Below the pieces are notes generated by a model that worked only from the letters and a program-made list of their open reading frames with translations, did no database searches and was not told where the DNA came from. Shown in pieces: positions 1-64,000 of a stretch of 64,000 nucleotides of DNA (the stretch's first letter is position 1; every line of letters begins with the position of its first letter). Source of the DNA: Bacteroidota bacterium (lineage in GTDB: Bacteria > Bacteroidota > Bacteroidia > Cytophagales > Cyclobacteriaceae); contig JACOSO010000086.1 of the NCBI GenBank assembly GCA_016178785.1, positions 1-64,000 of the forward strand, written 5' to 3'. Made by a program: the position numbers and the translations under genes.

Positions 1-1233
1 GGTCACCAGCATCAGCGAATTTTCCATGTGTTGTTTGATAATAGGTAAGTTCGGCTCAATGCCAACTGCGCATTTATCATTGAACGAAACACAGGCATCG
101 CCAATCAATCGTGCGCTTTGCAAAACATTAGATGCAATCACAGGTTTGAACACATTCAATTCAAAATGCCCCATCGATCCTCCAATTGAAACGGCCACAT
201 CATTACCCATCACTTGTGCACACACCATTGTAAGTGCTTCGGGTTGAGTCGGATTTACTTTACCAGGCATAATAGATGAGCCCGGTTCGTTATCAGGAAT
301 AATAATTTCACCTATACCCGAACGCGGACCAGAACTTAGCATCCGAATATCGTTGGCGATCTTCATCAGTGAGACCGCAGCACGTTTTAATGCTCCGGAA
401 AGTTCTACCATGGCATCGTGGGCAGCGAGCGCTTCAAATTTATTTGGCGCAGTTATGAAAGGCAGCCCAGTTAGTTCGGCAATTTTCTTTGCCACTAAAA
501 CATCATAGCCTTGCGGTGTATTCAATCCGGTACCAACAGCTGTTCCGCCCAATGCCAGTTCGCTAACAGCTTCTTGTGCATTTTTGATAGCGCGCATGCT
601 GTTATCAATTTGCTGAACATAGCCTGAAAATTCCTGACCGAGTGTGAGCGGGGTTGCATCCATAAAATGCGTGCGGCCTGTCTTCACTACTTTTTTATAC
701 TCTTCTGATTTCTTCGCGAGTGTGTCACGAAGTTTTTTCATTCCCGGCAAAGTGATCTCTGCCACTTGCTTATATGCAGCAATATGCATGGCCGTGGGGA
801 AGGTATCATTGCTCGATTGGGATTTGTTCACATCATCATTCGGGTGCAACACTTTTTTCTCGTCCGTCAGCTTGCCTCCACTGATCACATGTGCCCGATA
901 AGCCACCACTTCATTTACGTTCATGTTGCTCTGGGTGCCAGAGCCTGTTTGCCAGATCACCAGGGGAAATTCTCCATCCAATTTTCCCGTAAGGATTTCA
1001 TCGCATACTTTGGCTATCATATCTTTTTTATCAGAGGCCAAAACACCGAGCTCGTTATTGGCCATGGCTGCCGCTTTTTTAAGATAAGCAAAGGCATAAA
1101 TTATTTCGCGTGGCATACTTGCTTCGGGCCCGATTTTAAAATTATTGCGCGAGCGTTCGGTTTGTGCTCCCCAGTATTTATCGGCAGGTACTTGCACTTC
1201 GCCCATGGTATCTTTCTCAATGCGGTAGTTCAT
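1..1233 (-). CDS. fumC: Fumarate hydratase class II (C-terminus cut by window edge)
   Basis: Class II fumarase, which interconverts fumarate and malate in the cytosolic TCA cycle. The reading frame is open from an ATG at 1233 to the first base of the window, giving 411 residues; the family is usually about 465, so roughly 50 C-terminal residues lie outside. Visible family motifs are [11 protein letters not shown] near residue 96, [11 protein letters not shown] near 142, [11 protein letters not shown] near 185 (site of a conserved catalytic His) and the superfamily signature [11 protein letters not shown] near 318. This lyase superfamily also contains aspartase and argininosuccinate lyase, but the N-terminal [11 protein letters not shown] and the TGRTH block fit fumarase best. 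No partner genes of the TCA cycle are adjacent. Confidence 0.96.
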
Positions 1234-1269
1234 GGCTTTTTGTTTTTAGGTGAGCAAAATTAGAAGTTT

Positions 1270-1377
1270 GCCACAGATTGCACAGATGGCCACGGAATAA
1301 AGTTTTGTCACAGACTGCATTATCAAGGCAATATTTATTAAAGACTCACTTCAACACATTAGCGCCTCAACACATTA
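1270..1377. repeat. Degenerate dispersed-repeat remnants
   Basis: The gap between fumC and the oxygenase gene holds two repeat-like stretches. GCCACAGATTGCACAGAT starts at 1270 and resembles the CCACAGATT-type intergenic repeats common in many bacteria. An 11-base direct repeat, TCAACACATTA, occurs at 1351-1361 and 1367-1377, the second copy running into the stop codon of the next gene. No terminal inverted repeats or gene are present. The assignment to a dispersed family is an inference, because only this window is visible. Confidence 0.35.
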
Positions 1378-1980
1378 TCTGTCGAGCATCCATCCAGTAA
1401 GGCTCATGCGGGGCCGCTCTGTGGGGAGTACTTCATGCTCCAATAGGTCACTTCGAAAGCACACCAATCTTCCTGCTATCGGAAAAAAATCCTTGGACCC
1501 ATCAGGAAAATAAACACGGAGTTGGCCACCATCACTTTCTTTCCATTCTTCATTCAAATAACAGATCACTGAAAGCTTGCGGTGGTCATCCTTCTTAAAT
1601 TGATCGAGGTGGCGTTTGTAATAACTTTGGGGAGGGTAAATGGTTTTGTGCACCTCAACATCTTTCAGGCTGAGAAAAAGAGACTGATTCAGAAATGTCC
1701 TCAACCGTGAAAGTTTTTCCAGATAGATTTGAATAGGGGCTGAAGCTGAGGCTGGATCGATCCACTGAATATAATCTCCGCGAATACTTTCATTAATTTG
1801 TCTTTCTTGAGCTTGCCCAATGCCCGCTTTCTTGAATTGTAACAATCCATCCTTGAATTCGTCCTCCTCACCAATGGACTTTACTTCATCGCTATTTAAA
1901 AAACTGTCAACAACAGCAATGCCGTCTTCCGCAAGTCCGTCAGCAATGGCATTAAATTTGAAAAGAAGATTTTCATCCAT
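1375..1980 (-). CDS. 2OG-Fe(II) oxygenase (prolyl 4-hydroxylase-like)
   Basis: A 201-residue member of the 2-oxoglutarate/Fe(II)-dependent dioxygenase superfamily. The iron ligands can be read as HLD (about residues 123-125) and a distal His in LLEHEV near 182, followed by an Arg in RMSLTGW near 191 that would bind the 2-oxoglutarate carboxylate. The spacing and the YYKRHLDQF context resemble prolyl 4-hydroxylase-type enzymes acting on protein or small-molecule substrates; the substrate cannot be told. No signal peptide is seen, so it is probably cytosolic. The ATG at 1980 is preferred over a TTG two codons upstream. It is monocistronic by its spacing. Confidence 0.85.
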   Translation of the reverse strand: MDENLLFKFNAIADGLAEDGIAVVDSFLNSDEVKSIGEEDEFKDGLLQFKKAGIGQAQERQINESIRGDYIQWIDPASASAPIQIYLEKLSRLRTFLNQSLFLSLKDVEVHKTIYPPQSYYKRHLDQFKKDDHRKLSVICYLNEEWKESDGGQLRVYFPDGSKDFFPIAGRLVCFRSDLLEHEVLPTERPRMSLTGWMLDR

Positions 1981-2214
1981 ACTCAAATCTAACTGTGATT
2001 ATTTAAGGCACGATTTTTCTACTAAAAAACTTTATGGTATTTCAATTTACTTTCTGATTCCCCTGATTGGAAGTAAGACTTATTCAGCGTAGTGTCTTGA
2101 ATAACCAGCAGCACATCATAGGATTCGTATAAACCATCCTTTTTTAATGAAGGTAAATTGAACTATCAAGTGAAAAATTTTCTAATGACATAATCAAAGT
2201 TATTTTTGCAACCC

Positions 2215-2682
2215 ATGAAAATCCAGAAAAGAACAATTTTTATCCCTCCGTTGATAGTGCTTATCGCTTTATCGATGTTGTGTTGTACGCCAAAGGAGCA
2301 GGTAATCTTTAAAGGTGTAAAAAATATTGTTGTTGATTTAGGCAGCGATGGCAAACCCGTCTTGAAGGGCGATGTTTATTTCTTTAATCCCAATAAATTA
2401 AAGATGAAGTTGAAGGATGTGGATGTGGTAGTACTTGTTGATGGAGCAAAGTCAGCCGAGGTTAAACAGCATTTGAATTTGCCGATCCCTGCACAATCAG
2501 ATTTTTCAGTGCCGATTACTGCAACCCTTACTTTAAAAGAAGGCGGGCTTCTCAATACCGTTTTTGGTTTGCTTGGTGGAAAGAAATACGAAGTTGTTTT
2601 TACAGGTTATATCCGAATAGGTGTTCACCGCATTAGCATCAAGGTGCCTGTTTCGCAAAAACAGGAAATAAAATTGCGCTGA
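2215..2682 (+). CDS. LEA14-like (LEA type 2) lipoprotein or secreted protein
   Basis: A 155-residue protein starting at the ATG at 2215 (a TTG three codons upstream is less likely). An N-terminal Lys/Arg-rich stretch is followed by a hydrophobic segment ending in MLCCTPKE, which looks like a weak lipobox or a signal peptide with a Cys just after it. The rest is a beta-rich domain (KNIVVDLGSDGKPVLKGD, then FFNPNKLKMKLKDVDV) with the pattern of the LEA type 2/WHy domain, an Ig-like fold found in desiccation-related proteins and in many uncharacterised Bacteroidota envelope proteins. Function is not established. It sits 37 bases upstream of the kinase gene in the same direction, so the two may be co-transcribed. 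Confidence 0.7.
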   Translation: MKIQKRTIFIPPLIVLIALSMLCCTPKEQVIFKGVKNIVVDLGSDGKPVLKGDVYFFNPNKLKMKLKDVDVVVLVDGAKSAEVKQHLNLPIPAQSDFSVPITATLTLKEGGLLNTVFGLLGGKKYEVVFTGYIRIGVHRISIKVPVSQKQEIKLR

Positions 2683-2719
2683 CATCGAAACCTAAAACAT
2701 TAGCCGTTATCTTAGGCTC

Positions 2720-3574
2720 ATGCTTGAAGTGCTTCTTATCGGATTTTTGCTCACCGCGGTACTCGCTGTGTTTTATGCCTTAATGCGTACGCGAAAAGAT
2801 GCGCAACTGATGGAGATGCAAAGCCAGATGATCGAAAAGCACATGCTTGAATTGGAAGAAAGCAACCAACAGCTCGAAGATCTCAATCAGGAAAAATCAC
2901 AGCTTATTAGTTTGGTCTCCCACGACTTGAAGGGGCCATTCAATCGCATTTTTGCTTTAGTGCAATTGATGAACATGTCGAAGGAAAATTTAACGGCCGA
3001 CCAAAAAGAATATCTTGGCAAAATTCAACAAATATCGGTTGATGGGCTGAGCATGGTGCGCAATTTGTTGGATAGCCGCAAACTTGATGAGCAAGGAATT
3101 GAACTGAAGGAAGGTAACCTTGACTTTGCGCATGTGGTTACTTCATTGGTGAAGCACTACCAAACTATTGCCGAAAAAAAGAAAATAGAAATCGAGTTGA
3201 TAATTTCAGGGGGTACAAACATTCGAGGTGACAAAACCTATTTGGGGCGGATCGTAGAGAACCTCCTCTCCAATGCTATCAAATTTTCCCCCGAAAATAA
3301 AAGGATTGAGTGTGCTCTTGTTAGAAAAGATAATTTCATTGAATTTTCTGTTAAAGACGAGGGGCCGGGCATAAGTAAAGAGGATCAGCAAAGACTGTTT
3401 CTGCGATTTCAATCTCTTTCTGCCAAACCAACGGGGGGAGAAAGTTCAACCGGCCTCGGCTTATTCATTGCCAAATCAATCATTGATAAAATGGGAGCGA
3501 AAATTATTTGTGAGAGCGAGTTGGGCCGCGGAGCAAAATTCATCCTACGCCTGCCCGAGAAATTTCTTATCTAA
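2720..3574 (+). CDS. Membrane-anchored sensor histidine kinase
   Basis: A 284-residue histidine kinase with one N-terminal transmembrane segment (about residues 3-21), a charged coiled coil (25-63) and no separate sensor domain. The HisKA dimerisation region carries the phospho-acceptor in SHDLKGP (His68). The HATPase_c domain shows the N box NLLSNAIKFSP near 181, the G1 box DEGPGIS near 213 and the G2 box GLGLFIAKS near 246. It should autophosphorylate and signal to a response regulator. A receiver-only regulator gene converges on it, with the last 8 bases of the two genes overlapping, and is the obvious candidate partner, although opposite strands mean separate transcripts. Confidence 0.9.
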   Translation: MLEVLLIGFLLTAVLAVFYALMRTRKDAQLMEMQSQMIEKHMLELEESNQQLEDLNQEKSQLISLVSHDLKGPFNRIFALVQLMNMSKENLTADQKEYLGKIQQISVDGLSMVRNLLDSRKLDEQGIELKEGNLDFAHVVTSLVKHYQTIAEKKKIEIELIISGGTNIRGDKTYLGRIVENLLSNAIKFSPENKRIECALVRKDNFIEFSVKDEGPGISKEDQQRLFLRFQSLSAKPTGGESSTGLGLFIAKSIIDKMGAKIICESELGRGAKFILRLPEKFLI

Positions 3575-3941
3575 AAAAGTAATCTTCCTTGCCATCAATT
3601 ATCGCTTCAAGCGCTTCAATTACATTTTCGTCTTTGATGACGTAATCACGAACGCCTTTTTGAATGAAGCTCAAAACCATGTTGCCATCGTCAATCGCGC
3701 TCAGCATGATCACCCTGTTCGCATCCGTAACCCGCGACTTGATGCTTTCATACATGCTGATCCCGGTCATGCCAGGAAGTTTATAATCAATGATCAAAAC
3801 ATCAGGAAGTCCTCCATTTATTTCTTTTATCGCATCTTCAGCCGAGGAAAACGCTGTGACTTTATAATCAGCATTTTGGCCGAGCGCCTTGCGGATGAAG
3901 TCTGAATAGATTTTGTCGTCTTCGACCAGGAAAATTCTCAT
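3567..3941 (-). CDS. Receiver-only response regulator (CheY-like)
   Basis: A 124-residue stand-alone receiver domain without an output domain. The acidic pair is D8/D9 in LVEDD, the phospho-acceptor is D52 in IIDYKLPG, the switch Ser is S81 in LSAID and the conserved Lys is K103 in VIKDEN. The ATG at 3941 begins the canonical MRIFLVEDD; a GTG two codons upstream is less likely. Such proteins act by protein-protein interaction or as phosphorelay intermediates. It is convergent with, and overlaps by 8 bases, the histidine kinase gene, which suggests a functional pair encoded on opposite strands. Confidence 0.9.
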   Translation of the reverse strand: MRIFLVEDDKIYSDFIRKALGQNADYKVTAFSSAEDAIKEINGGLPDVLIIDYKLPGMTGISMYESIKSRVTDANRVIMLSAIDDGNMVLSFIQKGVRDYVIKDENVIEALEAIIDGKEDYFFR

Positions 3942-4152
3942 AAGCACAAATCTGAGTCTGGAAACATCAAATATAACGGATTCTTTAAAAAATCAAGCCT
4001 GAGAAGTATGTCGGTTTTACGTCAATCTTCGACCAGCGCCCGAGTTCAATAAAACGCGATTCAAAATTTTCATAGGCAGATTTAAACCATTCATCGATCA
4101 GCAAATCTAAAAGGTCACTTTTGACGTTACCTTTACCCAGATAATTTTTTAG

Positions 4153-5361
4153 ATGACCTTGCGCCTGTTCCCACTTGTGTTGTGCGTTATTGCCCAATCT
4201 GTTCTCGCACAACAAGACACCACCGATTATTCCAAACAAAGAGACATCATCGATGTAGTTGAGAAAATTCTCGGCAAGCCCTTGATGAAACGCGACACAA
4301 TTACAAAGAAATCGGGGAGACTCTATTTTTCGGGGGCGCCTTCTATCGGTTATTCTTTATCGAGCGGAATCGCGGGAATTATTGTTGCTAACGGAGCTTT
4401 TTACACAAGTGAAGAAAAAGGGGCCAAGCTCTCCAATATTTACACGGATGCCCTTTATACTCAAAACCATCAATTCATTTTTAAGATTCAAAGCAATCTG
4501 TGGACAAAGGGCAACCGATTCAATATTGTCAATGACTGGAGATATTATCTCTATCCGCAAAAAACATTCGGTCTGGGCGGATTTAATGATCTAAATAATT
4601 ATGCCAATCAAGAGTTCAAGTATTTGCGTCTGTATCAAACCGTGTTGAGAAGTATCAGACCTAATTTATATGCAGGCATCGGCTATGGGTTAGATTATCA
4701 TTGGAATATCACCGGCACTTCGCTGACCGCACCTTACGGTGATTCTGCTGTGATTTCGAATATCAATGCTTATGGAATTTCGGATAAATCAATGTCTTCA
4801 GGTATCACTGCAAATTTGCTCTTCGATAATCGTCTCAATTCAATCAACCCTTCAGGTGGAACTTATGCCAACATTGTTTTCCGTCAAAGCATAACCGCAC
4901 TTGGGAGTGACAACAATTGGCAATCCTTGTCCATTGATTTGCGACAATATGTTCCGTTCCCCAGATCGAGTCAAAACATCCTGGCCTTTTGGACCTTGAA
5001 TTCAGTTACGCTAAATGGCAACCCTCCTTATCTCGATTTGCCTAGCACAGGGTGGGACACTTATAGTAACACAGGCCGAGGCTATATTCAAGGCAGGTAC
5101 CGTAGCAAGAACATGATTTATTTTGAAGCTGAGTACCGTTTCAAAATTTCTCGAAATGGATTATTTGGTGGCGTAGTCTTTGCCAATGCCCAAAGTTTTA
5201 CTGATTGGCCTTCAAATGCTTTTCAAAACATTGCTCCCGCAGCAGGCTTTGGCCTTCGAACCAAATTCAATAAGTACTCCCGCACTAATATTGCCATCGA
5301 CTATGGATTTGGGCAAGGTGGGTCACAAGGGGTTTTTGTAAATCTGGGCGAAGTTTTCTGA
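4153..5361 (+). CDS. Outer-membrane beta-barrel protein (Omp85/surface-antigen-like)
   Basis: A 402-residue exported protein. Residues 1-19 form a signal peptide ending in VLAQQ. The mature part consists of alternating aromatic beta strands with Gly/Asn-rich turns typical of an outer-membrane barrel and ends in Phe, as outer-membrane barrels commonly do. The segment LLFDNRLNSINPSGGTYA resembles the conserved region of the bacterial surface antigen (D15/Omp85) barrel, but no POTRA repeats precede it, so it is shorter than BamA or TamA. It probably sits in the outer membrane; whether it is a translocase, a porin or a patatin-type barrel partner cannot be decided. It stands alone between the response regulator and the helicase gene. 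Confidence 0.75.
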   Translation: MTLRLFPLVLCVIAQSVLAQQDTTDYSKQRDIIDVVEKILGKPLMKRDTITKKSGRLYFSGAPSIGYSLSSGIAGIIVANGAFYTSEEKGAKLSNIYTDALYTQNHQFIFKIQSNLWTKGNRFNIVNDWRYYLYPQKTFGLGGFNDLNNYANQEFKYLRLYQTVLRSIRPNLYAGIGYGLDYHWNITGTSLTAPYGDSAVISNINAYGISDKSMSSGITANLLFDNRLNSINPSGGTYANIVFRQSITALGSDNNWQSLSIDLRQYVPFPRSSQNILAFWTLNSVTLNGNPPYLDLPSTGWDTYSNTGRGYIQGRYRSKNMIYFEAEYRFKISRNGLFGGVVFANAQSFTDWPSNAFQNIAPAAGFGLRTKFNKYSRTNIAIDYGFGQGGSQGVFVNLGEVF

Positions 5362-5497
5362 TCCTATTCTCTTTATAGCATAACAATGCTTCAAAATCGG
5401 AATAAAAAATTCATCGAAAATTCTTAAGTTGCAATTCGGCTTTTTACGAAAAGTTGAAAAATTAGCCAAAAGGCTTCCTTTTGCTGAGGCTTAAGAA

Positions 5498-8446
5498 ATG
5501 AAAGTATCTGCTACACAGCCGTTTCAAATTATTTACTCGCTCTATCAGCACGAGTATTTGGGCTACGTATTTGAGTCTTTTATCGTGCACCTTGATGACA
5601 AGGGCAAACTAACTTACCAGCACCAAAGCATCTCTTCCAAAAACGCACGCGAGTTCACTAAAGGCCTTGACACGCGAGATTTTGAGCTGATCGAATTGAT
5701 GGATAGTATGGGCCAGGATGCCGTACTCAAGCATTTCTCAAAGAAAGTGATGAAGCCCGAAGAGTTTTTCAGCAAGGTTTATCACAAGCAAAAGGGAGAT
5801 GTCTTACTGCAAGAGCAGATTGAGGCGTACATGGAAAAAAGGAGGGCCGCTGCTCTTGAAAAAATGAAGGGCAAGTTGCTTTATGAGATGGGCAATGATG
5901 GTGAGCCTACGTGGCGAAAAGTAGAGGTACTCGAAGAGCGTGCCAACATTCAGTTTCACTTTATGAGGGGTGAGGATTCTACTAATTATTACCCAACGAT
6001 TTCATACAAAGGGAAAAAAGTAGAGATTCCCGATCCTGCCGCTTATCTCATTTGCCGACATCCCGCATGGATGGTGTTTAAGGGAAAATTGTACGGGTTC
6101 GAAAAATTTGTGGACGGCAAAAAACTGCAACCTTTTCTTGCAAAAAAATCCGTGGTCATTCCAAAAAATCTGGAAGAAACTTATTACAACCGTTTTGTTG
6201 CTCCCCTCATCGCATCGTTTGACGATATAGAGGCATCGGGTTTCGAAATTGCAAAACATGAATACGATCCTCATCCATTACTGACCATTTCAGAGTTGGC
6301 ACCTGCCATGGCAACCGAGGCGCCTTCCCTATTTGATCACCATAACGAAGCCGAAACTCCTGCCAATGACGAAGCGGGAAAAATTGTTTTTGATCTTTCG
6401 TTTCGTTATGGCAAAAACAAATTTCGTGGCGATGCTTTTGGGGGTGTTAGTGTAACAGTAGAAAAAAAAGAATCTGATTATGTTTTCCATCGCTTCAAAA
6501 GAAACATCGATGGAGAAAAAAAGTATGCTCAAACCTTGATGAAGCTCGGTTTACCATTGCGAGGGTTTCGCACGGCTGTCGACAAAGCTCATGCTTTCTC
6601 ATGGTTAAATGAAAACCGGGTGAACTTACTAAATCTTGGCTTTGAGGTGAGCCAACCCGACAACAAAGACAAAAAATATTTTGTAGGTAAAGCAGTGATC
6701 GAGCTGGAAGTAAAGGAGAACATTGATTGGTTTGATATCCACGCGAAGATCCGCTTTGGTGAGTTTGAAATCTCGTTCAAAGAATTGCGCAAACTCATTC
6801 TGAAAAAGAAAGTTGAATTCAAATTGCCAAACGGAGAGATCGCTATCATCCCGGAGGCATGGCTAATTAAGTACGGAGACCTTTTCGCATTAAGCGAAAC
6901 CCACGGCACCAATGAAAAACCCGTTCTAAAGAAACATCACATCAGTTTATTGCAGGAGCTGGAAGAGGGCAGGCTTGCGAAGGTGCACATGAGCGATCGC
7001 CTGCGTAACCTTCAATCGTTTACAGGTATTCGCGATTACGATTTGCCCAATGGCTTTCAGGGCACCCTTCGCCCTTATCAAAAAGCCGGCTATAACTGGC
7101 TTCGGTTCTTAAATGAATTTCATTTGGGCGGATGCTTGGCCGATGACATGGGTTTGGGTAAAACCGTGCAGACTTTAGCTCTATTACAGTCTGAAAAAGA
7201 AAAAGAGAATGCAGGCACCACTTTGCTAATAATGCCCACTTCGCTGATTTATAATTGGGAGATGGAAGCCGCCAAGTTCACGCCCGATTTAAAAATCTTT
7301 ACCTATACCGGAACCCTGCGCAACAAAGATGTTTCACAGTTTGAAAAATACGATGTAGTACTCACTTCATATGGCATTACTCGATTAGATATTGATAATC
7401 TTCTCAAATTTTATTTCAACTATATCATCCTGGACGAGTCGCAGGTAATCAAGAACCCGACTTCAAACATTGCGAAAGCAGTGTTGCAATTACAAAGCAG
7501 ATTCAGGCTAACGTTGACGGGCACACCACTTGAAAACACCACCATGGATTTGTGGTCGCAAATGACTTTCATTAATCCGGGGTTGCTTGGTGGGCAAACT
7601 TTTTTCAAAAATGAATATCAAATTCCGATTGAGAAAAAAGCGGATGAAGCGAAAACAAAAAAGCTTAACAGCATCATCAGGCCATTTGTGCTTCGAAGAT
7701 TGAAATCACAAGTGGCAACGGATCTTCCTGAAAAGGTGGAGAATATTCACTACACCAATATGACAACTGAGCAAGAGCAGAAGTACGAGGAAGTCAAATC
7801 GTTTTATAGACACAAGATACTTGACCAGATCGACAAAGAGGGGATCAATAATACGCGGATGATGATTTTAGAGGGTCTCACCAAGCTTCGCCAAATTTCC
7901 AATCACCCACGAATGATTGATATAAAATACTCAGGGGGATCTGGAAAGCTGGAAGATGTTTCGTTCATGATCGAGAACGCCATGCTTGAAGGTCACAAGC
8001 TTTTGATCTTTAGTCAGTTTGTAAAGCATCTTGATATTGTAAGAGAACTTTTAAAGGGCAGGAAAATCCCTTTTGCCTATTTGGATGGATCAAGCACCGA
8101 TCGCAAAGAACAAGTAGAGAAATTCAATAAAGATCCTGACCTTAAAATATTCTTGATTTCTATTAAGGCCGGTGGACTTGGTCTCAATTTGACGGAAGCG
8201 GATTATGTATTCATTCTCGACCCTTGGTGGAACCCTGCGGTAGAAGCGCAAGCAACTGACCGTGCTCATCGCATCGGGCAAAAGAAAAAAGTTTTCACAT
8301 ATAAATTCATTACACGAAATACGGTTGAAGAAAAAATTCTTCAGCTTCAAAAACATAAACTCAGGCTCTCAGAAAATCTGATTCAAAGTGAAGAAAGCGT
8401 GATCAAGGCCTTGACGCGTGAGGATATTGAAATGCTGATGAATTAA
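5498..8446 (+). CDS. SNF2-family DEAD/DEAH-box helicase
   Basis: A 982-residue SWI2/SNF2 ATPase. About 520 N-terminal residues contain no motif I recognise and in particular no Cys/His-rich SWIM zinc finger. The ATPase core then shows motif I DDMGLGKTVQT near 551, motif II DESQ near 645, motif III LTGTPLEN near 673 and motifs V-VI in AGGLGLNLTEADY and ATDRAHRIGQ near 895-930. Bacterial relatives translocate on duplex DNA or remodel protein-nucleic acid complexes, as RapA does on RNA polymerase, but the role of this subgroup is not defined. It lies 32 bases upstream of the SDR gene in the same direction. Confidence 0.92.
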   Translation: MKVSATQPFQIIYSLYQHEYLGYVFESFIVHLDDKGKLTYQHQSISSKNAREFTKGLDTRDFELIELMDSMGQDAVLKHFSKKVMKPEEFFSKVYHKQKGDVLLQEQIEAYMEKRRAAALEKMKGKLLYEMGNDGEPTWRKVEVLEERANIQFHFMRGEDSTNYYPTISYKGKKVEIPDPAAYLICRHPAWMVFKGKLYGFEKFVDGKKLQPFLAKKSVVIPKNLEETYYNRFVAPLIASFDDIEASGFEIAKHEYDPHPLLTISELAPAMATEAPSLFDHHNEAETPANDEAGKIVFDLSFRYGKNKFRGDAFGGVSVTVEKKESDYVFHRFKRNIDGEKKYAQTLMKLGLPLRGFRTAVDKAHAFSWLNENRVNLLNLGFEVSQPDNKDKKYFVGKAVIELEVKENIDWFDIHAKIRFGEFEISFKELRKLILKKKVEFKLPNGEIAIIPEAWLIKYGDLFALSETHGTNEKPVLKKHHISLLQELEEGRLAKVHMSDRLRNLQSFTGIRDYDLPNGFQGTLRPYQKAGYNWLRFLNEFHLGGCLADDMGLGKTVQTLALLQSEKEKENAGTTLLIMPTSLIYNWEMEAAKFTPDLKIFTYTGTLRNKDVSQFEKYDVVLTSYGITRLDIDNLLKFYFNYIILDESQVIKNPTSNIAKAVLQLQSRFRLTLTGTPLENTTMDLWSQMTFINPGLLGGQTFFKNEYQIPIEKKADEAKTKKLNSIIRPFVLRRLKSQVATDLPEKVENIHYTNMTTEQEQKYEEVKSFYRHKILDQIDKEGINNTRMMILEGLTKLRQISNHPRMIDIKYSGGSGKLEDVSFMIENAMLEGHKLLIFSQFVKHLDIVRELLKGRKIPFAYLDGSSTDRKEQVEKFNKDPDLKIFLISIKAGGLGLNLTEADYVFILDPWWNPAVEAQATDRAHRIGQKKKVFTYKFITRNTVEEKILQLQKHKLRLSENLIQSEESVIKALTREDIEMLMN

Positions 8447-8478
8447 ATTTCTATTTTCAAAATAATTTAAAATAAATA

Positions 8479-9285
8479 ATGAAGGATAAAGTAATCGTTA
8501 TCACCGGTGGATCTTCGGGAATTGGCAAAGCATTGGCGGAAGTATTTGGAAAAAACGGATCTAAAATTTTAATCACCGGAAGAAGCCAGGCAGATCTTGA
8601 TCTGGCCGTGGCAGACTTAAAACAAAAGGGGATTTTGGTCGAAAGCTTCAAGGGCGATGTAAGTGTTGTGGAAGACAATAAAAAAATGGCTACCGAGGCG
8701 TTGCGTTTGTTCGGAAGAATTGATGTACTCGTCAACAATGCTGGCATCACCATGCGTGCACTTTTCAGTGAATTGGATTTGAGCGTAGTGAAAAAGGTGA
8801 TGGATATTAATTTTTTCGGTGTGCTCTATGCTACTCAAGCTTGTCTTCCTGAGATCATGAAGAATAACGGAAGCATTATTGGCATTTCATCCATCGCTGG
8901 TTTTCGTGGTCTGCCTGAACGAACAGGATATTGTGCTTCAAAGTTTGCACTGAACGGCTTCCTCGAAGTATTGCGCACAGAAATGCTTCACCAAGGAGTG
9001 CACGTACTTACAGCCGCACCCGGATTCACGTCATCAAACATTCGTAAAAAAGCGCTTACTAAAGACGGAAGCGCTCAAGGCGAATCTCCCAGCGATGAAG
9101 AAAAAATGATGACAGCTGCAGAATGCGCGCAGCACATTTATGGGGCAACAGTGAAGCGCAAAAACTTTTTGATTTTAACAGCACAAGGTAAAGCTGCAGT
9201 CTGGATCAATAAACTTTTCCCGAGGCTTGCTGATAAACTCGTTTACAAAACAATGGCGAAGGAGGCTGATTCGCCTTTGAAGTAA
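8479..9285 (+). CDS. SDR-family NAD(P)-dependent oxidoreductase
   Basis: A 268-residue classical short-chain dehydrogenase/reductase. The cofactor-binding TGGSSGIGKA lies at residues 8-17, the structural NNAG at 86-89, and the catalytic triad is Ser in GISSIAG near 137 with Tyr and Lys in GYCASK near 151-155. The length and the C-terminal hydrophobic segment (AVWINKLFPRLADKL) resemble the DHRS7B-like/DltE-type subgroup often linked to lipid substrates, but the substrate is unknown. It follows the SNF2 helicase gene closely and is convergent with the DUF3857 gene, with one base between the two stop codons. Confidence 0.9.
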   Translation: MKDKVIVITGGSSGIGKALAEVFGKNGSKILITGRSQADLDLAVADLKQKGILVESFKGDVSVVEDNKKMATEALRLFGRIDVLVNNAGITMRALFSELDLSVVKKVMDINFFGVLYATQACLPEIMKNNGSIIGISSIAGFRGLPERTGYCASKFALNGFLEVLRTEMLHQGVHVLTAAPGFTSSNIRKKALTKDGSAQGESPSDEEKMMTAAECAQHIYGATVKRKNFLILTAQGKAAVWINKLFPRLADKLVYKTMAKEADSPLK

Positions 9286-9286
9286 A

Positions 9287-11188
9287 TCAGGTTTTGTTTA
9301 GAAATACAAGTTTAGTGTTGTCGGCCTTGCTCACGTTTTTGTAAAAATCAACAAGTTCATTGTAAGTTTCCTTTGGGAAACGACCTTTCCATACTTTCAT
9401 TTTTCTGATGTAAGTAACTTTTCCTGCATCAAATTTGAAACTTGCCTCGTACTCGCCAAACCTGGAATTTATTTTTATAGGTTCGGGTAAGAATTCGGGA
9501 TAGATGTTTTCTGGAAGGGAAATTTTAATTGTATCTAGGTCAAGATAATCTGATTGAAGAACCACATCCGTTTTTCTTTCCTCCGTCTTTGGTGGAACAT
9601 ATGAATTCTTGTTCATCAAATTAGGAGAAACAAAAAGCCGCTTTCCACTAACCGATGCGTAGCGACTAAGCGTTAAATCAAGGTTGACAATTGCGGACGG
9701 AATTTTGTCCTTTTTTTCTGTCATCGAAAATGAATTGATATTGAAGTTCGGAACTTCGGTATTTCTCTCAATCCACTTCCGTTGATTTTCTGTATTGCTT
9801 AACGCGGAGTTCAAACCCCCATTTTCATACTGTATTCCTGTATGGGTTGTTTTTATTAATGCTTTGGCATTTCCGGTTGCGTCAATGTATATGTAAGCAG
9901 TTCTGCTTTGTAAATTATCTTCAGGTTTGTAACGAATAGTTTTTACAACGCTTGCCCCAGCATTCGTGATCATTAGCGCTTTTCTGTCCCCGGTAAATTT
10001 TCCCTGATAGTCGAATGGGTTTGTCTGGCTTGTGCACTCCAACCAAAGTGTATCTTTTCCGTTGGGTACGGCAGTTATGGCATGGTTAAATTGAGTGCTC
10101 GGAAAATCTATATTAAAAGAAGTACCAGCGCCAGCATTAATCAAAACATAATTTGCTGTTATGCCCGCCTCTTTGCAAAGTGCAACCATATAATTTGAAA
10201 GTGCCTTGCAATCTCCATATCCATTTTTGTCTACAACGGAGGCTTCAAATGGTTGATAGCCTCCTATTCCCAATTGAATTCCAACATATCGAGTTTTATT
10301 CTGCATGTATTCATACAGCGCTTTAACTTTTTCTTCGGTGGTTTTTAGTACTGAAGTAATAGACTTTACTTTTGCTTTTGTCTCATCGGGTAACACATCT
10401 CTTCCCTTATTGAGAGAGATTATCCATTGACCAAACTCTTGCCAGGAATCCATTTTGCCTGCGTACCCTTCAAATTCAAACTGGGAAGGCGCAGCAATTA
10501 TATGAGGAATTATTTCAGACCTGGGCGGGCCAAATGATTCTAATTTGATTGGCTTAATGTTTTCAAATGTCCAGGTAAGAGTTTCAAAACCCGATCCTAA
10601 TAATTTTCTTGGAGCCGCTTCAATGTTAAAGAGTTTAAATCTCGGTGCTATCGCAGGTGGGTAGGAAAGCTCATAAGAAGCATGCTGGTAAGAAATATTT
10701 TCACCGCCCCACCAGGAACTTGGTATGTAGTATAAAAATTTATATTCCAACACATACTCAAATTCTACAGTATAAGGATAGATGGATTGCGAAAGGTCTA
10801 TCGATTTAATCCTGTCGTCACTAAATAATGTAAAGCCATCATAAGAGGCGTGATCATATACTTCCTTATCTTTTAATTTCTTTACCACATTGCCTTGTGC
10901 ATCGTAGACTGCTCCACTTAAATTGACAATTCTAGTAAGCTTATCATACCAAACATCATGGCTGGCATAGTCTTTCCCTTTTTCGTTAAGAATTGTGACT
11001 ACATAATGAACATAGTGAGTGGCCCTGTTCTTCTCAAGAATTTTAAACTTCACGTGATCTTCTCTCACCACTACATTTGCGTTCTCTTTTAATTCGGCAG
11101 GAACAGCACTAATAGGATATTTGGGATCATCTTTGGCTGTAAGCTGAATCGAAAAGAGTAAACCGGTAATAGTCAAAATCCTTATCAT
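9287..11188 (-). CDS. Secreted DUF3857/transglutaminase-like protein (intact Cys-His)
   Basis: A 633-residue exported protein: a signal peptide in residues 1-18, an N-terminal DUF3857 domain and a central transglutaminase-like domain. The candidate catalytic Cys is in YGDCKALS near 326 and the His in FNHAI near 368, followed by LWLECTSQTNPF where the third residue of the triad would be. The C-terminal part is beta-rich. Families of this architecture are frequent in Bacteroidota; their reaction (protease, amidase or cross-linking) is not established. The gene begins 8 bases after the stop of a second DUF3857 gene, so the two form one transcription unit reading leftward. Confidence 0.85.
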   Translation of the reverse strand: MIRILTITGLLFSIQLTAKDDPKYPISAVPAELKENANVVVREDHVKFKILEKNRATHYVHYVVTILNEKGKDYASHDVWYDKLTRIVNLSGAVYDAQGNVVKKLKDKEVYDHASYDGFTLFSDDRIKSIDLSQSIYPYTVEFEYVLEYKFLYYIPSSWWGGENISYQHASYELSYPPAIAPRFKLFNIEAAPRKLLGSGFETLTWTFENIKPIKLESFGPPRSEIIPHIIAAPSQFEFEGYAGKMDSWQEFGQWIISLNKGRDVLPDETKAKVKSITSVLKTTEEKVKALYEYMQNKTRYVGIQLGIGGYQPFEASVVDKNGYGDCKALSNYMVALCKEAGITANYVLINAGAGTSFNIDFPSTQFNHAITAVPNGKDTLWLECTSQTNPFDYQGKFTGDRKALMITNAGASVVKTIRYKPEDNLQSRTAYIYIDATGNAKALIKTTHTGIQYENGGLNSALSNTENQRKWIERNTEVPNFNINSFSMTEKKDKIPSAIVNLDLTLSRYASVSGKRLFVSPNLMNKNSYVPPKTEERKTDVVLQSDYLDLDTIKISLPENIYPEFLPEPIKINSRFGEYEASFKFDAGKVTYIRKMKVWKGRFPKETYNELVDFYKNVSKADNTKLVFLNKT

Positions 11189-11196
11189 CTTTCAAA

Positions 11197-13227
11197 CTAT
11201 TGTTTTTTCTTTAGCACTATCTGTTCAGCTTGTTTCGCTACAAGTTGACTGTAAAACTCGCGTAGGTTAGGATACTCTTCCTGGGTAAACAGGCTCCTAT
11301 TGATAACCAGGCTGCTGGTGATGCTTATCGTGTTCCCTGCCTGGGCAGCATTATACGAATACCTCGCAGTGTTTTCCGGCAAAGCAATCACTTTGCTTTT
11401 TGGCATTTCATCAATTACGTAGCCTTCAGGAATGGTTATTCTTGCAGTGTACATTTCATCAAAGGCGTGCGCAAAGTCAACAGGATAGGTTCGTTTTTCC
11501 AGTTTGAATGGGTTTTCTTTCGCTTTTGCTAAGATGAAAGGGCTCAAATAAATTGTGCTTCCAGCCTCTGTAATATGCTCGTTAATCGTCAACTCATGAA
11601 TTTCTTTAAATGGTTGATGGATTTCATTTACATTTTGAAACTCGCTTTTTGATAATGTCCATGAGCGGCCTTCCGTAAAAGCCTTCAAATAATCTTTTTC
11701 TCCGTTGGCCAAATAAGATTTTCTGGCATCTGCAGAACTGTATCCAGTCTTATCTATTTTAAGAGAGCCTTTGAGTTCTCCTGAATCAGTCAACTTTAAA
11801 TCGGCACTATAGAAAGTTTTTGTCTTTGTAGGAGATTGGAGGCTAACCCACTGAAACCCTTCTGCGGAAGCCACAAGACCTTTTCCGTTTAAGCATCGCT
11901 CAGGTAACATCCCAACGGGCAGGAATTTATCGGTGGCATCCAGCAGAATCGATTTTTGGCCGACCTTCGCTAAGCAAACAACATAGTTGAATTGCGTAGA
12001 CACCGGCATTGTTTCTCGAACAAATCCATGATCACGCGTGCTTAAAAGAACCGGGCTGACATTGATCTCTGCTTTTTCTAATAATGACGCTAGCAAAAAG
12101 TTGATTTCTGCCGAGTTTCCTTTTTTCTCCTCTAGTGTTTTCTTAGGTGAATTTTCGGGATATTCTCTATTAGCCCCATCCCACAAAATATTTTGTCTGA
12201 CGTAATTAAAAACAGTAGCTACTTTTTGTTCAGGATCAGAAACTCCGGCTAAAATTTCTTCTACTTTGTTCTTCAACGAATTATTTCCAGTAATCTCTTT
12301 GCCGACTCTATCCAAATAGGTTTTGCTGATATCCTCCCAAGTGCCCATGTACCGTTTTATACCCGGATTTGAAAATTGATCAGAAAATTTGGTAAAAGCG
12401 AGTTCAAAATTAATTTTAGAGACGTAGTCGCGAGATCCTGTCATGAAGGGCTCTTTCTTAAAAGCAGGCACGTCTTTAGCTGCCCATCTAAAACGATTTT
12501 CCTGGTACTCAATTTTGTCCTGGCTAAATGATGTGGTAGTGGTTCTGGCTCCTCCAATGGGACTTCGCTCACTGGAATTTATTGTAAAAGAATTTTGCAC
12601 CTGTTCATTTTCGTTGACACTTAAAGCAACATATCCCTGCATAAATTTTTCATAATTGTAATATTCGGGTATACTGGCTCTATACTCGCTCCACCTGGTA
12701 GGTATAGTGGTCTGGAATTCCCAATCCTGAAAATTGAAAAGAAAATCAGAAGTGATAGTATATGCAATCTCCAGGACTGAACCTTCTTTTACATTCGCCC
12801 ACGTTACTTTCGTGAAGTTTAGATTCGCATTGTATTTTTCCCTAATAAAAGTTTCACTTTTTGTTTTGGTTTGGACAATTTTCCCGTTTTCGAGATTGTA
12901 GGTCACGACTTTAAGGCCCTTAATCTTTTCTTCGTTATCATAATTGTGATAAAGGGGAATGCTGAAATCGCCCCACTTTAGCCCTTCCTTGGTAAGAATC
13001 TTAATCCTCTGAAGACGTTCGAAAATAATTTGAAATCCATCATGCTCAGAATATTTAATGGCAGACTCTGCATAATCAACTAATATTACAGCTTCTGCCG
13101 AAGAATCATTGGGATAAACAGTCATTTTCATATCTTCCATGGGGATATCGCCAAATTTTGCAGGTGGTTTTTGACCCCAGGTTGCGAATGCGATAAATAG
13201 GAGGGCGATTAAAGCGATTCTTTTCAT
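11197..13227 (-). CDS. Secreted DUF3857/transglutaminase-like protein (degenerate active site)
   Basis: A 676-residue paralogue of the downstream protein, starting at the ATG at 13227, where a clean signal peptide begins (MKRIALIALLFIAFATWGQ); an upstream in-frame start would put a charged extension before it. DUF3857 is followed by a transglutaminase-like domain, but the place of the catalytic Cys reads KKGNSAEINF near 371 and the place of the His reads FNYVV, so both nucleophile and base appear to be replaced. It is therefore probably a non-catalytic partner or binding protein, by inference. It is the first gene of a two-gene operon and diverges from radA across a 154-base gap that should hold both promoters. 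Confidence 0.82.
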   Translation of the reverse strand: MKRIALIALLFIAFATWGQKPPAKFGDIPMEDMKMTVYPNDSSAEAVILVDYAESAIKYSEHDGFQIIFERLQRIKILTKEGLKWGDFSIPLYHNYDNEEKIKGLKVVTYNLENGKIVQTKTKSETFIREKYNANLNFTKVTWANVKEGSVLEIAYTITSDFLFNFQDWEFQTTIPTRWSEYRASIPEYYNYEKFMQGYVALSVNENEQVQNSFTINSSERSPIGGARTTTTSFSQDKIEYQENRFRWAAKDVPAFKKEPFMTGSRDYVSKINFELAFTKFSDQFSNPGIKRYMGTWEDISKTYLDRVGKEITGNNSLKNKVEEILAGVSDPEQKVATVFNYVRQNILWDGANREYPENSPKKTLEEKKGNSAEINFLLASLLEKAEINVSPVLLSTRDHGFVRETMPVSTQFNYVVCLAKVGQKSILLDATDKFLPVGMLPERCLNGKGLVASAEGFQWVSLQSPTKTKTFYSADLKLTDSGELKGSLKIDKTGYSSADARKSYLANGEKDYLKAFTEGRSWTLSKSEFQNVNEIHQPFKEIHELTINEHITEAGSTIYLSPFILAKAKENPFKLEKRTYPVDFAHAFDEMYTARITIPEGYVIDEMPKSKVIALPENTARYSYNAAQAGNTISITSSLVINRSLFTQEEYPNLREFYSQLVAKQAEQIVLKKKQ

Positions 13228-13381
13228 AGACAAGATTAAGTAAGCCGCAAAAGTAAATTTTCTTTTTCGACCCATTTAGGAATTCTTCCTCTATTTCTTA
13301 CACAAACTCATCTTGCCTTGAGAATTGTTCTTTTTTCATAAATAGCTGGCTTAATTATTACATTTCAACTTTGAACCGATC

Positions 13382-14761
13382 ATGTCCAAACCCAAAACTG
13401 TTTTCTTCTGTCAGACTTGTGGCTATGAATCGGCCAAGTGGCTGGGCAAATGCCCTTCGTGCAATTCGTGGAATACTTTCGCTGAAGAGATCGTTGTAAA
13501 AACAGAATCAAACAAAAATGAATGGCGCACGTCAGATTCGCGTTCAAAAATTATCTCCCCTAAGACGTTAAATGAAATTGAGACTGCCACAGAAGAGCGA
13601 TTCCCAACCCCAGATCATGAACTCAATAGAGTGCTCGGTGGAGGTATTGTTCCAGGCTCTCTGATTTTAATTGGTGGTGAGCCTGGTATTGGTAAATCAA
13701 CATTGATGTTGCAGATAGGGCTCGCTCTGAAAAAAGTAAAAATACTTTATGTGTCTGGTGAGGAGAGTGAGCAGCAAATAAAAATGCGCGCAGTACGGCT
13801 ATCGCCAGAAAAATTTTCAGAGAATTTTTTTACGCTCACTGAAACGAATACAAAAAACATTTTTGCTGCGATCGGGGCACTGCAACCTCAAATGGTAATC
13901 ATCGATTCCATTCAGACTTTGTTTTCTTCAGTGATGGATTCCGTTGCAGGAACGGTTGGTCAAGTGCGTCAATGTGCAGGTGAACTAATGAAGTTTGCAA
14001 AAGAAACCAACACCCCTGTTTTTTTGGTTGGCCATATAACAAAAGATGGAGGACTTGCCGGCCCGAAGGTCTTAGAACACATGGTTGATACCGTCCTCCA
14101 ATTTGAGGGTGATCGTCATCTCGCTTATCGCATTTTGCGTACCACTAAAAACCGTTTCGGTTCAACCTCAGAAATCGGGATATATGAAATGCTTGGCAAT
14201 GGTTTGCGCGAGGTTTCCAATCCTTCTGAAATTCTTATTTCACAAAAAGATGGATTGTTAAGCGGTGCAACCATCGGTGCAACTATCGAAGGCAACAGAC
14301 CTTTGTTGATCGAGATTCAATCGCTCGTGAGCCCGGCATCATATGGCACTCCTCAGCGCACACCCAATGGCTTTGATCAAAAAAGATTGAACATGCTGCT
14401 CGCTGTCTTGGAAAAACGATGTGGTTTTCGCGTAGGATCGCAAGATGTTTTCGTAAATATGGCCGGAGGAATTTACGTGGAGGATCCGGCTATAGATCTA
14501 GCACTTTGTGCTTCAATCATCTCATCGATGGAGGAAATTCCGGTCAGTGATAAAATTTGCTTTGCAGCAGAAATCGGGTTAGGCGGAGAGTTGCGCGCTG
14601 TCAATCGTATTGAACAAAGAATTTCTGAAGCAGAGAAATTAGGCTTTGAAAAAATCTATGTTTCCAAGTTCAGTCAAAAGTCAATTGACCTGAAGAAAAC
14701 GAAAATTGAAATTCGATCTTTCGGAAAGCTCGCGGAAGTTTTTAAAGAATTGTTTGGCTAA
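13382..14761 (+). CDS. radA: DNA repair protein RadA
   Basis: A 459-residue RadA/Sms, a RecA-like ATPase that drives branch migration during recombinational repair. The N-terminal zinc finger has C10, C13, C24 and C27. Walker A is GEPGIGKST near residue 100, and the RadA-specific KNRFG motif lies near 256. The C-terminal third is the Lon-protease-like domain without protease activity, including GGIYVEDPAIDLA. The length is normal. The last four bases overlap the stop codon of the convergent HhH gene. Confidence 0.97.
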   Translation: MSKPKTVFFCQTCGYESAKWLGKCPSCNSWNTFAEEIVVKTESNKNEWRTSDSRSKIISPKTLNEIETATEERFPTPDHELNRVLGGGIVPGSLILIGGEPGIGKSTLMLQIGLALKKVKILYVSGEESEQQIKMRAVRLSPEKFSENFFTLTETNTKNIFAAIGALQPQMVIIDSIQTLFSSVMDSVAGTVGQVRQCAGELMKFAKETNTPVFLVGHITKDGGLAGPKVLEHMVDTVLQFEGDRHLAYRILRTTKNRFGSTSEIGIYEMLGNGLREVSNPSEILISQKDGLLSGATIGATIEGNRPLLIEIQSLVSPASYGTPQRTPNGFDQKRLNMLLAVLEKRCGFRVGSQDVFVNMAGGIYVEDPAIDLALCASIISSMEEIPVSDKICFAAEIGLGGELRAVNRIEQRISEAEKLGFEKIYVSKFSQKSIDLKKTKIEIRSFGKLAEVFKELFG

Positions 14762-15597
14762 GATTTCGCAAAATTTCGCGCTTGGCCAATCCAGTTTTCA
14801 CGCTCGATGCGGCCGGGAAAAAATTCAATTGCGTTTCCAACACGATCCAGCAATTCAGGCGTAAGTTCACTGAGTTGCTTAAATGTGTAGATGCCGAGCA
14901 TATTCAACCGTTTCTCTATGAAGGGGCCAATACCTTTTATCGCTGTGAGATTATCTTTTTCATTGGGCTCAACCGGTCTTACGAAAGGGTGCTCAGAGAA
15001 GGTGGATTTTTCCTTTCTCTCGGACTGAAGTATTTCTAATTCATGTTTCAATTTCGCATAAGACTCTTCATTCTCCTTGTTTTGAAATTCGAGTTGTCTG
15101 ATGCGGTAGCGCAAAGTGCCGGCCTCCGCCTCTAATCTTTGCAATTCGGCTTGAGAGGACAATGATTCTTGTTGTCTGGACCACACAGAAGATTCTATTT
15201 CGTTGAATTGGCGTTGCAGTTTGTCTTTTTCAGAAATGGCTTCGTGTATTTTCTGTTGACTGTAATTGAGGTCCTGCTGATATTTGTTCCTCCACATTTC
15301 GATCTGTGCTTTCAAATCATTGTTCGAGTTATGGAGTGATGAATTATCTGACTGAATCTTTTCGCGAATTTCCATTTGCTCTTCAATTGCTCCTCCGCGA
15401 ATTTCCCAGGCAATAGCGTATCCCAGCAAACATGCAATCAGGAGCATCACCAATATTTCAATGATTGATATAACTGATGCCTCTGGACTAAAAAATTGTG
15501 GGCCGGTTTTAACGCCCTTTACTCCGTACATATACCACCATGCGCTTGCCGAGCACCACGTGAAAAACAAAACAATGAACCAATAGTATCTTTTCAT
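14758..15597 (-). CDS. Membrane coiled-coil protein with C-terminal helix-hairpin-helix domain
   Basis: A 279-residue protein with two N-terminal transmembrane segments (about 3-26 and 41-66), a long charged coiled coil (75-190) and a C-terminal helix-hairpin-helix domain (about 215-279) with the signature LTAIKGIGPFIEKRLNMLGI. HhH domains of this kind bind DNA non-specifically or mediate contacts, and similar C-termini occur in proteins sometimes annotated as L21-like. A membrane anchor plus coiled coil plus HhH could link DNA to the envelope, but this is inference. It is convergent with radA (four shared bases, CTAA) and divergent from the permease gene. Confidence 0.72.
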   Translation of the reverse strand: MKRYYWFIVLFFTWCSASAWWYMYGVKGVKTGPQFFSPEASVISIIEILVMLLIACLLGYAIAWEIRGGAIEEQMEIREKIQSDNSSLHNSNNDLKAQIEMWRNKYQQDLNYSQQKIHEAISEKDKLQRQFNEIESSVWSRQQESLSSQAELQRLEAEAGTLRYRIRQLEFQNKENEESYAKLKHELEILQSERKEKSTFSEHPFVRPVEPNEKDNLTAIKGIGPFIEKRLNMLGIYTFKQLSELTPELLDRVGNAIEFFPGRIERENWIGQARNFAKS

Positions 15598-15713
15598 TTG
15601 AACCAGTTAACCTCCAATTTAATGCTTTTTATTTTTCCTGTGAAAGGAGTGCAACTTGCAATTGAGTTCATGCGTCTTAGGTTTTACAAGATTCTCATAA
15701 AACTAAATCAGTC

Positions 15714-18188
15714 ATGCTTAAGAATCATTTAACCATCGCCTTTCGCAATCTGCGCAAACAGGGTTTTTACTCCGCCATCAATATCACTGGGCTTGCTGTC
15801 GGGATTGCTGCTTGTCTGGTCATTGTACTCTATGTAATAGATGAGATTAGTTACGACAAGTTCAACACAAATGCTGATAGAATCTATCGATTGAACTCTG
15901 AAATAAAATTTGGGGAGAACCATATGAAAATGGCGGTAAGCCCCGCACCACTCGCTCAAACTTTTTTACAAGACTATCCTGAAGTTGAATCTGCTGTTCG
16001 CTTTCGCAACTACGGATCCTATTTAGTCAAGCCGGCCAACGGCACTGACAATATTAAAGAACAACAAGTCATTTGGACAGACAGCACATTTTTCAAAATT
16101 TTCTCTATAAAAGTACTGGAAGGAAATCCTGACAAGGCACTGAGTCTGCCGGCAAGTGTTGCTATCAGCAAGCGAACTGCCGAAAAATACTTTCGCAACA
16201 GCAGTGCATTGGGCCAGATGCTGACACTCGACAATAAGCGCACGGCAAAAGTCACGGCTGTTTTTGAAGACATGCCTGCCTCCTCACATTTTCATTTCGA
16301 CATATTGATTTCAATGGTGGGCGATTGGCCGGTAGCGAAGGAAGCTCAGTCGACAAATTTTCTAAGCAATAATTTCAATACATATTTCTTGCTAAAAAAA
16401 GGAACGGACGCAAAAGCCTTTGAGAAAAAATTTCCATCATTCATTTCAAAACATATTGCACCCCAAATATTGGCTGCGCTGGGAAATGATTTCACCATGG
16501 AGAAATATTATGCAGCCGGCAATAAATATGAATTTACATTGACTCCATTGCTGGACATTCATCTCAAGTCTGCCTTGAAAATAGAACTCGAGCCCAACGG
16601 AAGCATCACTTACGTATATCTCTTCAGCACCGTTGCTTTTTTCATTCTCGCTATCGCCTGTGTAAACTTTATGAATTTGAGTACGGCACGCTCGGCCAAC
16701 CGGGCTAAGGAGGTAGGTGTGCGCAAGGTGATGGGTTCCCTGCGCATGCACTTGATCCGTCAGTTTTTAACAGAATCCACACTCGTTACCATTTTTGCTT
16801 TCCTGGTAGCAATAGGTTTAGCTTACTTGATTCTCCCGTTATTCAACAGTCTTTCACAGAAGCAACTTTTTATTCCTTTTGCTGACCCGTTCTTTTATGT
16901 GATCCTCTTTACTTCAGCTTTGATCGTTGGTGCATTTGCCGGGGTTTATCCTTCCTTTTTTCTGTCCGCATTTCAGCCCGTAAATGTCTTGAAAGGTCAA
17001 GTAGCGCTCGGTATGAAGAGCGGATTTATCCGAAGCTCGCTTGTAGTCTTTCAGTTTGTGATTTCCATTTTCCTTATCATCGGGGCGATCACAGTAAATC
17101 GTCAACTTAATTTCATTCAAAACAAAAAGCTTGGTTTCGAAAAGAACCAGGTGATCGTCATTCACGACACGTATGCGTTGCGGCCGAATGTGGAGTCGTT
17201 CAAAAATGAAGTTTTAAAAATAAGTTCTGTTGAAAGCGGAACGATCTCAGGCTATTTGCCTGTAGAAACTGCTGATGCTTGGCGCAACGATAATACTTTT
17301 TGGAAAGAAGGCAATCAGCCGGTGGTTGAAAATCTGGTGAGCTTGCAAAACTGGAATGTGGATTATGATTATATCAAAACGTTGGAAATGAAAGTCAAAC
17401 TTGGACGAGCCTTTTCAAATGAATTTCCTTCAGATTCAAATGCAGTGGTTCTCAACCAAGCAGCAGCAGCACAATTCGGATTTACCGATCCCATTGGAAA
17501 AAAAATAAGCACTTTTGATGGCAATCGTCCTGATGGTTCTCCTGATCCAAATAAAATAAAATCGTGGACGATCATTGGAGTGATGGAAAACTTTCATTTC
17601 TCGTCATTAAAAGAAAATATCACGTCTCTTGGGCTTTTTCTTGGCAAGAGTGACGGAAGCATTAGTTTCCGATTTAATTCAAATAATTCGCAAGAAGCGA
17701 TTCAGTCGATTGAAGATGTTTGGAAGAAATTAGCCCCAGGTCAACCCTTCCAATATTCTTTTTTAGACGAAGATTTCGGAAGGATGTACTCGTCAGAGCA
17801 GCGGCTTGGAAAAATCTTCGCGGCCTTTGCTTCGCTTGCAATCATCATTGCGTGCCTTGGATTGTTTGCGCTCACTGCCTTCACGGCTGAACAACGCACC
17901 AAAGAAATCGGAATCAGAAAAGTGATGGGTGCGTCTGTGAGCAGCATCGTGGTTTTGCTCTCGAAAGAGTTCGGCAAACTGATTGTGATCGCATTTGCAC
18001 TTGCTGCTCCGCTCGCATGGTTCGCAATAGATTGGTGGCTCAAGGGCTATACATTCAAAACAGAAATTGGCGTGATGGTTTATGCCCTCGCGGGGTTGTT
18101 TTGCCTATTGATTGCTTGGCTCACGATGGGCTATCAATCTATTCGCGCGGCAACATCTAATCCAGTGAAGTCGCTGCGAAGTGAGTAA
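15714..18188 (+). CDS. FtsX/MacB-type ABC transporter permease
   Basis: An 824-residue permease with the Bacteroidota eight-helix layout: one N-terminal membrane segment (about 20-42), a large extracytoplasmic MacB-PCD domain, three helices of the first FtsX domain (about 300-420), one helix opening the second half (about 445), a second extracytoplasmic domain, then three C-terminal helices (about 695-815). The motifs ANRAKEVGVRKVMG and EQRTKEIGIRKVMGAS mark the two FtsX domains. Such proteins usually pair with a LolD-like ATPase, but none is adjacent, so this is an orphan permease whose ATPase would be encoded elsewhere. The role (lipoprotein or peptide export, mechanotransmission) is open. 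Confidence 0.9.
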   Translation: MLKNHLTIAFRNLRKQGFYSAINITGLAVGIAACLVIVLYVIDEISYDKFNTNADRIYRLNSEIKFGENHMKMAVSPAPLAQTFLQDYPEVESAVRFRNYGSYLVKPANGTDNIKEQQVIWTDSTFFKIFSIKVLEGNPDKALSLPASVAISKRTAEKYFRNSSALGQMLTLDNKRTAKVTAVFEDMPASSHFHFDILISMVGDWPVAKEAQSTNFLSNNFNTYFLLKKGTDAKAFEKKFPSFISKHIAPQILAALGNDFTMEKYYAAGNKYEFTLTPLLDIHLKSALKIELEPNGSITYVYLFSTVAFFILAIACVNFMNLSTARSANRAKEVGVRKVMGSLRMHLIRQFLTESTLVTIFAFLVAIGLAYLILPLFNSLSQKQLFIPFADPFFYVILFTSALIVGAFAGVYPSFFLSAFQPVNVLKGQVALGMKSGFIRSSLVVFQFVISIFLIIGAITVNRQLNFIQNKKLGFEKNQVIVIHDTYALRPNVESFKNEVLKISSVESGTISGYLPVETADAWRNDNTFWKEGNQPVVENLVSLQNWNVDYDYIKTLEMKVKLGRAFSNEFPSDSNAVVLNQAAAAQFGFTDPIGKKISTFDGNRPDGSPDPNKIKSWTIIGVMENFHFSSLKENITSLGLFLGKSDGSISFRFNSNNSQEAIQSIEDVWKKLAPGQPFQYSFLDEDFGRMYSSEQRLGKIFAAFASLAIIIACLGLFALTAFTAEQRTKEIGIRKVMGASVSSIVVLLSKEFGKLIVIAFALAAPLAWFAIDWWLKGYTFKTEIGVMVYALAGLFCLLIAWLTMGYQSIRAATSNPVKSLRSE

Positions 18189-18189
18189 C

Positions 18190-18290
18190 TCTTGATACTG
18201 AATTCTAGATAATGAAGTGATAATTACTGATTGCGGAAATCCAGACGCTAGCATCAAGTATCCAGATCCAGTATCTAATTCGCAACTTTG
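18190..18290. repeat. AT-rich stretch resembling GTATCCAG-type short repeats
   Basis: Between the permease stop and the methyltransferase start there is a stretch with recurring GATACTG, AGCATCAAGTATCC and GATCCAGTATC elements, partly inverted relative to one another (GATACTG near 18195 versus CAGTATC near 18270). It looks like a decayed short dispersed repeat. It is in frame with the next gene from a GTG at 18217, but the translation there does not look like protein, which supports the later start. Confidence 0.3.
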
Positions 18291-18294
18291 GAAG

Positions 18295-19533
18295 ATGTTG
18301 CCTGAAGAGATCGAACGATTGGCTAGTGATGAGGTTCAAGAATACATTTTCATTCATGCAGATGAGGATGAGAAGAAATTGCTGTTAAAGCACAAATTCA
18401 TTCTCGACCTTCTTTCTGTCTTAATCGCGCAGCAAATTGCGGCAAGGAAAAAAGCAGAAACTAAACTTCCATTGTTTTACAAAACGAAGGGAATCGTTTA
18501 TCCCCCATCACTTAACCTTGAACAGAGTTCGTCAGAGGCAACAGCCAAATTCAAATCAGAAATCATCCGAAAGGAAATAGGTAAGAAATTAGGAGGTGCT
18601 GATCTTACAGGTGGGTTTGGCATTGACAGTTTTTTTTTGAGTCAAGCTGTTGAACAATTTGATTACGTTGAGAAAGATGTCGAATTATGGAATGTCGCAC
18701 GCCACAATCATTTACTGCTCAAGACAAAAATCAGTCATCATAACAAATCAGCCGAGCGTTTTTTAGCCGAGAGCACCGCACATTATGATTTCATTTTCAT
18801 CGATCCCTCGCGCAGAGATTCGAAAGCAAGAAAAGTCTTTTCACTTTCAGATTGCACACCGGATGTAACGCTGTTACTCCCTATTCTTCTTGAAAGAGCT
18901 GACTTTATTCTACTTAAAGCTTCTCCGCTTCTTGACATCAAACAGGGCTTGAGGGAGTTGGCCGGGATAAAGAAAGTAATTGTACTCTCAGTTGCTAATG
19001 AATGCAAGGAGGTTCTCTTTCTGATTCAAAAAGATTTTGTTGGCGAGCCCCTGGTTGAAACTTATAATCTGGATGTCGAAGGAAAAATCAAGCATTCGTT
19101 CCATTTCTACTCATCAGACGAGGGCAAAGTGTTTTCGAAATTTAATGGTCCTCTAAAATTTCTATACGAACCCAATGCATCGATTCTGAAATCAGGAGCT
19201 TTTAAAACTGTGGGGGAAAAATTCGGGCTAACTAAAATTCATCCAAATACTCACCTTTATACTTCGAACGATTTTCTAAAAGAATTTCCGGGGAGGATTT
19301 TTGAAGTTGAGCAATTAAGTTTTGCGGCTAAATCGTTGCCCGAGAAAAAGGCCAACGTCATTACCCGCAATTATCCCTTAAGTCCGGAGGAGCTGAAGAA
19401 AAAACTCAAACTCAATGATGGGGGAGAAAAATTTGTGATTGCTTTTTCGGGACTGAAGAAAAAGTACATCGTACTAGCCAGGCGTCACACCAACAGGCAC
19501 AACCAGCAAGTACACACCTTAAAGTTTCTCTGA
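18295..19533 (+). CDS. Class I SAM-dependent methyltransferase with THUMP-like domain (PG_1098-like)
   Basis: A 412-residue protein built like the PG_1098 group: an N-terminal helical domain, a Rossmann methyltransferase domain and a C-terminal THUMP-like domain. The SAM-binding glycine loop is ADLTGGFGIDSFFLS, the acidic ribose-binding residue lies in DYVEKDVE, and the catalytic-region motif is IFIDPSRRD. The THUMP-like C-terminus suggests an RNA substrate, probably tRNA or rRNA, but the modified base is unknown. The ATG at 18295 is preferred; a GTG at 18217 would add 26 residues translated from repeat-like DNA. Confidence 0.82.
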   Translation: MLPEEIERLASDEVQEYIFIHADEDEKKLLLKHKFILDLLSVLIAQQIAARKKAETKLPLFYKTKGIVYPPSLNLEQSSSEATAKFKSEIIRKEIGKKLGGADLTGGFGIDSFFLSQAVEQFDYVEKDVELWNVARHNHLLLKTKISHHNKSAERFLAESTAHYDFIFIDPSRRDSKARKVFSLSDCTPDVTLLLPILLERADFILLKASPLLDIKQGLRELAGIKKVIVLSVANECKEVLFLIQKDFVGEPLVETYNLDVEGKIKHSFHFYSSDEGKVFSKFNGPLKFLYEPNASILKSGAFKTVGEKFGLTKIHPNTHLYTSNDFLKEFPGRIFEVEQLSFAAKSLPEKKANVITRNYPLSPEELKKKLKLNDGGEKFVIAFSGLKKKYIVLARRHTNRHNQQVHTLKFL

Positions 19534-19593
19534 ATTAATCGAGCGCTACAGTCCTGAATCATACAGAAAATCTTAAAATCCAGATCGTGCTCG

Positions 19594-19791
19594 CTAAGCG
19601 ACTGGCATGAATCCAAGGCAAATGTAAATCAAATAAAAAATGATGGCCACCGTGGCATAGACCTTGATCACCTTTCTTCGGTTTTGGACATCTTCCCACC
19701 AAAGCATCATCCATGGCCTGATCAATCCAATCAATAAAAACAAAATAGAAGCAAGGCTCACCAGCAAACACAGCAACCGCACATTTTCCAT
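19594..19791 (-). CDS. Small two-helix membrane protein
   Basis: A 65-residue protein starting at the ATG at 19791, preceded 12 bases upstream by AGGAGAG, one of the few Shine-Dalgarno-like sequences in the window. It consists almost entirely of two membrane helices, about residues 4-25 and 42-62, separated by the loop RPWMMLWWEDVQNRRKV rich in Trp and basic residues. I do not recognise a named family, although short proteins of this type are common in Bacteroidota. It lies between the methyltransferase and mfd genes on the opposite strand to both. Confidence 0.65.
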   Translation of the reverse strand: MENVRLLCLLVSLASILFLLIGLIRPWMMLWWEDVQNRRKVIKVYATVAIIFYLIYICLGFMPVA

Positions 19792-19948
19792 TTCGTAAAT
19801 CTCTCCTTTCTTATTCAATTATTCAATCTTGTTTCACTCAGTATAGCTTGAAAATTTTTTTCATGTTGATCCATCTTGGAAATCCTGAAATCCTGATCAT
19901 CTTTGCCGCTCTTTTTTTGTTGAGTTGAAGGCGCACGATTTTGTTTCC

Positions 19949-22900
19949 ATGTACCGTGCGGACAGTTTAGTACAAACGCTGGCCGAGGGGATTCGTACGT
20001 CTGTTTCAATTCCCATTCATTTAAAAAATGTTCACGGCAGTCTGGATGCAGCACTTTTTGCTGCAGTCTGCAAAAGCACAAGAGCCAATCATGTAGTCAT
20101 TTTGCATGATCGTGAAGAAGCTTCTTACTTTCTGAATGATCTGCAAAATCTATTAGGAAAAACGGAGATTCTTTTTTTTCCGATGTCATACAAACGGCCC
20201 TACGAGTATGATGAAATAGAAAACGCCAATGTACTCATGCGTGCGGAGACGCTTAACCGAATTGGCAGTCATCCCGATAGTAATATTATTGTTACTTACC
20301 CCGAAGCGCTTTCTGAAAAAGTGATCAATAAAAAATCACTTGCATCAAATACTTTCCTGGTAATGAAGGGCGAAAAGCTCGACAGGGATTTTCTCGAGGA
20401 GTTTTTGCACACTTACGATTTTGAAAAAACGGATTTTGTTTATGAAGCTGGGCAATTTGCTGTACGCGGAGGGATCATCGATGTGTACTCATTTGCGAAT
20501 GAATTACCTTACCGTATAGAGTTATTTGGAGATGACATTGACAGCATTCGAACGTTTGATCCCGGCTCACAACTTTCGGTTGAAACATTTGATAAGGTAA
20601 GTCTGATGCCCAACGTGCAAACACGACTTGTGCAAGAAGAGCGTCAGTCTTTTTTTGAATTCATCCCATTGAATACAAAAGTTTGGATCAAAGATTTCAA
20701 GCTCACTCAAGATGTAGTGGAAAGAAGTTTTGAAAAAGCCTCCGAAAGTTTTGACAAAATCCTTCGCGAAAGTGGGCAAACCAAAATTGTGTTGGAGCCA
20801 AATCAACTTTTCGATAAAAGCGAGGATTTTAAAACGCAGCTGGAAAAATTTACCGTCATCGAATTTGGCAATCGCTTCTATCTTACGTGCGAAAAGAAAT
20901 TTGAATTTCAGTCAGCGGTTCAGCCATCCTTCAATAAAAACTTTGAATTGCTTGCCGCGGATTTGTTAAAGCACCAGGAGCAGGGTTTTGGAAATTTTAT
21001 TGCGGCCGAACAACCAAGGCAAGTCGAGCGGTTGCAGGGAATCTTTGAAGAGATCCATCCTGAGCTAAAATTTCAGTCACTCGATTTTCCTTTGCGGCAA
21101 GGTTTTATCGATCAACAGCTAAAAGTTGTTTGCTATACCGATCACCAAATATTCGAACGCTTCCACCGATACCGCAGTCGAGAAAAATTTTCTAAATCAA
21201 AAGCACTTTCGCTAAGAGAGCTCCAAGCAATGCAGCCTGGTGATTTCGTAACGCACATCGATTATGGCATAGCAAAGTTTGCTGGTCTTGAAAAGAAAGA
21301 TGTCAACGGCAAGGAGCAAGAAGCTATTCGGTTAGTCTTTCGTGATGATGATCTTATGTATATAAGCATTCACGCCCTTCACAAAATTTCAAAATACTCG
21401 GGCAAAGATGGAACACCGCCCGCGATCAGTAAGCTCGGTTCTGGTGAATGGGAGAGCAAAAAAGCGAAGGTCAAGAAAAAAGTAAAAGACATCGCGAAAG
21501 AGCTGATCACTCTTTATGCAAAGAGAAAACAAGCTCCGGGCTTTGCGTTTGCCCAAGACAGTTTCTTGCAAGCCGAACTTGAAACGTCCTTCATTTACGA
21601 AGACACACCCGATCAAGCCAAAGCCACCGAAGATGTGAAGCGTGACATGCATCAGCCACACCCCATGGATCGATTGGTTTGTGGCGATGTGGGTTTCGGA
21701 AAGACCGAAGTAGCAATTCGTGCCGCTTTCAAAGCGACTGCAGATGGAAAACAAGTTGCCGTTTTAGTGCCCACCACCATTCTCGCGATGCAACACGCAC
21801 GAACATTTTCAGAAAGACTTTCCAATTTTCCGGTAAGAATTGAATATGTTTCTCGCTTCAAATCAGATAAAGAAATTAAGCAGACACTTTCCGATACGAA
21901 AGAAGGAAAAGTCAACATCATCATTGGCACTCATCGGGTGGTAAGCAAAGATGTTGAGTTCAAAGATTTGGGACTGCTTATCATTGATGAAGAGCAAAAG
22001 TTTGGTGTGAAGACCAAAGATCGTTTGAAAGAATTAAAGTTAAATGTGGATGTGCTCACGCTCACGGCAACTCCGATTCCGCGCACTTTACATTTTTCAT
22101 TGATGGGTGCTCGCGACTTGAGCATTATCTCTACACCACCGCCCAACCGCCAACCCGTCACCACAGAGCTCCATACATTCGATGAAGTAAAAATCAGGGA
22201 TGCGGTTAGTCATGAATTAAGAAGAGGTGGGCAAGTGTTTTTTGTGCACAATCGGGTGAGTGATATCGAGCAAGTGGCCAACGTAATTTTCAAACTGGTT
22301 CCAGATTCGAGAATCGGGATCGCCCATGGCCAAATGGATGGCGATAAATTAGAAAAAGTGATGATTAAATTTATCGAAGGAGAATACGATGTGCTCGTTT
22401 CCACCAACATCATCGAATCAGGACTTGACATTCCTAACGCAAACACGATCATCATCAACAATGCCCATTTATTCGGACTGAGTGATCTTCATCAGATGAG
22501 AGGTCGTGTGGGTCGATCCAACAAAAAAGCGTATTGCTACCTGCTTACGCCACCTACTTCTGTGCTTCCATCTGATTCAAGAAAAAGATTAGCCGCCCTT
22601 GAAGAATTTTCAGAATTGGGAGACGGGTTCAAGGTAGCCATGCGCGATCTTGATATTCGCGGGGCTGGAAATTTATTAGGAGGAGAACAAAGCGGCTTCA
22701 TTACGGATCTAGGTTTTGATACCTATCACAAAATTCTGGATGATGCCATTCAGGAATTAAAAGAAACGGACTTCAAAGACATTTTTGCTGAGGAGCTTTC
22801 TGAGAAAGCAAAATTGATTGTGCCCGATTGCGTGATAGAAACCGATTTGGAGATCCTTATTCCAGATGATTATATCAGCAGCGCAACGGAGCGTCTTCAA

Positions 22901-23272
22901 CTCTACTCAACCCTAGACAACATTCCGGATGAAGATGGATTGGATAAATTTATTTCTTCAATGAAAGATCGTTTCGGGCAATATCCAGACCCTGTGCAAC
23001 AGCTGATCAATTCTGTACGATTACGGTGGCTGGGGGAAAAATTAGGCTTTGAAAAAATCAGTCTGAAAAATGGAAAGATGCGCATGCAATTTATTGCCGA
23101 CAATGAGGAATACTTTAAATCTGAGCTGTTTGGAAAAATTTTAGCATTTGTGCAGCAATTTTCAAAAACAAGTCGGATGAAGGACACTGCCGGTAAGCTT
23201 ACTTTGACAATTGAAAATGTAAGCACTGTAAACGGTGCGGTAAATCTTTTGAGGCCACTATCCGAAGCCTAG
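19949..23272 (+). CDS. mfd: Transcription-repair coupling factor Mfd
   Basis: A 1107-residue Mfd, which removes stalled RNA polymerase from lesions and recruits UvrA. In order: a UvrB-homology region (about 1-330), the RNA-polymerase-interacting domain around residues 425-500 (GDFVTHIDYGIAKFAGLE), a RecG-like helicase with Walker A GDVGFGKTE near 579 and DEEQ near 679, the second helicase lobe with HQMRGRVGRS, and the C-terminal TRCF domain. Length and order are normal. The ATG at 19949 is chosen; a TTG eight codons upstream is also in frame. The stop overlaps by four bases (CTAG) that of a small convergent gene. Confidence 0.97.
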   Translation: MYRADSLVQTLAEGIRTSVSIPIHLKNVHGSLDAALFAAVCKSTRANHVVILHDREEASYFLNDLQNLLGKTEILFFPMSYKRPYEYDEIENANVLMRAETLNRIGSHPDSNIIVTYPEALSEKVINKKSLASNTFLVMKGEKLDRDFLEEFLHTYDFEKTDFVYEAGQFAVRGGIIDVYSFANELPYRIELFGDDIDSIRTFDPGSQLSVETFDKVSLMPNVQTRLVQEERQSFFEFIPLNTKVWIKDFKLTQDVVERSFEKASESFDKILRESGQTKIVLEPNQLFDKSEDFKTQLEKFTVIEFGNRFYLTCEKKFEFQSAVQPSFNKNFELLAADLLKHQEQGFGNFIAAEQPRQVERLQGIFEEIHPELKFQSLDFPLRQGFIDQQLKVVCYTDHQIFERFHRYRSREKFSKSKALSLRELQAMQPGDFVTHIDYGIAKFAGLEKKDVNGKEQEAIRLVFRDDDLMYISIHALHKISKYSGKDGTPPAISKLGSGEWESKKAKVKKKVKDIAKELITLYAKRKQAPGFAFAQDSFLQAELETSFIYEDTPDQAKATEDVKRDMHQPHPMDRLVCGDVGFGKTEVAIRAAFKATADGKQVAVLVPTTILAMQHARTFSERLSNFPVRIEYVSRFKSDKEIKQTLSDTKEGKVNIIIGTHRVVSKDVEFKDLGLLIIDEEQKFGVKTKDRLKELKLNVDVLTLTATPIPRTLHFSLMGARDLSIISTPPPNRQPVTTELHTFDEVKIRDAVSHELRRGGQVFFVHNRVSDIEQVANVIFKLVPDSRIGIAHGQMDGDKLEKVMIKFIEGEYDVLVSTNIIESGLDIPNANTIIINNAHLFGLSDLHQMRGRVGRSNKKAYCYLLTPPTSVLPSDSRKRLAALEEFSELGDGFKVAMRDLDIRGAGNLLGGEQSGFITDLGFDTYHKILDDAIQELKETDFKDIFAEELSEKAKLIVPDCVIETDLEILIPDDYISSATERLQLYSTLDNIPDEDGLDKFISSMKDRFGQYPDPVQQLINSVRLRWLGEKLGFEKISLKNGKMRMQFIADNEEYFKSELFGKILAFVQQFSKTSRMKDTAGKLTLTIENVSTVNGAVNLLRPLSEA

Positions 23273-23520
23273 ACTTTTAAATCGCGAAGGGAAATACTTT
23301 CTAAATATGGATCTAAACCCGATGTACTGCTAAAGGCATTAATCATCAAGATTTTTTTATACGTGGGCGAATAATACACTTCAATAAAAAAATCTCCACC
23401 ATGATATAAGTAAACTTTTGCATCGCCAAGTTTTCGAGCAAACATATAGTTAGAGCTTGCTGTTACCCAATCGCACTTTTCTTCGAACGTGGCTTTCTGA
23501 AAATCTGTGAGCGTTATCAT
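23269..23520 (-). CDS. Conserved-looking small hypothetical protein
   Basis: An 83-residue soluble protein without signal peptide or membrane segment. It has a helical N-terminus (TLTDFQKATFEEKCDWVTAS) and a beta-rich middle (KVYLYHGGDFFIEVYYS). I cannot name a family. Evidence that it is real: ATG start at 23520, protein-like composition over the full length, and tight packing against mfd with a shared CTAG at the two stops. It diverges from gldJ across a 242-base gap. Confidence 0.6.
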   Translation of the reverse strand: MITLTDFQKATFEEKCDWVTASSNYMFARKLGDAKVYLYHGGDFFIEVYYSPTYKKILMINAFSSTSGLDPYLESISLRDLKV

Positions 23521-23699
23521 ATAATTAAAAAATTCTCACACGAACTATTGGAAAAATTATGCCAAGGTGCTTTCTATTGTTTTTCTTAGTTCCAGCACAC
23601 CCATTCGACCCAAAAAAGGAATTTTTTTCCCAAATTGATTTTGAGTAATATTATTGGCTCATCCTCGTTAGAACAAAACTGTTTGTAAAAACTCAGCAC

Positions 23700-23732
23700 T
23701 TTGGAAAACTCGGATTTATCTGTTTATATTAG
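23700..23732 (+). promoter_or_regulatory. Candidate Bacteroidota-type promoter of gldJ
   Basis: TTTG at 23700-23703 and TATATTAG at 23725-23732, separated by 21 bases. The second element matches the Bacteroidota -7 box TAnnTTTG at all but one fixed position. Transcription would begin about 25 bases before the gldJ ATG. The assignment rests on pattern alone. Confidence 0.4.
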
Positions 23733-23762
23733 CGGTTACTTTTATTTTTTAACCAAAAGCAA

Positions 23763-25067
23763 ATGAAGCATTTAAAGTCATTTTTAATCCTCGTTGGGCT
23801 TTCTTTGGTGGTTTCCTCTTGCTTCTTGCGCAAAGGAGGTGGTAAACCTACCGCCCAAAATCCTGGTCAGATGAGTACTGCAACAGGGTTGAAATACACT
23901 AATGATCCTGCCGAAGGATTCGCAGTCATGCCGTACAATTCGCAGCCCGATGCACCTAACATGGTGTTCATTGAGGGTGGCCGTACTGTACTTGGCTCTT
24001 TTGAAGAAGATGTAATGTCTTATCGTGATAATGTGGAGAGAACGGTATCCGTTGCTTCGTTTTATATGGACGAAACTGAAATTGCTAACATTCACTGGTT
24101 AGAATATTTGTATCACCTTACAACAGACTCAACAAAAGTTGATGGTGGCAAAGCTTACTATGCCGCCCTGCCTGATACCCTGGTGTGGAGATCGAAACTC
24201 GCTTTCAACGATCCTTATGTAGATCATTATTTAAGATACCCTGGCTTCCGTTATTTTCCGGTGGTAGGCATCAAATGGAAGCAAGCAAATGAATATTCAA
24301 AGTGGAGAACTGCTGTTGTAAATGCTGACCTTGCGGAAAAAGCGGGCATCGAAAAGCCGGCTGAACAGGGTGGTGGAAGAATTCCATTAGAATCGGGCGT
24401 TGTAATTCCTGCTTATCGCCTTCCTACAGAGGCAGAATGGGAATATGCTGCACAAGCTTTGATCGGTACACAGTGGCTTGAAGAAATGCAAACTCACCAA
24501 CGGATTTATCCTTGGGATGGTCACGCACTCCGTAATCCTTATGGAAAACAGATGGGCTACTTCTTGGCCAACTTCAAGCGAGGCCGTGGAGATTATGCTG
24601 GTATAGCTGGCCGTCTGAATGATGGTGCCCTTATCACTGCATATATTTACGAATATCCTCCAAATGATTATGGTTTGTACAATATGGCGGGCAATGTAAG
24701 TGAGTGGGTAATGGATGTTTATCGTCCACTTTCTCATCAGGACTTCGATGACCTAAACCCTATTCGGAGAGATGATTTCATCGATAGTCATGGTTCATAC
24801 CGAAACCAGTATACCAAAACTGCAAAAGATTCTACAGTGACAATGCCAGATGGTACTCAAAAGAGAATACGTACCTTCGAGTACCAAAAAAATCCTCAGG
24901 GGTTCATCTCTTTGATCTCTGACAAGGTGCGTGTTTACAAAGGAGGATCATGGAAAGATGTTGCTTACTGGATGTCACCTGGTACGCGCAGGTTTTTAGA
25001 TGAAGACTCAGCAACGGCCACAATCGGTTTCCGTTGTGCAATGATCCGCGCTGGTTCGAATTACTAA
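23763..25067 (+). CDS. gldJ: GldJ-type gliding/type IX secretion lipoprotein (SUMF1 domain)
   Basis: A 434-residue lipoprotein: signal peptide with lipobox VVSSC (Cys20), a short disordered linker, then a formylglycine-generating-enzyme-like SUMF1 domain from about residue 60 to the end. The blocks MVFIEGGRTVLG, FYMDETEIANIHWLEYLY, ALPDTLVWRSKLAFNDPYVDHYLR and MAGNVSEWVMDVY have the pattern of GldJ, a protein needed for gliding and for stability of the GldKLMN type IX secretion machinery in Flavobacterium; GldK has a similar domain, so the J/K distinction is less certain than the family. It would sit in the outer membrane facing the periplasm. A candidate promoter lies upstream and a strong terminator follows. 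Confidence 0.82.
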   Translation: MKHLKSFLILVGLSLVVSSCFLRKGGGKPTAQNPGQMSTATGLKYTNDPAEGFAVMPYNSQPDAPNMVFIEGGRTVLGSFEEDVMSYRDNVERTVSVASFYMDETEIANIHWLEYLYHLTTDSTKVDGGKAYYAALPDTLVWRSKLAFNDPYVDHYLRYPGFRYFPVVGIKWKQANEYSKWRTAVVNADLAEKAGIEKPAEQGGGRIPLESGVVIPAYRLPTEAEWEYAAQALIGTQWLEEMQTHQRIYPWDGHALRNPYGKQMGYFLANFKRGRGDYAGIAGRLNDGALITAYIYEYPPNDYGLYNMAGNVSEWVMDVYRPLSHQDFDDLNPIRRDDFIDSHGSYRNQYTKTAKDSTVTMPDGTQKRIRTFEYQKNPQGFISLISDKVRVYKGGSWKDVAYWMSPGTRRFLDEDSATATIGFRCAMIRAGSNY

Positions 25068-25090
25068 GTCACTTAACATATTTTGAAGAA

Positions 25091-25118
25091 GCCTCGCAAA
25101 GAACTGCGGGGCTTTTTT
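25091..25118 (+). terminator. Rho-independent terminator after gldJ
   Basis: An 8-base-pair stem, GCCTCGCA with TGCGGGGC (one G-U pair), a 6-base loop AAGAAC, and a run of six T. It begins 24 bases after the gldJ stop. The T run overlaps the stop codon of the convergent comF gene. Confidence 0.88.
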
Positions 25119-25842
25119 ATTGCGCTTCAGCGATACAAACTACGCTCAATTCCTTACAACCCGAGTTGAGTATTTGTCTCCCACAAGCTTCAATTGTGGC
25201 GCCCGTTGTAATGACATCATCCACCAGAAGCACTCGTTTGTTCTCTATTGCCTTCTTGTCTTTGACAAAGAATGCCAACTCAACATTTTCCCAGCGTTCA
25301 ACCCTTGTCTTTCGGGTTTGAGTCTCCGTGTTCTTTAAGCGGCTGCAGCAATTAGAATTGAAAGGAACCCCCAATGAATCACTTAACCCTTCCGCAAATT
25401 TTGCACTTTGGTTATAGCCTCTGAACTTTTGCCTTGAGGCAAAAAGCGGGAGAGGAACAATTGTATCAAATTCGGAATTGAATCCCTGTTCTTTAAGTTC
25501 TTTTCCGAACAATTTACCCAATCGAATTCCGACTTCAGGATGATGATTATATTTCAATTGATGAAGCAGGTATTGAACGATTCCTGTTTTTCTAAACCTT
25601 AAAAATGCCCAGGCGTTCTTGATGGGTAGTCTTCCAATAAATTTTTCTTTGACAGGGTTTTCTTCAACTGAGAGATAACCCGTTCTCGGAAGATTGACTA
25701 GGCACCTGGTGCAGAGTATTTCCTCTCCTTTCAATAATCCAGAAGAGCAGCCGAGGCAATATTCCGGAAAGAACAAAGACGTGAAATCAGAAAACAGATT
25801 GCCTAGCGAACTTCCATTTGATTTCACTGTTAACAAACTCAT
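25117..25842 (-). CDS. comF: ComF-family phosphoribosyltransferase-like protein
   Basis: A 241-residue ComF homologue. The N-terminal zinc-binding cysteines are C29, C32, C44 and C47, followed by the phosphoribosyltransferase-type fold with the PRPP-binding motif VLLVDDVITTGAT near residue 205. Family members are needed for DNA uptake in transformable bacteria, probably acting on incoming single strands, but many carriers are not known to be competent. It is convergent with gldJ and diverges from the AhpD-like gene across only 24 bases. Confidence 0.88.
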   Translation of the reverse strand: MSLLTVKSNGSSLGNLFSDFTSLFFPEYCLGCSSGLLKGEEILCTRCLVNLPRTGYLSVEENPVKEKFIGRLPIKNAWAFLRFRKTGIVQYLLHQLKYNHHPEVGIRLGKLFGKELKEQGFNSEFDTIVPLPLFASRQKFRGYNQSAKFAEGLSDSLGVPFNSNCCSRLKNTETQTRKTRVERWENVELAFFVKDKKAIENKRVLLVDDVITTGATIEACGRQILNSGCKELSVVCIAEAQ

Positions 25843-25866
25843 CTTTGTATGAAATAAACTCCAAAT

Positions 25867-26208
25867 ATGAGCTTAGTCAAGCAATTTAATGAATACCGCA
25901 GCAAGATGAATGAAAAAATCCTCGCTGCTGACAATCTAATCATCAAGCGAATTTTCAATTTAGACACCAATGCCTACCAAGAAGGGGCACTTGACGTAAG
26001 GTCCAAAGAGTTGATAGGGCTCACCTGTTCGCTGGTTCTTAGGTGCGATGATTGTGTTCGCTATCATTTAGGAAAATGCAAGGAAGTTGGTTTTAAAACT
26101 GAAGAAGTGCACGAGGCAATGGGTGTAGCTACTTTAGTGGGAGGCACAATCGTAATACCGCATCTTCGCAGAGCTTTTGAGTACTGGGAGGAGTTAACAA
26201 AATCGTAA
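25867..26208 (+). CDS. Carboxymuconolactone decarboxylase/AhpD-like protein
   Basis: A 113-residue AhpD-like protein of the carboxymuconolactone decarboxylase family. The redox pair is C60 and C63 with H67 (CDDCVRYH), the arrangement used for peroxide reduction or disulfide relay in AhpD. The helical context GLTCSLVLRCDD and HEAMGVATLVGG is typical. Its stop codon directly abuts the ATG of the next gene, so the two are translated from one message. Confidence 0.87.
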   Translation: MSLVKQFNEYRSKMNEKILAADNLIIKRIFNLDTNAYQEGALDVRSKELIGLTCSLVLRCDDCVRYHLGKCKEVGFKTEEVHEAMGVATLVGGTIVIPHLRRAFEYWEELTKS

Positions 26209-26586
26209 ATGTTTAAGCGTGATCTGGAGTTGGATCGACTTTGGCAAGCATTGCTTGTGGAGTTAGAAAAATCGTTAGGAAAAAAACCAAAAGATTTGAA
26301 CGGGGTTCTTTTTACCATTGGGGTGCAGGAACTCGGAAGGGGGGCAAAACATTTTTCCAAAGAAGAAAAGCAGGATTTAATGCATATCGCAATCTGCAAA
26401 GTGCTGAGTCTGTCTGGCTACTATAAACTCGAAGGAATTGATGAGGGAGGCTGGCCGCACTGGAAGCTTGTGAAAAAACTACCCCATTTTGATTTACTCG
26501 AGCAGGAAAAACTCCTGAAGATGCATGTGATTGAATATTTCGAAAAGGAAATGGGCTGGATCATTGCCGTCCCCCGATCAAGCTGA
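26209..26586 (+). CDS. Conserved-looking hypothetical protein coupled to AhpD-like gene
   Basis: A 125-residue soluble protein with no signal peptide. It begins on the base after the stop of the AhpD-like gene. The sequence is alpha-helical, with FTIGVQELGRG near residue 38, then KEEKQDLMHIAICKVLS and a C-terminal block HVIEYFEKEMGW. I do not recognise a family beyond uncharacterised Bacteroidota proteins of this type. The coupling to a CxxC redox protein hints at a linked role, but nothing in its own sequence shows one. Confidence 0.65.
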   Translation: MFKRDLELDRLWQALLVELEKSLGKKPKDLNGVLFTIGVQELGRGAKHFSKEEKQDLMHIAICKVLSLSGYYKLEGIDEGGWPHWKLVKKLPHFDLLEQEKLLKMHVIEYFEKEMGWIIAVPRSS

Positions 26587-26605
26587 CCTCTTTGCACGAT
26601 TGAGT

Positions 26606-26636
26606 TTTGAATCGCTCTCAAGTCAGCTTATCTTAG
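26606..26636 (+). promoter_or_regulatory. Candidate Bacteroidota-type promoter of the DUF4175-mnmG run
   Basis: TTTG at 26606-26609 and TATCTTAG at 26629-26636 with a 19-base spacer, close to the TTTG / TAnnTTTG consensus (one mismatch in the second box). Start of transcription would fall about 40 bases before the DUF4175 ATG at 26682. Confidence 0.4.
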
Positions 26637-26681
26637 TTGTTTTAAACTTTGTTCTGTCTGGAGACGTTGTAAAACATTGGC

Positions 26682-29600
26682 ATGGCTGAGGGGATAAAAA
26701 GCATCAATCAAAAAATTTCTTCTTTCAAGAGGAAGTATTATTTGAACCTTTTAACGCGCGGAGCCATTCTTGCACCCGCGCTTGCTCTTGGCTATTTTCT
26801 TATTGCAGTCTTGCTTGAGTACAATCTTTGGCTTGGGAAACCTGCACGCTTTTTAATTTTCGTTTTGTTTATTGGTCTTGTCCTATTTTCCATTTTATAC
26901 TTTTTTAAAAAACCCATCCAATGGTGGCTTTATAAAAAAGGATTGGGCGAGGAAGAAAGCGCGCGGATGATTGGCAATCATTTCCCTTCAGTAGCAGACA
27001 AATTGCTTAATATCATTCAGTTGTCTTCATCTAAGGAAAAAAATTCCCTGTTGAATGCAAGCATCGACCAGAAGTCCGGACTGCTTCAAAATGTTTCGTT
27101 CGAAAAAGCAGTTGATCTATCTGTAAACAAAAAGTATCTCCGTTATTTACTAGTGCCTTCTGCTGTGGTTCTTATTTTAATCTTTGTCGACAGCAGTATT
27201 TTCACAAAAAGCACGAACCGCATCGTGCAGTTCAATCAGGAGTTTTCTCCTCAAGCGCCATTTCATTTTGGCATCTCCAATAAAACACTTAGCGCTTTTT
27301 TCAATGAAGATTTTACCTTGGAAGTGTCATTGATTGGAGATGCCGTCCCTGAATCGGCATATCTTATTTCTGACAATCAACGATGGAAAATGGAAGACAT
27401 GGGCAGCGGAAAATTTCAATATGTTTTTGAAAAGCTACAGCACCCAATCAAATTTCAGATTGAGGCCTCCGGATTTTATTCTCCCTCTTATCAAATTGAA
27501 TTGAGCAACAGGCCGGAAGTCTCGCAAATCAAGATTTCACTTGGTTTTCCGCTATACATTGGTAAAAATGCTGAAGAGATCACAAATGCAGGAAATATTG
27601 AAATCCCTGAGGGAACACGAGTCATTTGGAAAATTAAAGCAGCACACACTTCACAAGCTCAAATCAACTTTGCTACCGGGGGCGCAGAACCAATGCAGCA
27701 AACAGATGATCATCTTTTTTCATTTGGAAAGAATTTCCGCAACAATGATCAATACACTATATCGCTGGAAAACGAATCGAGTAAAAACAAGGACCGCATT
27801 TCTTATACGATTGAGGTAATTAAAGATGAATATCCGCAAATCTCCGTTGAAACTTTGCGCGATTCGGTTTTGTTCAAGTCTATTCTGCTTGGTGGCCAAC
27901 TCAAAGACGACTATGGAATAAGTGAATTGAGGTTGATTTACATGATCAATCAAGATGATGCTCAAACTAAAAAGCAATTCGTCATAATTCCTTTAACTTC
28001 TGGCAGGGCTCAACAAAATTTTTTCCATTCGTGGAATATTGATTCGCTTCACCTGCAAGCAGGAGATAAACTGACTTACTATTTTGAAGTTTGGGACAAC
28101 GATGGGGTAAATGGGAGGAAATCAACGCGATCCTCTAGCTATCTCTTTTCTTTGCCGAGCGAAGAAGATCTGAAAATGGATATTGCCACTCAGCAAAATT
28201 CCACAGAAAATAAAATTGATAAAAGTGTTCAGAAGGCTAAAGAAATTAAGGAATCAATAAGCGAAGCACAGCAAAAATTGCGAGGCAAGCAAAGCCTGGA
28301 CTGGCAGGACAAAAAAATGCTGGAAGAACTGCTCAATCAAAAGGAGAAACTGGACAAGACAATTAATGATCTTCAGAAGGAGAATAAGTTGCTTGAGCAA
28401 AAAAAGGAGGCCTTCACTGAAGAGAATGAACGCATCAAAGAGAAATCAGAACAGATACAAAAGCTGATGGATGAACTTCTTGATGATGAAACTAAAAAAC
28501 TTTTTAACGAACTAGAGAAACTTTTAAAAGAAAATTCCGATGTCCAGCAAATGCAAAGATTACTTGAAAAGATGGATCGCAAAGAGATCAATCTTGAAAA
28601 AGAACTTGAGCGCACATTAGAATTATTCAAAGAACTTCAGTACGAATACAAGTTAGATCAGGCCATCAACGACATCCAGAAACAGGCTGAGAAACAAGAA
28701 AATCTTTTGAACGATACCAAGGAACTAGCTGGCGAAAAATCTGAAAAGACCAACCGGGAAAAATCTGATCAAAAAACCGAAAATAAAACTGAAGGTAGTC
28801 CTGACTCCAAAGAGAAGAAAACAAATGAGGATTTGGCCAAAGAACAAACTGAGTTAAAGGAGGATTTGAAAAAATTTGAGCAGTCCATTGAGGATTTGAA
28901 GAAGTTGGGAGATGAGTTGGATAAAGATGAGAGTGCTCCAAACAAAGAAGACTTCGATCAACTAGAAAATTCAGAGGAGCAGAGTAAGGAGTCTCTCGAG
29001 CAGAACAATCCTAAGCAATCGGTCGAGCCGCAGAAAAAATCACTTGACCAGATGAAGAAAATGCAAAAGCAACTTCAGCAAGCCCAGGGTTCCATGCAAA
29101 TGGAAATGGATGCACAGAATTTAGAGTCGCTGAGGCAAATTGTGCACGGGCTTATTAAACTCTCTTACGATCAAGAATCTTTGATGAAAGATTTCAACAG
29201 CATTCAGCAGTCCGATCCAAAATACCTTCAGATTTCCCAAGGTCAGATTAACTTGCAAAACGACTCTAAAGTACTGGAAGACAGCTTGTTAGTACTTGCA
29301 AAAAAAGATCCGTTTATGGGTAATATTGTAACCCGAGAGATTGGTGAACTCAACGACCACATGGCTAAAGCTGTGAATCATATCAAAGAACGACACAAAA
29401 GCAATGCAGCTTCAGAGATGCAATTTTCAATGTCAAAGATTAACAACCTTGCACTGCTGCTCGATGATCACTTTGAGGCAATGATGAGCATGATTGCCAA
29501 GGCATCGAGTGGTGGAAAGGGCAAACCAAAAAAAGGTAAGGACTCCAAGCCTGGCTTTGGTCAGATGCAAAAAGAATTAAATGATCAAATTCAAAAGTTG

Positions 29601-30044
29601 AAGGGTAATCAGAAACTTGGACGACAATATTCAGAAGAGCTCGCAAAATTAGCAGCAGAGCAGGAGCGAATCAGAAGGGCCCTTCAGGAAATGTCTGAAA
29701 AAATGAAAAAGGAAGGTGGAACCGGGATTGGAAATGACATCCCCTCCAAAATGGAGCAAACTGAAATGGACTTAGTAAATAAAAACATAACCGAGCAAAC
29801 TATTAGACGTCAGAGCGAGATCCTAACGAGGCTACTGGAAGCAGAAAAATCAATGCGCGAGAGAGATCTAGACAATGAAAGAAAAGGGGAGACTGCCAGA
29901 GATTACACTCATGAAATTCCTCCTGCTTTTGAAGAATATTTAAGATTAAAGGAAAAAGAAGTAGAATTGCTGAAAACGTTGCCACCAAGGCTGTTCCCTT
30001 ATTACAAGAAAGAAGTGACCGATTATTTCAAGCGTATCAACTGA
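26682..30044 (+). CDS. DUF4175-family large membrane coiled-coil protein
   Basis: A 1120-residue protein. Three hydrophobic segments (about 28-50, 62-85 and 155-172) anchor a predicted extracytoplasmic beta-rich region (about 180-500), followed by about 450 residues of Lys/Glu/Gln-rich coiled coil and a C-terminal helical tail ending PYYKKEVTDYFKRIN. This is the architecture of the DUF4175 family, common in Bacteroidota and Alphaproteobacteria and sometimes labelled ATPase although no P-loop is visible here. Its function is not known. It heads a plus-strand run with the RsbW-like gene 4 bases after its stop, then ybeY and mnmG. Confidence 0.83.
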   Translation: MAEGIKSINQKISSFKRKYYLNLLTRGAILAPALALGYFLIAVLLEYNLWLGKPARFLIFVLFIGLVLFSILYFFKKPIQWWLYKKGLGEEESARMIGNHFPSVADKLLNIIQLSSSKEKNSLLNASIDQKSGLLQNVSFEKAVDLSVNKKYLRYLLVPSAVVLILIFVDSSIFTKSTNRIVQFNQEFSPQAPFHFGISNKTLSAFFNEDFTLEVSLIGDAVPESAYLISDNQRWKMEDMGSGKFQYVFEKLQHPIKFQIEASGFYSPSYQIELSNRPEVSQIKISLGFPLYIGKNAEEITNAGNIEIPEGTRVIWKIKAAHTSQAQINFATGGAEPMQQTDDHLFSFGKNFRNNDQYTISLENESSKNKDRISYTIEVIKDEYPQISVETLRDSVLFKSILLGGQLKDDYGISELRLIYMINQDDAQTKKQFVIIPLTSGRAQQNFFHSWNIDSLHLQAGDKLTYYFEVWDNDGVNGRKSTRSSSYLFSLPSEEDLKMDIATQQNSTENKIDKSVQKAKEIKESISEAQQKLRGKQSLDWQDKKMLEELLNQKEKLDKTINDLQKENKLLEQKKEAFTEENERIKEKSEQIQKLMDELLDDETKKLFNELEKLLKENSDVQQMQRLLEKMDRKEINLEKELERTLELFKELQYEYKLDQAINDIQKQAEKQENLLNDTKELAGEKSEKTNREKSDQKTENKTEGSPDSKEKKTNEDLAKEQTELKEDLKKFEQSIEDLKKLGDELDKDESAPNKEDFDQLENSEEQSKESLEQNNPKQSVEPQKKSLDQMKKMQKQLQQAQGSMQMEMDAQNLESLRQIVHGLIKLSYDQESLMKDFNSIQQSDPKYLQISQGQINLQNDSKVLEDSLLVLAKKDPFMGNIVTREIGELNDHMAKAVNHIKERHKSNAASEMQFSMSKINNLALLLDDHFEAMMSMIAKASSGGKGKPKKGKDSKPGFGQMQKELNDQIQKLKGNQKLGRQYSEELAKLAAEQERIRRALQEMSEKMKKEGGTGIGNDIPSKMEQTEMDLVNKNITEQTIRRQSEILTRLLEAEKSMRERDLDNERKGETARDYTHEIPPAFEEYLRLKEKEVELLKTLPPRLFPYYKKEVTDYFKRIN

Positions 30045-30048
30045 ATTA

Positions 30049-30453
30049 GTGAAAAACATCAGCATTCAAATTCCATCTCTTTCCGAAAACATCCGGATTA
30101 TTGAGAGCTTCATAGACAATGCCAAGGAGAAGTATCGGCTCAATGACGATATCTATGGCAACATTATGATCGCTGTAACAGAAGCGGTAAACAATGCCAT
30201 TAGGCACGGCAATAAAGACAACTCCTCTAAAAACGTTACCCTTTCTCTTTCATTGGAAGATGGGCTCATAAAATTCAAGGTTCAAGATGAAGGCGATGGC
30301 TTTAATTATCATCATCTCCCAGACCCAACCGCACCCGAAAACATTTCAAAACCAGGAGGAAGAGGAATATTTCTAATGAAGCATCTTTCTGACGAAGTTG
30401 ATTTCAAGGAAAATGGCAAGGTGGTTGAGCTAAGCTTTTACATGAATGCCTAA
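30049..30453 (+). CDS. RsbW-like ATP-binding protein (serine kinase/anti-sigma type)
   Basis: A 134-residue GHKL ATPase-fold protein of the RsbW/SpoIIAB type. The N box is EAVNNAIRHGN near residues 45-55, the G1 box DEGDGF near 81 and the G2 box GGRGIFLMKHL near 104. It starts at a GTG just after the DUF4175 stop; no ATG lies near the conserved N-terminus. Relatives phosphorylate anti-anti-sigma factors, but no STAS-domain partner or sigma factor is nearby, so its target is unknown. Its stop overlaps the ybeY start in TAATG. Confidence 0.85.
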   Translation: MKNISIQIPSLSENIRIIESFIDNAKEKYRLNDDIYGNIMIAVTEAVNNAIRHGNKDNSSKNVTLSLSLEDGLIKFKVQDEGDGFNYHHLPDPTAPENISKPGGRGIFLMKHLSDEVDFKENGKVVELSFYMNA

Positions 30454-30893
30454 TGCCTATTCGATTCTTTTGCGAAGAAATCGAATTCAAAATTTCAAAC
30501 CCGAAGAAGGTCAAAGATTGGCTAAGACAATCTGCCAGTCGTGAAAGAAGGGAAATAGGGGAGATCAATTATGTCTTTTGTTCCGACCAATATCTTCTTA
30601 AGCTCAATCAACAATATCTAAATCATAAGACCCTTACAGACATTATCACGTTTGATTATTCAGAGGGAAAAACTGTTTCTGGTGAAATCTACATGAGTAT
30701 TGAAAGAGTGACTGAAAACTCTGCAAAATTTGGCTGTGAATTTGAAGATGAGTTGCACAGAGTTATGATACATGGAGCCCTCCACCTATGCGGATACAAA
30801 GACAAAAGCTCGTCAGATAAAACTCTAATGCGCAAAAAGGAAGATGCTTACCTATCTTTACGAAAAAAAGTGTTCCACGTGAAACGATCCTAA
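30453..30893 (+). CDS. ybeY: Endoribonuclease YbeY (rRNA maturation factor)
   Basis: A 146-residue YbeY, a metal-dependent single-strand RNase for 16S rRNA 3' maturation and ribosome quality control. The zinc motif reads HGALHLCGYKD, with H107 and H111 intact and Asp at the third position instead of the usual His; I recall this variant from other Bacteroidota, so it probably does not mean loss of function. The start codon shares a base with the preceding stop (TAATG). The last codons (FHVKR) are the translated form of a parS site that overlaps the gene's 3' end. Confidence 0.92.
   Translation: MPIRFFCEEIEFKISNPKKVKDWLRQSASRERREIGEINYVFCSDQYLLKLNQQYLNHKTLTDIITFDYSEGKTVSGEIYMSIERVTENSAKFGCEFEDELHRVMIHGALHLCGYKDKSSSDKTLMRKKEDAYLSLRKKVFHVKRS
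30871..30886. other. parS centromere-like site 1 (ParB binding)
   Basis: TGTTCCACGTGAAACG. It matches the widely conserved bacterial parS consensus TGTTNCACGTGAAACA at every position except the last base. It lies inside the 3' end of ybeY and is translated as FHVKR. A second copy lies 39 bases downstream. ParB-CTP clamps load at such sites to segregate the origin region. Confidence 0.88.
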
Positions 30894-30909
30894 GCATGGC
30901 TTGGTTCTG

Positions 30910-30925
30910 TGTTCCACGTGAAACC
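30910..30925. other. parS centromere-like site 2 (ParB binding)
   Basis: TGTTCCACGTGAAACC, a second copy in the same orientation, identical to the first over 15 bases and differing only in the final one. It lies in the 43-base gap between ybeY and mnmG, 11 bases before the mnmG ATG, so ParB binding could also affect mnmG expression. Confidence 0.88.
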
Positions 30926-30936
30926 TAAAAAATCGA

Positions 30937-32799
30937 ATGTTTCCTGAATATGATGTTATAGTTGTTGGTGCTGGACATGCTGGCTGTGAAGCTGCTGCTG
31001 CTGCTGCTAATATGGGTTCCAAGGTTCTATTGGTTACAATGAACATGCAGACTATTGGTCAAATGTCATGTAATCCTGCAATGGGAGGGGTGGCTAAGGG
31101 GCAGATCGTTAGAGAGATTGATGCACTAGGTGGATATTCTGGGATCGTTTCAGATAAGTCGATGATCCAATTTAGGATGCTTAATCGCTCCAAGGGGCCC
31201 GCCATGTGGAGCCCAAGAACTCAGAATGATAGGGCCAGATTTGCAGAAGAGTGGCGATTGGCACTTGAAAGAACACCAAACGTAGATTTCTGGCAAGAGA
31301 TTGTCTCTGGTCTCGTTATCAAAAATGGAAGAGTAGTCGGAGTAAAAACCGGCCTTGGTTTGGAAATCAATGGAAAATCGGTGGTACTTACTAACGGAAC
31401 TTTCTTAAACGGCAAAATTCATATTGGCGAGAAAAACTTTGGCGGTGGCAGAACAGCTGAAAAAGCCGCTACAGGAATTACCGAACAGTTAATCGAAATA
31501 GGGTTCGAATCAGGAAGGATGAAGACGGGAACCCCTCCTAGGGTGGATGGAAGGTCTTTGAATTATCAATTAATGGCAGAACAACCTGGCGATGAAAACC
31601 CAGGCAAGTTTTCATATACTTCTACATCTCCTCTTGAAAAGCAACAAAGCTGTTGGATTACATATACCAATGAGGAAGTCCACTCTGTCCTTGAAACTGG
31701 GTTTGACAAATCACCTATGTTCCAAGGGAGAATCAAGGGGCTTGGACCCAGGTACTGCCCTTCAATTGAGGATAAAATCAATCGCTTTGCTGATCGTGAA
31801 AGACATCAAATATTTGTAGAACCTGAGGGGTGGAGTACGATCGAGGTATATGTAAATGGGTTTTCCACTTCACTACCTGAAAATATTCAGTATAGCGCTC
31901 TTAAAAAGATACCAGGGTTCGAAAATGTGAGGATGTTCCGGCCAGGCTATGCTATTGAGTATGATTTCTTTCCACCAACTCAATTAAAGACTTCTTTAGA
32001 AACACAACTAATTGATAATCTGTATTTTGCAGGCCAAATTAATGGCACAACCGGTTATGAAGAAGCTGCTTGCCAGGGTCTGATGGCCGGCATCAATGCA
32101 CATAATAAAGTGCATAATAAAGAGCCATTTGTCTTAAAAAGATCGGAGGCTTACATAGGCGTACTGATCGATGATCTTGTCAATAAGGGTACTCAAGAGC
32201 CCTATAGAATGTTTACTAGTCGTGCTGAGTATAGAATCCTGCTTCGTCAGGACAATGCAGATCTTCGATTGACCGAGCTCGGCTCCAAAATTGGATTGGC
32301 TAGCGAAGAGAGATACAATTGTGTTCAAAACAAAAGAAAAGAAATTCAAGCCCTATTGGGCGAGCTTAAAAACTTGCGTGCAATTCCTCAAGAAGTGAAT
32401 GAGGGGTTAACTTCTTTGAACACCTCATCCTTAGAGGAAAAAATTCCCTTGATCAATCTTCTTAAAAGACCTGAGGTTGGAATTAAAGAATTGAAAAACC
32501 TGAATACTGATATCGGAAGAACATTAAATAAATATTCCGAAGAAGTCTTGGAGCAAGCAGAAATAATAGTGAAGTACGAACCATACATAGACCGTGAGCA
32601 AAAGCTCGCTGAAAAAATTGAGAGCTTGGAAGACTACAAAATCAAACCCGACTTTGATTATGACCGCGTGAAAGCTTTGTCTTCAGAAGCGCGTGAAAAA
32701 TTGAAAAAGATCAAACCCGAAACGATTGGGCAGATGTCGCGCATTAGCGGTGTGTCTCCTGCAGATGTTTCAGTATTAAGTGTTTATTTGGGCAAATGA
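30937..32799 (+). CDS. mnmG: tRNA uridine-5-carboxymethylaminomethyl modification enzyme MnmG (GidA)
   Basis: A 620-residue MnmG, which with MnmE adds the carboxymethylaminomethyl group to wobble uridine 34 of several tRNAs, using FAD, NADH and methylene-tetrahydrofolate. The FAD-binding VVGAGHAGCEAAAAAANMG is at the N-terminus. The blocks MSCNPAMGGVAKG and GRMKTGTPPRVDGRS are the GidA signatures, and the helical C-terminal domain that binds MnmE and tRNA is complete (to RISGVSPADVSVLSVYLG). The two parS sites just upstream recall the frequent linkage of gidA with chromosome origins. The stop overlaps the next start in ATGA. Confidence 0.97.
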   Translation: MFPEYDVIVVGAGHAGCEAAAAAANMGSKVLLVTMNMQTIGQMSCNPAMGGVAKGQIVREIDALGGYSGIVSDKSMIQFRMLNRSKGPAMWSPRTQNDRARFAEEWRLALERTPNVDFWQEIVSGLVIKNGRVVGVKTGLGLEINGKSVVLTNGTFLNGKIHIGEKNFGGGRTAEKAATGITEQLIEIGFESGRMKTGTPPRVDGRSLNYQLMAEQPGDENPGKFSYTSTSPLEKQQSCWITYTNEEVHSVLETGFDKSPMFQGRIKGLGPRYCPSIEDKINRFADRERHQIFVEPEGWSTIEVYVNGFSTSLPENIQYSALKKIPGFENVRMFRPGYAIEYDFFPPTQLKTSLETQLIDNLYFAGQINGTTGYEEAACQGLMAGINAHNKVHNKEPFVLKRSEAYIGVLIDDLVNKGTQEPYRMFTSRAEYRILLRQDNADLRLTELGSKIGLASEERYNCVQNKRKEIQALLGELKNLRAIPQEVNEGLTSLNTSSLEEKIPLINLLKRPEVGIKELKNLNTDIGRTLNKYSEEVLEQAEIIVKYEPYIDREQKLAEKIESLEDYKIKPDFDYDRVKALSSEAREKLKKIKPETIGQMSRISGVSPADVSVLSVYLGK

Positions 32800-33680
32800 T
32801 TACTCTTTCCACTTGCCCGATCTGCTCAGGCAATAATTTCGTTGACTTCCTTATTTGTAAAGATCACACCACTTCGTGTGAAAATTTCTCTCTGAAAAAA
32901 TGTGGGACTTGTGAATTCACCTTCACAGATCCAAAACCTGACGAGCAGTCAATCGGTAAATACTATCAGTCGGACAAATACATTTCTCACACCGGAGGGC
33001 AAAAAAAACTTCTTGATTCCATCTATTTACTCGCCAGAAAAATTGCACTCACCAACAAGCGCAGACTCGTAGAAGAAAAATTTAATGGAAAATCCGTCCT
33101 TGATTTCGGCTGTGGCACAGGCGAATTCCTCAAAGAAATGAAGGATCACGGATGGAGAATTGCAGGGGTTGAGCCTTCGCAAAAGGCGAATGAGAAAGCA
33201 TTTCTAACCACTAACAACAAAATATATAAATCACTTTCTGAAATTCAGGAATCAAACTTTGATGTAATTACGCTATGGCATGTCCTGGAACATCTTCATG
33301 ATTTAAACGGCTCGTTGCGGAAGTTTTTTGATTTGTTAAAAGAGTCTGGCACAATTTTCATTGCAGTTCCAAACATGCAGTCCTACGATGCACAATTTTA
33401 CAAATCGTTTTGGGCTGGTTATGATGTACCAAGACACTTGTGGCATTTCAATCAGGAAAATATGAAGAAGCTCCTTGAAAATAATGGCTTTATACTCTCA
33501 GGAGTTATTCCTATGAAAATGGATTCCTATTACGTTTCACTCTTGAGTGAATCTTACAAACATCCTGACCAACCTAAATTCATTAACCTGATCAAAGCAT
33601 TTAATCGGGGGCTAGTTTCAAACTTGAAAGCAAAAAAATCCTCAAACTACTCCAGCCTGATTTATATTGCGAGGAGATGA
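32796..33680 (+). CDS. Class I SAM-dependent methyltransferase with N-terminal zinc ribbon
   Basis: A 294-residue protein: an N-terminal zinc-ribbon-like region with C7/C10 and C36/C39, then a Methyltransf_11/23-type domain with the SAM loop VLDFGCGTGEFL near 101-112, acidic IAGVEPS, and LWHVLEHLHDL. This layout is seen in methyltransferases of polysaccharide or secondary-metabolite clusters and in several uncharacterised Bacteroidota proteins. The substrate is unknown. It is translationally coupled on both sides: ATGA overlaps join it to mnmG upstream and to the Ig-like lipoprotein gene downstream. Confidence 0.86.
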   Translation: MITLSTCPICSGNNFVDFLICKDHTTSCENFSLKKCGTCEFTFTDPKPDEQSIGKYYQSDKYISHTGGQKKLLDSIYLLARKIALTNKRRLVEEKFNGKSVLDFGCGTGEFLKEMKDHGWRIAGVEPSQKANEKAFLTTNNKIYKSLSEIQESNFDVITLWHVLEHLHDLNGSLRKFFDLLKESGTIFIAVPNMQSYDAQFYKSFWAGYDVPRHLWHFNQENMKKLLENNGFILSGVIPMKMDSYYVSLLSESYKHPDQPKFINLIKAFNRGLVSNLKAKKSSNYSSLIYIARR

Positions 33681-35287
33681 AAAAGCTCATTTTTATTTTC
33701 ATTGTCATTTTCCTGTGGCAATGTGCACGTCAATCAATGCCGGCCGGTGGCCCTCAAGACAAAACACCCCCCGAACTTCTATCCTCCATTCCATCAAATA
33801 GTGAAAAGAATTTTAAGGGAAAAACAATCGAGCTAACCTTCGATGAGTTGGTAAAATTGAAAGATCCCCAGGAAGAAATTATTATAACACCTTCAGTAGG
33901 CTCGAAAACAAAATTTAACGCCAAAAAAAATAAAATTGTAATCTTACCTGAGAGGAATTGGAAAGATAGCACAACGTATAGCATCGCATTTCGTAGTGGC
34001 ATTCAAGATGTGAATGAGAGCAACGCAGTTGAGGATCTTCATCTTGCTTTTAGCACAGGGCCCTCTATAGACTCTCTCCAAATTCTTGGGTCCGTTTATG
34101 AATTATTCAGAGATAAAATTCCCGAAAAAATTACGGTTGCCGTTTACCAATCCGATACTTTTGACATTTTCAAGCATAAGCCTACCTACTTTAGCAAGAC
34201 AAATAAAAGTGGCGCGTTCTCATTGCAAAATCTGAAAGCTGGAAAGTATTTCATCTATGCCTTTGACGACAAAAACAAAAACTTTAAAGTAGATAGCAAG
34301 TCAGAGCGCTTCGGCTTCCTTAACCAGGAAATAAATCTTCCTGAAAAAAAAGACTCTCTGCATATCGCAATCTTCCACGTTGACGCAAGGCCGATAAAGA
34401 TTACTAGTGTGCGAAACACGAATTCGATCTCGATGATCAGATTCAACAAACAACTCGATGCGGTGCGGTTAAAAAGTGAAACGTCCCCATTAATTTATAC
34501 TTACGGTGACCTTCATTCTGAAATTGTACTCTACAAAGAATTTGACAAAAGGGACTCTTTGCTAATAAATGTACATGCCTTTGACAGTGTGCAACAGGAA
34601 CTTGACACAGCAGTTTACATCAAGTACACAGACAGCAAAAAACTTGACGAGAAATTTAAATTGAGCGACTGGCAAACCACCTTTGATACGGAGACAAAAA
34701 AATTCGAAGCACAAACAACACTTAGCAAATTATTGCTATCCATCAATTTCGACAGTACATACATTCAAATCGACACTACCAATTTTCAACTTATTAAACC
34801 AAGTGAAATAAAATTTGATACTCTAAACAAACTCTTGAAAATCAACACTACATTGAAGATAGCAGACAAGGAAAATATTCCGAAACCAGTCTTGCTTCTT
34901 GGCAAAGGAGCCATAGTTTCCATTGACAACGACTCTACCAAAGCTCAAGAGATAAAAATCAATATTCCCAAACCAAAAGATACAGGCATACTTTCTTTAG
35001 AGATAAATACAAAAGAAAGTCATTTCGAGGTTCAACTGCTAAGCTCAAACGGAACTCTAATCAAGTCTTTCCGTGATTTGAAAAAATATACCTTCAAATA
35101 TCTTGCTCCAGGTGAATATAAAATTTCGGTAATTGTAGATACCAACAATAATGGTAAATGGGATGCAGGAACCATCTATAAAAAGGCTGAGCCTGAAAAA
35201 GTTATTCTATATAAGAATTCTGAAAACAAATTCACGTTTCCCATAAGGGCCAATTGGGAGGTTGGTCCCTTGGTGATAACCTTCTGA
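33677..35287 (+). CDS. Ig-like (Big_5) domain lipoprotein
   Basis: A 536-residue lipoprotein. The signal peptide ends at Cys16 (LWQCARQ), followed by MPAGGPQDKTPPELLSSIPS, the standard opening of Bacteroidota lipoproteins with a Big_5/SbsA Ig-like domain (about residues 25-125). The remainder is beta-rich. Two Asp/Asn-rich loops, DDKNKNFKVD and DTNNNGKWD, look like calcium-binding turns within carboxypeptidase-regulatory-like repeats. It is presumably at the outer membrane or cell surface, with unknown partner. It overlaps the methyltransferase stop by four bases. Confidence 0.82.
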   Translation: MKKLIFIFIVIFLWQCARQSMPAGGPQDKTPPELLSSIPSNSEKNFKGKTIELTFDELVKLKDPQEEIIITPSVGSKTKFNAKKNKIVILPERNWKDSTTYSIAFRSGIQDVNESNAVEDLHLAFSTGPSIDSLQILGSVYELFRDKIPEKITVAVYQSDTFDIFKHKPTYFSKTNKSGAFSLQNLKAGKYFIYAFDDKNKNFKVDSKSERFGFLNQEINLPEKKDSLHIAIFHVDARPIKITSVRNTNSISMIRFNKQLDAVRLKSETSPLIYTYGDLHSEIVLYKEFDKRDSLLINVHAFDSVQQELDTAVYIKYTDSKKLDEKFKLSDWQTTFDTETKKFEAQTTLSKLLLSINFDSTYIQIDTTNFQLIKPSEIKFDTLNKLLKINTTLKIADKENIPKPVLLLGKGAIVSIDNDSTKAQEIKINIPKPKDTGILSLEINTKESHFEVQLLSSNGTLIKSFRDLKKYTFKYLAPGEYKISVIVDTNNNGKWDAGTIYKKAEPEKVILYKNSENKFTFPIRANWEVGPLVITF

Positions 35288-35529
35288 CAAGTTGTGGATA
35301 GATATGGAAAACTTAAGCTCAATTTCTTTAGTCATGAATCAAGTCAAAAATTATCTGTTTTTTAAGAGATACTCCACAATGTGGTATTGTTCAAAAATTG
35401 ATCAACAATCCACAAACCACTTGTTGAAATTCCTCTATAATTCAGGAATCAAAACCTTAACTTTAAATTATTCAACAAAGCTCACTTGACAACGTTGATT
35501 AGTAGGAATTCCACAATTCAACAGCACTA
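35288..35529. other. AT-rich gene-free stretch with DnaA-box-like motifs
   Basis: 242 bases without a credible gene. It contains TGTGGATAG at 35293-35301 (8 of 9 bases of the reverse-complement DnaA box), the 11-base palindrome CCACAATGTGG at 35374-35384, CAATCCACA at 35406-35414 (7 of 9) and a further TCCACA at 35510-35515. It is AT-rich and lies 4.4 kb from the parS pair. This could be a replication origin or simply the promoter region of the TPR gene. Confidence 0.3.
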
Positions 35530-37368
35530 ATGACTTTAATACTATTTTATATATATAGAATAAAATACATAATAGCGTTGTTGTTATTGTTACCAACTTG
35601 TTTGCCCGCGCAAGAAGTACAAGAAATTCAAATTGCTAACGAATATTTTTCCGCTGGCGAAAAGGAGAAGGCACTTGAGGCCTATCAGGCTTTGGCAAAA
35701 AACTTTCTGAATATACCTTCCATTCATAATAATTATTTCAACTTGCTGATAAGTATGGGCAAGTTTAAGCAGGCGGAGGACTATGTAGAGAAGCTCATCA
35801 AGCGTGAAAACAAATTCGGCTATCGGCTCGACCTTGGTGTTTTATTTATGAAGCAAGGAGATCAGGCCAAAGCGGATAAGTACTTCAAGGCGCTTTTAAA
35901 GGCCAATGCAGATGATATCTATCGAATGAAAACGGCCGCAGATTACTTATCGTCTTACAATCTACTGAATTATGCAACTGAGGCGCTTCTTCAAGCTCGG
36001 GCAACGGGAGGGCCAATGCTGTACAATCTTGAGCTGGCCAATCTTTATCGACTTCAAGGTAAAAGATCAGAAATGATAAATGTGTACTTAGATTACGTTA
36101 CACAAATTCCTTCCAATATTTCTTATACGAAAAATCTCTTACAAGTACTTTTGACAAAGCCAGAGGAACTCGATGCACTTGAACGAGTTCTCTACGAACG
36201 AGTACAACAAAACCAACAGTCGGAGGTCTTTGCCGACTTGCTTATTTGGGTGAATCTTCAGCAGAAAAATTTCTATGGAGCATTTGTGCAGGCTCGCGCG
36301 TATGACAAACGATTTAGAAAAGATCAATCTAAAACATTAGAGATCGGACAGGTAGCCTTGAATAACTCAGATTACGAAAACGCGATCAAAAGTTTTTCTT
36401 TTGTGACGAAAGAATTTGCCCGTACCGAAAACTCTTTACCGGCTGAGCTGGGCATCATTAAAGCACGTGAGGCGAAAGTGAAAAAATCTTTCCCAGTCAA
36501 TCACGATTCGGTGCGATACCTGATAGGTGAATACAGACATTTTAAAAATCGAAATTTTGGAAATCCGAATTCAGATGAAGCGGATTTGAGTGCCTCAATG
36601 CTTCATGCCTATTACCTTGATGAACTTGACTCGGCAATTGCTGATTTATCAAACTTGGTATCAAGCACGAAAGTCTCCCCGCAACTGAAGGCACAGGCAA
36701 AAATTAATTTAGGTGACATCTATTTGCTGAAAGGCGAGCCCTGGGAATCCACTTTGCTTTATTCACAAGTAGAAAAATCGCAACACGAATCCCCGCTGGG
36801 CTATGAGGCAAAACTCCGCAATGCAAAGCTTTGGTACTTCAATGGCGAATTTAAATTGGCAGAAGAGCATCTGAATATTCTGAAGCAAGCCACCACCCGC
36901 GAGATAGCTAACGATGCGATGGATCTGAGTATGCGCATCAAAGAGAACACGACTTTTGACACTACAGGTGCGGCTCTGAAAGAATTTTCCCACATCGAGC
37001 TCTTGGTTTATCAAAATAAATTAGATGAAGCAGTAAAGAAGCTAAATGAATTTAAATCAGAAACATCGCCAGGCATACTCGATGATGTGTACTGGCTTGA
37101 TGCAAATTTGTTGATGAAACAGGGCAAGTTTGCTGAGTCAATTGTGCAACTTCAAAAAATTTTAGACGAATATCCCGAGGATGTTTTAGCTGACGATGCT
37201 TATTTTCTGCAAGGCGATATCCAGGAACACCAACTTAAAAACAAAGAAAAAGCGATGGATATCTATCGCGAGTTTTTGAACAAATTTCCCGGAAGTGTCT
37301 ATGCGGCTGAAGCTAGAAAGCGTTACAGGGTTTTGAGAGGAGATTTTTCGGATACACCGAATCAATAA
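35530..37368 (+). CDS. Exported tetratricopeptide-repeat protein
   Basis: A 612-residue protein with an N-terminal signal peptide (hydrophobic about 3-26, ending LPAQE) and TPR-type helical repeats throughout: NEYFSAGEKEKALEAYQALA at the start, ADKYFKALLKANADDIYR later, and a C-terminal block ADDAYFLQGDIQEHQLKNKE followed by EFLNKFPGSVYAAEARKRYR that resembles the YbgF/BamD-like tail. It is probably periplasmic and acts as a scaffold for an envelope assembly; no partner is evident. It is last in the plus-strand run and converges with the metal efflux operon. Confidence 0.85.
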   Translation: MTLILFYIYRIKYIIALLLLLPTCLPAQEVQEIQIANEYFSAGEKEKALEAYQALAKNFLNIPSIHNNYFNLLISMGKFKQAEDYVEKLIKRENKFGYRLDLGVLFMKQGDQAKADKYFKALLKANADDIYRMKTAADYLSSYNLLNYATEALLQARATGGPMLYNLELANLYRLQGKRSEMINVYLDYVTQIPSNISYTKNLLQVLLTKPEELDALERVLYERVQQNQQSEVFADLLIWVNLQQKNFYGAFVQARAYDKRFRKDQSKTLEIGQVALNNSDYENAIKSFSFVTKEFARTENSLPAELGIIKAREAKVKKSFPVNHDSVRYLIGEYRHFKNRNFGNPNSDEADLSASMLHAYYLDELDSAIADLSNLVSSTKVSPQLKAQAKINLGDIYLLKGEPWESTLLYSQVEKSQHESPLGYEAKLRNAKLWYFNGEFKLAEEHLNILKQATTREIANDAMDLSMRIKENTTFDTTGAALKEFSHIELLVYQNKLDEAVKKLNEFKSETSPGILDDVYWLDANLLMKQGKFAESIVQLQKILDEYPEDVLADDAYFLQGDIQEHQLKNKEKAMDIYREFLNKFPGSVYAAEARKRYRVLRGDFSDTPNQ

Positions 37369-37411
37369 CATTCAACCACGCTATTTTTAAACATGGTCCG
37401 GGCGTTCATCG

Positions 37412-38023
37412 TCAATGAATAAAAAATGAAAGAATCCCTGTTGCAATCAAAGTACTCCCCGTAATGATCCCCGCCTTATGCTCAAGGGTGTGCCAGTTCA
37501 ATTTATTCAATCCATGAAAAGCCACGTTCACCCAAATGATCATCCCTGAAAGAGTGATCACAGCGTAAATAGCTGACATGAACGTAGTCCACCAAATGCT
37601 TTGCATGCTGGCCGCAAGAAAATAGGCTTCAATTTCTAAACACGGAGAAAAAAACATAGCCACCGATAGCGTTATGATCATTTTCGTTTTTGAATTTTGA
37701 TGTTGTTGATCAGCTACGTGAAAATGTTTGTGTTTATGGTGTCTGTAAATAAAAATGATTCCGATCAAAATCAAGACCACCGGTGCAATGAATGGTGCGA
37801 TGGAATGAAAACTTTGAGCTAGTTCCCATCCAAAAAAAACCAAAGTCCATCCGATAATCAGCGTACTCGCAACATGACTAAACCCTGCAATTGCGGTGAT
37901 AGAGAGGATTTCTCTTAGAGTCCAATTTTCTTTTCGGCCGATGGCCAATATCGGCAACCAGTGATTCGGAATAATGGCATGCAACAAACTCAATAAAATA
38001 CTTCCAGAGACCAGTGTAATCAT
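37412..38023 (-). CDS. NicO-like membrane metal permease of the efflux operon
   Basis: A 203-residue integral membrane protein with about six hydrophobic segments. The first helix contains HAIIPNHWLP, a variant of the HX4DH motif of NicO/RcnA and UreH/HupE nickel-cobalt transporters, and a His-rich loop RHHKHKHFHV lies in the middle. Placement 30 bases after the adaptor gene of an RND metal efflux system supports a role in divalent metal export or delivery; the ion is not known. The ATG at 38023 is preferred over the TTG just before it. It is the last gene of the operon. Confidence 0.7.
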   Translation of the reverse strand: MITLVSGSILLSLLHAIIPNHWLPILAIGRKENWTLREILSITAIAGFSHVASTLIIGWTLVFFGWELAQSFHSIAPFIAPVVLILIGIIFIYRHHKHKHFHVADQQHQNSKTKMIITLSVAMFFSPCLEIEAYFLAASMQSIWWTTFMSAIYAVITLSGMIIWVNVAFHGLNKLNWHTLEHKAGIITGSTLIATGILSFFIH

Positions 38024-38053
38024 CAACTCAAATTTTGATCGGCAAGTTACGCG

Positions 38054-39205
38054 TTACTCTTCCACATTCTTCAATACATTCAGCAGTTCAAAGGCACCCC
38101 TGATTACGATTTTGGTTTTGCAACCCTCAAAGGTATTTTTCTGGTCTTCGATTTCTACAAACCCGTCACCAGATGCACCTGTTGTGACGCTCAACAATTC
38201 ATATGTATGCTTAGTTGCATCCTTTTCAACAAATACAAAATGTTTCCCCTCAAAATTGACGATCGCACTTTCGGGAAGAGCTGAGACAGAATTCGATCCT
38301 GTTTCGATTACTGCACTGAAGTAGGTATTGGGAATGAGATTAGGATCTTCTCCTTCAAGATGACAGTGGACGCGAACTGTACGCTCTGGCGTGATTTCCT
38401 TACCGATCAAAAAGACTTTGGCAATGCGTTCTTTTGTTTCATTAGTAAGTGTTATGCGGGCAAGCTGACCTATTTTTAACTTAGGAATATCCTTTTCAAA
38501 AACCTGAGCTTCGGCATGCACGTGATCTGTGTCAACGATGCGAAACATGATGTCAGTAGGATTGACATGCATCCCGAGATTGACATTCACCTGAGATACA
38601 AAACCATTAATTGGGGAAATAATGCTCATTGTATTTTTAATTTCTCCTTTCTCAATTTCGACAGGATCTATATTTATTAATTTCAATTTTGCTTTTAGCC
38701 CCTCAACCCTTGCCTTCGTTCCAAAATAATTTGATTTGGCCTGTTGAAGAGATTTAAGGGCATTCACATTTTCTTTCGATAAGTCGAGCTGGCGATTGTA
38801 CTCTTGTTCCAAAAATTCCAGCTGACTTTTGCTTTCAAGATAATCTTGTTGAAGTTGAATGTAATCGGGATGCTCAAGCACCACAACCGTTTGGCCTTTC
38901 TTTATTCTCATTCCTTGCAGCAGATCAGTTGATTTGACGAATCCACCCAACGGGGCCGACACCGAAACCAAATTTTGCGGAGGCACATCAAGTACACCAT
39001 GAACCTTGATGTTGCCACTCATGCTTCGTGTCTCAATGCTTCCTAGCTCGATTCCAATGGATTTAAATTGCTCATCGGAAAGTGTTACTTCGTTTGTCTT
39101 TGATGGTTCAGTATTTCCTGTGGAATTTGACATAGTACTTTTGTCAGACCGTGATGAGCACGCGAAAAGCGAGAAAGCAAAGCATGTTATAACTAGATAT
39201 TTCAT
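38054..39205 (-). CDS. czcB: RND efflux periplasmic adaptor (CzcB/CusB-type) lipoprotein
   Basis: A 383-residue membrane-fusion protein starting at the ATG at 39205, which begins a lipoprotein signal with lipobox LFAC (Cys16). A barrel-sandwich (VSVSAPLGGFV...GQTVVVLEHP), a helical hairpin of about 90 residues, the second half of the lipoyl domain (IISPINGFV) and C-terminal beta-barrel domains (AEAQVFEKDIPKLKIGQ) follow in order. The family bridges the inner-membrane RND pump and the outer-membrane channel. It is encoded 10 bases after czcC and just before the NicO-like permease. Confidence 0.88.
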   Translation of the reverse strand: MKYLVITCFAFSLFACSSRSDKSTMSNSTGNTEPSKTNEVTLSDEQFKSIGIELGSIETRSMSGNIKVHGVLDVPPQNLVSVSAPLGGFVKSTDLLQGMRIKKGQTVVVLEHPDYIQLQQDYLESKSQLEFLEQEYNRQLDLSKENVNALKSLQQAKSNYFGTKARVEGLKAKLKLINIDPVEIEKGEIKNTMSIISPINGFVSQVNVNLGMHVNPTDIMFRIVDTDHVHAEAQVFEKDIPKLKIGQLARITLTNETKERIAKVFLIGKEITPERTVRVHCHLEGEDPNLIPNTYFSAVIETGSNSVSALPESAIVNFEGKHFVFVEKDATKHTYELLSVTTGASGDGFVEIEDQKNTFEGCKTKIVIRGAFELLNVLKNVEE

Positions 39206-39215
39206 TTTTTTTAAT

Positions 39216-40430
39216 TCAAAATTTTCCCAATAGAAACTCAAGTTTTATTACGGACAGATCATACTGATAAATCGCCTGAAGATAGTTGCTGCGAATAGCG
39301 ATCGAATTTTTCAGCGCTTGCAAATATTCGATATAGCCGATTTGTCCACCTTGATAGGCTTTCTTGGCTTGTGACAGTAATAATCGCGCATTTTGCAACG
39401 CGCTTGTCTCGTAGTAATTAATGTTGGAAGTATTTTTATCCAATTCGCGAAGGGCTTGCTGATAATTTCCGTTCAGCATTGTTTCGAAATGTTGTGCATT
39501 TTTTCTTGAAACTTCCTCTTGAAAGGATGCAGCTCTGGCTCTCGCAAGGTTGGGTTTGATCCATAACGGAATAGCCAGGCCCAACTCAAATCCGGTGAAT
39601 TGTTTGCTCCGAGGGTAATAAATGTCTTGCCCGTTTACATTCTGTATGCCTGTCAAACTTTGAATAAATCCGCCAACGACCAGATCAGGCATAATGCGAC
39701 TTCGCTCGAATCGCTTGAATTGTTGGCTGATATTCACTTCTTGTTTCATGAGTTGCAATGAAGGGTTGCCTGACATAAACCCGGAATCCAATTCTGTTGG
39801 AAGATTGCGCTTCCCGAACTCATCCGCTGCTTCAATTGGTGCCTCGCTTTTTAGCAGCGCTTGAAGATGTGCACTTGAAATGCGCATGTCGGCCTCATTT
39901 TGTTTTACCTGGTTTTCCAAATCCATCAATTGGGTTTCGGCTGTTGTTTTTTCCAGCAAATTGCTTTCACCTGTTTTATATCGCAGCGAAGAAGCCTTAA
40001 CAAAGTCAGTATACAGACTGTCTTGTGAGAGAAGCAATTTTTTCAGCGCGTTCTGATAAAGTAATTGGTAGTAAGCCGATTTTACTTCGTGAGCCAAATT
40101 GTTTTGTTGAACAATTAAATTCTGTTGCGCACCAATCACCTGTTCTTTTCCCAATCGGATCTGATTAGATAAAGTTGTTGGGAAAGGAATACTTTGCGAA
40201 AGTATTAAGTTGTTGTCCTGATAAATGGAGTTGAACTGTCCATGCGTCCAAACCGCAGAAAGCTTACCGATATCACTTCCTGTTTTTTTAAGTTGCTTGA
40301 AATACTCGATTTGATATTCGGCCGATTTAATTCCGAGATTATTTTTCAATGCTGTTTGTACCGCCTGATCGAGCGAAAGTTTTTGAGCGTGAGCATCAGC
40401 GCAAGAAACTGCATACAAAACGAAAACCAT
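39216..40430 (-). CDS. czcC: TolC-like outer-membrane efflux channel (CzcC-type)
   Basis: The outer-membrane factor of a tripartite metal efflux pump, about 404 residues from the ATG at 40430, with two repeats of long TolC-type helices (LSLDQAVQTALKNN at the start and ALQNARLLLSQAKKAYQGGQ near the end). The start is uncertain. The frame stays open to an ATG at 40523 that overlaps czcA by 14 bases, but those extra 31 residues come mostly from a REP-like palindrome and place a non-signal stretch before the hydrophobic segment. A TTG at 40442 is a third option and would give a more basic signal-peptide n-region. The protein lies between the pump and adaptor genes. Confidence 0.85.
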   Translation of the reverse strand: MVFVLYAVSCADAHAQKLSLDQAVQTALKNNLGIKSAEYQIEYFKQLKKTGSDIGKLSAVWTHGQFNSIYQDNNLILSQSIPFPTTLSNQIRLGKEQVIGAQQNLIVQQNNLAHEVKSAYYQLLYQNALKKLLLSQDSLYTDFVKASSLRYKTGESNLLEKTTAETQLMDLENQVKQNEADMRISSAHLQALLKSEAPIEAADEFGKRNLPTELDSGFMSGNPSLQLMKQEVNISQQFKRFERSRIMPDLVVGGFIQSLTGIQNVNGQDIYYPRSKQFTGFELGLAIPLWIKPNLARARAASFQEEVSRKNAQHFETMLNGNYQQALRELDKNTSNINYYETSALQNARLLLSQAKKAYQGGQIGYIEYLQALKNSIAIRSNYLQAIYQYDLSVIKLEFLLGKF

Positions 40431-40442
40431 TTTGCCGAACAA

Positions 40443-40493
40443 TCTTTGCGCTTTTGCGCCTTCGCGGTAAAAATTAAAACCACAAAGACGCAG
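40443..40493. repeat. REP-like palindromic intergenic repeat
   Basis: An imperfect inverted repeat: TGCGCCTTCGCGGT at 40455-40468 and ACCACAAAGACGCA at 40479-40492 pair over 14 positions (11 Watson-Crick, 3 possible G-U) around a 10-base AT loop, with an adjoining CTTTGCGCTT. The sequence resembles the CGCAAAGGCGCAAAG-type repeats that are scattered between genes in many Bacteroidota. It sits between the czcA stop and the likely czcC start. Confidence 0.6.
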
Positions 40494-40509
40494 GGACCCG
40501 AGGAAATGC

Positions 40510-43500
40510 CTAAATTCTTTCATGAGAGCTATTCATTAAATTTTTTTCAAAGTAAGTATAGAGCACAGGCAGCACCACAAGCGTCAGGAGTGTGGCAGTT
40601 ATCAGCCCGCCAATCACAACGGTGGCCAAAGGGCGCTGTACTTCAGCGCCAGCAGATTGAGATAATGCCATTGGAAGAAACCCGAGCGAAGCAACCAAGG
40701 CAGTCATCAGCACAGGACGAAGACGAATGCTCGTTCCTTTCCTGACTATTTCCTCCACATCCTTTTCATCACCATCTTTTTTAAGTCGATTGAATTCAGC
40801 GATGAGAACAATTCCATTAAGGACGGCCACACCAAACAGCGCGATAAATCCAACACCTGCAGAAATGCTAAATGGCATTCCGCGTATCCACAAAGCAAAC
40901 ACCCCACCAATTGATGCGAGCGGAATGGAAGAAAAAATAAGAAGGGACTCTTTGATTGAATGAAAAGTAAAATAGAGCAAAACGAAAATGAGCAGGAGAG
41001 CAATGGGCACGGCAATCATCAATCGCTGCTTTGCTTCCTGTAGATTTTTGAAGTCGCCACCATACTTGAGAAAATAACCCGCTTCCATCTTCAATTTCTT
41101 GTTCAGTTTTTCATTCAATTCTTTTACGATGCTTTCCACATCGCGACCGCGCACGTTGAAGCCGATGGCGATCCTGCGCTTGGCATCATCGCGCTGAATT
41201 TGATTGATGCCCGACTCCAAAGTGATACTTGCAAGTTGTTCGAGGGGAATTTGTCTTCCGTCTGCTGCAGTAACAAACAATCCCTTGATGTCGTCAATGC
41301 CTCTTCGATTTTGTTGATTAAGGCGAACCACTAAATCAAACCGCCTCTCCTTTTCGTAAATCATTCCCGCTGATTCGCCTGCAAAACCTGTTCTGAGCAC
41401 CGTGTTAACTTCTTCAATACTCAAACCAAACATGGCGAGTTTGCTTCGATCAAAGCGAACGACCATTTGAGGCAGGCCACCAACTGGCTCAATGTAAATG
41501 TCTTGAGCGCCATCTACAGTTCTTGCAATTTTCCCCACCTGATCTGCATAGGAAACTAACAGATCCAGATCCTCCCCATAAATTTTTACAACGACATCCT
41601 GGCGAGCGCCCGTCATCAATTCATTGAAGCGCATTTGAATAGGCTGCTGAAATCCAAAAAGCACTCCGGGCATTGATTCATGAAGTTTTGCAGACATTTT
41701 ATCTGCAAGCTCTTCGCGTGAACCTGCGCTTGTCCACTCACTGCGGTCTTTAAGAACGATAATTAAATCACCATTTTCGATCGGCATAGGGTCAGTGGGG
41801 ATTTCAGATGTTCCGATTTTCCCAATGACGTTTTTCACTTCAGGGAAACTATTCAGGAGAATGCGTGCGCTTTTTTGCGTGGTCTCTACCATTTGAGAAA
41901 GAGAGCTGCCTGTAAGAATTTTGGTTTCCACCGCAAAATCTCCTTCATCGAGCGTAGGAATAAATTCTCCCCCTAATCCAAAAAAAACAAACAGGCTAAT
42001 TATGAAAAGGATAAAGGACGAGATGATGACTGCGATCCTTTTTTTCAAGGCAAAGGAAATAAGAGGATTATTCAACCGATAAAAGAAATTCATAATTCTG
42101 TCTGAAATGTTATTAATCCCCATTGTTCTCTTGCTCAAGAATAATGATGATACCATCGGAACGTAAGTGAGCGAGAGTATTAGCGCTCCCAGAATTGCGA
42201 ATGCCACTGTTTGTGCCATAGGCCTAAACATTTTTCCTTCAATGCCCACGAGTGTGAGAATGGGCAGATAAACAATGAGGATTATGATTTGACCGAAAGC
42301 AGCCGAATTCATCATAGAAGACGCAGCATGTTTTACTTCTTTGTCCATTTCAGCTTGCAGAATTTTTTCATTTCTATTCACCGAGGCCAAATGATGCAAC
42401 GTAGCCTCCACAATGATCACTGCGCCATCCACGATCAACCCAAAATCTATTGCTCCAAGACTCATCAAGTTGCCCGACACGCCAAATAAATTCATCAGGC
42501 TAATCGCGAATAGCATTGCCAGAGGAATAACCGATGCAACCACTAAGCCTGCGCGCAGGTTTCCCAGCATGAGCACCAAAACGAAAACAACAATAAGCGC
42601 ACCTTCGGCTAAATTTTTTGTTACTGTGCCTATCGCATTATTTACAAGTTTGGTTCTGTCAAGATAAGGCTCGATGATTATGCCCTTAGGCAAAGTCTTT
42701 TTGATCTGCTCGATTCGCTCTTTCACTTTTTCGATTACTAATGAGGAATTCGCGCCTTTTAGCATTAACACCATGGCGCCCACTTTTTCACCCTCATCAT
42801 TATAGGTCATTGCGCCATAGCGAATGGCATGACCAAACCGTACTTGTGCCACATCACGGATCAGAATTGGCAAACCCGTTGGATTATTTCTGACAACAAT
42901 TTTTTCGATGTCTTCAGCCCCCTCGGCAAGGCCCTCACTTCGAATGAAGAATGCATACGGCTTCTGATCGATGTAAGCACCTCCGGTATTTTGGTTGTTT
43001 TTTTGAAGAGCTAGAAAAATTTCGTTGACGCCAACGTTCATACTCCTTAGCTTATCCGTGTTTACGGCAATCTCATATTGCTTCAACTTGCCACCCCAAC
43101 TGCTTACCTCTGCTACTCCGGGTGTGCCTAACAACTGCCTCCGTACAATCCAGTCTTGAATGGTGCGCAACTCCATCGCATCATATTTATTTTCAAAACC
43201 CTTCTCGGGTCGGATAGTGTACTGATAGATTTCACCTAATCCGGTAGAAATAGGCGCTAGTTCAGGAATGCCAGACCCAGCAGGTATCTGAGCTTTGGCA
43301 ATGAGCAGTCGCTCACTTACTTGTTGTCTTGCCCAGTACACATCGGTTTCATCTGTGAACACAATCGTTACCACCGATAAGCCAAAGCGAGAGAATGAAC
43401 GCATCTCGGTGATGTCAGGAATGGTGGCCATGGTTTGCTCTACAGGGAAAGTAACCAGCCGCTCAATTTCATTGGCTGCAAGTGAAGGCGAAACGGTTAA

Positions 43501-43647
43501 AACCTGAACTTGATTGTTAGTAATATCAGGAACGGCATCAATCGGTAACTGAGTAAGTGAATAGCTGCCCCATACGATCAAGCTGATCGTGAGCATACCA
43601 ATGAATACTTTGTTCCTTATCGAAAAGGAAATAATGCTATCGAGCAT
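40510..43647 (-). CDS. czcA: Heavy-metal RND efflux pump (CzcA family, divalent-cation type)
   Basis: A 1045-residue inner-membrane RND transporter of normal length, with one N-terminal helix, a large periplasmic loop (SRFGLSVVTIVFTDETD...), a central bundle, a second periplasmic loop and a C-terminal bundle. In the fourth membrane helix the signature is DFGLIVDGAVIIVE near 400-414. This matches the HME1/2 pattern of Zn/Co/Cd/Ni pumps rather than the monovalent Cu/Ag pattern of CusA, so divalent cations are the likely substrates, driven by protons. It is encoded upstream of its channel and adaptor. Confidence 0.94.
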   Translation of the reverse strand: MLDSIISFSIRNKVFIGMLTISLIVWGSYSLTQLPIDAVPDITNNQVQVLTVSPSLAANEIERLVTFPVEQTMATIPDITEMRSFSRFGLSVVTIVFTDETDVYWARQQVSERLLIAKAQIPAGSGIPELAPISTGLGEIYQYTIRPEKGFENKYDAMELRTIQDWIVRRQLLGTPGVAEVSSWGGKLKQYEIAVNTDKLRSMNVGVNEIFLALQKNNQNTGGAYIDQKPYAFFIRSEGLAEGAEDIEKIVVRNNPTGLPILIRDVAQVRFGHAIRYGAMTYNDEGEKVGAMVLMLKGANSSLVIEKVKERIEQIKKTLPKGIIIEPYLDRTKLVNNAIGTVTKNLAEGALIVVFVLVLMLGNLRAGLVVASVIPLAMLFAISLMNLFGVSGNLMSLGAIDFGLIVDGAVIIVEATLHHLASVNRNEKILQAEMDKEVKHAASSMMNSAAFGQIIILIVYLPILTLVGIEGKMFRPMAQTVAFAILGALILSLTYVPMVSSLFLSKRTMGINNISDRIMNFFYRLNNPLISFALKKRIAVIISSFILFIISLFVFFGLGGEFIPTLDEGDFAVETKILTGSSLSQMVETTQKSARILLNSFPEVKNVIGKIGTSEIPTDPMPIENGDLIIVLKDRSEWTSAGSREELADKMSAKLHESMPGVLFGFQQPIQMRFNELMTGARQDVVVKIYGEDLDLLVSYADQVGKIARTVDGAQDIYIEPVGGLPQMVVRFDRSKLAMFGLSIEEVNTVLRTGFAGESAGMIYEKERRFDLVVRLNQQNRRGIDDIKGLFVTAADGRQIPLEQLASITLESGINQIQRDDAKRRIAIGFNVRGRDVESIVKELNEKLNKKLKMEAGYFLKYGGDFKNLQEAKQRLMIAVPIALLLIFVLLYFTFHSIKESLLIFSSIPLASIGGVFALWIRGMPFSISAGVGFIALFGVAVLNGIVLIAEFNRLKKDGDEKDVEEIVRKGTSIRLRPVLMTALVASLGFLPMALSQSAGAEVQRPLATVVIGGLITATLLTLVVLPVLYTYFEKNLMNSSHERI

Positions 43648-43679
43648 GAAATAAAAAATAAAATGAAAAATGGAAGATG

Positions 43680-43695
43680 ATCAGGCGAACCTGAT
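43680..43695. other. Short intercistronic hairpin
   Basis: ATCAGG, loop CGAA, CCTGAT: a perfect 6-base-pair stem with a tetraloop between the small secreted-protein gene and czcA. There is no T run in the direction of the operon, so it is more likely an RNA-stability or processing element than a terminator. The stem is short and could be chance. Confidence 0.3.
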
Positions 43696-43712
43696 TTAAA
43701 AAAGTCGAATCC

Positions 43713-44093
43713 TTAAGCGATTCGGGGGGGCTGGAAAATATCGCTAAGGTGTGATGCGATAAAAGTTTCGTTGTACGAAGAAATGTGCGATACTTCTGAG
43801 ATCAACACGATCTCATTCAGGATTATTCTGTGAATAGGAACAGCCAGCGTAGTTGCGCTGAATGAATGAGCGGGATCTTTAAATGGAAGTCGATTATCAT
43901 CGGCATCGTGAGAAGCACTGGTATTGTAATGCATCACCAAAAATTCCCAAAAGGAAATATCGCCAACCAATTTTTTGTGTTCAGTGAAGTGTTCAATGAG
44001 CAAAGGCAAACGCAACACCTCGTGCAACTCGGTGTTGGAGTTGATGTAAAGGACGAGAAGGGATATAGCCAAAATGCGTTTCACGAGATTCAA
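43713..44093 (-). CDS. Small secreted protein at the head of the czc operon
   Basis: A 126-residue protein with an N-terminal signal or anchor segment (about residues 5-18). The blocks SNTELHEVLRLPLLIEHFTEHK and WEFLVMHY, then DADDNRLPF, and the C-terminal IFQPPRIA are features I recall from small proteins encoded beside CzcA-type pumps in Bacteroidota. Several His and Asp residues could bind metal, suggesting a periplasmic metal sensor or accessory, but this is inference. It precedes czcA by 65 bases and follows the radical SAM gene by 36, all on the minus strand. Confidence 0.7.
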   Translation of the reverse strand: MNLVKRILAISLLVLYINSNTELHEVLRLPLLIEHFTEHKKLVGDISFWEFLVMHYNTSASHDADDNRLPFKDPAHSFSATTLAVPIHRIILNEIVLISEVSHISSYNETFIASHLSDIFQPPRIA

Positions 44094-44129
44094 GCTAACG
44101 TAAAGTTATGGAAAAAAGTTTGACACGGA

Positions 44130-45182
44130 CTAAAACAACTGATAGCTCCCCCCTTTTCGGAACCTGGTCAAATCATAAGGCGGCATTTCTCTTCCCGCAA
44201 AATATTTTTTCTTAGATGCACGAAAGAGTTGATGAATGGCATCAGCAATGTTTCCGTCTCCTCGCATTCGCCTGCCAAATTGAGAATCGTTTACATTGCC
44301 TCCGTGCATCGAACAGATTTGATTCCATACTTTATCGAATCGGTCAGGAAAATTTTTGCGGAGCCAGTCTTCAAAGATTTTGCCGATCGATCCATTCAAG
44401 CGAACGATGGTCATACCGGCTGTTCTCGCACCGTGATCGGCTGCGGCTTTGAGGATGTCAGGAATTTCGTGATGATTTAGTCCCGGAATAATTGGAGCGT
44501 TCATTATGCCAACCGGAATATTTGCCTTCGATAATTCTTCTACCGTTTTTAACCGCTTGATTGAGCTTGCGGTGCGTGGCTCCATCTGTCTGCGTAATTC
44601 TTCATTAAGAGTTGTAATTGAAATCATCACATGTACAAGCCTGTCTTTTGCCAAATCTTGAAGAAGATCGATGTCGCGGGTAATGAGACTATTCTTGCTG
44701 ATCAATCCTACAGGATGCCGATACTTCACAAGCACTTGTAATATTTGTCTTGTGATCTCTAATTTTCTTTCTTGAGGTTGATAACAATCGGTATTGCCAC
44801 TCAGCATAATGGGTGCCGCATTCCAATTTTTATTTAGCAATTGTTGCTCTAAAACCTGGGGTGCATTTTTCTTTACGATAATCTTACTTTCGAAGTCCAA
44901 CCCTGCACTAAAACCATAATACTCGTGAGTGTTTCTTGCATAGCAATAGATGCATCCATGTTCACATCCCTGATATGGATTCATCGAATACATTCCCGCC
45001 AAATCAGGGCTTTCAATTTTGTTGATGATCTTTTTCGGATTTTCGAAGAAAATTTGGGTGTGAGGATTTTCAAGCAATGGCTCATCAAGACCTTCGATAT
45101 GCTGAGCTACGTATTCGGCCTGAAGAAACTTGTTCCCTGTTTTTATCTGGGCGCCACGGCCCTTGAAATAAGAATTATCCAC
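44130..45182 (-). CDS. PA0069-family radical SAM protein
   Basis: A radical SAM protein of about 350 residues. The cluster-binding cysteines are C72, C76 and C79 in CEHGCIYCYAR, following SMNPYQGC, as in the PA0069/SplB-like (Rv2578c) group. The N-terminal NSYFKGRGAQIKTGNKF and the C-terminal FGRRMRGDGNIADAIHQLF are typical. Function of the family is unknown. A GTG at 45182 gives the expected beginning; reading further upstream to 45233 would add a hydrophobic extension and overlap the divergent gene that starts at 45209. Confidence 0.88.
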   Translation of the reverse strand: MDNSYFKGRGAQIKTGNKFLQAEYVAQHIEGLDEPLLENPHTQIFFENPKKIINKIESPDLAGMYSMNPYQGCEHGCIYCYARNTHEYYGFSAGLDFESKIIVKKNAPQVLEQQLLNKNWNAAPIMLSGNTDCYQPQERKLEITRQILQVLVKYRHPVGLISKNSLITRDIDLLQDLAKDRLVHVMISITTLNEELRRQMEPRTASSIKRLKTVEELSKANIPVGIMNAPIIPGLNHHEIPDILKAAADHGARTAGMTIVRLNGSIGKIFEDWLRKNFPDRFDKVWNQICSMHGGNVNDSQFGRRMRGDGNIADAIHQLFRASKKKYFAGREMPPYDLTRFRKGGSYQLF

Positions 45183-45208
45183 ATACAATATTACTAAATA
45201 AATTAGTA

Positions 45209-46090
45209 ATGCTAAAATATATTGATACACCAACTATCGAGATTTTTGATGCAGTCTTAGAAAAGGCTGAAATAAAACTTTTTGTAAAACGTGAAGATCA
45301 GAACCATCCCTTTGTTTCTGGCAACAAATGGTGGAAACTGAAATACAACTTGCAAGAAGCAAAAAAACTTGGCCACGAAACCTTACTCACTTTTGGAGGA
45401 GCATTTTCAAACCACATTTTCGCTACTGGTGCGGCCGCCAGGGAACTTGGATTTAAAAGCATTGCCATTATCAGGGGTGAAGAAATTTTGCCACTGAATG
45501 AAACTCTCGCCTTCGCTGAAAGTTGTGGCATGAAGTTGCATTATGTTACTCGCGAAGAATACAGGAGCAAAACAAATCCTGAATTTATAGATCAACTCAA
45601 AAAACGATTTGGAGATTTTTATTTGATCCCTGAAGGTGGCACAAATGAATTGGCGATAAAAGGTTGTGTTGAGTTTGCACACCAGAAACTCTCAGGGATT
45701 GACTTTGATTTTCTCTGCTTGCCGGTTGGAACAGGCGGAACGATGGCAGGCATTGTCGCAGGGCTTGAAGGGCAGAAAACAGTGATTGGGTTTTCTGTTT
45801 TGAAAAATGGCGATTTCCTGAAGGAAGAGACAAAAAGATTGGCAAGAGATTTTTCTGGAAAAGAATTCCCGGACTGGCACATTGAAACCGATTATCATTT
45901 CGGGGGCTACGCGAAACGTACCAATGAGTTAGATCAATTCATCTTGCGAATGAGCCAACAACATAAATTGCCCCTTGATTTTGTTTACACCGGAAAAATG
46001 GTTGCCGGAGTTTTCGACTTGATTTCGAAAAACTATTTTCCCAAGGGCTCTAAAATAGTAATGCTCCACACCGGAGGACTTAGGCTCTAA
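45209..46090 (+). CDS. PLP-dependent D-cysteine desulfhydrase/ACC deaminase-type enzyme
   Basis: A 293-residue fold-type II PLP enzyme. The motif SGNKWWKLKYN (about residues 37-47) holds the PLP lysine, GGAFSNHIFATG is the substrate-contacting loop and PVGTGGTMAGIVAG the phosphate-binding loop. The family includes 1-aminocyclopropane-1-carboxylate deaminase and D-cysteine desulfhydrase; in bacteria that lack plant interactions the latter is the more usual activity, but the residues needed to decide cannot be judged here. It diverges from the radical SAM gene and converges with murF-alr, sharing CTAA at the stops. Confidence 0.88.
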   Translation: MLKYIDTPTIEIFDAVLEKAEIKLFVKREDQNHPFVSGNKWWKLKYNLQEAKKLGHETLLTFGGAFSNHIFATGAAARELGFKSIAIIRGEEILPLNETLAFAESCGMKLHYVTREEYRSKTNPEFIDQLKKRFGDFYLIPEGGTNELAIKGCVEFAHQKLSGIDFDFLCLPVGTGGTMAGIVAGLEGQKTVIGFSVLKNGDFLKEETKRLARDFSGKEFPDWHIETDYHFGGYAKRTNELDQFILRMSQQHKLPLDFVYTGKMVAGVFDLISKNYFPKGSKIVMLHTGGLRL

Positions 46091-48519
46091 ATTCCTTCCG
46101 CCACAAATACTCTCTTCACGCGGGCGCTTGTATTCGTTAAGATTTCATAGGGAATGGTGCCAATGCTTTCGGCCACTTCATGAATGGGAAGATCATCACC
46201 AAAAATAATTACATCATCTCCTTCACTTGCCGCTATCCCCGTGATGTCAATCATCGTCATGTCCATGCAAACATTACCGATGACCGGGGCTTTCTTGCCA
46301 TTCACTAAAACCAAACCTTTGCCACGACTAAAACTTCTGCTAAAGCCATCAGCATATCCAATGGCAATAGTGGCAATCGTCATCTCCTTCTCAGCTTTTC
46401 CTTTGCGACCATAACCAACGGTCTCTCCTTTTCTAATTTCTTTTATTTGAGAGATTACTGTTTTTAAAGTAGCGACCGGCTGCAATTCTGAAAAATTCTC
46501 GGCTGTCGGATCTACTCCATACAAGCCAATTCCCAGTCTCACCATATCCATTTGAAAATCGGGAAGCCGTAGAATGCCCGCGGAATTGAGGAGGTGTCGC
46601 AAGGGCTTAGTATTTAATTCAGATGAAAGTCGGTTATAAAATTTTTGATATCGATCGAATTGCTCTTTGGAGAATCCATCGTGAATAGACTCATCAGATC
46701 CAGCTAAGTGAGAAAATACTGATGCTACTTTAATATTCTTCTGATGTTTTAAAAATTCTAAAACCTCATCCATATCATTCTCACTTAAGCCTAAACGCTG
46801 CATTCCTGTTTCGACTTCTATGTGGACTGATGCGCTTCGGCTGTTTAAAAAAACAGCAAATGCCTTAAGCATTTTCAGGGAATACATTGCAGGCTCTAGT
46901 TTGTTTGACAGAAGGGAGTCAAAACTTTCCTCTGTTGCGTTCATCACCATGATGGGTAGTGAGATATTCTTCCTTCTCAATTCAACACCCTCATCAGCAT
47001 AAGCCACACCCAAATAGTCTACTTTATGATATTGCAACAAGTTGGCAACCTCTTCGCTCCCACTGCCGTAGGCGAAGGCTTTCACCATAGCCATGATTTT
47101 CACCCCCGGCTTCAATTTCGATTTGAAAAAATTCAGGTTATGAATCATTTTGCTCAAATCGATTTGCATTACTGTGCCGTGTGCTTTACGTTGAAGTCGC
47201 TGAACGATTTTTTCGAATTGAAAAACCCTGGCCCCCTTTACTAATAAGATTTCGTTTTCGATTGAATTGAAGTCGAATTGTTTTATAAACTCTTCTACCG
47301 TTTTAAAGAATGAATTCGCTGATGTATTTCCAAAAACTTTTTTTTGCGAATGCAATGTTGACCCGATCCCGATAAACCTGGTCACCCCGTTTTTCATGAG
47401 CATTGATGCAATGCTTTTAGCTACATCAGCTTCACTTATACCTGACTGCAAAACATCAGAAAGAATGACACTCTTTTTTTTCTTCTGCTGACTCGCTAAG
47501 AAATCCAAACTGATTTGAAGCCCCGCTAAATCGTTGTTATAAGTGTCGTCAATGATCTGACAATTGTTGATACCCTCTTTGAGCTCCAGCCGCATTGACA
47601 CCGGCTGCAGATTTGAAACTCTCTTTTGAATTACGTCAACATCGTAACCCAAATGCAACATCACAGCAACACAGTGAAAGGAATTTTCCAGCGAAGCCTT
47701 ATCCGCAAGTGGAAATGAAAGCTTAAATGATTTCATCTGATAATTAACCTCAACCACTGAATCTCCTGTCAACTTAATTTCAGCACCTCCTGTTCTTCCC
47801 CAACTCAGCGAGGGAATCCCGGCTTGACGAACAGCCCGGTCGATTTCAAAATGATCCGAACAATAAATCAAGACTTTTGCATTCGTGAATAGCTTAAGCT
47901 TCTCATTTATTTTTTGCTGAATATTTTCAAAACCCTCATCATGCGCAGTGCCAATGTTGGTGAAAACACCAATGGTAGGCATAATAATTTTTTCCAACTT
48001 CTCCATTTCTCCGGGTATTGAGACCCCCGCTTCAAAAATCCCGAGTTGATGAAAAGACTGCATCGCCCAAACTGATAAAGGCACACCAATCTGCGAATTA
48101 TAACTGCCAGGATTTTTAACAATAGTGCTGTCAGGTGAAAGCAATTGATACAACCACTCCTTGACAATTGTTTTACCGTTGCTGCCGGTTATACCAATCA
48201 CAGGGACGCTGAAATGAGAACGATGAGCACAAGCCATTGACTGCAACGCATCGATAGATGAATCAACCAAAAGAATATTAGCTTCAGGAAAGTTTTTATA
48301 GTCAATAATTTTTTGAACAATAAACTGTCGAATTCCTGTGTGATACAAATCGGAAACGTATTGATGGCCGTCATTGCGCGGTCCGCTTATCGCGAAGAAG
48401 ACAGAACCTTCACCTACGATCGCCTTACGACTGTCGACTACTAAATTTTGAATGCTCGCGTCTCGATGAAGTTGAAGAACTTTTCCCTTCGCAATTTTTT
48501 CTATTTCAGAAAAAAACAT
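46087..48519 (-). CDS. murF-alr: Bifunctional MurF ligase/alanine racemase
   Basis: An 810-residue fusion typical of Bacteroidota. Residues 1 to about 440 are MurF, which adds D-Ala-D-Ala to UDP-MurNAc-tripeptide, with P-loop GITGSNGKT near 107 and the Mur-ligase central domain. The rest is alanine racemase with the PLP lysine in MVKAFAYGSG near 477 and GYADGFSR near 690. The fusion joins two steps that supply and use D-alanine for peptidoglycan. The ATG at 48519 lies 2 bases after the stop of the CsaA-like gene, so they are co-transcribed. Confidence 0.96.
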   Translation of the reverse strand: MFFSEIEKIAKGKVLQLHRDASIQNLVVDSRKAIVGEGSVFFAISGPRNDGHQYVSDLYHTGIRQFIVQKIIDYKNFPEANILLVDSSIDALQSMACAHRSHFSVPVIGITGSNGKTIVKEWLYQLLSPDSTIVKNPGSYNSQIGVPLSVWAMQSFHQLGIFEAGVSIPGEMEKLEKIIMPTIGVFTNIGTAHDEGFENIQQKINEKLKLFTNAKVLIYCSDHFEIDRAVRQAGIPSLSWGRTGGAEIKLTGDSVVEVNYQMKSFKLSFPLADKASLENSFHCVAVMLHLGYDVDVIQKRVSNLQPVSMRLELKEGINNCQIIDDTYNNDLAGLQISLDFLASQQKKKKSVILSDVLQSGISEADVAKSIASMLMKNGVTRFIGIGSTLHSQKKVFGNTSANSFFKTVEEFIKQFDFNSIENEILLVKGARVFQFEKIVQRLQRKAHGTVMQIDLSKMIHNLNFFKSKLKPGVKIMAMVKAFAYGSGSEEVANLLQYHKVDYLGVAYADEGVELRRKNISLPIMVMNATEESFDSLLSNKLEPAMYSLKMLKAFAVFLNSRSASVHIEVETGMQRLGLSENDMDEVLEFLKHQKNIKVASVFSHLAGSDESIHDGFSKEQFDRYQKFYNRLSSELNTKPLRHLLNSAGILRLPDFQMDMVRLGIGLYGVDPTAENFSELQPVATLKTVISQIKEIRKGETVGYGRKGKAEKEMTIATIAIGYADGFSRSFSRGKGLVLVNGKKAPVIGNVCMDMTMIDITGIAASEGDDVIIFGDDLPIHEVAESIGTIPYEILTNTSARVKRVFVAEGI

Positions 48520-48521
48520 TT

Positions 48522-48854
48522 TCAAAAAAGTTTGGATCCGTTGGGAACAGGTTTGTCTATTGCCGTAAGAACTACGTGACCATCTTCATTTGGAAACCCA
48601 GTCACCAAAACTTCCGAAATAAAATTTGCGATCTGCTTTGTCGGAAAATTAACGACACAAACCACTTGCCGTCCAATCAACTCTTCCGGTTTGTAAAGAG
48701 CAGTGATCTGTGCGCTCGATTTTTTTATCCCCCAATTTGGGCCAAGATCAACCCAAAGTTTGTACGCAGGTTTTTTTGTTCCGTCAAAAATTTCCGATTT
48801 GACGATTGTTCCAGCCCGAAGGTCGATTTTATTGAAGTCTTCGAAAGAAATCAT
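48522..48854 (-). CDS. csaA: CsaA-like tRNA-binding protein
   Basis: A 110-residue single OB-fold protein of the CsaA/EMAP-II tRNA-binding group. The N-terminal FEDFNKIDLRAGTIVKSE, the block KLWVDLGPNWGIKKSSAQI and the C-terminal VPNGSKLF are the family's signature positions. CsaA has chaperone-like and tRNA-binding activity and forms dimers through its N-terminal segment. It is translated just ahead of murF-alr on the same strand and diverges from a small secreted-protein gene. Confidence 0.92.
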   Translation of the reverse strand: MISFEDFNKIDLRAGTIVKSEIFDGTKKPAYKLWVDLGPNWGIKKSSAQITALYKPEELIGRQVVCVVNFPTKQIANFISEVLVTGFPNEDGHVVLTAIDKPVPNGSKLF

Positions 48855-48914
48855 AGTGTTTTTTTATTAGCTTGCCCAACCAACTCGAAAGTAGTTACGT
48901 TACTTCATTTTCAA

Positions 48915-49271
48915 ATGCGCGTTAAATTAATTTTTTCGGTGTCGGTTTTATTGGTTGCCTGGCTTATAAGTGTGCCGGCATCCGCGCAAGAGGATTCTCA
49001 GGGCAACGTTGAAGTTCAGGAGTTAAACAGCCATCCCGAGTTAAACCTCAATGAAGACAAAACACTGATAATGGATGCGGATGCGAAACCGACCAAAGCA
49101 TCACAAACGGGTCGAGAGTCTTCACCAACGCCTCAGAACAATGTGAAGAAACAAGAGACACAGCAAAAGCCATCGAGTTCATCTGTTGACAAATCCGAAG
49201 ACCCCCTCTCTTTTAACTTCCTTTATTTCATCATTCAGAAATTCAAGATTTCTGATATCGTAGATGACTAA
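48915..49271 (+). CDS. Small exported, mostly disordered protein
   Basis: A 118-residue protein that begins at the ATG at 48915 with a clear signal peptide (to VPASAQE). The middle is low-complexity, rich in Ser, Thr, Gln, Lys and Pro. The ordered C-terminus DPLSFNFLYFIIQKFKISD is hydrophobic and aromatic. The frame is open further upstream to 48576, but that part is antisense to csaA. I do not recognise a function; the conserved-looking tail could bind a membrane or partner protein. Confidence 0.6.
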   Translation: MRVKLIFSVSVLLVAWLISVPASAQEDSQGNVEVQELNSHPELNLNEDKTLIMDADAKPTKASQTGRESSPTPQNNVKKQETQQKPSSSSVDKSEDPLSFNFLYFIIQKFKISDIVDD

Positions 49272-49280
49272 GCTGTAGAA

Positions 49281-50024
49281 TCAGCTTTCTTTTTTTACTA
49301 AAAATTGTTCGAGGTCTTTGAGGTTGAGAATTCCCTCATAATAAGCTTTTCCGAATATTACAGCGAAGATGCCCATGTCATTAAGACGCTTGATGTCATC
49401 AACGCCTCGCACACCACCACTGGCTAATACTTTTAAATCGGGGAACTTGTTTAGAATCTCCTGATAGAAATCAAACGCAGGCCCCTCAAGTACACCATCA
49501 CGCGAAATGTCCGTACACTTTGCATACTTAAGACCACGATCATAAAAATATTGTAAGTGATCGAACAAATGCATTTCTGACTTTTTTTGCCATCCACGAA
49601 AAGCAACAATTTTTGATTTGATGTCGGTAACATCTGCGCCAAGCGTAACTTTTTCACGGCCATAAGAAATGATCCACGATGAAAATGTTTCAGGTTCCGT
49701 TATCGCAATGCTCGATGCGGTTACATAGTCTGCACCGTACTCAAATGCTTTTCCGATGTCTCCGTCTGTGGAAACACCGCCCGTGAAATCGATTTTCATC
49801 TCGGAATAGCCAGCCACTTGCTGAAGTACGTGATAATTTTTTGGGCTGCCTTTTTCGGCCCCATCCAAATCTACGAGATGAACTACTTCGATGCCGTGGT
49901 CTTCAAAACGCTTGGCCAGGTCAAGAGGGTTTTCGTCATAGGCCTTTTCGCTATTCGGGTCGCCCTTACGCATTTTCACTACTCGTCCCTTTCGAATTGC
50001 AATGGATGGAATTACCTGAATCAT
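49281..50024 (-). CDS. HisA-family TIM-barrel protein with altered active site
   Basis: A 247-residue protein of the HisA/HisF half-barrel-duplication family. Phosphate-binding and structural motifs are kept: VVHLVDLDGA, FTGGVSTDGDI, CTDISRDGVLEGP and LASGGVRGVDDI. The N-terminal strand, however, reads VIPSIAI where HisA has IPAIDL, so the first catalytic Asp (Asp8 in Thermotoga HisA) is Ala9 here, whereas the second Asp (GADVTD near 130) is present. No other histidine genes are adjacent. It is either a weak or specialised isomerase or a paralogue with another role; it should not be assumed to be the biosynthetic HisA. Confidence 0.8.
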   Translation of the reverse strand: MIQVIPSIAIRKGRVVKMRKGDPNSEKAYDENPLDLAKRFEDHGIEVVHLVDLDGAEKGSPKNYHVLQQVAGYSEMKIDFTGGVSTDGDIGKAFEYGADYVTASSIAITEPETFSSWIISYGREKVTLGADVTDIKSKIVAFRGWQKKSEMHLFDHLQYFYDRGLKYAKCTDISRDGVLEGPAFDFYQEILNKFPDLKVLASGGVRGVDDIKRLNDMGIFAVIFGKAYYEGILNLKDLEQFLVKKES

Positions 50025-50071
50025 GACTTACTAGATAAAATAAAGTTATAGAGAGGAGTTATATGAAAAGG

Positions 50072-50629
50072 TTATTTCACAGAAAATGGAACTGACACAA
50101 TTGTTTTGTCCCAAAATAAGTTTAGCTCCGAACCATCGCTCCCCTTCTCAATTGAAATCGTGAATTGCTCGAACTCTTTGTCGTCTTTAGGATGATTTGC
50201 CGGAACCTCAACGATTAATGCATCGGTGGGCGGATTGCGCAAAGCTTCCCCATTGAAATTTATTCCCCACGAAGGAATTTCTGAATTGAATACTACTTGC
50301 CAAGTTTGCTCATTAGGCACCGTCCAAAGGCTATATTTCCCTGACTTTAGTATTTTGTCACCGAACTGGAGATCGGCATTAGTCTCGAATACGGTTGCTT
50401 CATTAGCGCCTGTTCGCCAGGTTTTGCCATAAGGCACAAGTTTACCCTCACCAAAAATGATGCGACCTTTTTTGTACGGTCTGTTATAAAATACGTGAAT
50501 CTTGAGATTGCCATCACTGAATTCAACATTGCCCTCGGGGCTGTACGATTTAGCTTTAAATCTTAGGTAAGTCAAAACACCAGCAATTATCACCACCACT
50601 ACTCCAATTATGATTAATGTTTTTTTCAT
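50072..50629 (-). CDS. DUF2911 membrane-anchored protein
   Basis: A 185-residue protein with a single N-terminal transmembrane or uncleaved signal segment (about 4-23) followed by a beta-rich DUF2911 domain. The blocks YNRPYKKGRIIFGEGKLVPYG, then TWRTGANEATVFETN, GKYSLWTVPNEQTWQVVFN and NLFWDKTIVSVPF are characteristic. The family is widespread in Bacteroidota with no established function, and the domain should face the periplasm. It lies 47 bases upstream of the HisA-like gene on the same strand. Confidence 0.85.
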   Translation of the reverse strand: MKKTLIIIGVVVVIIAGVLTYLRFKAKSYSPEGNVEFSDGNLKIHVFYNRPYKKGRIIFGEGKLVPYGKTWRTGANEATVFETNADLQFGDKILKSGKYSLWTVPNEQTWQVVFNSEIPSWGINFNGEALRNPPTDALIVEVPANHPKDDKEFEQFTISIEKGSDGSELNLFWDKTIVSVPFSVK

Positions 50630-50722
50630 TGTAAGATTTATTTGGTCAAGCTTTTATTTTTTCTACCCAATTTGCAAATATTTAGAAAGCAAAATCTATT
50701 TTTGACCTATAAAATTTAAGCC

Positions 50723-50830
50723 ATGTCAGTTTTTGCAGTAGTTATCGCCCTGTTCATTCTCGCCATCGTTTCGATCTGGCTGTTTCCCAACAGCAAGGTG
50801 AGCGACAATGAGCACGATGTGAAGCACTAA
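50723..50830 (+). CDS. 35-residue single-pass membrane protein
   Basis: A very short gene, ATG at 50723 to TAA at 50830. The product has one membrane helix, FAVVIALFILAIVSIWLF, and a hydrophilic tail, PNSKVSDNEHDVKH. It ends 14 bases before the LOG-family gene in the same direction, so it is probably its operon partner. Evidence that it is real is the clean hydrophobic-then-polar layout, the operon spacing and the ATG start; there is no similarity I can name. Confidence 0.5.
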   Translation: MSVFAVVIALFILAIVSIWLFPNSKVSDNEHDVKH

Positions 50831-50844
50831 GCGATAAATCTCGA

Positions 50845-51387
50845 ATGAATATTTGTGTCTTTTGCGGATCAAGCAGTGGCACTGATCCGATCTATGCGAA
50901 AGCCGCTAAAGAACTCGGACAACTCATTTCAAAAAGCGAATCGTCTCTTGTTTATGGAGGAGGCAATATTGGGCTCATGGGCATTCTGGCGGATGAGGTA
51001 TTGGCCTCAAAAGGAAAAGTAATTGGGGTCATCCCCGATTTTTTAATGAAGCGTGAGGTTGGGCACTCGGGCATAACGCAGCTCGAAATCGTTGGATCAA
51101 TGCACGAACGAAAGAAAAGAATGGCTGAAATTGCAGATGTGTTTTTAGCGATACCTGGCGGCTGGGGTACATTAGATGAATTGGCAGAAATTCTAACCTG
51201 GAAACAACTGCGTTTGATCGATCAGCCCATTGGCCTTCTCAACATCGATTTCTTTTTTGATTCATTAATTGAACAAATGAAAATCATGGTGGCAAAAGGT
51301 TTTCTTGCTGAATCAAGTTTTAAGTCAATTAAAATTTCAGATAACCCTCAAAAACTGCTCACCTTACTGGGGGTAAAATCATTTTAA
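50845..51387 (+). CDS. LOG-family nucleotide 5'-monophosphate phosphoribohydrolase (TIGR00730)
   Basis: A 180-residue member of the LOG family. The Rossmann start MNICVFCGSSSGTDP, the LVYGGGNIGLMG loop and the signature PGGWGTLDELAEILTWKQ are all present, with the catalytic Arg/Glu region in GSMHERKKRMAE. Relatives cleave cytokinin or other nucleotide monophosphates to base and ribose 5-phosphate and are often labelled lysine decarboxylase by error. In non-plant-associated bacteria the natural role is probably nucleotide salvage. Confidence 0.92.
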   Translation: MNICVFCGSSSGTDPIYAKAAKELGQLISKSESSLVYGGGNIGLMGILADEVLASKGKVIGVIPDFLMKREVGHSGITQLEIVGSMHERKKRMAEIADVFLAIPGGWGTLDELAEILTWKQLRLIDQPIGLLNIDFFFDSLIEQMKIMVAKGFLAESSFKSIKISDNPQKLLTLLGVKSF

Positions 51388-51434
51388 GGCGATCGTCTCA
51401 CTTTATTTTTCGTTAGCTTAGTAGGGATTTACCT

Positions 51435-52658
51435 ATGAAGCGGATACTGCTGCTAATTCTTATTGTTTCTTCAGCAAATGCATTTGCTCAGCTTGGTTTT
51501 ACCCTGGCCGATGGGGCAACTAAAGTTCAAATCCCCATCGAGATTCATAATAATCTCGTGGTAGTACCAGTGATCGTCAATAACCAACTGCCACTAAAAT
51601 TCATTGTAGATACCGGTGTCCGCACCACTATACTTACTCAGAAAATATTCAGCGATATTTTGCATTTAGCGTACACAAAAAAATATACGATTGCCGGAGC
51701 AGGTGGAGTAAATTTGGTCAATGCCTATATCACAAATAACGTAACACTCGATCTGCCCGGTGTTCATGGGCGGGGCCATGCCATGCTCGTCCTTGAAACA
51801 GATTACCTGGAACTTCGCAATTCGTTAGGGTCTGATGTGCACGGTATTTTAGGATATGAGCTTTTCAGCAGGTTTGTTGTCAAAATAGATTATGATAGCA
51901 AAATACTGACCCTCATGGCCCCCAATAAATTCAGACCTTCAAAAAAATATTCTCGCCTTCCTATTACAGTTGAAGATACAAAACCATACTACGTTGCTGA
52001 GGTTAAAATAAATGATACCACAAGTATAAGCGCTAAGCTAATGGTGGATACCGGGGCAAGCCATGGATTATTTTTGGATACCGAATCAAATAGCAAAATT
52101 GTAGTACCTCAAAAGAGCATCGCTTCCGTCATCGGCAGGGGATTAGGCGGATTGATTACCGGAAGAACAGCTCGCATTAATAGCCTGCGCATTGGCAAAT
52201 ACGAGATTTCAGATATGATTGCTAATTTTCCCGATCCCTTGAGCATAAAAGATACCTTGCGCTTAGGGAAAGTGTATAGAAATGGATCTTTGGGAGGAGA
52301 AGTGCTCAGCCGCTTTGAGGTAGTATTTGATTTCCCACGCGAAAAAATTTACCTGAAGGCAAAATCCGGCTTTCGCAAGAAGTCTTATTTTAATATGAGC
52401 GGCCTTATAGTAAAGGCAGACGGTCAGAGGCTTCGCGATTTTGAGATTACTGAGGTGAGAAAAAATTCTGCAGGCTATTTAGCGGGAATCCAGCCTGGAG
52501 ACAAGATCATTGCTATAAACAACTATCCAACTAGTGAAATGGATTTGAGTGAACTCAATAATTACTTCAACACTAAGCCAGGCAAAAAAATTAAGATGCA
52601 TATCTTAAGAGGAACTCAAAGTCTCGAAAAAGAATTTCGACTGATCAGCGAAATTTAA
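51435..52658 (+). CDS. Exported retropepsin-like aspartyl protease with PDZ domain
   Basis: A 407-residue protein with a signal peptide (residues 1-19, NAFAQ), two retropepsin-like lobes and a C-terminal PDZ domain. The first lobe has IVDTGVRTTIL and the second VDTGASHGLFL, so each lobe carries its own DTG motif in a single chain. The PDZ domain is the block VRKNSAGYLAGIQPGDKIIA. The family is common in Bacteroidota but its substrates are not known. It is presumably periplasmic or at the cell surface and stands alone. Confidence 0.87.
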   Translation: MKRILLLILIVSSANAFAQLGFTLADGATKVQIPIEIHNNLVVVPVIVNNQLPLKFIVDTGVRTTILTQKIFSDILHLAYTKKYTIAGAGGVNLVNAYITNNVTLDLPGVHGRGHAMLVLETDYLELRNSLGSDVHGILGYELFSRFVVKIDYDSKILTLMAPNKFRPSKKYSRLPITVEDTKPYYVAEVKINDTTSISAKLMVDTGASHGLFLDTESNSKIVVPQKSIASVIGRGLGGLITGRTARINSLRIGKYEISDMIANFPDPLSIKDTLRLGKVYRNGSLGGEVLSRFEVVFDFPREKIYLKAKSGFRKKSYFNMSGLIVKADGQRLRDFEITEVRKNSAGYLAGIQPGDKIIAINNYPTSEMDLSELNNYFNTKPGKKIKMHILRGTQSLEKEFRLISEI

Positions 52659-52746
52659 TCACTCATGAGAGAAAAGGTTTTAAGATTTTATCGACTTAGC
52701 GTTGGATTTGATGCTTTGGAAGCAAGCGAATATGCTCATGTAGATT

Positions 52747-54264
52747 TTAAGAATTCATCAGTAAAATATCATCCACATACTCTCTTGAATTACTAAGTCT
52801 TGGCACTTTGTTTTGCCCACCAAGCTTGCCGCGTTTCTTCATCCAATTGTAAAACGTGCCCTCAGCAACACAATGAACTTTTGGGCCGACCAGTGCAATG
52901 TTGTGTGCACGCTTCGCATCATAGTCAGAATTTACTTTGCGGAGCATTTCATCAAGAGCTTCAGTGAATTTTTCTAAATTCTCAGGTTGTTTTTTAAACT
53001 CGATAATCCATTCGTGCCCTCCGCGCTTTGATTTTTCAAGATAGATAGGGGCAGCTGTGTAGTTGTCGATTACGGCTTTCGTTTGTTCGCAGGCATAAGA
53101 GATCGCGGTGTCAGCATTTTCAATAATTACTTCTTCTCCAAACGCATTGATGAAATGCTTGGTGCGCCCGGAAATTTTTATTCGGTAGGGAGAAAGGCTG
53201 GTAAATTTCACTGTATCACCTATGTTATATCGCCATAGGCCGGCATTGGTAGTAATCACCATTGCATAGTTTTTTCCAAGCTCCACATCGGCTAAACTTA
53301 TGGCATCGGGATATTCCTTATCCCACTCCTCCATAGGAATGAATTCATAAAACACCCCGTAGTCGAGCATAAGTAACAATTCATCCGAATCTTTTCGATC
53401 TTGAATACCAAAAAACCCTTCACTTGCATTGTAGGTTTCCCAATAGCGCATCGAATCTGATGGAATGATCGACCTAAATAGATTTTTATATGGCTTGAAA
53501 GCTACGGCACCGTGAAAGAACACTTCTAGATTGGGCCAAACCTCTATAATACTGTTCTTATTTTCTAGCTCTAAAATACGTTGCAATAGCAGAACGGTCC
53601 AGGTTGGCACACCCGAAATGTGAGCTACATTTACCTTGGCAGTGCTGCTTGCAATCCTATCAATTTTTTCTTCCCAGTTGCCCATCAAAGCAACATCTAA
53701 ACTTGGTGTGCGGATAAACTCAGCCCAAGGCGGAAGATTTTGTAAAATAACCGCAGAGACATCTCCATAATGCGAAGAGGCCGAAGGGTCGAACTCATTA
53801 ACTTGATAGCTTCCGCCAATGGCGAGGCCTTTGCCGTCAAATATTTTTGTCTCTGGAAAATTATTGACATAAATGGAGAGCAAATCTTTTCCGCCCTTAA
53901 AATGACATTCTTCAAGAGCTTCAGGAGAAACGGGAATGAATTTGCTTCGCGCGTTGGTGGTGCCACTTGATTTGGCAAACCATTTCACTTCACTTGGCCA
54001 GAGAATATTTTGCTCACCCCGCATGAGCCGCTCGATGTGCGGAAAAAGTTGCTCGTACGTGTGCACAGGCACTCGTCTCTTGAAATCTTCGTAGTTGACA
54101 ATTTCATCAAACGAATATTTTCTTCCGAATTCAGTAAAACTTGCCGTACTCAATAAACGCTTGAGGACCTCCTCTTGCACTTCATCAGGATACTTCATGA
54201 AAAGCTCGATCTGATGAATCCGCTTTTTCATGACCCAGGTGAGGATGGAGTTGAGGATTTGCAT
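52747..54264 (-). CDS. GH3-family acyl-adenylate-type enzyme
   Basis: A 505-residue protein of the GH3 auxin-responsive promoter family, acyl-acid amido synthetases in plants. The block WFAKSSGTTNARSKFIPVS is the ATP-binding P-loop-like motif, YWETYNASEGFFGIQ the second adenylate motif, and ALWRYNIGDTVKF-like GLWRYNIGDTVKFTS the third. Bacterial members probably adenylate a carboxylic acid and pass it to an amine or thiol; the substrate is not known. The length is normal. It is on the minus strand, separate from lptB by 77 bases. Confidence 0.9.
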   Translation of the reverse strand: MQILNSILTWVMKKRIHQIELFMKYPDEVQEEVLKRLLSTASFTEFGRKYSFDEIVNYEDFKRRVPVHTYEQLFPHIERLMRGEQNILWPSEVKWFAKSSGTTNARSKFIPVSPEALEECHFKGGKDLLSIYVNNFPETKIFDGKGLAIGGSYQVNEFDPSASSHYGDVSAVILQNLPPWAEFIRTPSLDVALMGNWEEKIDRIASSTAKVNVAHISGVPTWTVLLLQRILELENKNSIIEVWPNLEVFFHGAVAFKPYKNLFRSIIPSDSMRYWETYNASEGFFGIQDRKDSDELLLMLDYGVFYEFIPMEEWDKEYPDAISLADVELGKNYAMVITTNAGLWRYNIGDTVKFTSLSPYRIKISGRTKHFINAFGEEVIIENADTAISYACEQTKAVIDNYTAAPIYLEKSKRGGHEWIIEFKKQPENLEKFTEALDEMLRKVNSDYDAKRAHNIALVGPKVHCVAEGTFYNWMKKRGKLGGQNKVPRLSNSREYVDDILLMNS

Positions 54265-54341
54265 AAAGAATAAACCTCAAAGTAACGGGTAGGGGAAATA
54301 ATACCCAAACGGAAAAATTGCTATTCGAAAGAAAAAAGTAC

Positions 54342-55088
54342 TTAGAGCTCAGTTTCCACTTTTGCTCTACGCAATTGGAAGTTTTGGCCAAGATAGACTT
54401 TGCGCACGAGCGGGTCGTTGGCGAGTTCTTCGGCTGTTCCCACTTTGAAGAGTTTCCCTTCCACCATCAGGTAAGCTCGATCAGTGATGGAGAGGGTTTC
54501 ATCTACGTTGTGATCACTGATAAGAATACCGATGTTTTTCCTTTTCAGTCGTGCTACGATGCCTTGAATTTCTTCCACGGCAATGGGGTCAACGCCTGCA
54601 AAGGGTTCGTCAAGCAAAACGAATTTAGGATCAACAGCAAGTGCACGCGCTATCTCCGTTCTACGTCTTTCGCCCCCCGACAACACCATTCCCAGATTTT
54701 TTCGTACATGTGTCAGGCTGAACTCTTCAAGCAGTTGCTCCACTTTTTCTTTTCGGTCTTTTTTTGGAATGTCGCGCATCTCCAATGGAGCAAGTATGTT
54801 TTCTTCAACTGTTAATTGTCTAAAAACAGAAGCTTCCTGTGCAAGGTAGCCAATGCCCAATTTTGCACGTCTGTACATTGGCAATCCGGTAATATTTTCA
54901 TCTTCTAAAAAAATATTGCCTTCATTCGGCTTGATGAGGCCAACGATCATATAAAAACTAGTCGTCTTGCCGGCACCGTTTGGCCCGAGCAGCCCAACGA
55001 TTTCTCCTTGCTTCACCTCTACTGAAACGTTATTCACTACAGTGCGCTTCTTGTATTTCTTTAGTAAGTGTTCGGCACGCAAAATCAT
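54342..55088 (-). CDS. lptB: LPS export ABC transporter ATP-binding protein LptB
   Basis: A 248-residue ABC ATPase with Walker [10 protein letters not shown] near 35, signature LSGGERRR, Walker [14 protein letters not shown] and switch His in SDHNVDET, in the order and spacing of LptB, which powers lipopolysaccharide extraction by LptFG. The ATG at 55088 follows the recJ stop by one base; a TTG slightly upstream is less likely. It is the last gene of a unit with recJ and a Gly-rich secreted protein; no lptA or lptC gene is nearby. Confidence 0.93.
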
Positions 55089-55089
55089 G

Positions 55090-56790
55090 TTACTCAAATT
55101 TGATGTCTTTCGCTCTTAATTGAATAGACGTTATTCCGTTGTACGAATTTTCCTCAATGGTAAATGCCATTTTAAAATTATCTCCACTGGCTAATCGCGA
55201 ATAATTCTCGCCCAAATCAAAGCCTACCGTCTGAAACACAATTTCGCTACCGTTTTGACCAACTAAAAATCGCACGTGTTTGTCTTTAAAACTTGAAAGC
55301 GAATTAGCTACATACAAATTCCTTGCCTCAAATGTGGGCTTGGGGTTTTCTGGCCCGAAAGGAGCCATCTGTTTTAGTACGCTAATAAATTTTGACGTAA
55401 TAGCATCCAGTGGCAAGACAATATCAATTTCAACCACCGGGGTCTGCATCTCTTCCGTGATGGATGCTGAAACCACCTCTTCAAATCTTTTCTGAAATGC
55501 ACCCACATTGCTTCTATCAAGTGTGAGCCCAGCGGCATATTTGTGTCCGCCATATTTTTCGAGGAGGTCGCTGCAATTTTCAAGCGCCTGGTATAGATCA
55601 AAATCTTTAACGCTTCGGGCAGAACCCGTTACTTTATCATTTGATTCAGTAAGAATCACCGTAGGTCTGTAATATTTCTCGACACAACGGGCAGCCACGA
55701 TTCCAATCACCCCCTTGTGCCATGTATTTTTAAAAAGCACTGTTGATTTTGCCTTGCGCAGAGTTTCGTTCCCTTCTATCATGGCCACGGCTTCTTCAGT
55801 AATGCTCAGATCAAATTCTCTTCGAAGATCATTTTTGACATTCACTTTTTCAGCAAGTGCGCTTGCCTCTTCTTCTGTCTTAGCGATCAAAAGTTCGACA
55901 GCTGCTTTTGCGTGCGCCACGCGGCCAGCTGCGTTGATGCGTGGGCCAAGGGTAAACACTACACTTGATATATCTTGGTCTATTTTGATGCCAGAAAGGT
56001 CTTTTAATGATTTTAAACCCGGACGAGGATTTTGATTTAGTTTTTGTAAACCAAAAAAAGCGAGAGTTCTGTTTTCTCCATTAATCGGAACGATATCTGA
56101 AGCTATGCTCACAGCCACAAGATCGAGGTATTCGAAAACCTCTTTTTCATCTTTGTATTTTTTTGCAAATGCGTGGATCAACTTTAAACCGAGCCCGCAA
56201 CCACTAAGTTCGTTGAAGGGATAACCGCAGTCATTCCGCTTAGGATCCAGCACAGCAACTGCATTTGGAATTTCACCGCCCGGAAGGTGATGATCGCAAA
56301 TAATGAAATCAATTCCTTTATGTGCGGCCATGGTGACCATGTCACCAGCTTTGATGCCAAGGTCTAACGAAATGATGAGAGAATACCCATTTTCTTCAGC
56401 CCAAATAATTCCAGCCTCAGAAACTCCATAACCTTCAGCGTAGCGATCAGGAATATAGAATTCGCAATGAGGATAAAAACTTTTAAGGTAACTGTAAACA
56501 ACAGCCACGGCAGTGGTTCCATCGACATCATAATCACCGTAGACTAAAATTTTCTCGTTGTTATCAATCGCTTCCTTTAATCGCACCACGGCTTTCTCCA
56601 TATCCTGCATGAGAAACGGATCATGAAGATGTTCTAGCGATGGTCTGAAGAATTTCTTGGCTGATTCAAAATCGCTAATACCTCTCTGCAATAGAATGGC
56701 TGTGAGGTACGAGTTGATATTCAATTCTTTTCCCAGATCAGCTATTTCCTGAAGTGGAGGAAGAGGGTAGTTTATCCAGCGTTTTTCCAT
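55090..56790 (-). CDS. recJ: Single-stranded-DNA-specific exonuclease RecJ
   Basis: A 566-residue RecJ, a 5'-3' exonuclease on single-stranded DNA used in recombination, mismatch and base-excision repair. The DHH-family motifs are VYGDYDVDG near 85 and ICDHHLPG near 164, then RINAAGR, the DHHA1 region [15 protein letters not shown] with SARS and GGHKYAAG, and a C-terminal OB domain. The length is normal. Its start shares a base with the stop of the upstream gene (TAATG) and lptB follows by one base, so the three are co-transcribed. Confidence 0.96.
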
Positions 56791-57569
56791 TAATCCCTAC
56801 TCAGGTTTATAACTCCATCTTTGCCCAGCGCTGCACCGGCTCCATTAATCCCGCGAAGGCCGTTTTTTCCGTCACCAATGGGACCAAGTCCTGCGCGCCC
56901 GCCCGAACCGCCATCGCCACCGATGCCGCCTAAGCCACCAAAGTTTTTGACAATTAATTTGCTGCCCATGATCACGTGAAGATCGTCACAATTTTTGCAA
57001 GCGATATTTATAGTTCCTCCGCGCCCACCTGTACCTCCATTGGCGCCATTGCCTCCTCTTCCACCGTCTCCAGCTATGCAAACGCGAGTGCCTGAACCGC
57101 CATCACCACCAATGCCACCTTTTCCACCATCGCCTCCATCTCCGCCATTAAGGTTAACTATGATTGAACCGGATATTTTCATATTGTCGAAATACAAAGA
57201 CAAGTTAGCAGCGTTTTGCCCTGCTATGCCTTCATTCGCATTTGATCCGGGGAATCCGCTTCGGCATGGTGTGCGTGAAGTATTTCCTTTCTGTCCTGCA
57301 CTTCCTGATTTCCCATTTGCGCCATGCCCGATAATAGAGCAATTCATTCCAATCAAAACTTCTTTAGCGTGAATAAAATTATCTTTTTTCGAAAGATTAA
57401 GAAGAATTGAAGATGAATCCTGCATAACAAGTGTATCAACAACAAGAATATCGGATTTTTCAATGACAAACTTTTCTCCGGGATCAAGCACAAGCTTGGT
57501 CACTCTTATTTGAGAATAACCGGTAGAAACCCAGAAAACAAAAATGAAAGGGATTAAAACTCGTAACAT
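56790..57569 (-). CDS. Secreted Gly-rich, collagen-like repeat protein
   Basis: A 259-residue exported protein starting at the ATG at 57569, which begins the signal peptide (to STGYSQ). After about 60 beta-rich residues come two Gly/Asp-rich runs, NGGDGGDGGKGGIGGDGGSG and a later GGLGGIGGDGGSGGRAG, with some Gly-X-Y-like spacing but many Gly-Gly pairs, so collagen-type folding is uncertain. Four Cys residues lie between the runs. The predicted location is extracellular or outer-membrane surface. Its stop overlaps the recJ start, a curious coupling of a structural secreted protein to a repair nuclease. Confidence 0.75.
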   Translation of the reverse strand: MLRVLIPFIFVFWVSTGYSQIRVTKLVLDPGEKFVIEKSDILVVDTLVMQDSSSILLNLSKKDNFIHAKEVLIGMNCSIIGHGANGKSGSAGQKGNTSRTPCRSGFPGSNANEGIAGQNAANLSLYFDNMKISGSIIVNLNGGDGGDGGKGGIGGDGGSGTRVCIAGDGGRGGNGANGGTGGRGGTINIACKNCDDLHVIMGSKLIVKNFGGLGGIGGDGGSGGRAGLGPIGDGKNGLRGINGAGAALGKDGVINLSRD

Positions 57570-57606
57570 CCGGCAAAAATAGCCAACAACTTCATCGTCA
57601 TGAAAC

Positions 57607-57633
57607 AAAAAACCCCGAGTGATGGCCTCGGGG
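57607..57633 (-). terminator. Rho-independent terminator of the SPOR-like gene
   Basis: On the minus strand CCCCGAG, a 7-base loop and CTCGGGG form a perfect 7-base-pair G/C-rich stem, followed by six T. It lies 23 bases past the stop of the SPOR-like gene and ends its transcript before the Gly-rich protein gene. Confidence 0.9.
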
Positions 57634-57655
57634 CTTTAACTATTTATAAATCTTT

Positions 57656-58309
57656 TTATTTTCCTCCTTGCGAATTTTCTGCTTTCTCAGCAAGTACGCC
57701 TTCAAGCACGTCTTTTATCTCTACGCGTTGCCCATCCTTAAAGGGAACAATCCAGGCATCTTTTACACCCATTTCCCGCATGTATTTCTTGAACTTGTCA
57801 GCTTCCCAGTAGTCGCGGAATACACCTATAGTGTATCTCTGCTCACCTTTTTCCGTTGCTTCACCACCAAAGTTGGGATTGTTATCAAAATATTTTGCGA
57901 GGTCCTTATTTTTAAAGGCACCAATCTGAACTTTGAAGATGACGCCCTTAGAGAAGTCCATCGGGTTTACAACGGCAGCAGGAGGAGCCTCTTTTAGCTG
58001 CGCCAACTCTGCTTTAGTTGAAGTAAGATCACTACGCATTTTGGAAATCTGGTCTTCGAGATCAGAAATCTTTGCGTTCTTGTCACTGATCTGACTGTTG
58101 AGTGTACCCACCTGTTCTTTAAGTGAGCTGCTTTCTGTCTCTGCAGCTTGCTTTGATTCAATCAGGCTTTTCAGTTCAGCAGGATTTTTTGAGTATTCCT
58201 TGGCTTTCTTTTTCCATTCTTTTTTTTCAGCCTTGGAGAGCTGAGCGAAAACTTGCATGCCGGAAAAAATTAAAGCCAGGCAGAGGAAAATAACTTTAGT
58301 TTTCATCAT
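57656..58309 (-). CDS. Exported coiled-coil protein with SPOR-like domain
   Basis: A 217-residue protein: signal peptide (residues 1-22, VFAQ), a Lys/Glu-rich helix, a heptad-type coiled coil (about 55-108, LKEQVGTLNSQISDKNAK), and a C-terminal domain with two beta-alpha units, IFKVQIGAFKNKDLAKYF and YTIGVFRDYWEADKFKKYM, as in SPOR domains that bind denuded peptidoglycan. It is probably periplasmic or outer-membrane linked. It is monocistronic, with a strong terminator after it. Confidence 0.82.
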   Translation of the reverse strand: MMKTKVIFLCLALIFSGMQVFAQLSKAEKKEWKKKAKEYSKNPAELKSLIESKQAAETESSSLKEQVGTLNSQISDKNAKISDLEDQISKMRSDLTSTKAELAQLKEAPPAAVVNPMDFSKGVIFKVQIGAFKNKDLAKYFDNNPNFGGEATEKGEQRYTIGVFRDYWEADKFKKYMREMGVKDAWIVPFKDGQRVEIKDVLEGVLAEKAENSQGGK

Positions 58310-58377
58310 TGCATAAGGTTGGTTTATTAAGTAAAAGTAGAAAATTATTTTCTAACATCCGTTTCGAAGCAATAACG

Positions 58378-58539
58378 CTAACCGCATCCAAGATTTTTTT
58401 TGAATTCCCGATCCGGCAGGCCTCCAAAGTCAAACTGTTTTTTGACAACCTCTCCTTCTTGAATCGGTTTTTTATCCAGATTTTCTTTTTGTTGAGTTCT
58501 TCTCTTTTTGACTCTTTTCGCCTCACCATTTGTTCTCAT
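58378..58539 (-). CDS. 53-residue conserved-looking small protein (LPDRxxKKNLGCG tail)
   Basis: A short gene from an ATG at 58539 to a TAG at 58378-58380, encoding 53 residues. The N-terminal half is strongly basic (EAKRVKKRRTQQKENLDKK) and the C-terminal half reads VKKQFDFGGLPDREFKKNLGCG. I recall the ending DRxLKKNLGCG from other short Bacteroidota proteins; its role is unknown. The single Cys next to the C-terminus suggests a redox or thioester contact, or metal binding. It diverges from feoA across 85 bases. Confidence 0.7.
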   Translation of the reverse strand: MRTNGEAKRVKKRRTQQKENLDKKPIQEGEVVKKQFDFGGLPDREFKKNLGCG

Positions 58540-58566
58540 CTGAAACGATTTTAGCTGACTTAAATC

Positions 58567-58597
58567 TTTGTTTTAGAAGGAACTGACCATATCTTGC
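58567..58597 (+). promoter_or_regulatory. Candidate promoter of feoAB
   Basis: TTTG at 58567-58570 and TATCTTGC at 58590-58597 with a 19-base spacer. The second box matches TAnnTTTG at four of six fixed positions. It would start transcription about 20 bases before the feoA GTG. No clear Fur box is seen in the 85-base gap. Confidence 0.3.
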
Positions 58598-58624
58598 GGT
58601 TGTTTAAAATTAATCTAAATAAGG

Positions 58625-58858
58625 GTGCAAACCAAGTTAAAATCAGTTGCTGATATGGTAAAAGGTGAAACCGCTATCATTTCGGGCTTCACTGATGAAC
58701 AACTTTCAGTGAAGCTTTTGGAAATGGGTTTTCTGCCCGGCACAGCTGTGAGATTTAATTTTACAGCGCCATTTGGCGATCCGGTTTGCGTCAGTGTGTC
58801 GGGTTATGATCTTTCGCTTCGGTTAGAAGAGGCGTCAACAATTTCGATTCTCAACTAA
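58625..58858 (+). CDS. feoA: FeoA ferrous iron transport protein
   Basis: A 77-residue FeoA: an SH3-like cytosolic domain with the consensus path GETAIISGF, LLEMGFLPGTAVRF and VSGYDLSLRLEEASTISI. It stabilises or gates FeoB. It starts at a GTG; the only internal ATG near the N-terminus would remove the first strand. The stop shares a base with the feoB start (TAATG), so the pair is translationally coupled. Confidence 0.92.
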   Translation: MQTKLKSVADMVKGETAIISGFTDEQLSVKLLEMGFLPGTAVRFNFTAPFGDPVCVSVSGYDLSLRLEEASTISILN

Positions 58859-60972
58859 TGGCGAATGACCGAAAGATAAAGATTGCGCTGGCGGGCAAAC
58901 CCAACTCGGGTAAGTCTTCTCTTTTCAATCAACTCACAGGACTTAATCAGAAAATTGGAAACTTTCCGGGTGTCACAGTCGACAAAAGAACAGGCACTTG
59001 CCAACTCGATGATAAGAGCGCGGCAGAGATAATTGATCTGCCAGGCACTTACAGTTTGTATCCTCGCACGCTTGATGAAAAAGTTGTTGCTGAAGTTTTC
59101 ACAGACCAGAAAGGGAAATTTTATCCGGACAAAATAGTGCTTGTTGCAGACGCTACCAATCTGAAAAACTGCTTGTTGCTGCTTACTCAACTCATCGATT
59201 TAAAAATACCAACAGTTCTCGCGCTGAACATGGTTGACCTCGCAGCAAAGTCCGGTCAGAGTATCGACTTAAAAAAACTGGAAAGAAAACTCGACATGCC
59301 TGTGGTCATGATCAATGCGCGCAATGGTACTGGCATAGATGAACTAAAAAATATTTTGGCTAGACCGCTAAAGGCAAGCAGCAAAACTATTTACCAATCC
59401 GATGAAGAAAGCAAGTCGTTGATCGAAAAGATCAGAATCAAATTCAATCTTACGTCAGACTATGAAGCTTATCAGTTTCTTCAGCAATCTGATAATCTTG
59501 TTTTTCTTCCCAAAGGAGAGCGTGAATTTATCAGGCAGACTGCGAAGGAAAATAATTTCTTTGCCCACAAGTATCAAGGAGCTGAAACAGTGATGCGCTA
59601 TGGATTCATTCAGGATTTACTGAATGAAGTGATCTTGCGATCATCCGATGAGGGTTGGAAAAAAGTTTCACACGGCATCGATCGGGTGCTCACCCACAAG
59701 GTGGCGGGCTATGTGATTTTCTTTTTGATCTTGTTCCTGATCTTTCAGTCCATTTTTGCGTGGGCTCAAATCCCCATGGATTTTATTGATTCGACATTCG
59801 CCCAGTTGAGCTGGAGATTAGATCGGTTATTCCCAGAGGGGCCATTTTTTGAACTTATATCACACGGCATTGTGCCGGGCATTGGCGGCATTGTCATTTT
59901 CATTCCCCAAATAGCGATTTTGTTTGCATTCATTTCTATTCTGGAAGAGACCGGCTACATGGCACGTGTGGTTTTTCTGATGGATAAAGTCATGCGCAAA
60001 TTTGGCCTCAACGGAAAAAGCGTAGTACCACTGATGTCAGGTTGGGCTTGTGCGATTCCCGCGATCATGGCTACGCGCACAATAGAAAACTGGAAAGATC
60101 GCCTGATCACCATCTTCGTTACCCCTTTGATGAGTTGTTCAGCACGTCTTCCGGTTTACACAATACTTGTTGCGCTCATCATTCCTGATTATAAAGTTTT
60201 AGGATTTTTTAACTACCAGGGTTTGGTGCTGATGGGTTTGTACCTCTTGGGCTTTCTTGCGGCCATCCTCTCGGCACTGGCAATGAAGTTTCTGATCAAA
60301 GTAAAAGAGCGGAGTTATCTTATCATGGAATTGCCTACTTACAAAATGCCAAAGTGGAGCAACGTAGGTTATCAAATTATTGAAAAGACAAAAGCATTTG
60401 TATTCGAAGCAGGCAAAACCATTCTTGCCATCTCGATTATTTTGTATGTGCTTGCCAGCTATGGCCCACCCGATGTGATGAACGAGGCAAAAGAAACGGT
60501 AAGAAAAAAAACTACGGGTTTGAATTTGTCGGAGGCTGAAATTCAGGAGCGTGTCGCTTCCTACAAACTTGAGCATTCTTACGCAGGAGGCTTGGGAAAA
60601 ATTTTGGAACCCGTGATTAAACCGCTGGGTTACGATTGGAAAATCGGGATCGCACTGGTGACCTCATTTGCTGCACGTGAAGTTTTTGTGGGAACGATTG
60701 CCACGATTTACAGTATTGGCAATACCGATGATCCATCTACCATAAAACAGAAATTAAAATCAGAAGTCAACCCGGAGACTGGTGGGCCACGATATACTTT
60801 AGCGGTAGGTTTATCGCTTTTGGTGTTTTATACTTTTGCCATGCAGTGCATGAGCACACTCGCTATTGTGAAGCGTGAAACAAAAGGCTGGAAGTGGCCT
60901 TTAATCCAATTAGCTTACATGACAATGCTCGCCTATCTATCTGCTTTCGCGGTTTATCAGTTCTTGAATTAA
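58858..60972 (+). CDS. feoB: Ferrous iron transporter FeoB
   Basis: A 704-residue FeoB, the inner-membrane Fe(II) importer. The N-terminal G domain has G1 GKPNSGKSS at about 14-22, G3 DLPGTYSLYPR, and G4 NMVD, followed by the GDI-like helical domain. Then come the membrane core with two Gate domains; GWACAIPAIMATRTIENWKD and the SFAAREVFVGTIATIYSIG region carry the conserved Cys and Glu/Arg positions. The length is normal. With feoA it forms a two-gene iron uptake unit used under anoxic or microoxic conditions. Confidence 0.96.
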   Translation: MANDRKIKIALAGKPNSGKSSLFNQLTGLNQKIGNFPGVTVDKRTGTCQLDDKSAAEIIDLPGTYSLYPRTLDEKVVAEVFTDQKGKFYPDKIVLVADATNLKNCLLLLTQLIDLKIPTVLALNMVDLAAKSGQSIDLKKLERKLDMPVVMINARNGTGIDELKNILARPLKASSKTIYQSDEESKSLIEKIRIKFNLTSDYEAYQFLQQSDNLVFLPKGEREFIRQTAKENNFFAHKYQGAETVMRYGFIQDLLNEVILRSSDEGWKKVSHGIDRVLTHKVAGYVIFFLILFLIFQSIFAWAQIPMDFIDSTFAQLSWRLDRLFPEGPFFELISHGIVPGIGGIVIFIPQIAILFAFISILEETGYMARVVFLMDKVMRKFGLNGKSVVPLMSGWACAIPAIMATRTIENWKDRLITIFVTPLMSCSARLPVYTILVALIIPDYKVLGFFNYQGLVLMGLYLLGFLAAILSALAMKFLIKVKERSYLIMELPTYKMPKWSNVGYQIIEKTKAFVFEAGKTILAISIILYVLASYGPPDVMNEAKETVRKKTTGLNLSEAEIQERVASYKLEHSYAGGLGKILEPVIKPLGYDWKIGIALVTSFAAREVFVGTIATIYSIGNTDDPSTIKQKLKSEVNPETGGPRYTLAVGLSLLVFYTFAMQCMSTLAIVKRETKGWKWPLIQLAYMTMLAYLSAFAVYQFLN

Positions 60973-61032
60973 CTAATCAAGTTTTGTTTCTCATTCAAAA
61001 GCAATTCATTTATCTTTAAAAAAAATCTACTG

Positions 61033-61425
61033 ATGGCATCGAATGACTCATCTAAAAATTTCCAATTGGGATTGCTTTACCTGTCTCATATCCTCATTAG
61101 TGCCGATGGTGTTATTCATGAGGCAGAGGAAAAAGCATTGATTAAGTTTAAAGAAGATGAGAAAATACCCACACCACTCTTTGATGAGTTTCAGCGTGAT
61201 GTAAAGACCAAAAAACTGAGCGCCATTTATCAACGCGGCATTGAAATGATGAACAAGTGTACAGCGGCTGAGAAAAAGAAAGCGTTTACCCACTTGTTTA
61301 AGTTATGTGCGGTAGATGGTAGTATTCACGTGAAGGAGGTAAAACTTCTGTTATACTCTTCTAAGATGACAGACGCTGATCTGAATGAGATAATGGTGGA
61401 GGCAGCAAAGTCGCTACCGAAGTAA
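61033..61425 (+). CDS. TerB-like acidic helical protein
   Basis: A 130-residue all-helical protein of the TerB/tellurite-resistance-like family. The two matched acidic helices ILISADGVIHEAEEKALIKF and LCAVDGSIHVKEVKLLLY have the DG-xx-E pattern of TerB metal-binding sites. No other ter genes are near, and single TerB-like genes usually have no link to tellurite. It lies 4 bases before purK and 60 after feoB, so it may be read with the purine genes. Confidence 0.82.
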   Translation: MASNDSSKNFQLGLLYLSHILISADGVIHEAEEKALIKFKEDEKIPTPLFDEFQRDVKTKKLSAIYQRGIEMMNKCTAAEKKKAFTHLFKLCAVDGSIHVKEVKLLLYSSKMTDADLNEIMVEAAKSLPK

Positions 61426-61428
61426 ACC

Positions 61429-62568
61429 ATGCCTCAGAAATTTTATCAGGAATTTAAACTTGGAATTTTAGGAGGAGGCCAACTGGGCAGAATGCTCATT
61501 CAATCCGGGATGGATTGGAATATTAATTTTACGGTTCTTGATCCCGATCCTTCCGCACCTTGCAAATCTATTAGTGAATTTAAAACCGGAAAGCTTACGG
61601 ACTATCAGAGCGTAATGGAATTTGGTCAATCATGTGATTTGATCACTATTGAAATAGAGAACGTAAATGTTACCGCGTTAAAGGAATTAGCAGTGCAAGG
61701 GAAAAAAGTTTTTCCTCAGCCGGAAATCATTGAACTTATTCAGGATAAGCAGAAACAAAAACTCTTTTACAAGGAGAATAGAATTCCAACCGCTGATTTT
61801 ATCCTCACCGAAAACAAACAAGAAGTTGTTGCACAAAAATCATTTCTTCCGGCAGTAAACAAACTTGGCCGCGAAGGTTACGATGGTCGCGGGGTACAAA
61901 TCCTTCGAACTGAAAAAGATTTGGAAAGAGCATTCGATGCACCGGGCTTACTGGAGAAATTGATCGACTTTGAAAGAGAGATTTCGGTAATTGTGGCTCG
62001 AAACGAGAAAGGAGAAACAAAGACTTTTCCTGCCGTTGAAATGGTGTTTCATCCGGAGGCCAATTTGGTGGAGTATCTTTTTTCTCCTGCAAGCATTTCA
62101 AAACCCGTTGCTGAAGAAGCAGAATTCATTGCAAAAAAAATAATTTCTGATTTGAAAATGGTTGGCCTTTTGACAGTGGAGATGTTTGTAACCAAAGACC
62201 AGAAGGTTTTAGTGAACGAAATTGCACCTCGACCTCACAACAGTGGTCATCAAACCATTGAAGCAAATATCACTTCGCAATATCAGCAGCACCTTCGTGC
62301 TATTTTAAATTTGCCCTTAGGCGATACATCAATCATTCGACCAAGCGCCATGGTCAATATTTTGGGTGAGGAAGGTTTTTCAGGCTTGGCCAGGTACAAC
62401 GGATTGGAAGAAGTATTAAACCAGTCTGGAGTGTACATTCATTTATATGGAAAGAAATTGACAAAGCCTTTTCGAAAAATGGGTCACGTTACGGTGGTTG
62501 ATAATGACATTGAGCTTTTGAAAAAGAAAGCCAATTTTGTAAAACAAACCTTGAAAGTAACAACATGA
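61429..62568 (+). CDS. purK: N5-carboxyaminoimidazole ribonucleotide synthase PurK
   Basis: A 379-residue ATP-grasp enzyme that carboxylates AIR to N5-CAIR in purine synthesis. The N-terminal GILGGGQLGRMLIQSG, the ATP-grasp loop KLGREGYDGRGVQ and the C-terminal NEIAPRPHNSGHQTIE are the family's landmarks. It overlaps purE by four bases (ATGA), and the two catalyse consecutive steps. Confidence 0.95.
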   Translation: MPQKFYQEFKLGILGGGQLGRMLIQSGMDWNINFTVLDPDPSAPCKSISEFKTGKLTDYQSVMEFGQSCDLITIEIENVNVTALKELAVQGKKVFPQPEIIELIQDKQKQKLFYKENRIPTADFILTENKQEVVAQKSFLPAVNKLGREGYDGRGVQILRTEKDLERAFDAPGLLEKLIDFEREISVIVARNEKGETKTFPAVEMVFHPEANLVEYLFSPASISKPVAEEAEFIAKKIISDLKMVGLLTVEMFVTKDQKVLVNEIAPRPHNSGHQTIEANITSQYQQHLRAILNLPLGDTSIIRPSAMVNILGEEGFSGLARYNGLEEVLNQSGVYIHLYGKKLTKPFRKMGHVTVVDNDIELLKKKANFVKQTLKVTT

Positions 62569-63080
62569 GCAATCCGGTAATAGGCATAATCATGGGCAGT
62601 CAGTCTGATTTGAAAGTGATGAAAGAGGCCGCTGAGTTCTTGGATGAGATAAAGATTCCGTTTGAACTCACAGTTGTTTCAGCCCACCGCACACCTAAGC
62701 GAATGATGGATTACGCATCTTCCGCAAGAGGCCGAGGACTCAAAGTAATTATTGCAGGTGCGGGGGGAGCAGCGCACTTGCCTGGTATGGTTGCATCACT
62801 CACCTCATTGCCTGTGATTGGGGTTCCAATCAAATCATCAAATTCAATCGATGGATGGGACTCGGTCTTGTCTATTTTACAAATGCCTTCAGGGGTACCG
62901 GTGGCTACAGTTGCGCTCAATGGTGCAAAAAATGCCGGAATTTTGGCTGCGCAGATAATCGGTGTAACGGACAAATCGATTGCAAAAAAATTAGATCATT
63001 ATAAAGCCTCCCTTCAAAGGAAAGTGGAGGAATCTTTCAAAGAAATCGAGGATAAGGGTTGGCGAAAGGCGAGCACATAG
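62565..63080 (+). CDS. purE: N5-CAIR mutase PurE
   Basis: A 171-residue class I PurE, which converts N5-CAIR to CAIR. The signature IIMGSQSDLKVM at the N-terminus, VSAHRTPKRM and the AGAGGAAHLPGMVAS block are intact. The start overlaps the purK stop, so the pair is translationally coupled. The length is normal for the class I enzyme. Confidence 0.95.
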   Translation: MSNPVIGIIMGSQSDLKVMKEAAEFLDEIKIPFELTVVSAHRTPKRMMDYASSARGRGLKVIIAGAGGAAHLPGMVASLTSLPVIGVPIKSSNSIDGWDSVLSILQMPSGVPVATVALNGAKNAGILAAQIIGVTDKSIAKKLDHYKASLQRKVEESFKEIEDKGWRKAST

Positions 63081-63150
63081 GCCCCGTTATCTACAGAATA
63101 TGTCTTTATAATTCTGAAAAAAAACGTAACTTCTCGGTCATTTTGGATCC

Positions 63151-64000
63151 ATGAAGCTCTCTGAAAAAGGTTGGTTGATGAAGTACCTCGAGTTTCGAAA
63201 GGAACTGCTGAAGGATTTGACGTCAGAAATAAAAAACGGAGCTCATCCTGACCAATCACTTTATCGGGTAATTCAACCTACGGGACTGATGTACGGACAA
63301 TCGATCGGGGTTGATCATAACGGCAATGATTCACAACCCTGGGCCATCAAGGATCGGATGAAAATTTTACTCGCAGAAAGCCTGATTAGCAGTTCGCTCC
63401 TCTTTCATGATAAACCAATCAAAAATGAAGATGAACTTTCGAGTGTTATCATGAAAACGCTTGAAAACATCGGCAACTTTTACAATCACGTTTTTCCGGA
63501 GCTCTCCACGCCTACTAAGACTTTATTCGGACGAAAAAAAACACCCATTGAACTTGCCGAAAAAATACTGGACAAGCGGATTGATTATTCTGAAGAATTA
63601 AGTCAAAACTTTTGGGTTCAATTTTTTCATAACAGTTTGTTGTTCCTCGACATTTTCATTTTTGGTCAGTGGATCCACACCAACGCAGACCGAATCGTGG
63701 CCGACTTTTTTAAATATGAGCGTGAAGAGTTGCGGTTTTCAGTTGTGAAAGTGATGGCTGCTGCCGCTCATGCTAACACCACTATTGAACCGGAGGAACG
63801 CAAACTCTTAGAATATTTTTTGCAGAGCACTGATCTTACCAATGAGCGGAAAAAGGAAGCAGTCAAAATTTTTGAAGATGGAATTGATATTGAAGAGATA
63901 AACCTGCCCACGAACAATTCATGGATCTTAAAGAAGTATTTTTTGGAGATCGCTATTCTCACTATTTGGTCTGACAAAAAAGTGGAGGGCGATGAGCTTG
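63151..64000 (+). CDS. TerB-like domain protein (C-terminus beyond window)
   Basis: An open frame from the ATG at 63151 to the window edge, at least 283 residues. The N-terminal 180 residues are helical without a family I recognise. From about 190 the sequence VKVMAAAAHANTTIEPEERK and LAILTIWSDKKVEGDEL-like EIAILTIWSDKKVEGDEL show the acidic, paired-helix TerB-like pattern. It is the second TerB-like gene in 3 kb and lies 70 bases after purE. The role is unknown. Confidence 0.72.
   Translation, partial: MKLSEKGWLMKYLEFRKELLKDLTSEIKNGAHPDQSLYRVIQPTGLMYGQSIGVDHNGNDSQPWAIKDRMKILLAESLISSSLLFHDKPIKNEDELSSVIMKTLENIGNFYNHVFPELSTPTKTLFGRKKTPIELAEKILDKRIDYSEELSQNFWVQFFHNSLLFLDIFIFGQWIHTNADRIVADFFKYEREELRFSVVKVMAAAAHANTTIEPEERKLLEYFLQSTDLTNERKKEAVKIFEDGIDIEEINLPTNNSWILKKYFLEIAILTIWSDKKVEGDEL

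Follow-up and report, generated by a model that had tools for sequence, protein, structure and literature searches.

Well-supported parS sites at the ybeY-mnmG junction of a Cyclobacteriaceae bacterium and the linkage of parS to mnmG in sampled genomes of its class

A gidA-gidB-parA-parB cluster is found at the origin in Proteobacteria and Firmicutes, and the locus described here resembles it in having mnmG (gidA) near parS, but differs from it in that parAB lies on another contig. The closest described element is the parS of chromosomal ParABS systems, as presented for Bacillus subtilis and Caulobacter in passages of PMC7333895, with which our locus shares the palindromic consensus, few and clustered copies, ParA and ParB encoded in the same genome, and conservation across species. 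Unlike in those two organisms, the sites are located at ybeY-mnmG, on a contig that carries neither parB nor dnaA; in our locus and the ten MnmG loci closest to it the palindrome often lacks its outer T/A pair, and the ParB carries the motif GERRFQA. According to passages of PMC10197239, clustered parS sites are located at the origin in the 12 gut species of the OMM12 set, two of which are Bacteroidetes, and the position of dnaA is not systematically that of the origin. Our locus is similar to these in its clustered parS, probably near an origin that is not systematically at dnaA, while mnmG, which adjoins the sites here, is unmentioned in the same passages.

The window (the whole stretch of DNA that was analysed, 64,000 nucleotides in length) carries two sites in direct orientation on the forward strand, 39 bases from start to start. 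Site 1, TGTTCCACGTGAAACG, at 30871-30886, overlaps the last codons of ybeY (30453-30893, forward strand; rRNA maturation RNase, TIGR00043 and PF02130), whose product ends in VFHVKRS, while site 2, TGTTCCACGTGAAACC, at 30910-30925, ends 11 bases 5' of the ATG at 30937 with which mnmG (gidA; 30937-32799, forward strand; TIGR00136 and PF01134) begins; in most relatives examined the sites also adjoin mnmG. Against the parS consensus used, TGTTNCACGTGNAACA (16 bp, 14 specified positions plus N), each site agrees in 13 of the 14 specified positions, or in 15 of 16 when N is scored as a match, and the only mismatch of each is the last base. The first-pass annotation had described two direct copies at 15 of 16 consensus positions and 39 bases apart, one inside the 3' end of ybeY (as FHVKR) and the other 11 bases ahead of the mnmG start, and both the reading of the sequence and the pattern search bear this out. 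Directly 5' of ybeY, at 30049-30453, there is an RsbW-like anti-sigma ATPase-domain protein, with a score under the cut-off of the model.

In the draft genome (4,469,967 bases in 100 contigs), the exact motif TGTTNCACGTGNAAC is present in just these two copies, so the whole-genome search that had been proposed as a check returned no scattered copies, and the pattern is the one known for parS, i.e., few copies which are clustered. Given the base composition of the window, the core 14-mer GTTYCACGTGRAAC would be expected 0.055 times in 4.47 Mb, while two copies are observed, both at this junction, which agrees with the earlier statement that a chance origin of the duplicated match is negligible; the reversed control pattern has no copy in this draft genome. 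A search of the window with three mismatches allowed (3 found, 2.96 expected) was too loose to inform, and the signal consists of the two one-mismatch sites.

The first-pass annotation had named the lack of parAB as an outcome that would speak against parS, and both genes are present. A profile search returned a single ParB match in the genome (TIGR00180, 184 bits), on contig C98, corresponding to positions 1384-2280 of locus L031, with the domains PF02195, PF17762 and PF23552; thus a cognate ParB with ParB_N, HTH_ParB and dimerisation domains is encoded, and it matches solved ParB/Spo0J chains with E values down to 1.1e-51. A ParA of 257 aa (PF13614) is encoded immediately ahead of parB on the same contig. 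Taken as a whole, the best explanation is that both sites are chromosomal parS, loading sites for the ParB encoded elsewhere in the genome (probability roughly 0.93), and the parS identity of both is well supported.

The motif is conserved as DNA. In an alignment of nine loci (9 of 11; L039 and L040, whose sites are 88 bp from each other, were excluded) both 14-mers vary at Y/R positions only, while the spacer that separates them (30887-30909 in the window) has no invariant column. The core motif was found in 133 of 148 genomes of the class sample versus 6 of 148 for the reversed control. In the phylum sample, where the motif was counted only and mnmG was located within the class, 111 of 118 genomes carry it, and 6 of 118 the control. 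Copy number is 1-4 in 129 of the 133 motif-bearing class genomes, with 25 having a single copy. The exact motif is missing from 15 class genomes. In 13 of these a copy with one mismatch is found no more than 2.5 kb from mnmG, and of the 36 one-mismatch copies in the 15 genomes, 22 are within that distance; since the genome-wide count of such copies (36) is no higher than that of the reversed control (35), it is only their position that is informative.

Site 1 could be retained because it encodes a functional C-terminal peptide of YbeY, since it is in frame here and reads FHVKR, with FHVKH given by one relative (L038). However, among the 54 loci in which the ybeY motif was recognised within 2 kb upstream (of 81 examined, the window included) the site overlaps ybeY in five only, and in all three frames; the FHVKR overlap is therefore incidental, and we rejected this explanation.

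Of 52 genomes, namely the motif-bearing class genomes (of 133) that had sites among the matches listed and mnmG located, 51 have at least one exact site no farther than 2.5 kb from mnmG; 11 further genomes with listed sites fall outside this count, G012, in which no mnmG was found, and ten not searched for mnmG. The 52 genomes have 119 exact sites in total, 103 of which are at most 2.5 kb from mnmG, with 55 upstream, 6 inside and 42 downstream of the gene. The 16 remaining sites comprise nine in G030 and five in G088 (near contig ends or starts in both), one in G122 on a contig other than that of mnmG, and one in G051, 25.5 kb away. The linkage to mnmG is thus class-wide within the sample, though it is not universal: in 15 of 80 MnmG loci no exact motif is found in the stretch that runs from 1.5 kb upstream of the start of mnmG to 3.4 kb downstream of it, some flanks being short, and nine of these loci have Saprospiraceae in their titles. 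Of 32 parS-bearing loci (most of 3 kb, from the order), 24 show MnmG, one of them through a partial match, and eight, including that of G289, show none. In titles and the beginnings of abstracts, with the main survey (Livny et al. 2007) left apart, we found no description of mnmG-linked parS in Bacteroidetes, and a prior report is possible.

Two further arrangements were observed. In most of the loci L069-L110, the majority of which are from Chryseobacterium, mnmG is flanked by two parS copies, one ahead of the gene and one shortly behind it. The genome G030 (L323, L324, L325 and L326) has tandem parS arrays with a 99-bp period at contig ends (6.3 units in L323, 2.7 units in L324), one array being on the mnmG contig. 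Two more contig ends of this genome carry single copies, and the search for a TIGR00180 ParB found none in it.

It is also conceivable that the repeats act as an RNA element, the two copies pairing in the ybeY-mnmG transcript and regulating mnmG. The region folds somewhat better than its shuffles (z of -2.03; 5 of 200 shuffles do equally well), the two sites are paired with each other in the fold, and a terminator-like hairpin lies within the spacer; in addition, symmetric Y/R pairs (T-A 83, C-G 32) are more frequent than asymmetric ones (C-A 19, T-G 17) over 151 sites, although a palindromic protein site predicts the same, and pairing is possible for any two palindromic copies. The spacer, with no invariant column over the nine loci, is not conserved, and for that reason we judge such an element very unlikely; the sites inside and downstream of mnmG in relatives (6 and 42 of 103) and the 25 of 133 motif-bearing class genomes with a single copy also argue against it.

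If both sites are parS, the motif and ParB may be expected to be lost together. In the order sample of 59 genomes, canonical ParB was found in 50, while three (family f93) have only weak ParB-like matches and six have none. Of the 50 ParB-positive genomes, 42 carry the exact motif, versus two of the nine genomes without canonical ParB (Fisher p = 5e-4, a value that overstates independence since the genomes are related), so that eight ParB-positive genomes have no exact motif. Both canonical ParB and the exact motif are missing from all four genomes of family f81 (G247, G265, G280, G294) and all three of family f93 (G259, G275, G290), seven genomes which represent two lineages and not seven independent cases. 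The two motif-bearing order genomes without canonical ParB, G270 and G277, are 89% and 84% complete. In the class sample, a ParB match was found in 146 of 148 genomes and was over the cut-off in 145, and the remaining three (G021, G030, G108) carry the motif. With double absence in the order but exceptions in the class, the test of co-absence leans towards ParB, though not cleanly.

The same data bear on whether another CACGTG-binding factor, or a Noc-like paralogue, uses the site in place of ParB. The core includes CACGTG, and the ParB of this genome matches the Noc model TIGR04285 with 234 bits; however, the search of the genome yielded one TIGR00180 protein, and the two families without canonical ParB are also without the motif, which leaves such a factor highly improbable. 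Separately, a Noc identity of the ParB was rejected, as its score is lower than the cut-off of 315.

The first-pass annotation had also placed the window near the replication origin. While the parS identity on which this was based is strongly supported, the origin part is likely but indirect. The proposed comparison of the cluster with GC skew and parAB could be made in part: parAB is on another contig, and within the window there is no clear GC3-skew switch, GC skew inside it being uninformative. Likewise, there is no cluster of DnaA boxes in the window (two exact boxes, five by a relaxed pattern). The contig of the window, C80 (289,174 bases), carries neither the ParB match nor the single DnaA match of the genome, which is on contig C72.

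For six single-contig relatives, 6 of the 12 single-contig genomes encountered, the origin was fitted by a two-breakpoint model of gene-strand-corrected GC3 skew on sampled stretches, with 60 permutations. The distance from skew origin to parS, as a fraction of the genome, is 0.113 in G115 (p = 0.016), 0.050 in G144 (p = 0.016), 0.015 in G130 (p = 0.033), 0.147 in G095 (p = 0.049; its sites are one-mismatch copies) and 0.110 in G289 (p = 0.164, not significant; mnmG was not seen in its 3-kb parS locus), while G035 (0.420, p = 0.082) is opposite, its fitted terminus coinciding with parS. It can be seen that in five of the six (one not significant) the skew origin is located 1.5-14.7% of the genome from parS. 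A finer, earlier fit of five genomes gave 0.122 (G115), 0.066 (G144), 0.002 (G130), 0.155 (G095) and 0.413 (G035), with the same exception. Additionally, on the 780-kb mnmG contig of G134, which belongs to the same genus as our organism, an origin-type switch is found at 325 kb and parS at 493 kb (p = 0.010, 200 permutations).

The sites could be parS and the window still not be close to oriC in this organism. The window without a DnaA-box cluster or clear skew switch, dnaA and parB on other contigs, and the opposite skew of G035 are consistent with this, but five of the six single-contig relatives and the same-genus contig put the skew switch on the side of parS. Clustered parS at the origin in the passages of PMC10197239 points in the same direction, though the origins there were placed by parS clusters and GC skew, with read coverage in support. 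We consider a location away from oriC unlikely, and, by analogy with the relatives, the region of the window is probably close to the origin in this genome.

The positions of dnaA and parB differ from that of parS in most of these genomes. In G115, G144, G130 and G095 the distance from parS to dnaA is 0.20-0.38 and to parB 0.23-0.44 of the genome, while in G035 it is 0.004 and 0.076, respectively. In 18 genomes searched for both, parB and mnmG are on one contig in nine and are then at least 300 kb apart; G035 is the only one of the 18 with dnaA no more than 16 kb from mnmG. With regard to the gidA-gidB-parA-parB cluster, parS, mnmG and parB are within approximately 4 kb in two of the three sampled genomes of family f99. 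In one of them, G281 (a 1.19-Mb genome; L327), parB (5510-6412), parA (6435-7256), mnmG (7504-9369) and parS (9385) are contiguous; in G266, mnmG adjoins parS and parB is about 3.2 kb from parS; in the third genome, G295, parS and parB are on different contigs.

The element is thus of a known kind, and what is less ordinary is that parS is anchored to mnmG, and not to parAB or dnaA, together with a Gln variant in the CTP-binding motif of ParB. That motif reads GERRFQA here versus GERRxRA, with the last Arg replaced by Gln and GERR intact (alignment of 18 rows, with L114 and L126 scored as gaps). In 30 order genomes, the best 30 of 53 with a ParB match and hence nearer to this ParB, GERRxQA is present in 22, GERRxKA in three and GERRxRA in five. 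According to passages of PMC8367383, Caulobacter ParB binds CTP weakly or not at all when R103 or R104 is replaced by alanine; the residue substituted in our ParB corresponds in motif position to the second one after R104, and the mutants described in those passages do not include it.

The window and the ten closest MnmG loci retain the outer T/A in 20 of their 46 half-sites, and the 70 more distant MnmG loci in 243 of 256, both counts being uncorrected for relatedness. In 14 order genomes for which both ParB and parS are known (a subset of the 30 best-matching), those with Gln-ParB have the outer T in 23 of 42 half-sites, those with Arg-ParB in 13 of 14 and those with Lys-ParB in one of two; both Arg-ParB genomes are from one family, and the lineages in this comparison are not independent. 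G292 and G251, with Gln-ParB and strict sites, are exceptions. To hypothesize, the Gln-ParB may be linked with relaxed parS.

From what is known of ParABS, a ParB dimer would bind each palindrome by its HTH domain, after which the bound ParB would close as a CTP-dependent clamp and slide to the flanking DNA. ParA would then move the ParB-covered ybeY-mnmG region, with the proposed result of early segregation of that part of the chromosome, and the mnmG neighbourhood would be the location of the centromere in most sampled genomes of the class. A broader proposal, which we put forward very tentatively and hold to be doubtful, is a class-wide (perhaps phylum-wide) centromere at mnmG, uncoupled from dnaA and parAB, with mnmG-parS marking the origin region, and, in the order, a Gln-ParB which goes with loss of the outer T/A as a natural ParB-parS variant with altered loading.

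In most class genomes tested dnaA is a poor marker of the origin, and six single-contig genomes do not prove an origin rule. The natural Gln variant of ParB is a candidate for the study of CTP-dependent clamping, and parS beside mnmG is an easily searched sequence mark of the centromere region in a large class, which can be applied to draft genomes and MAGs.
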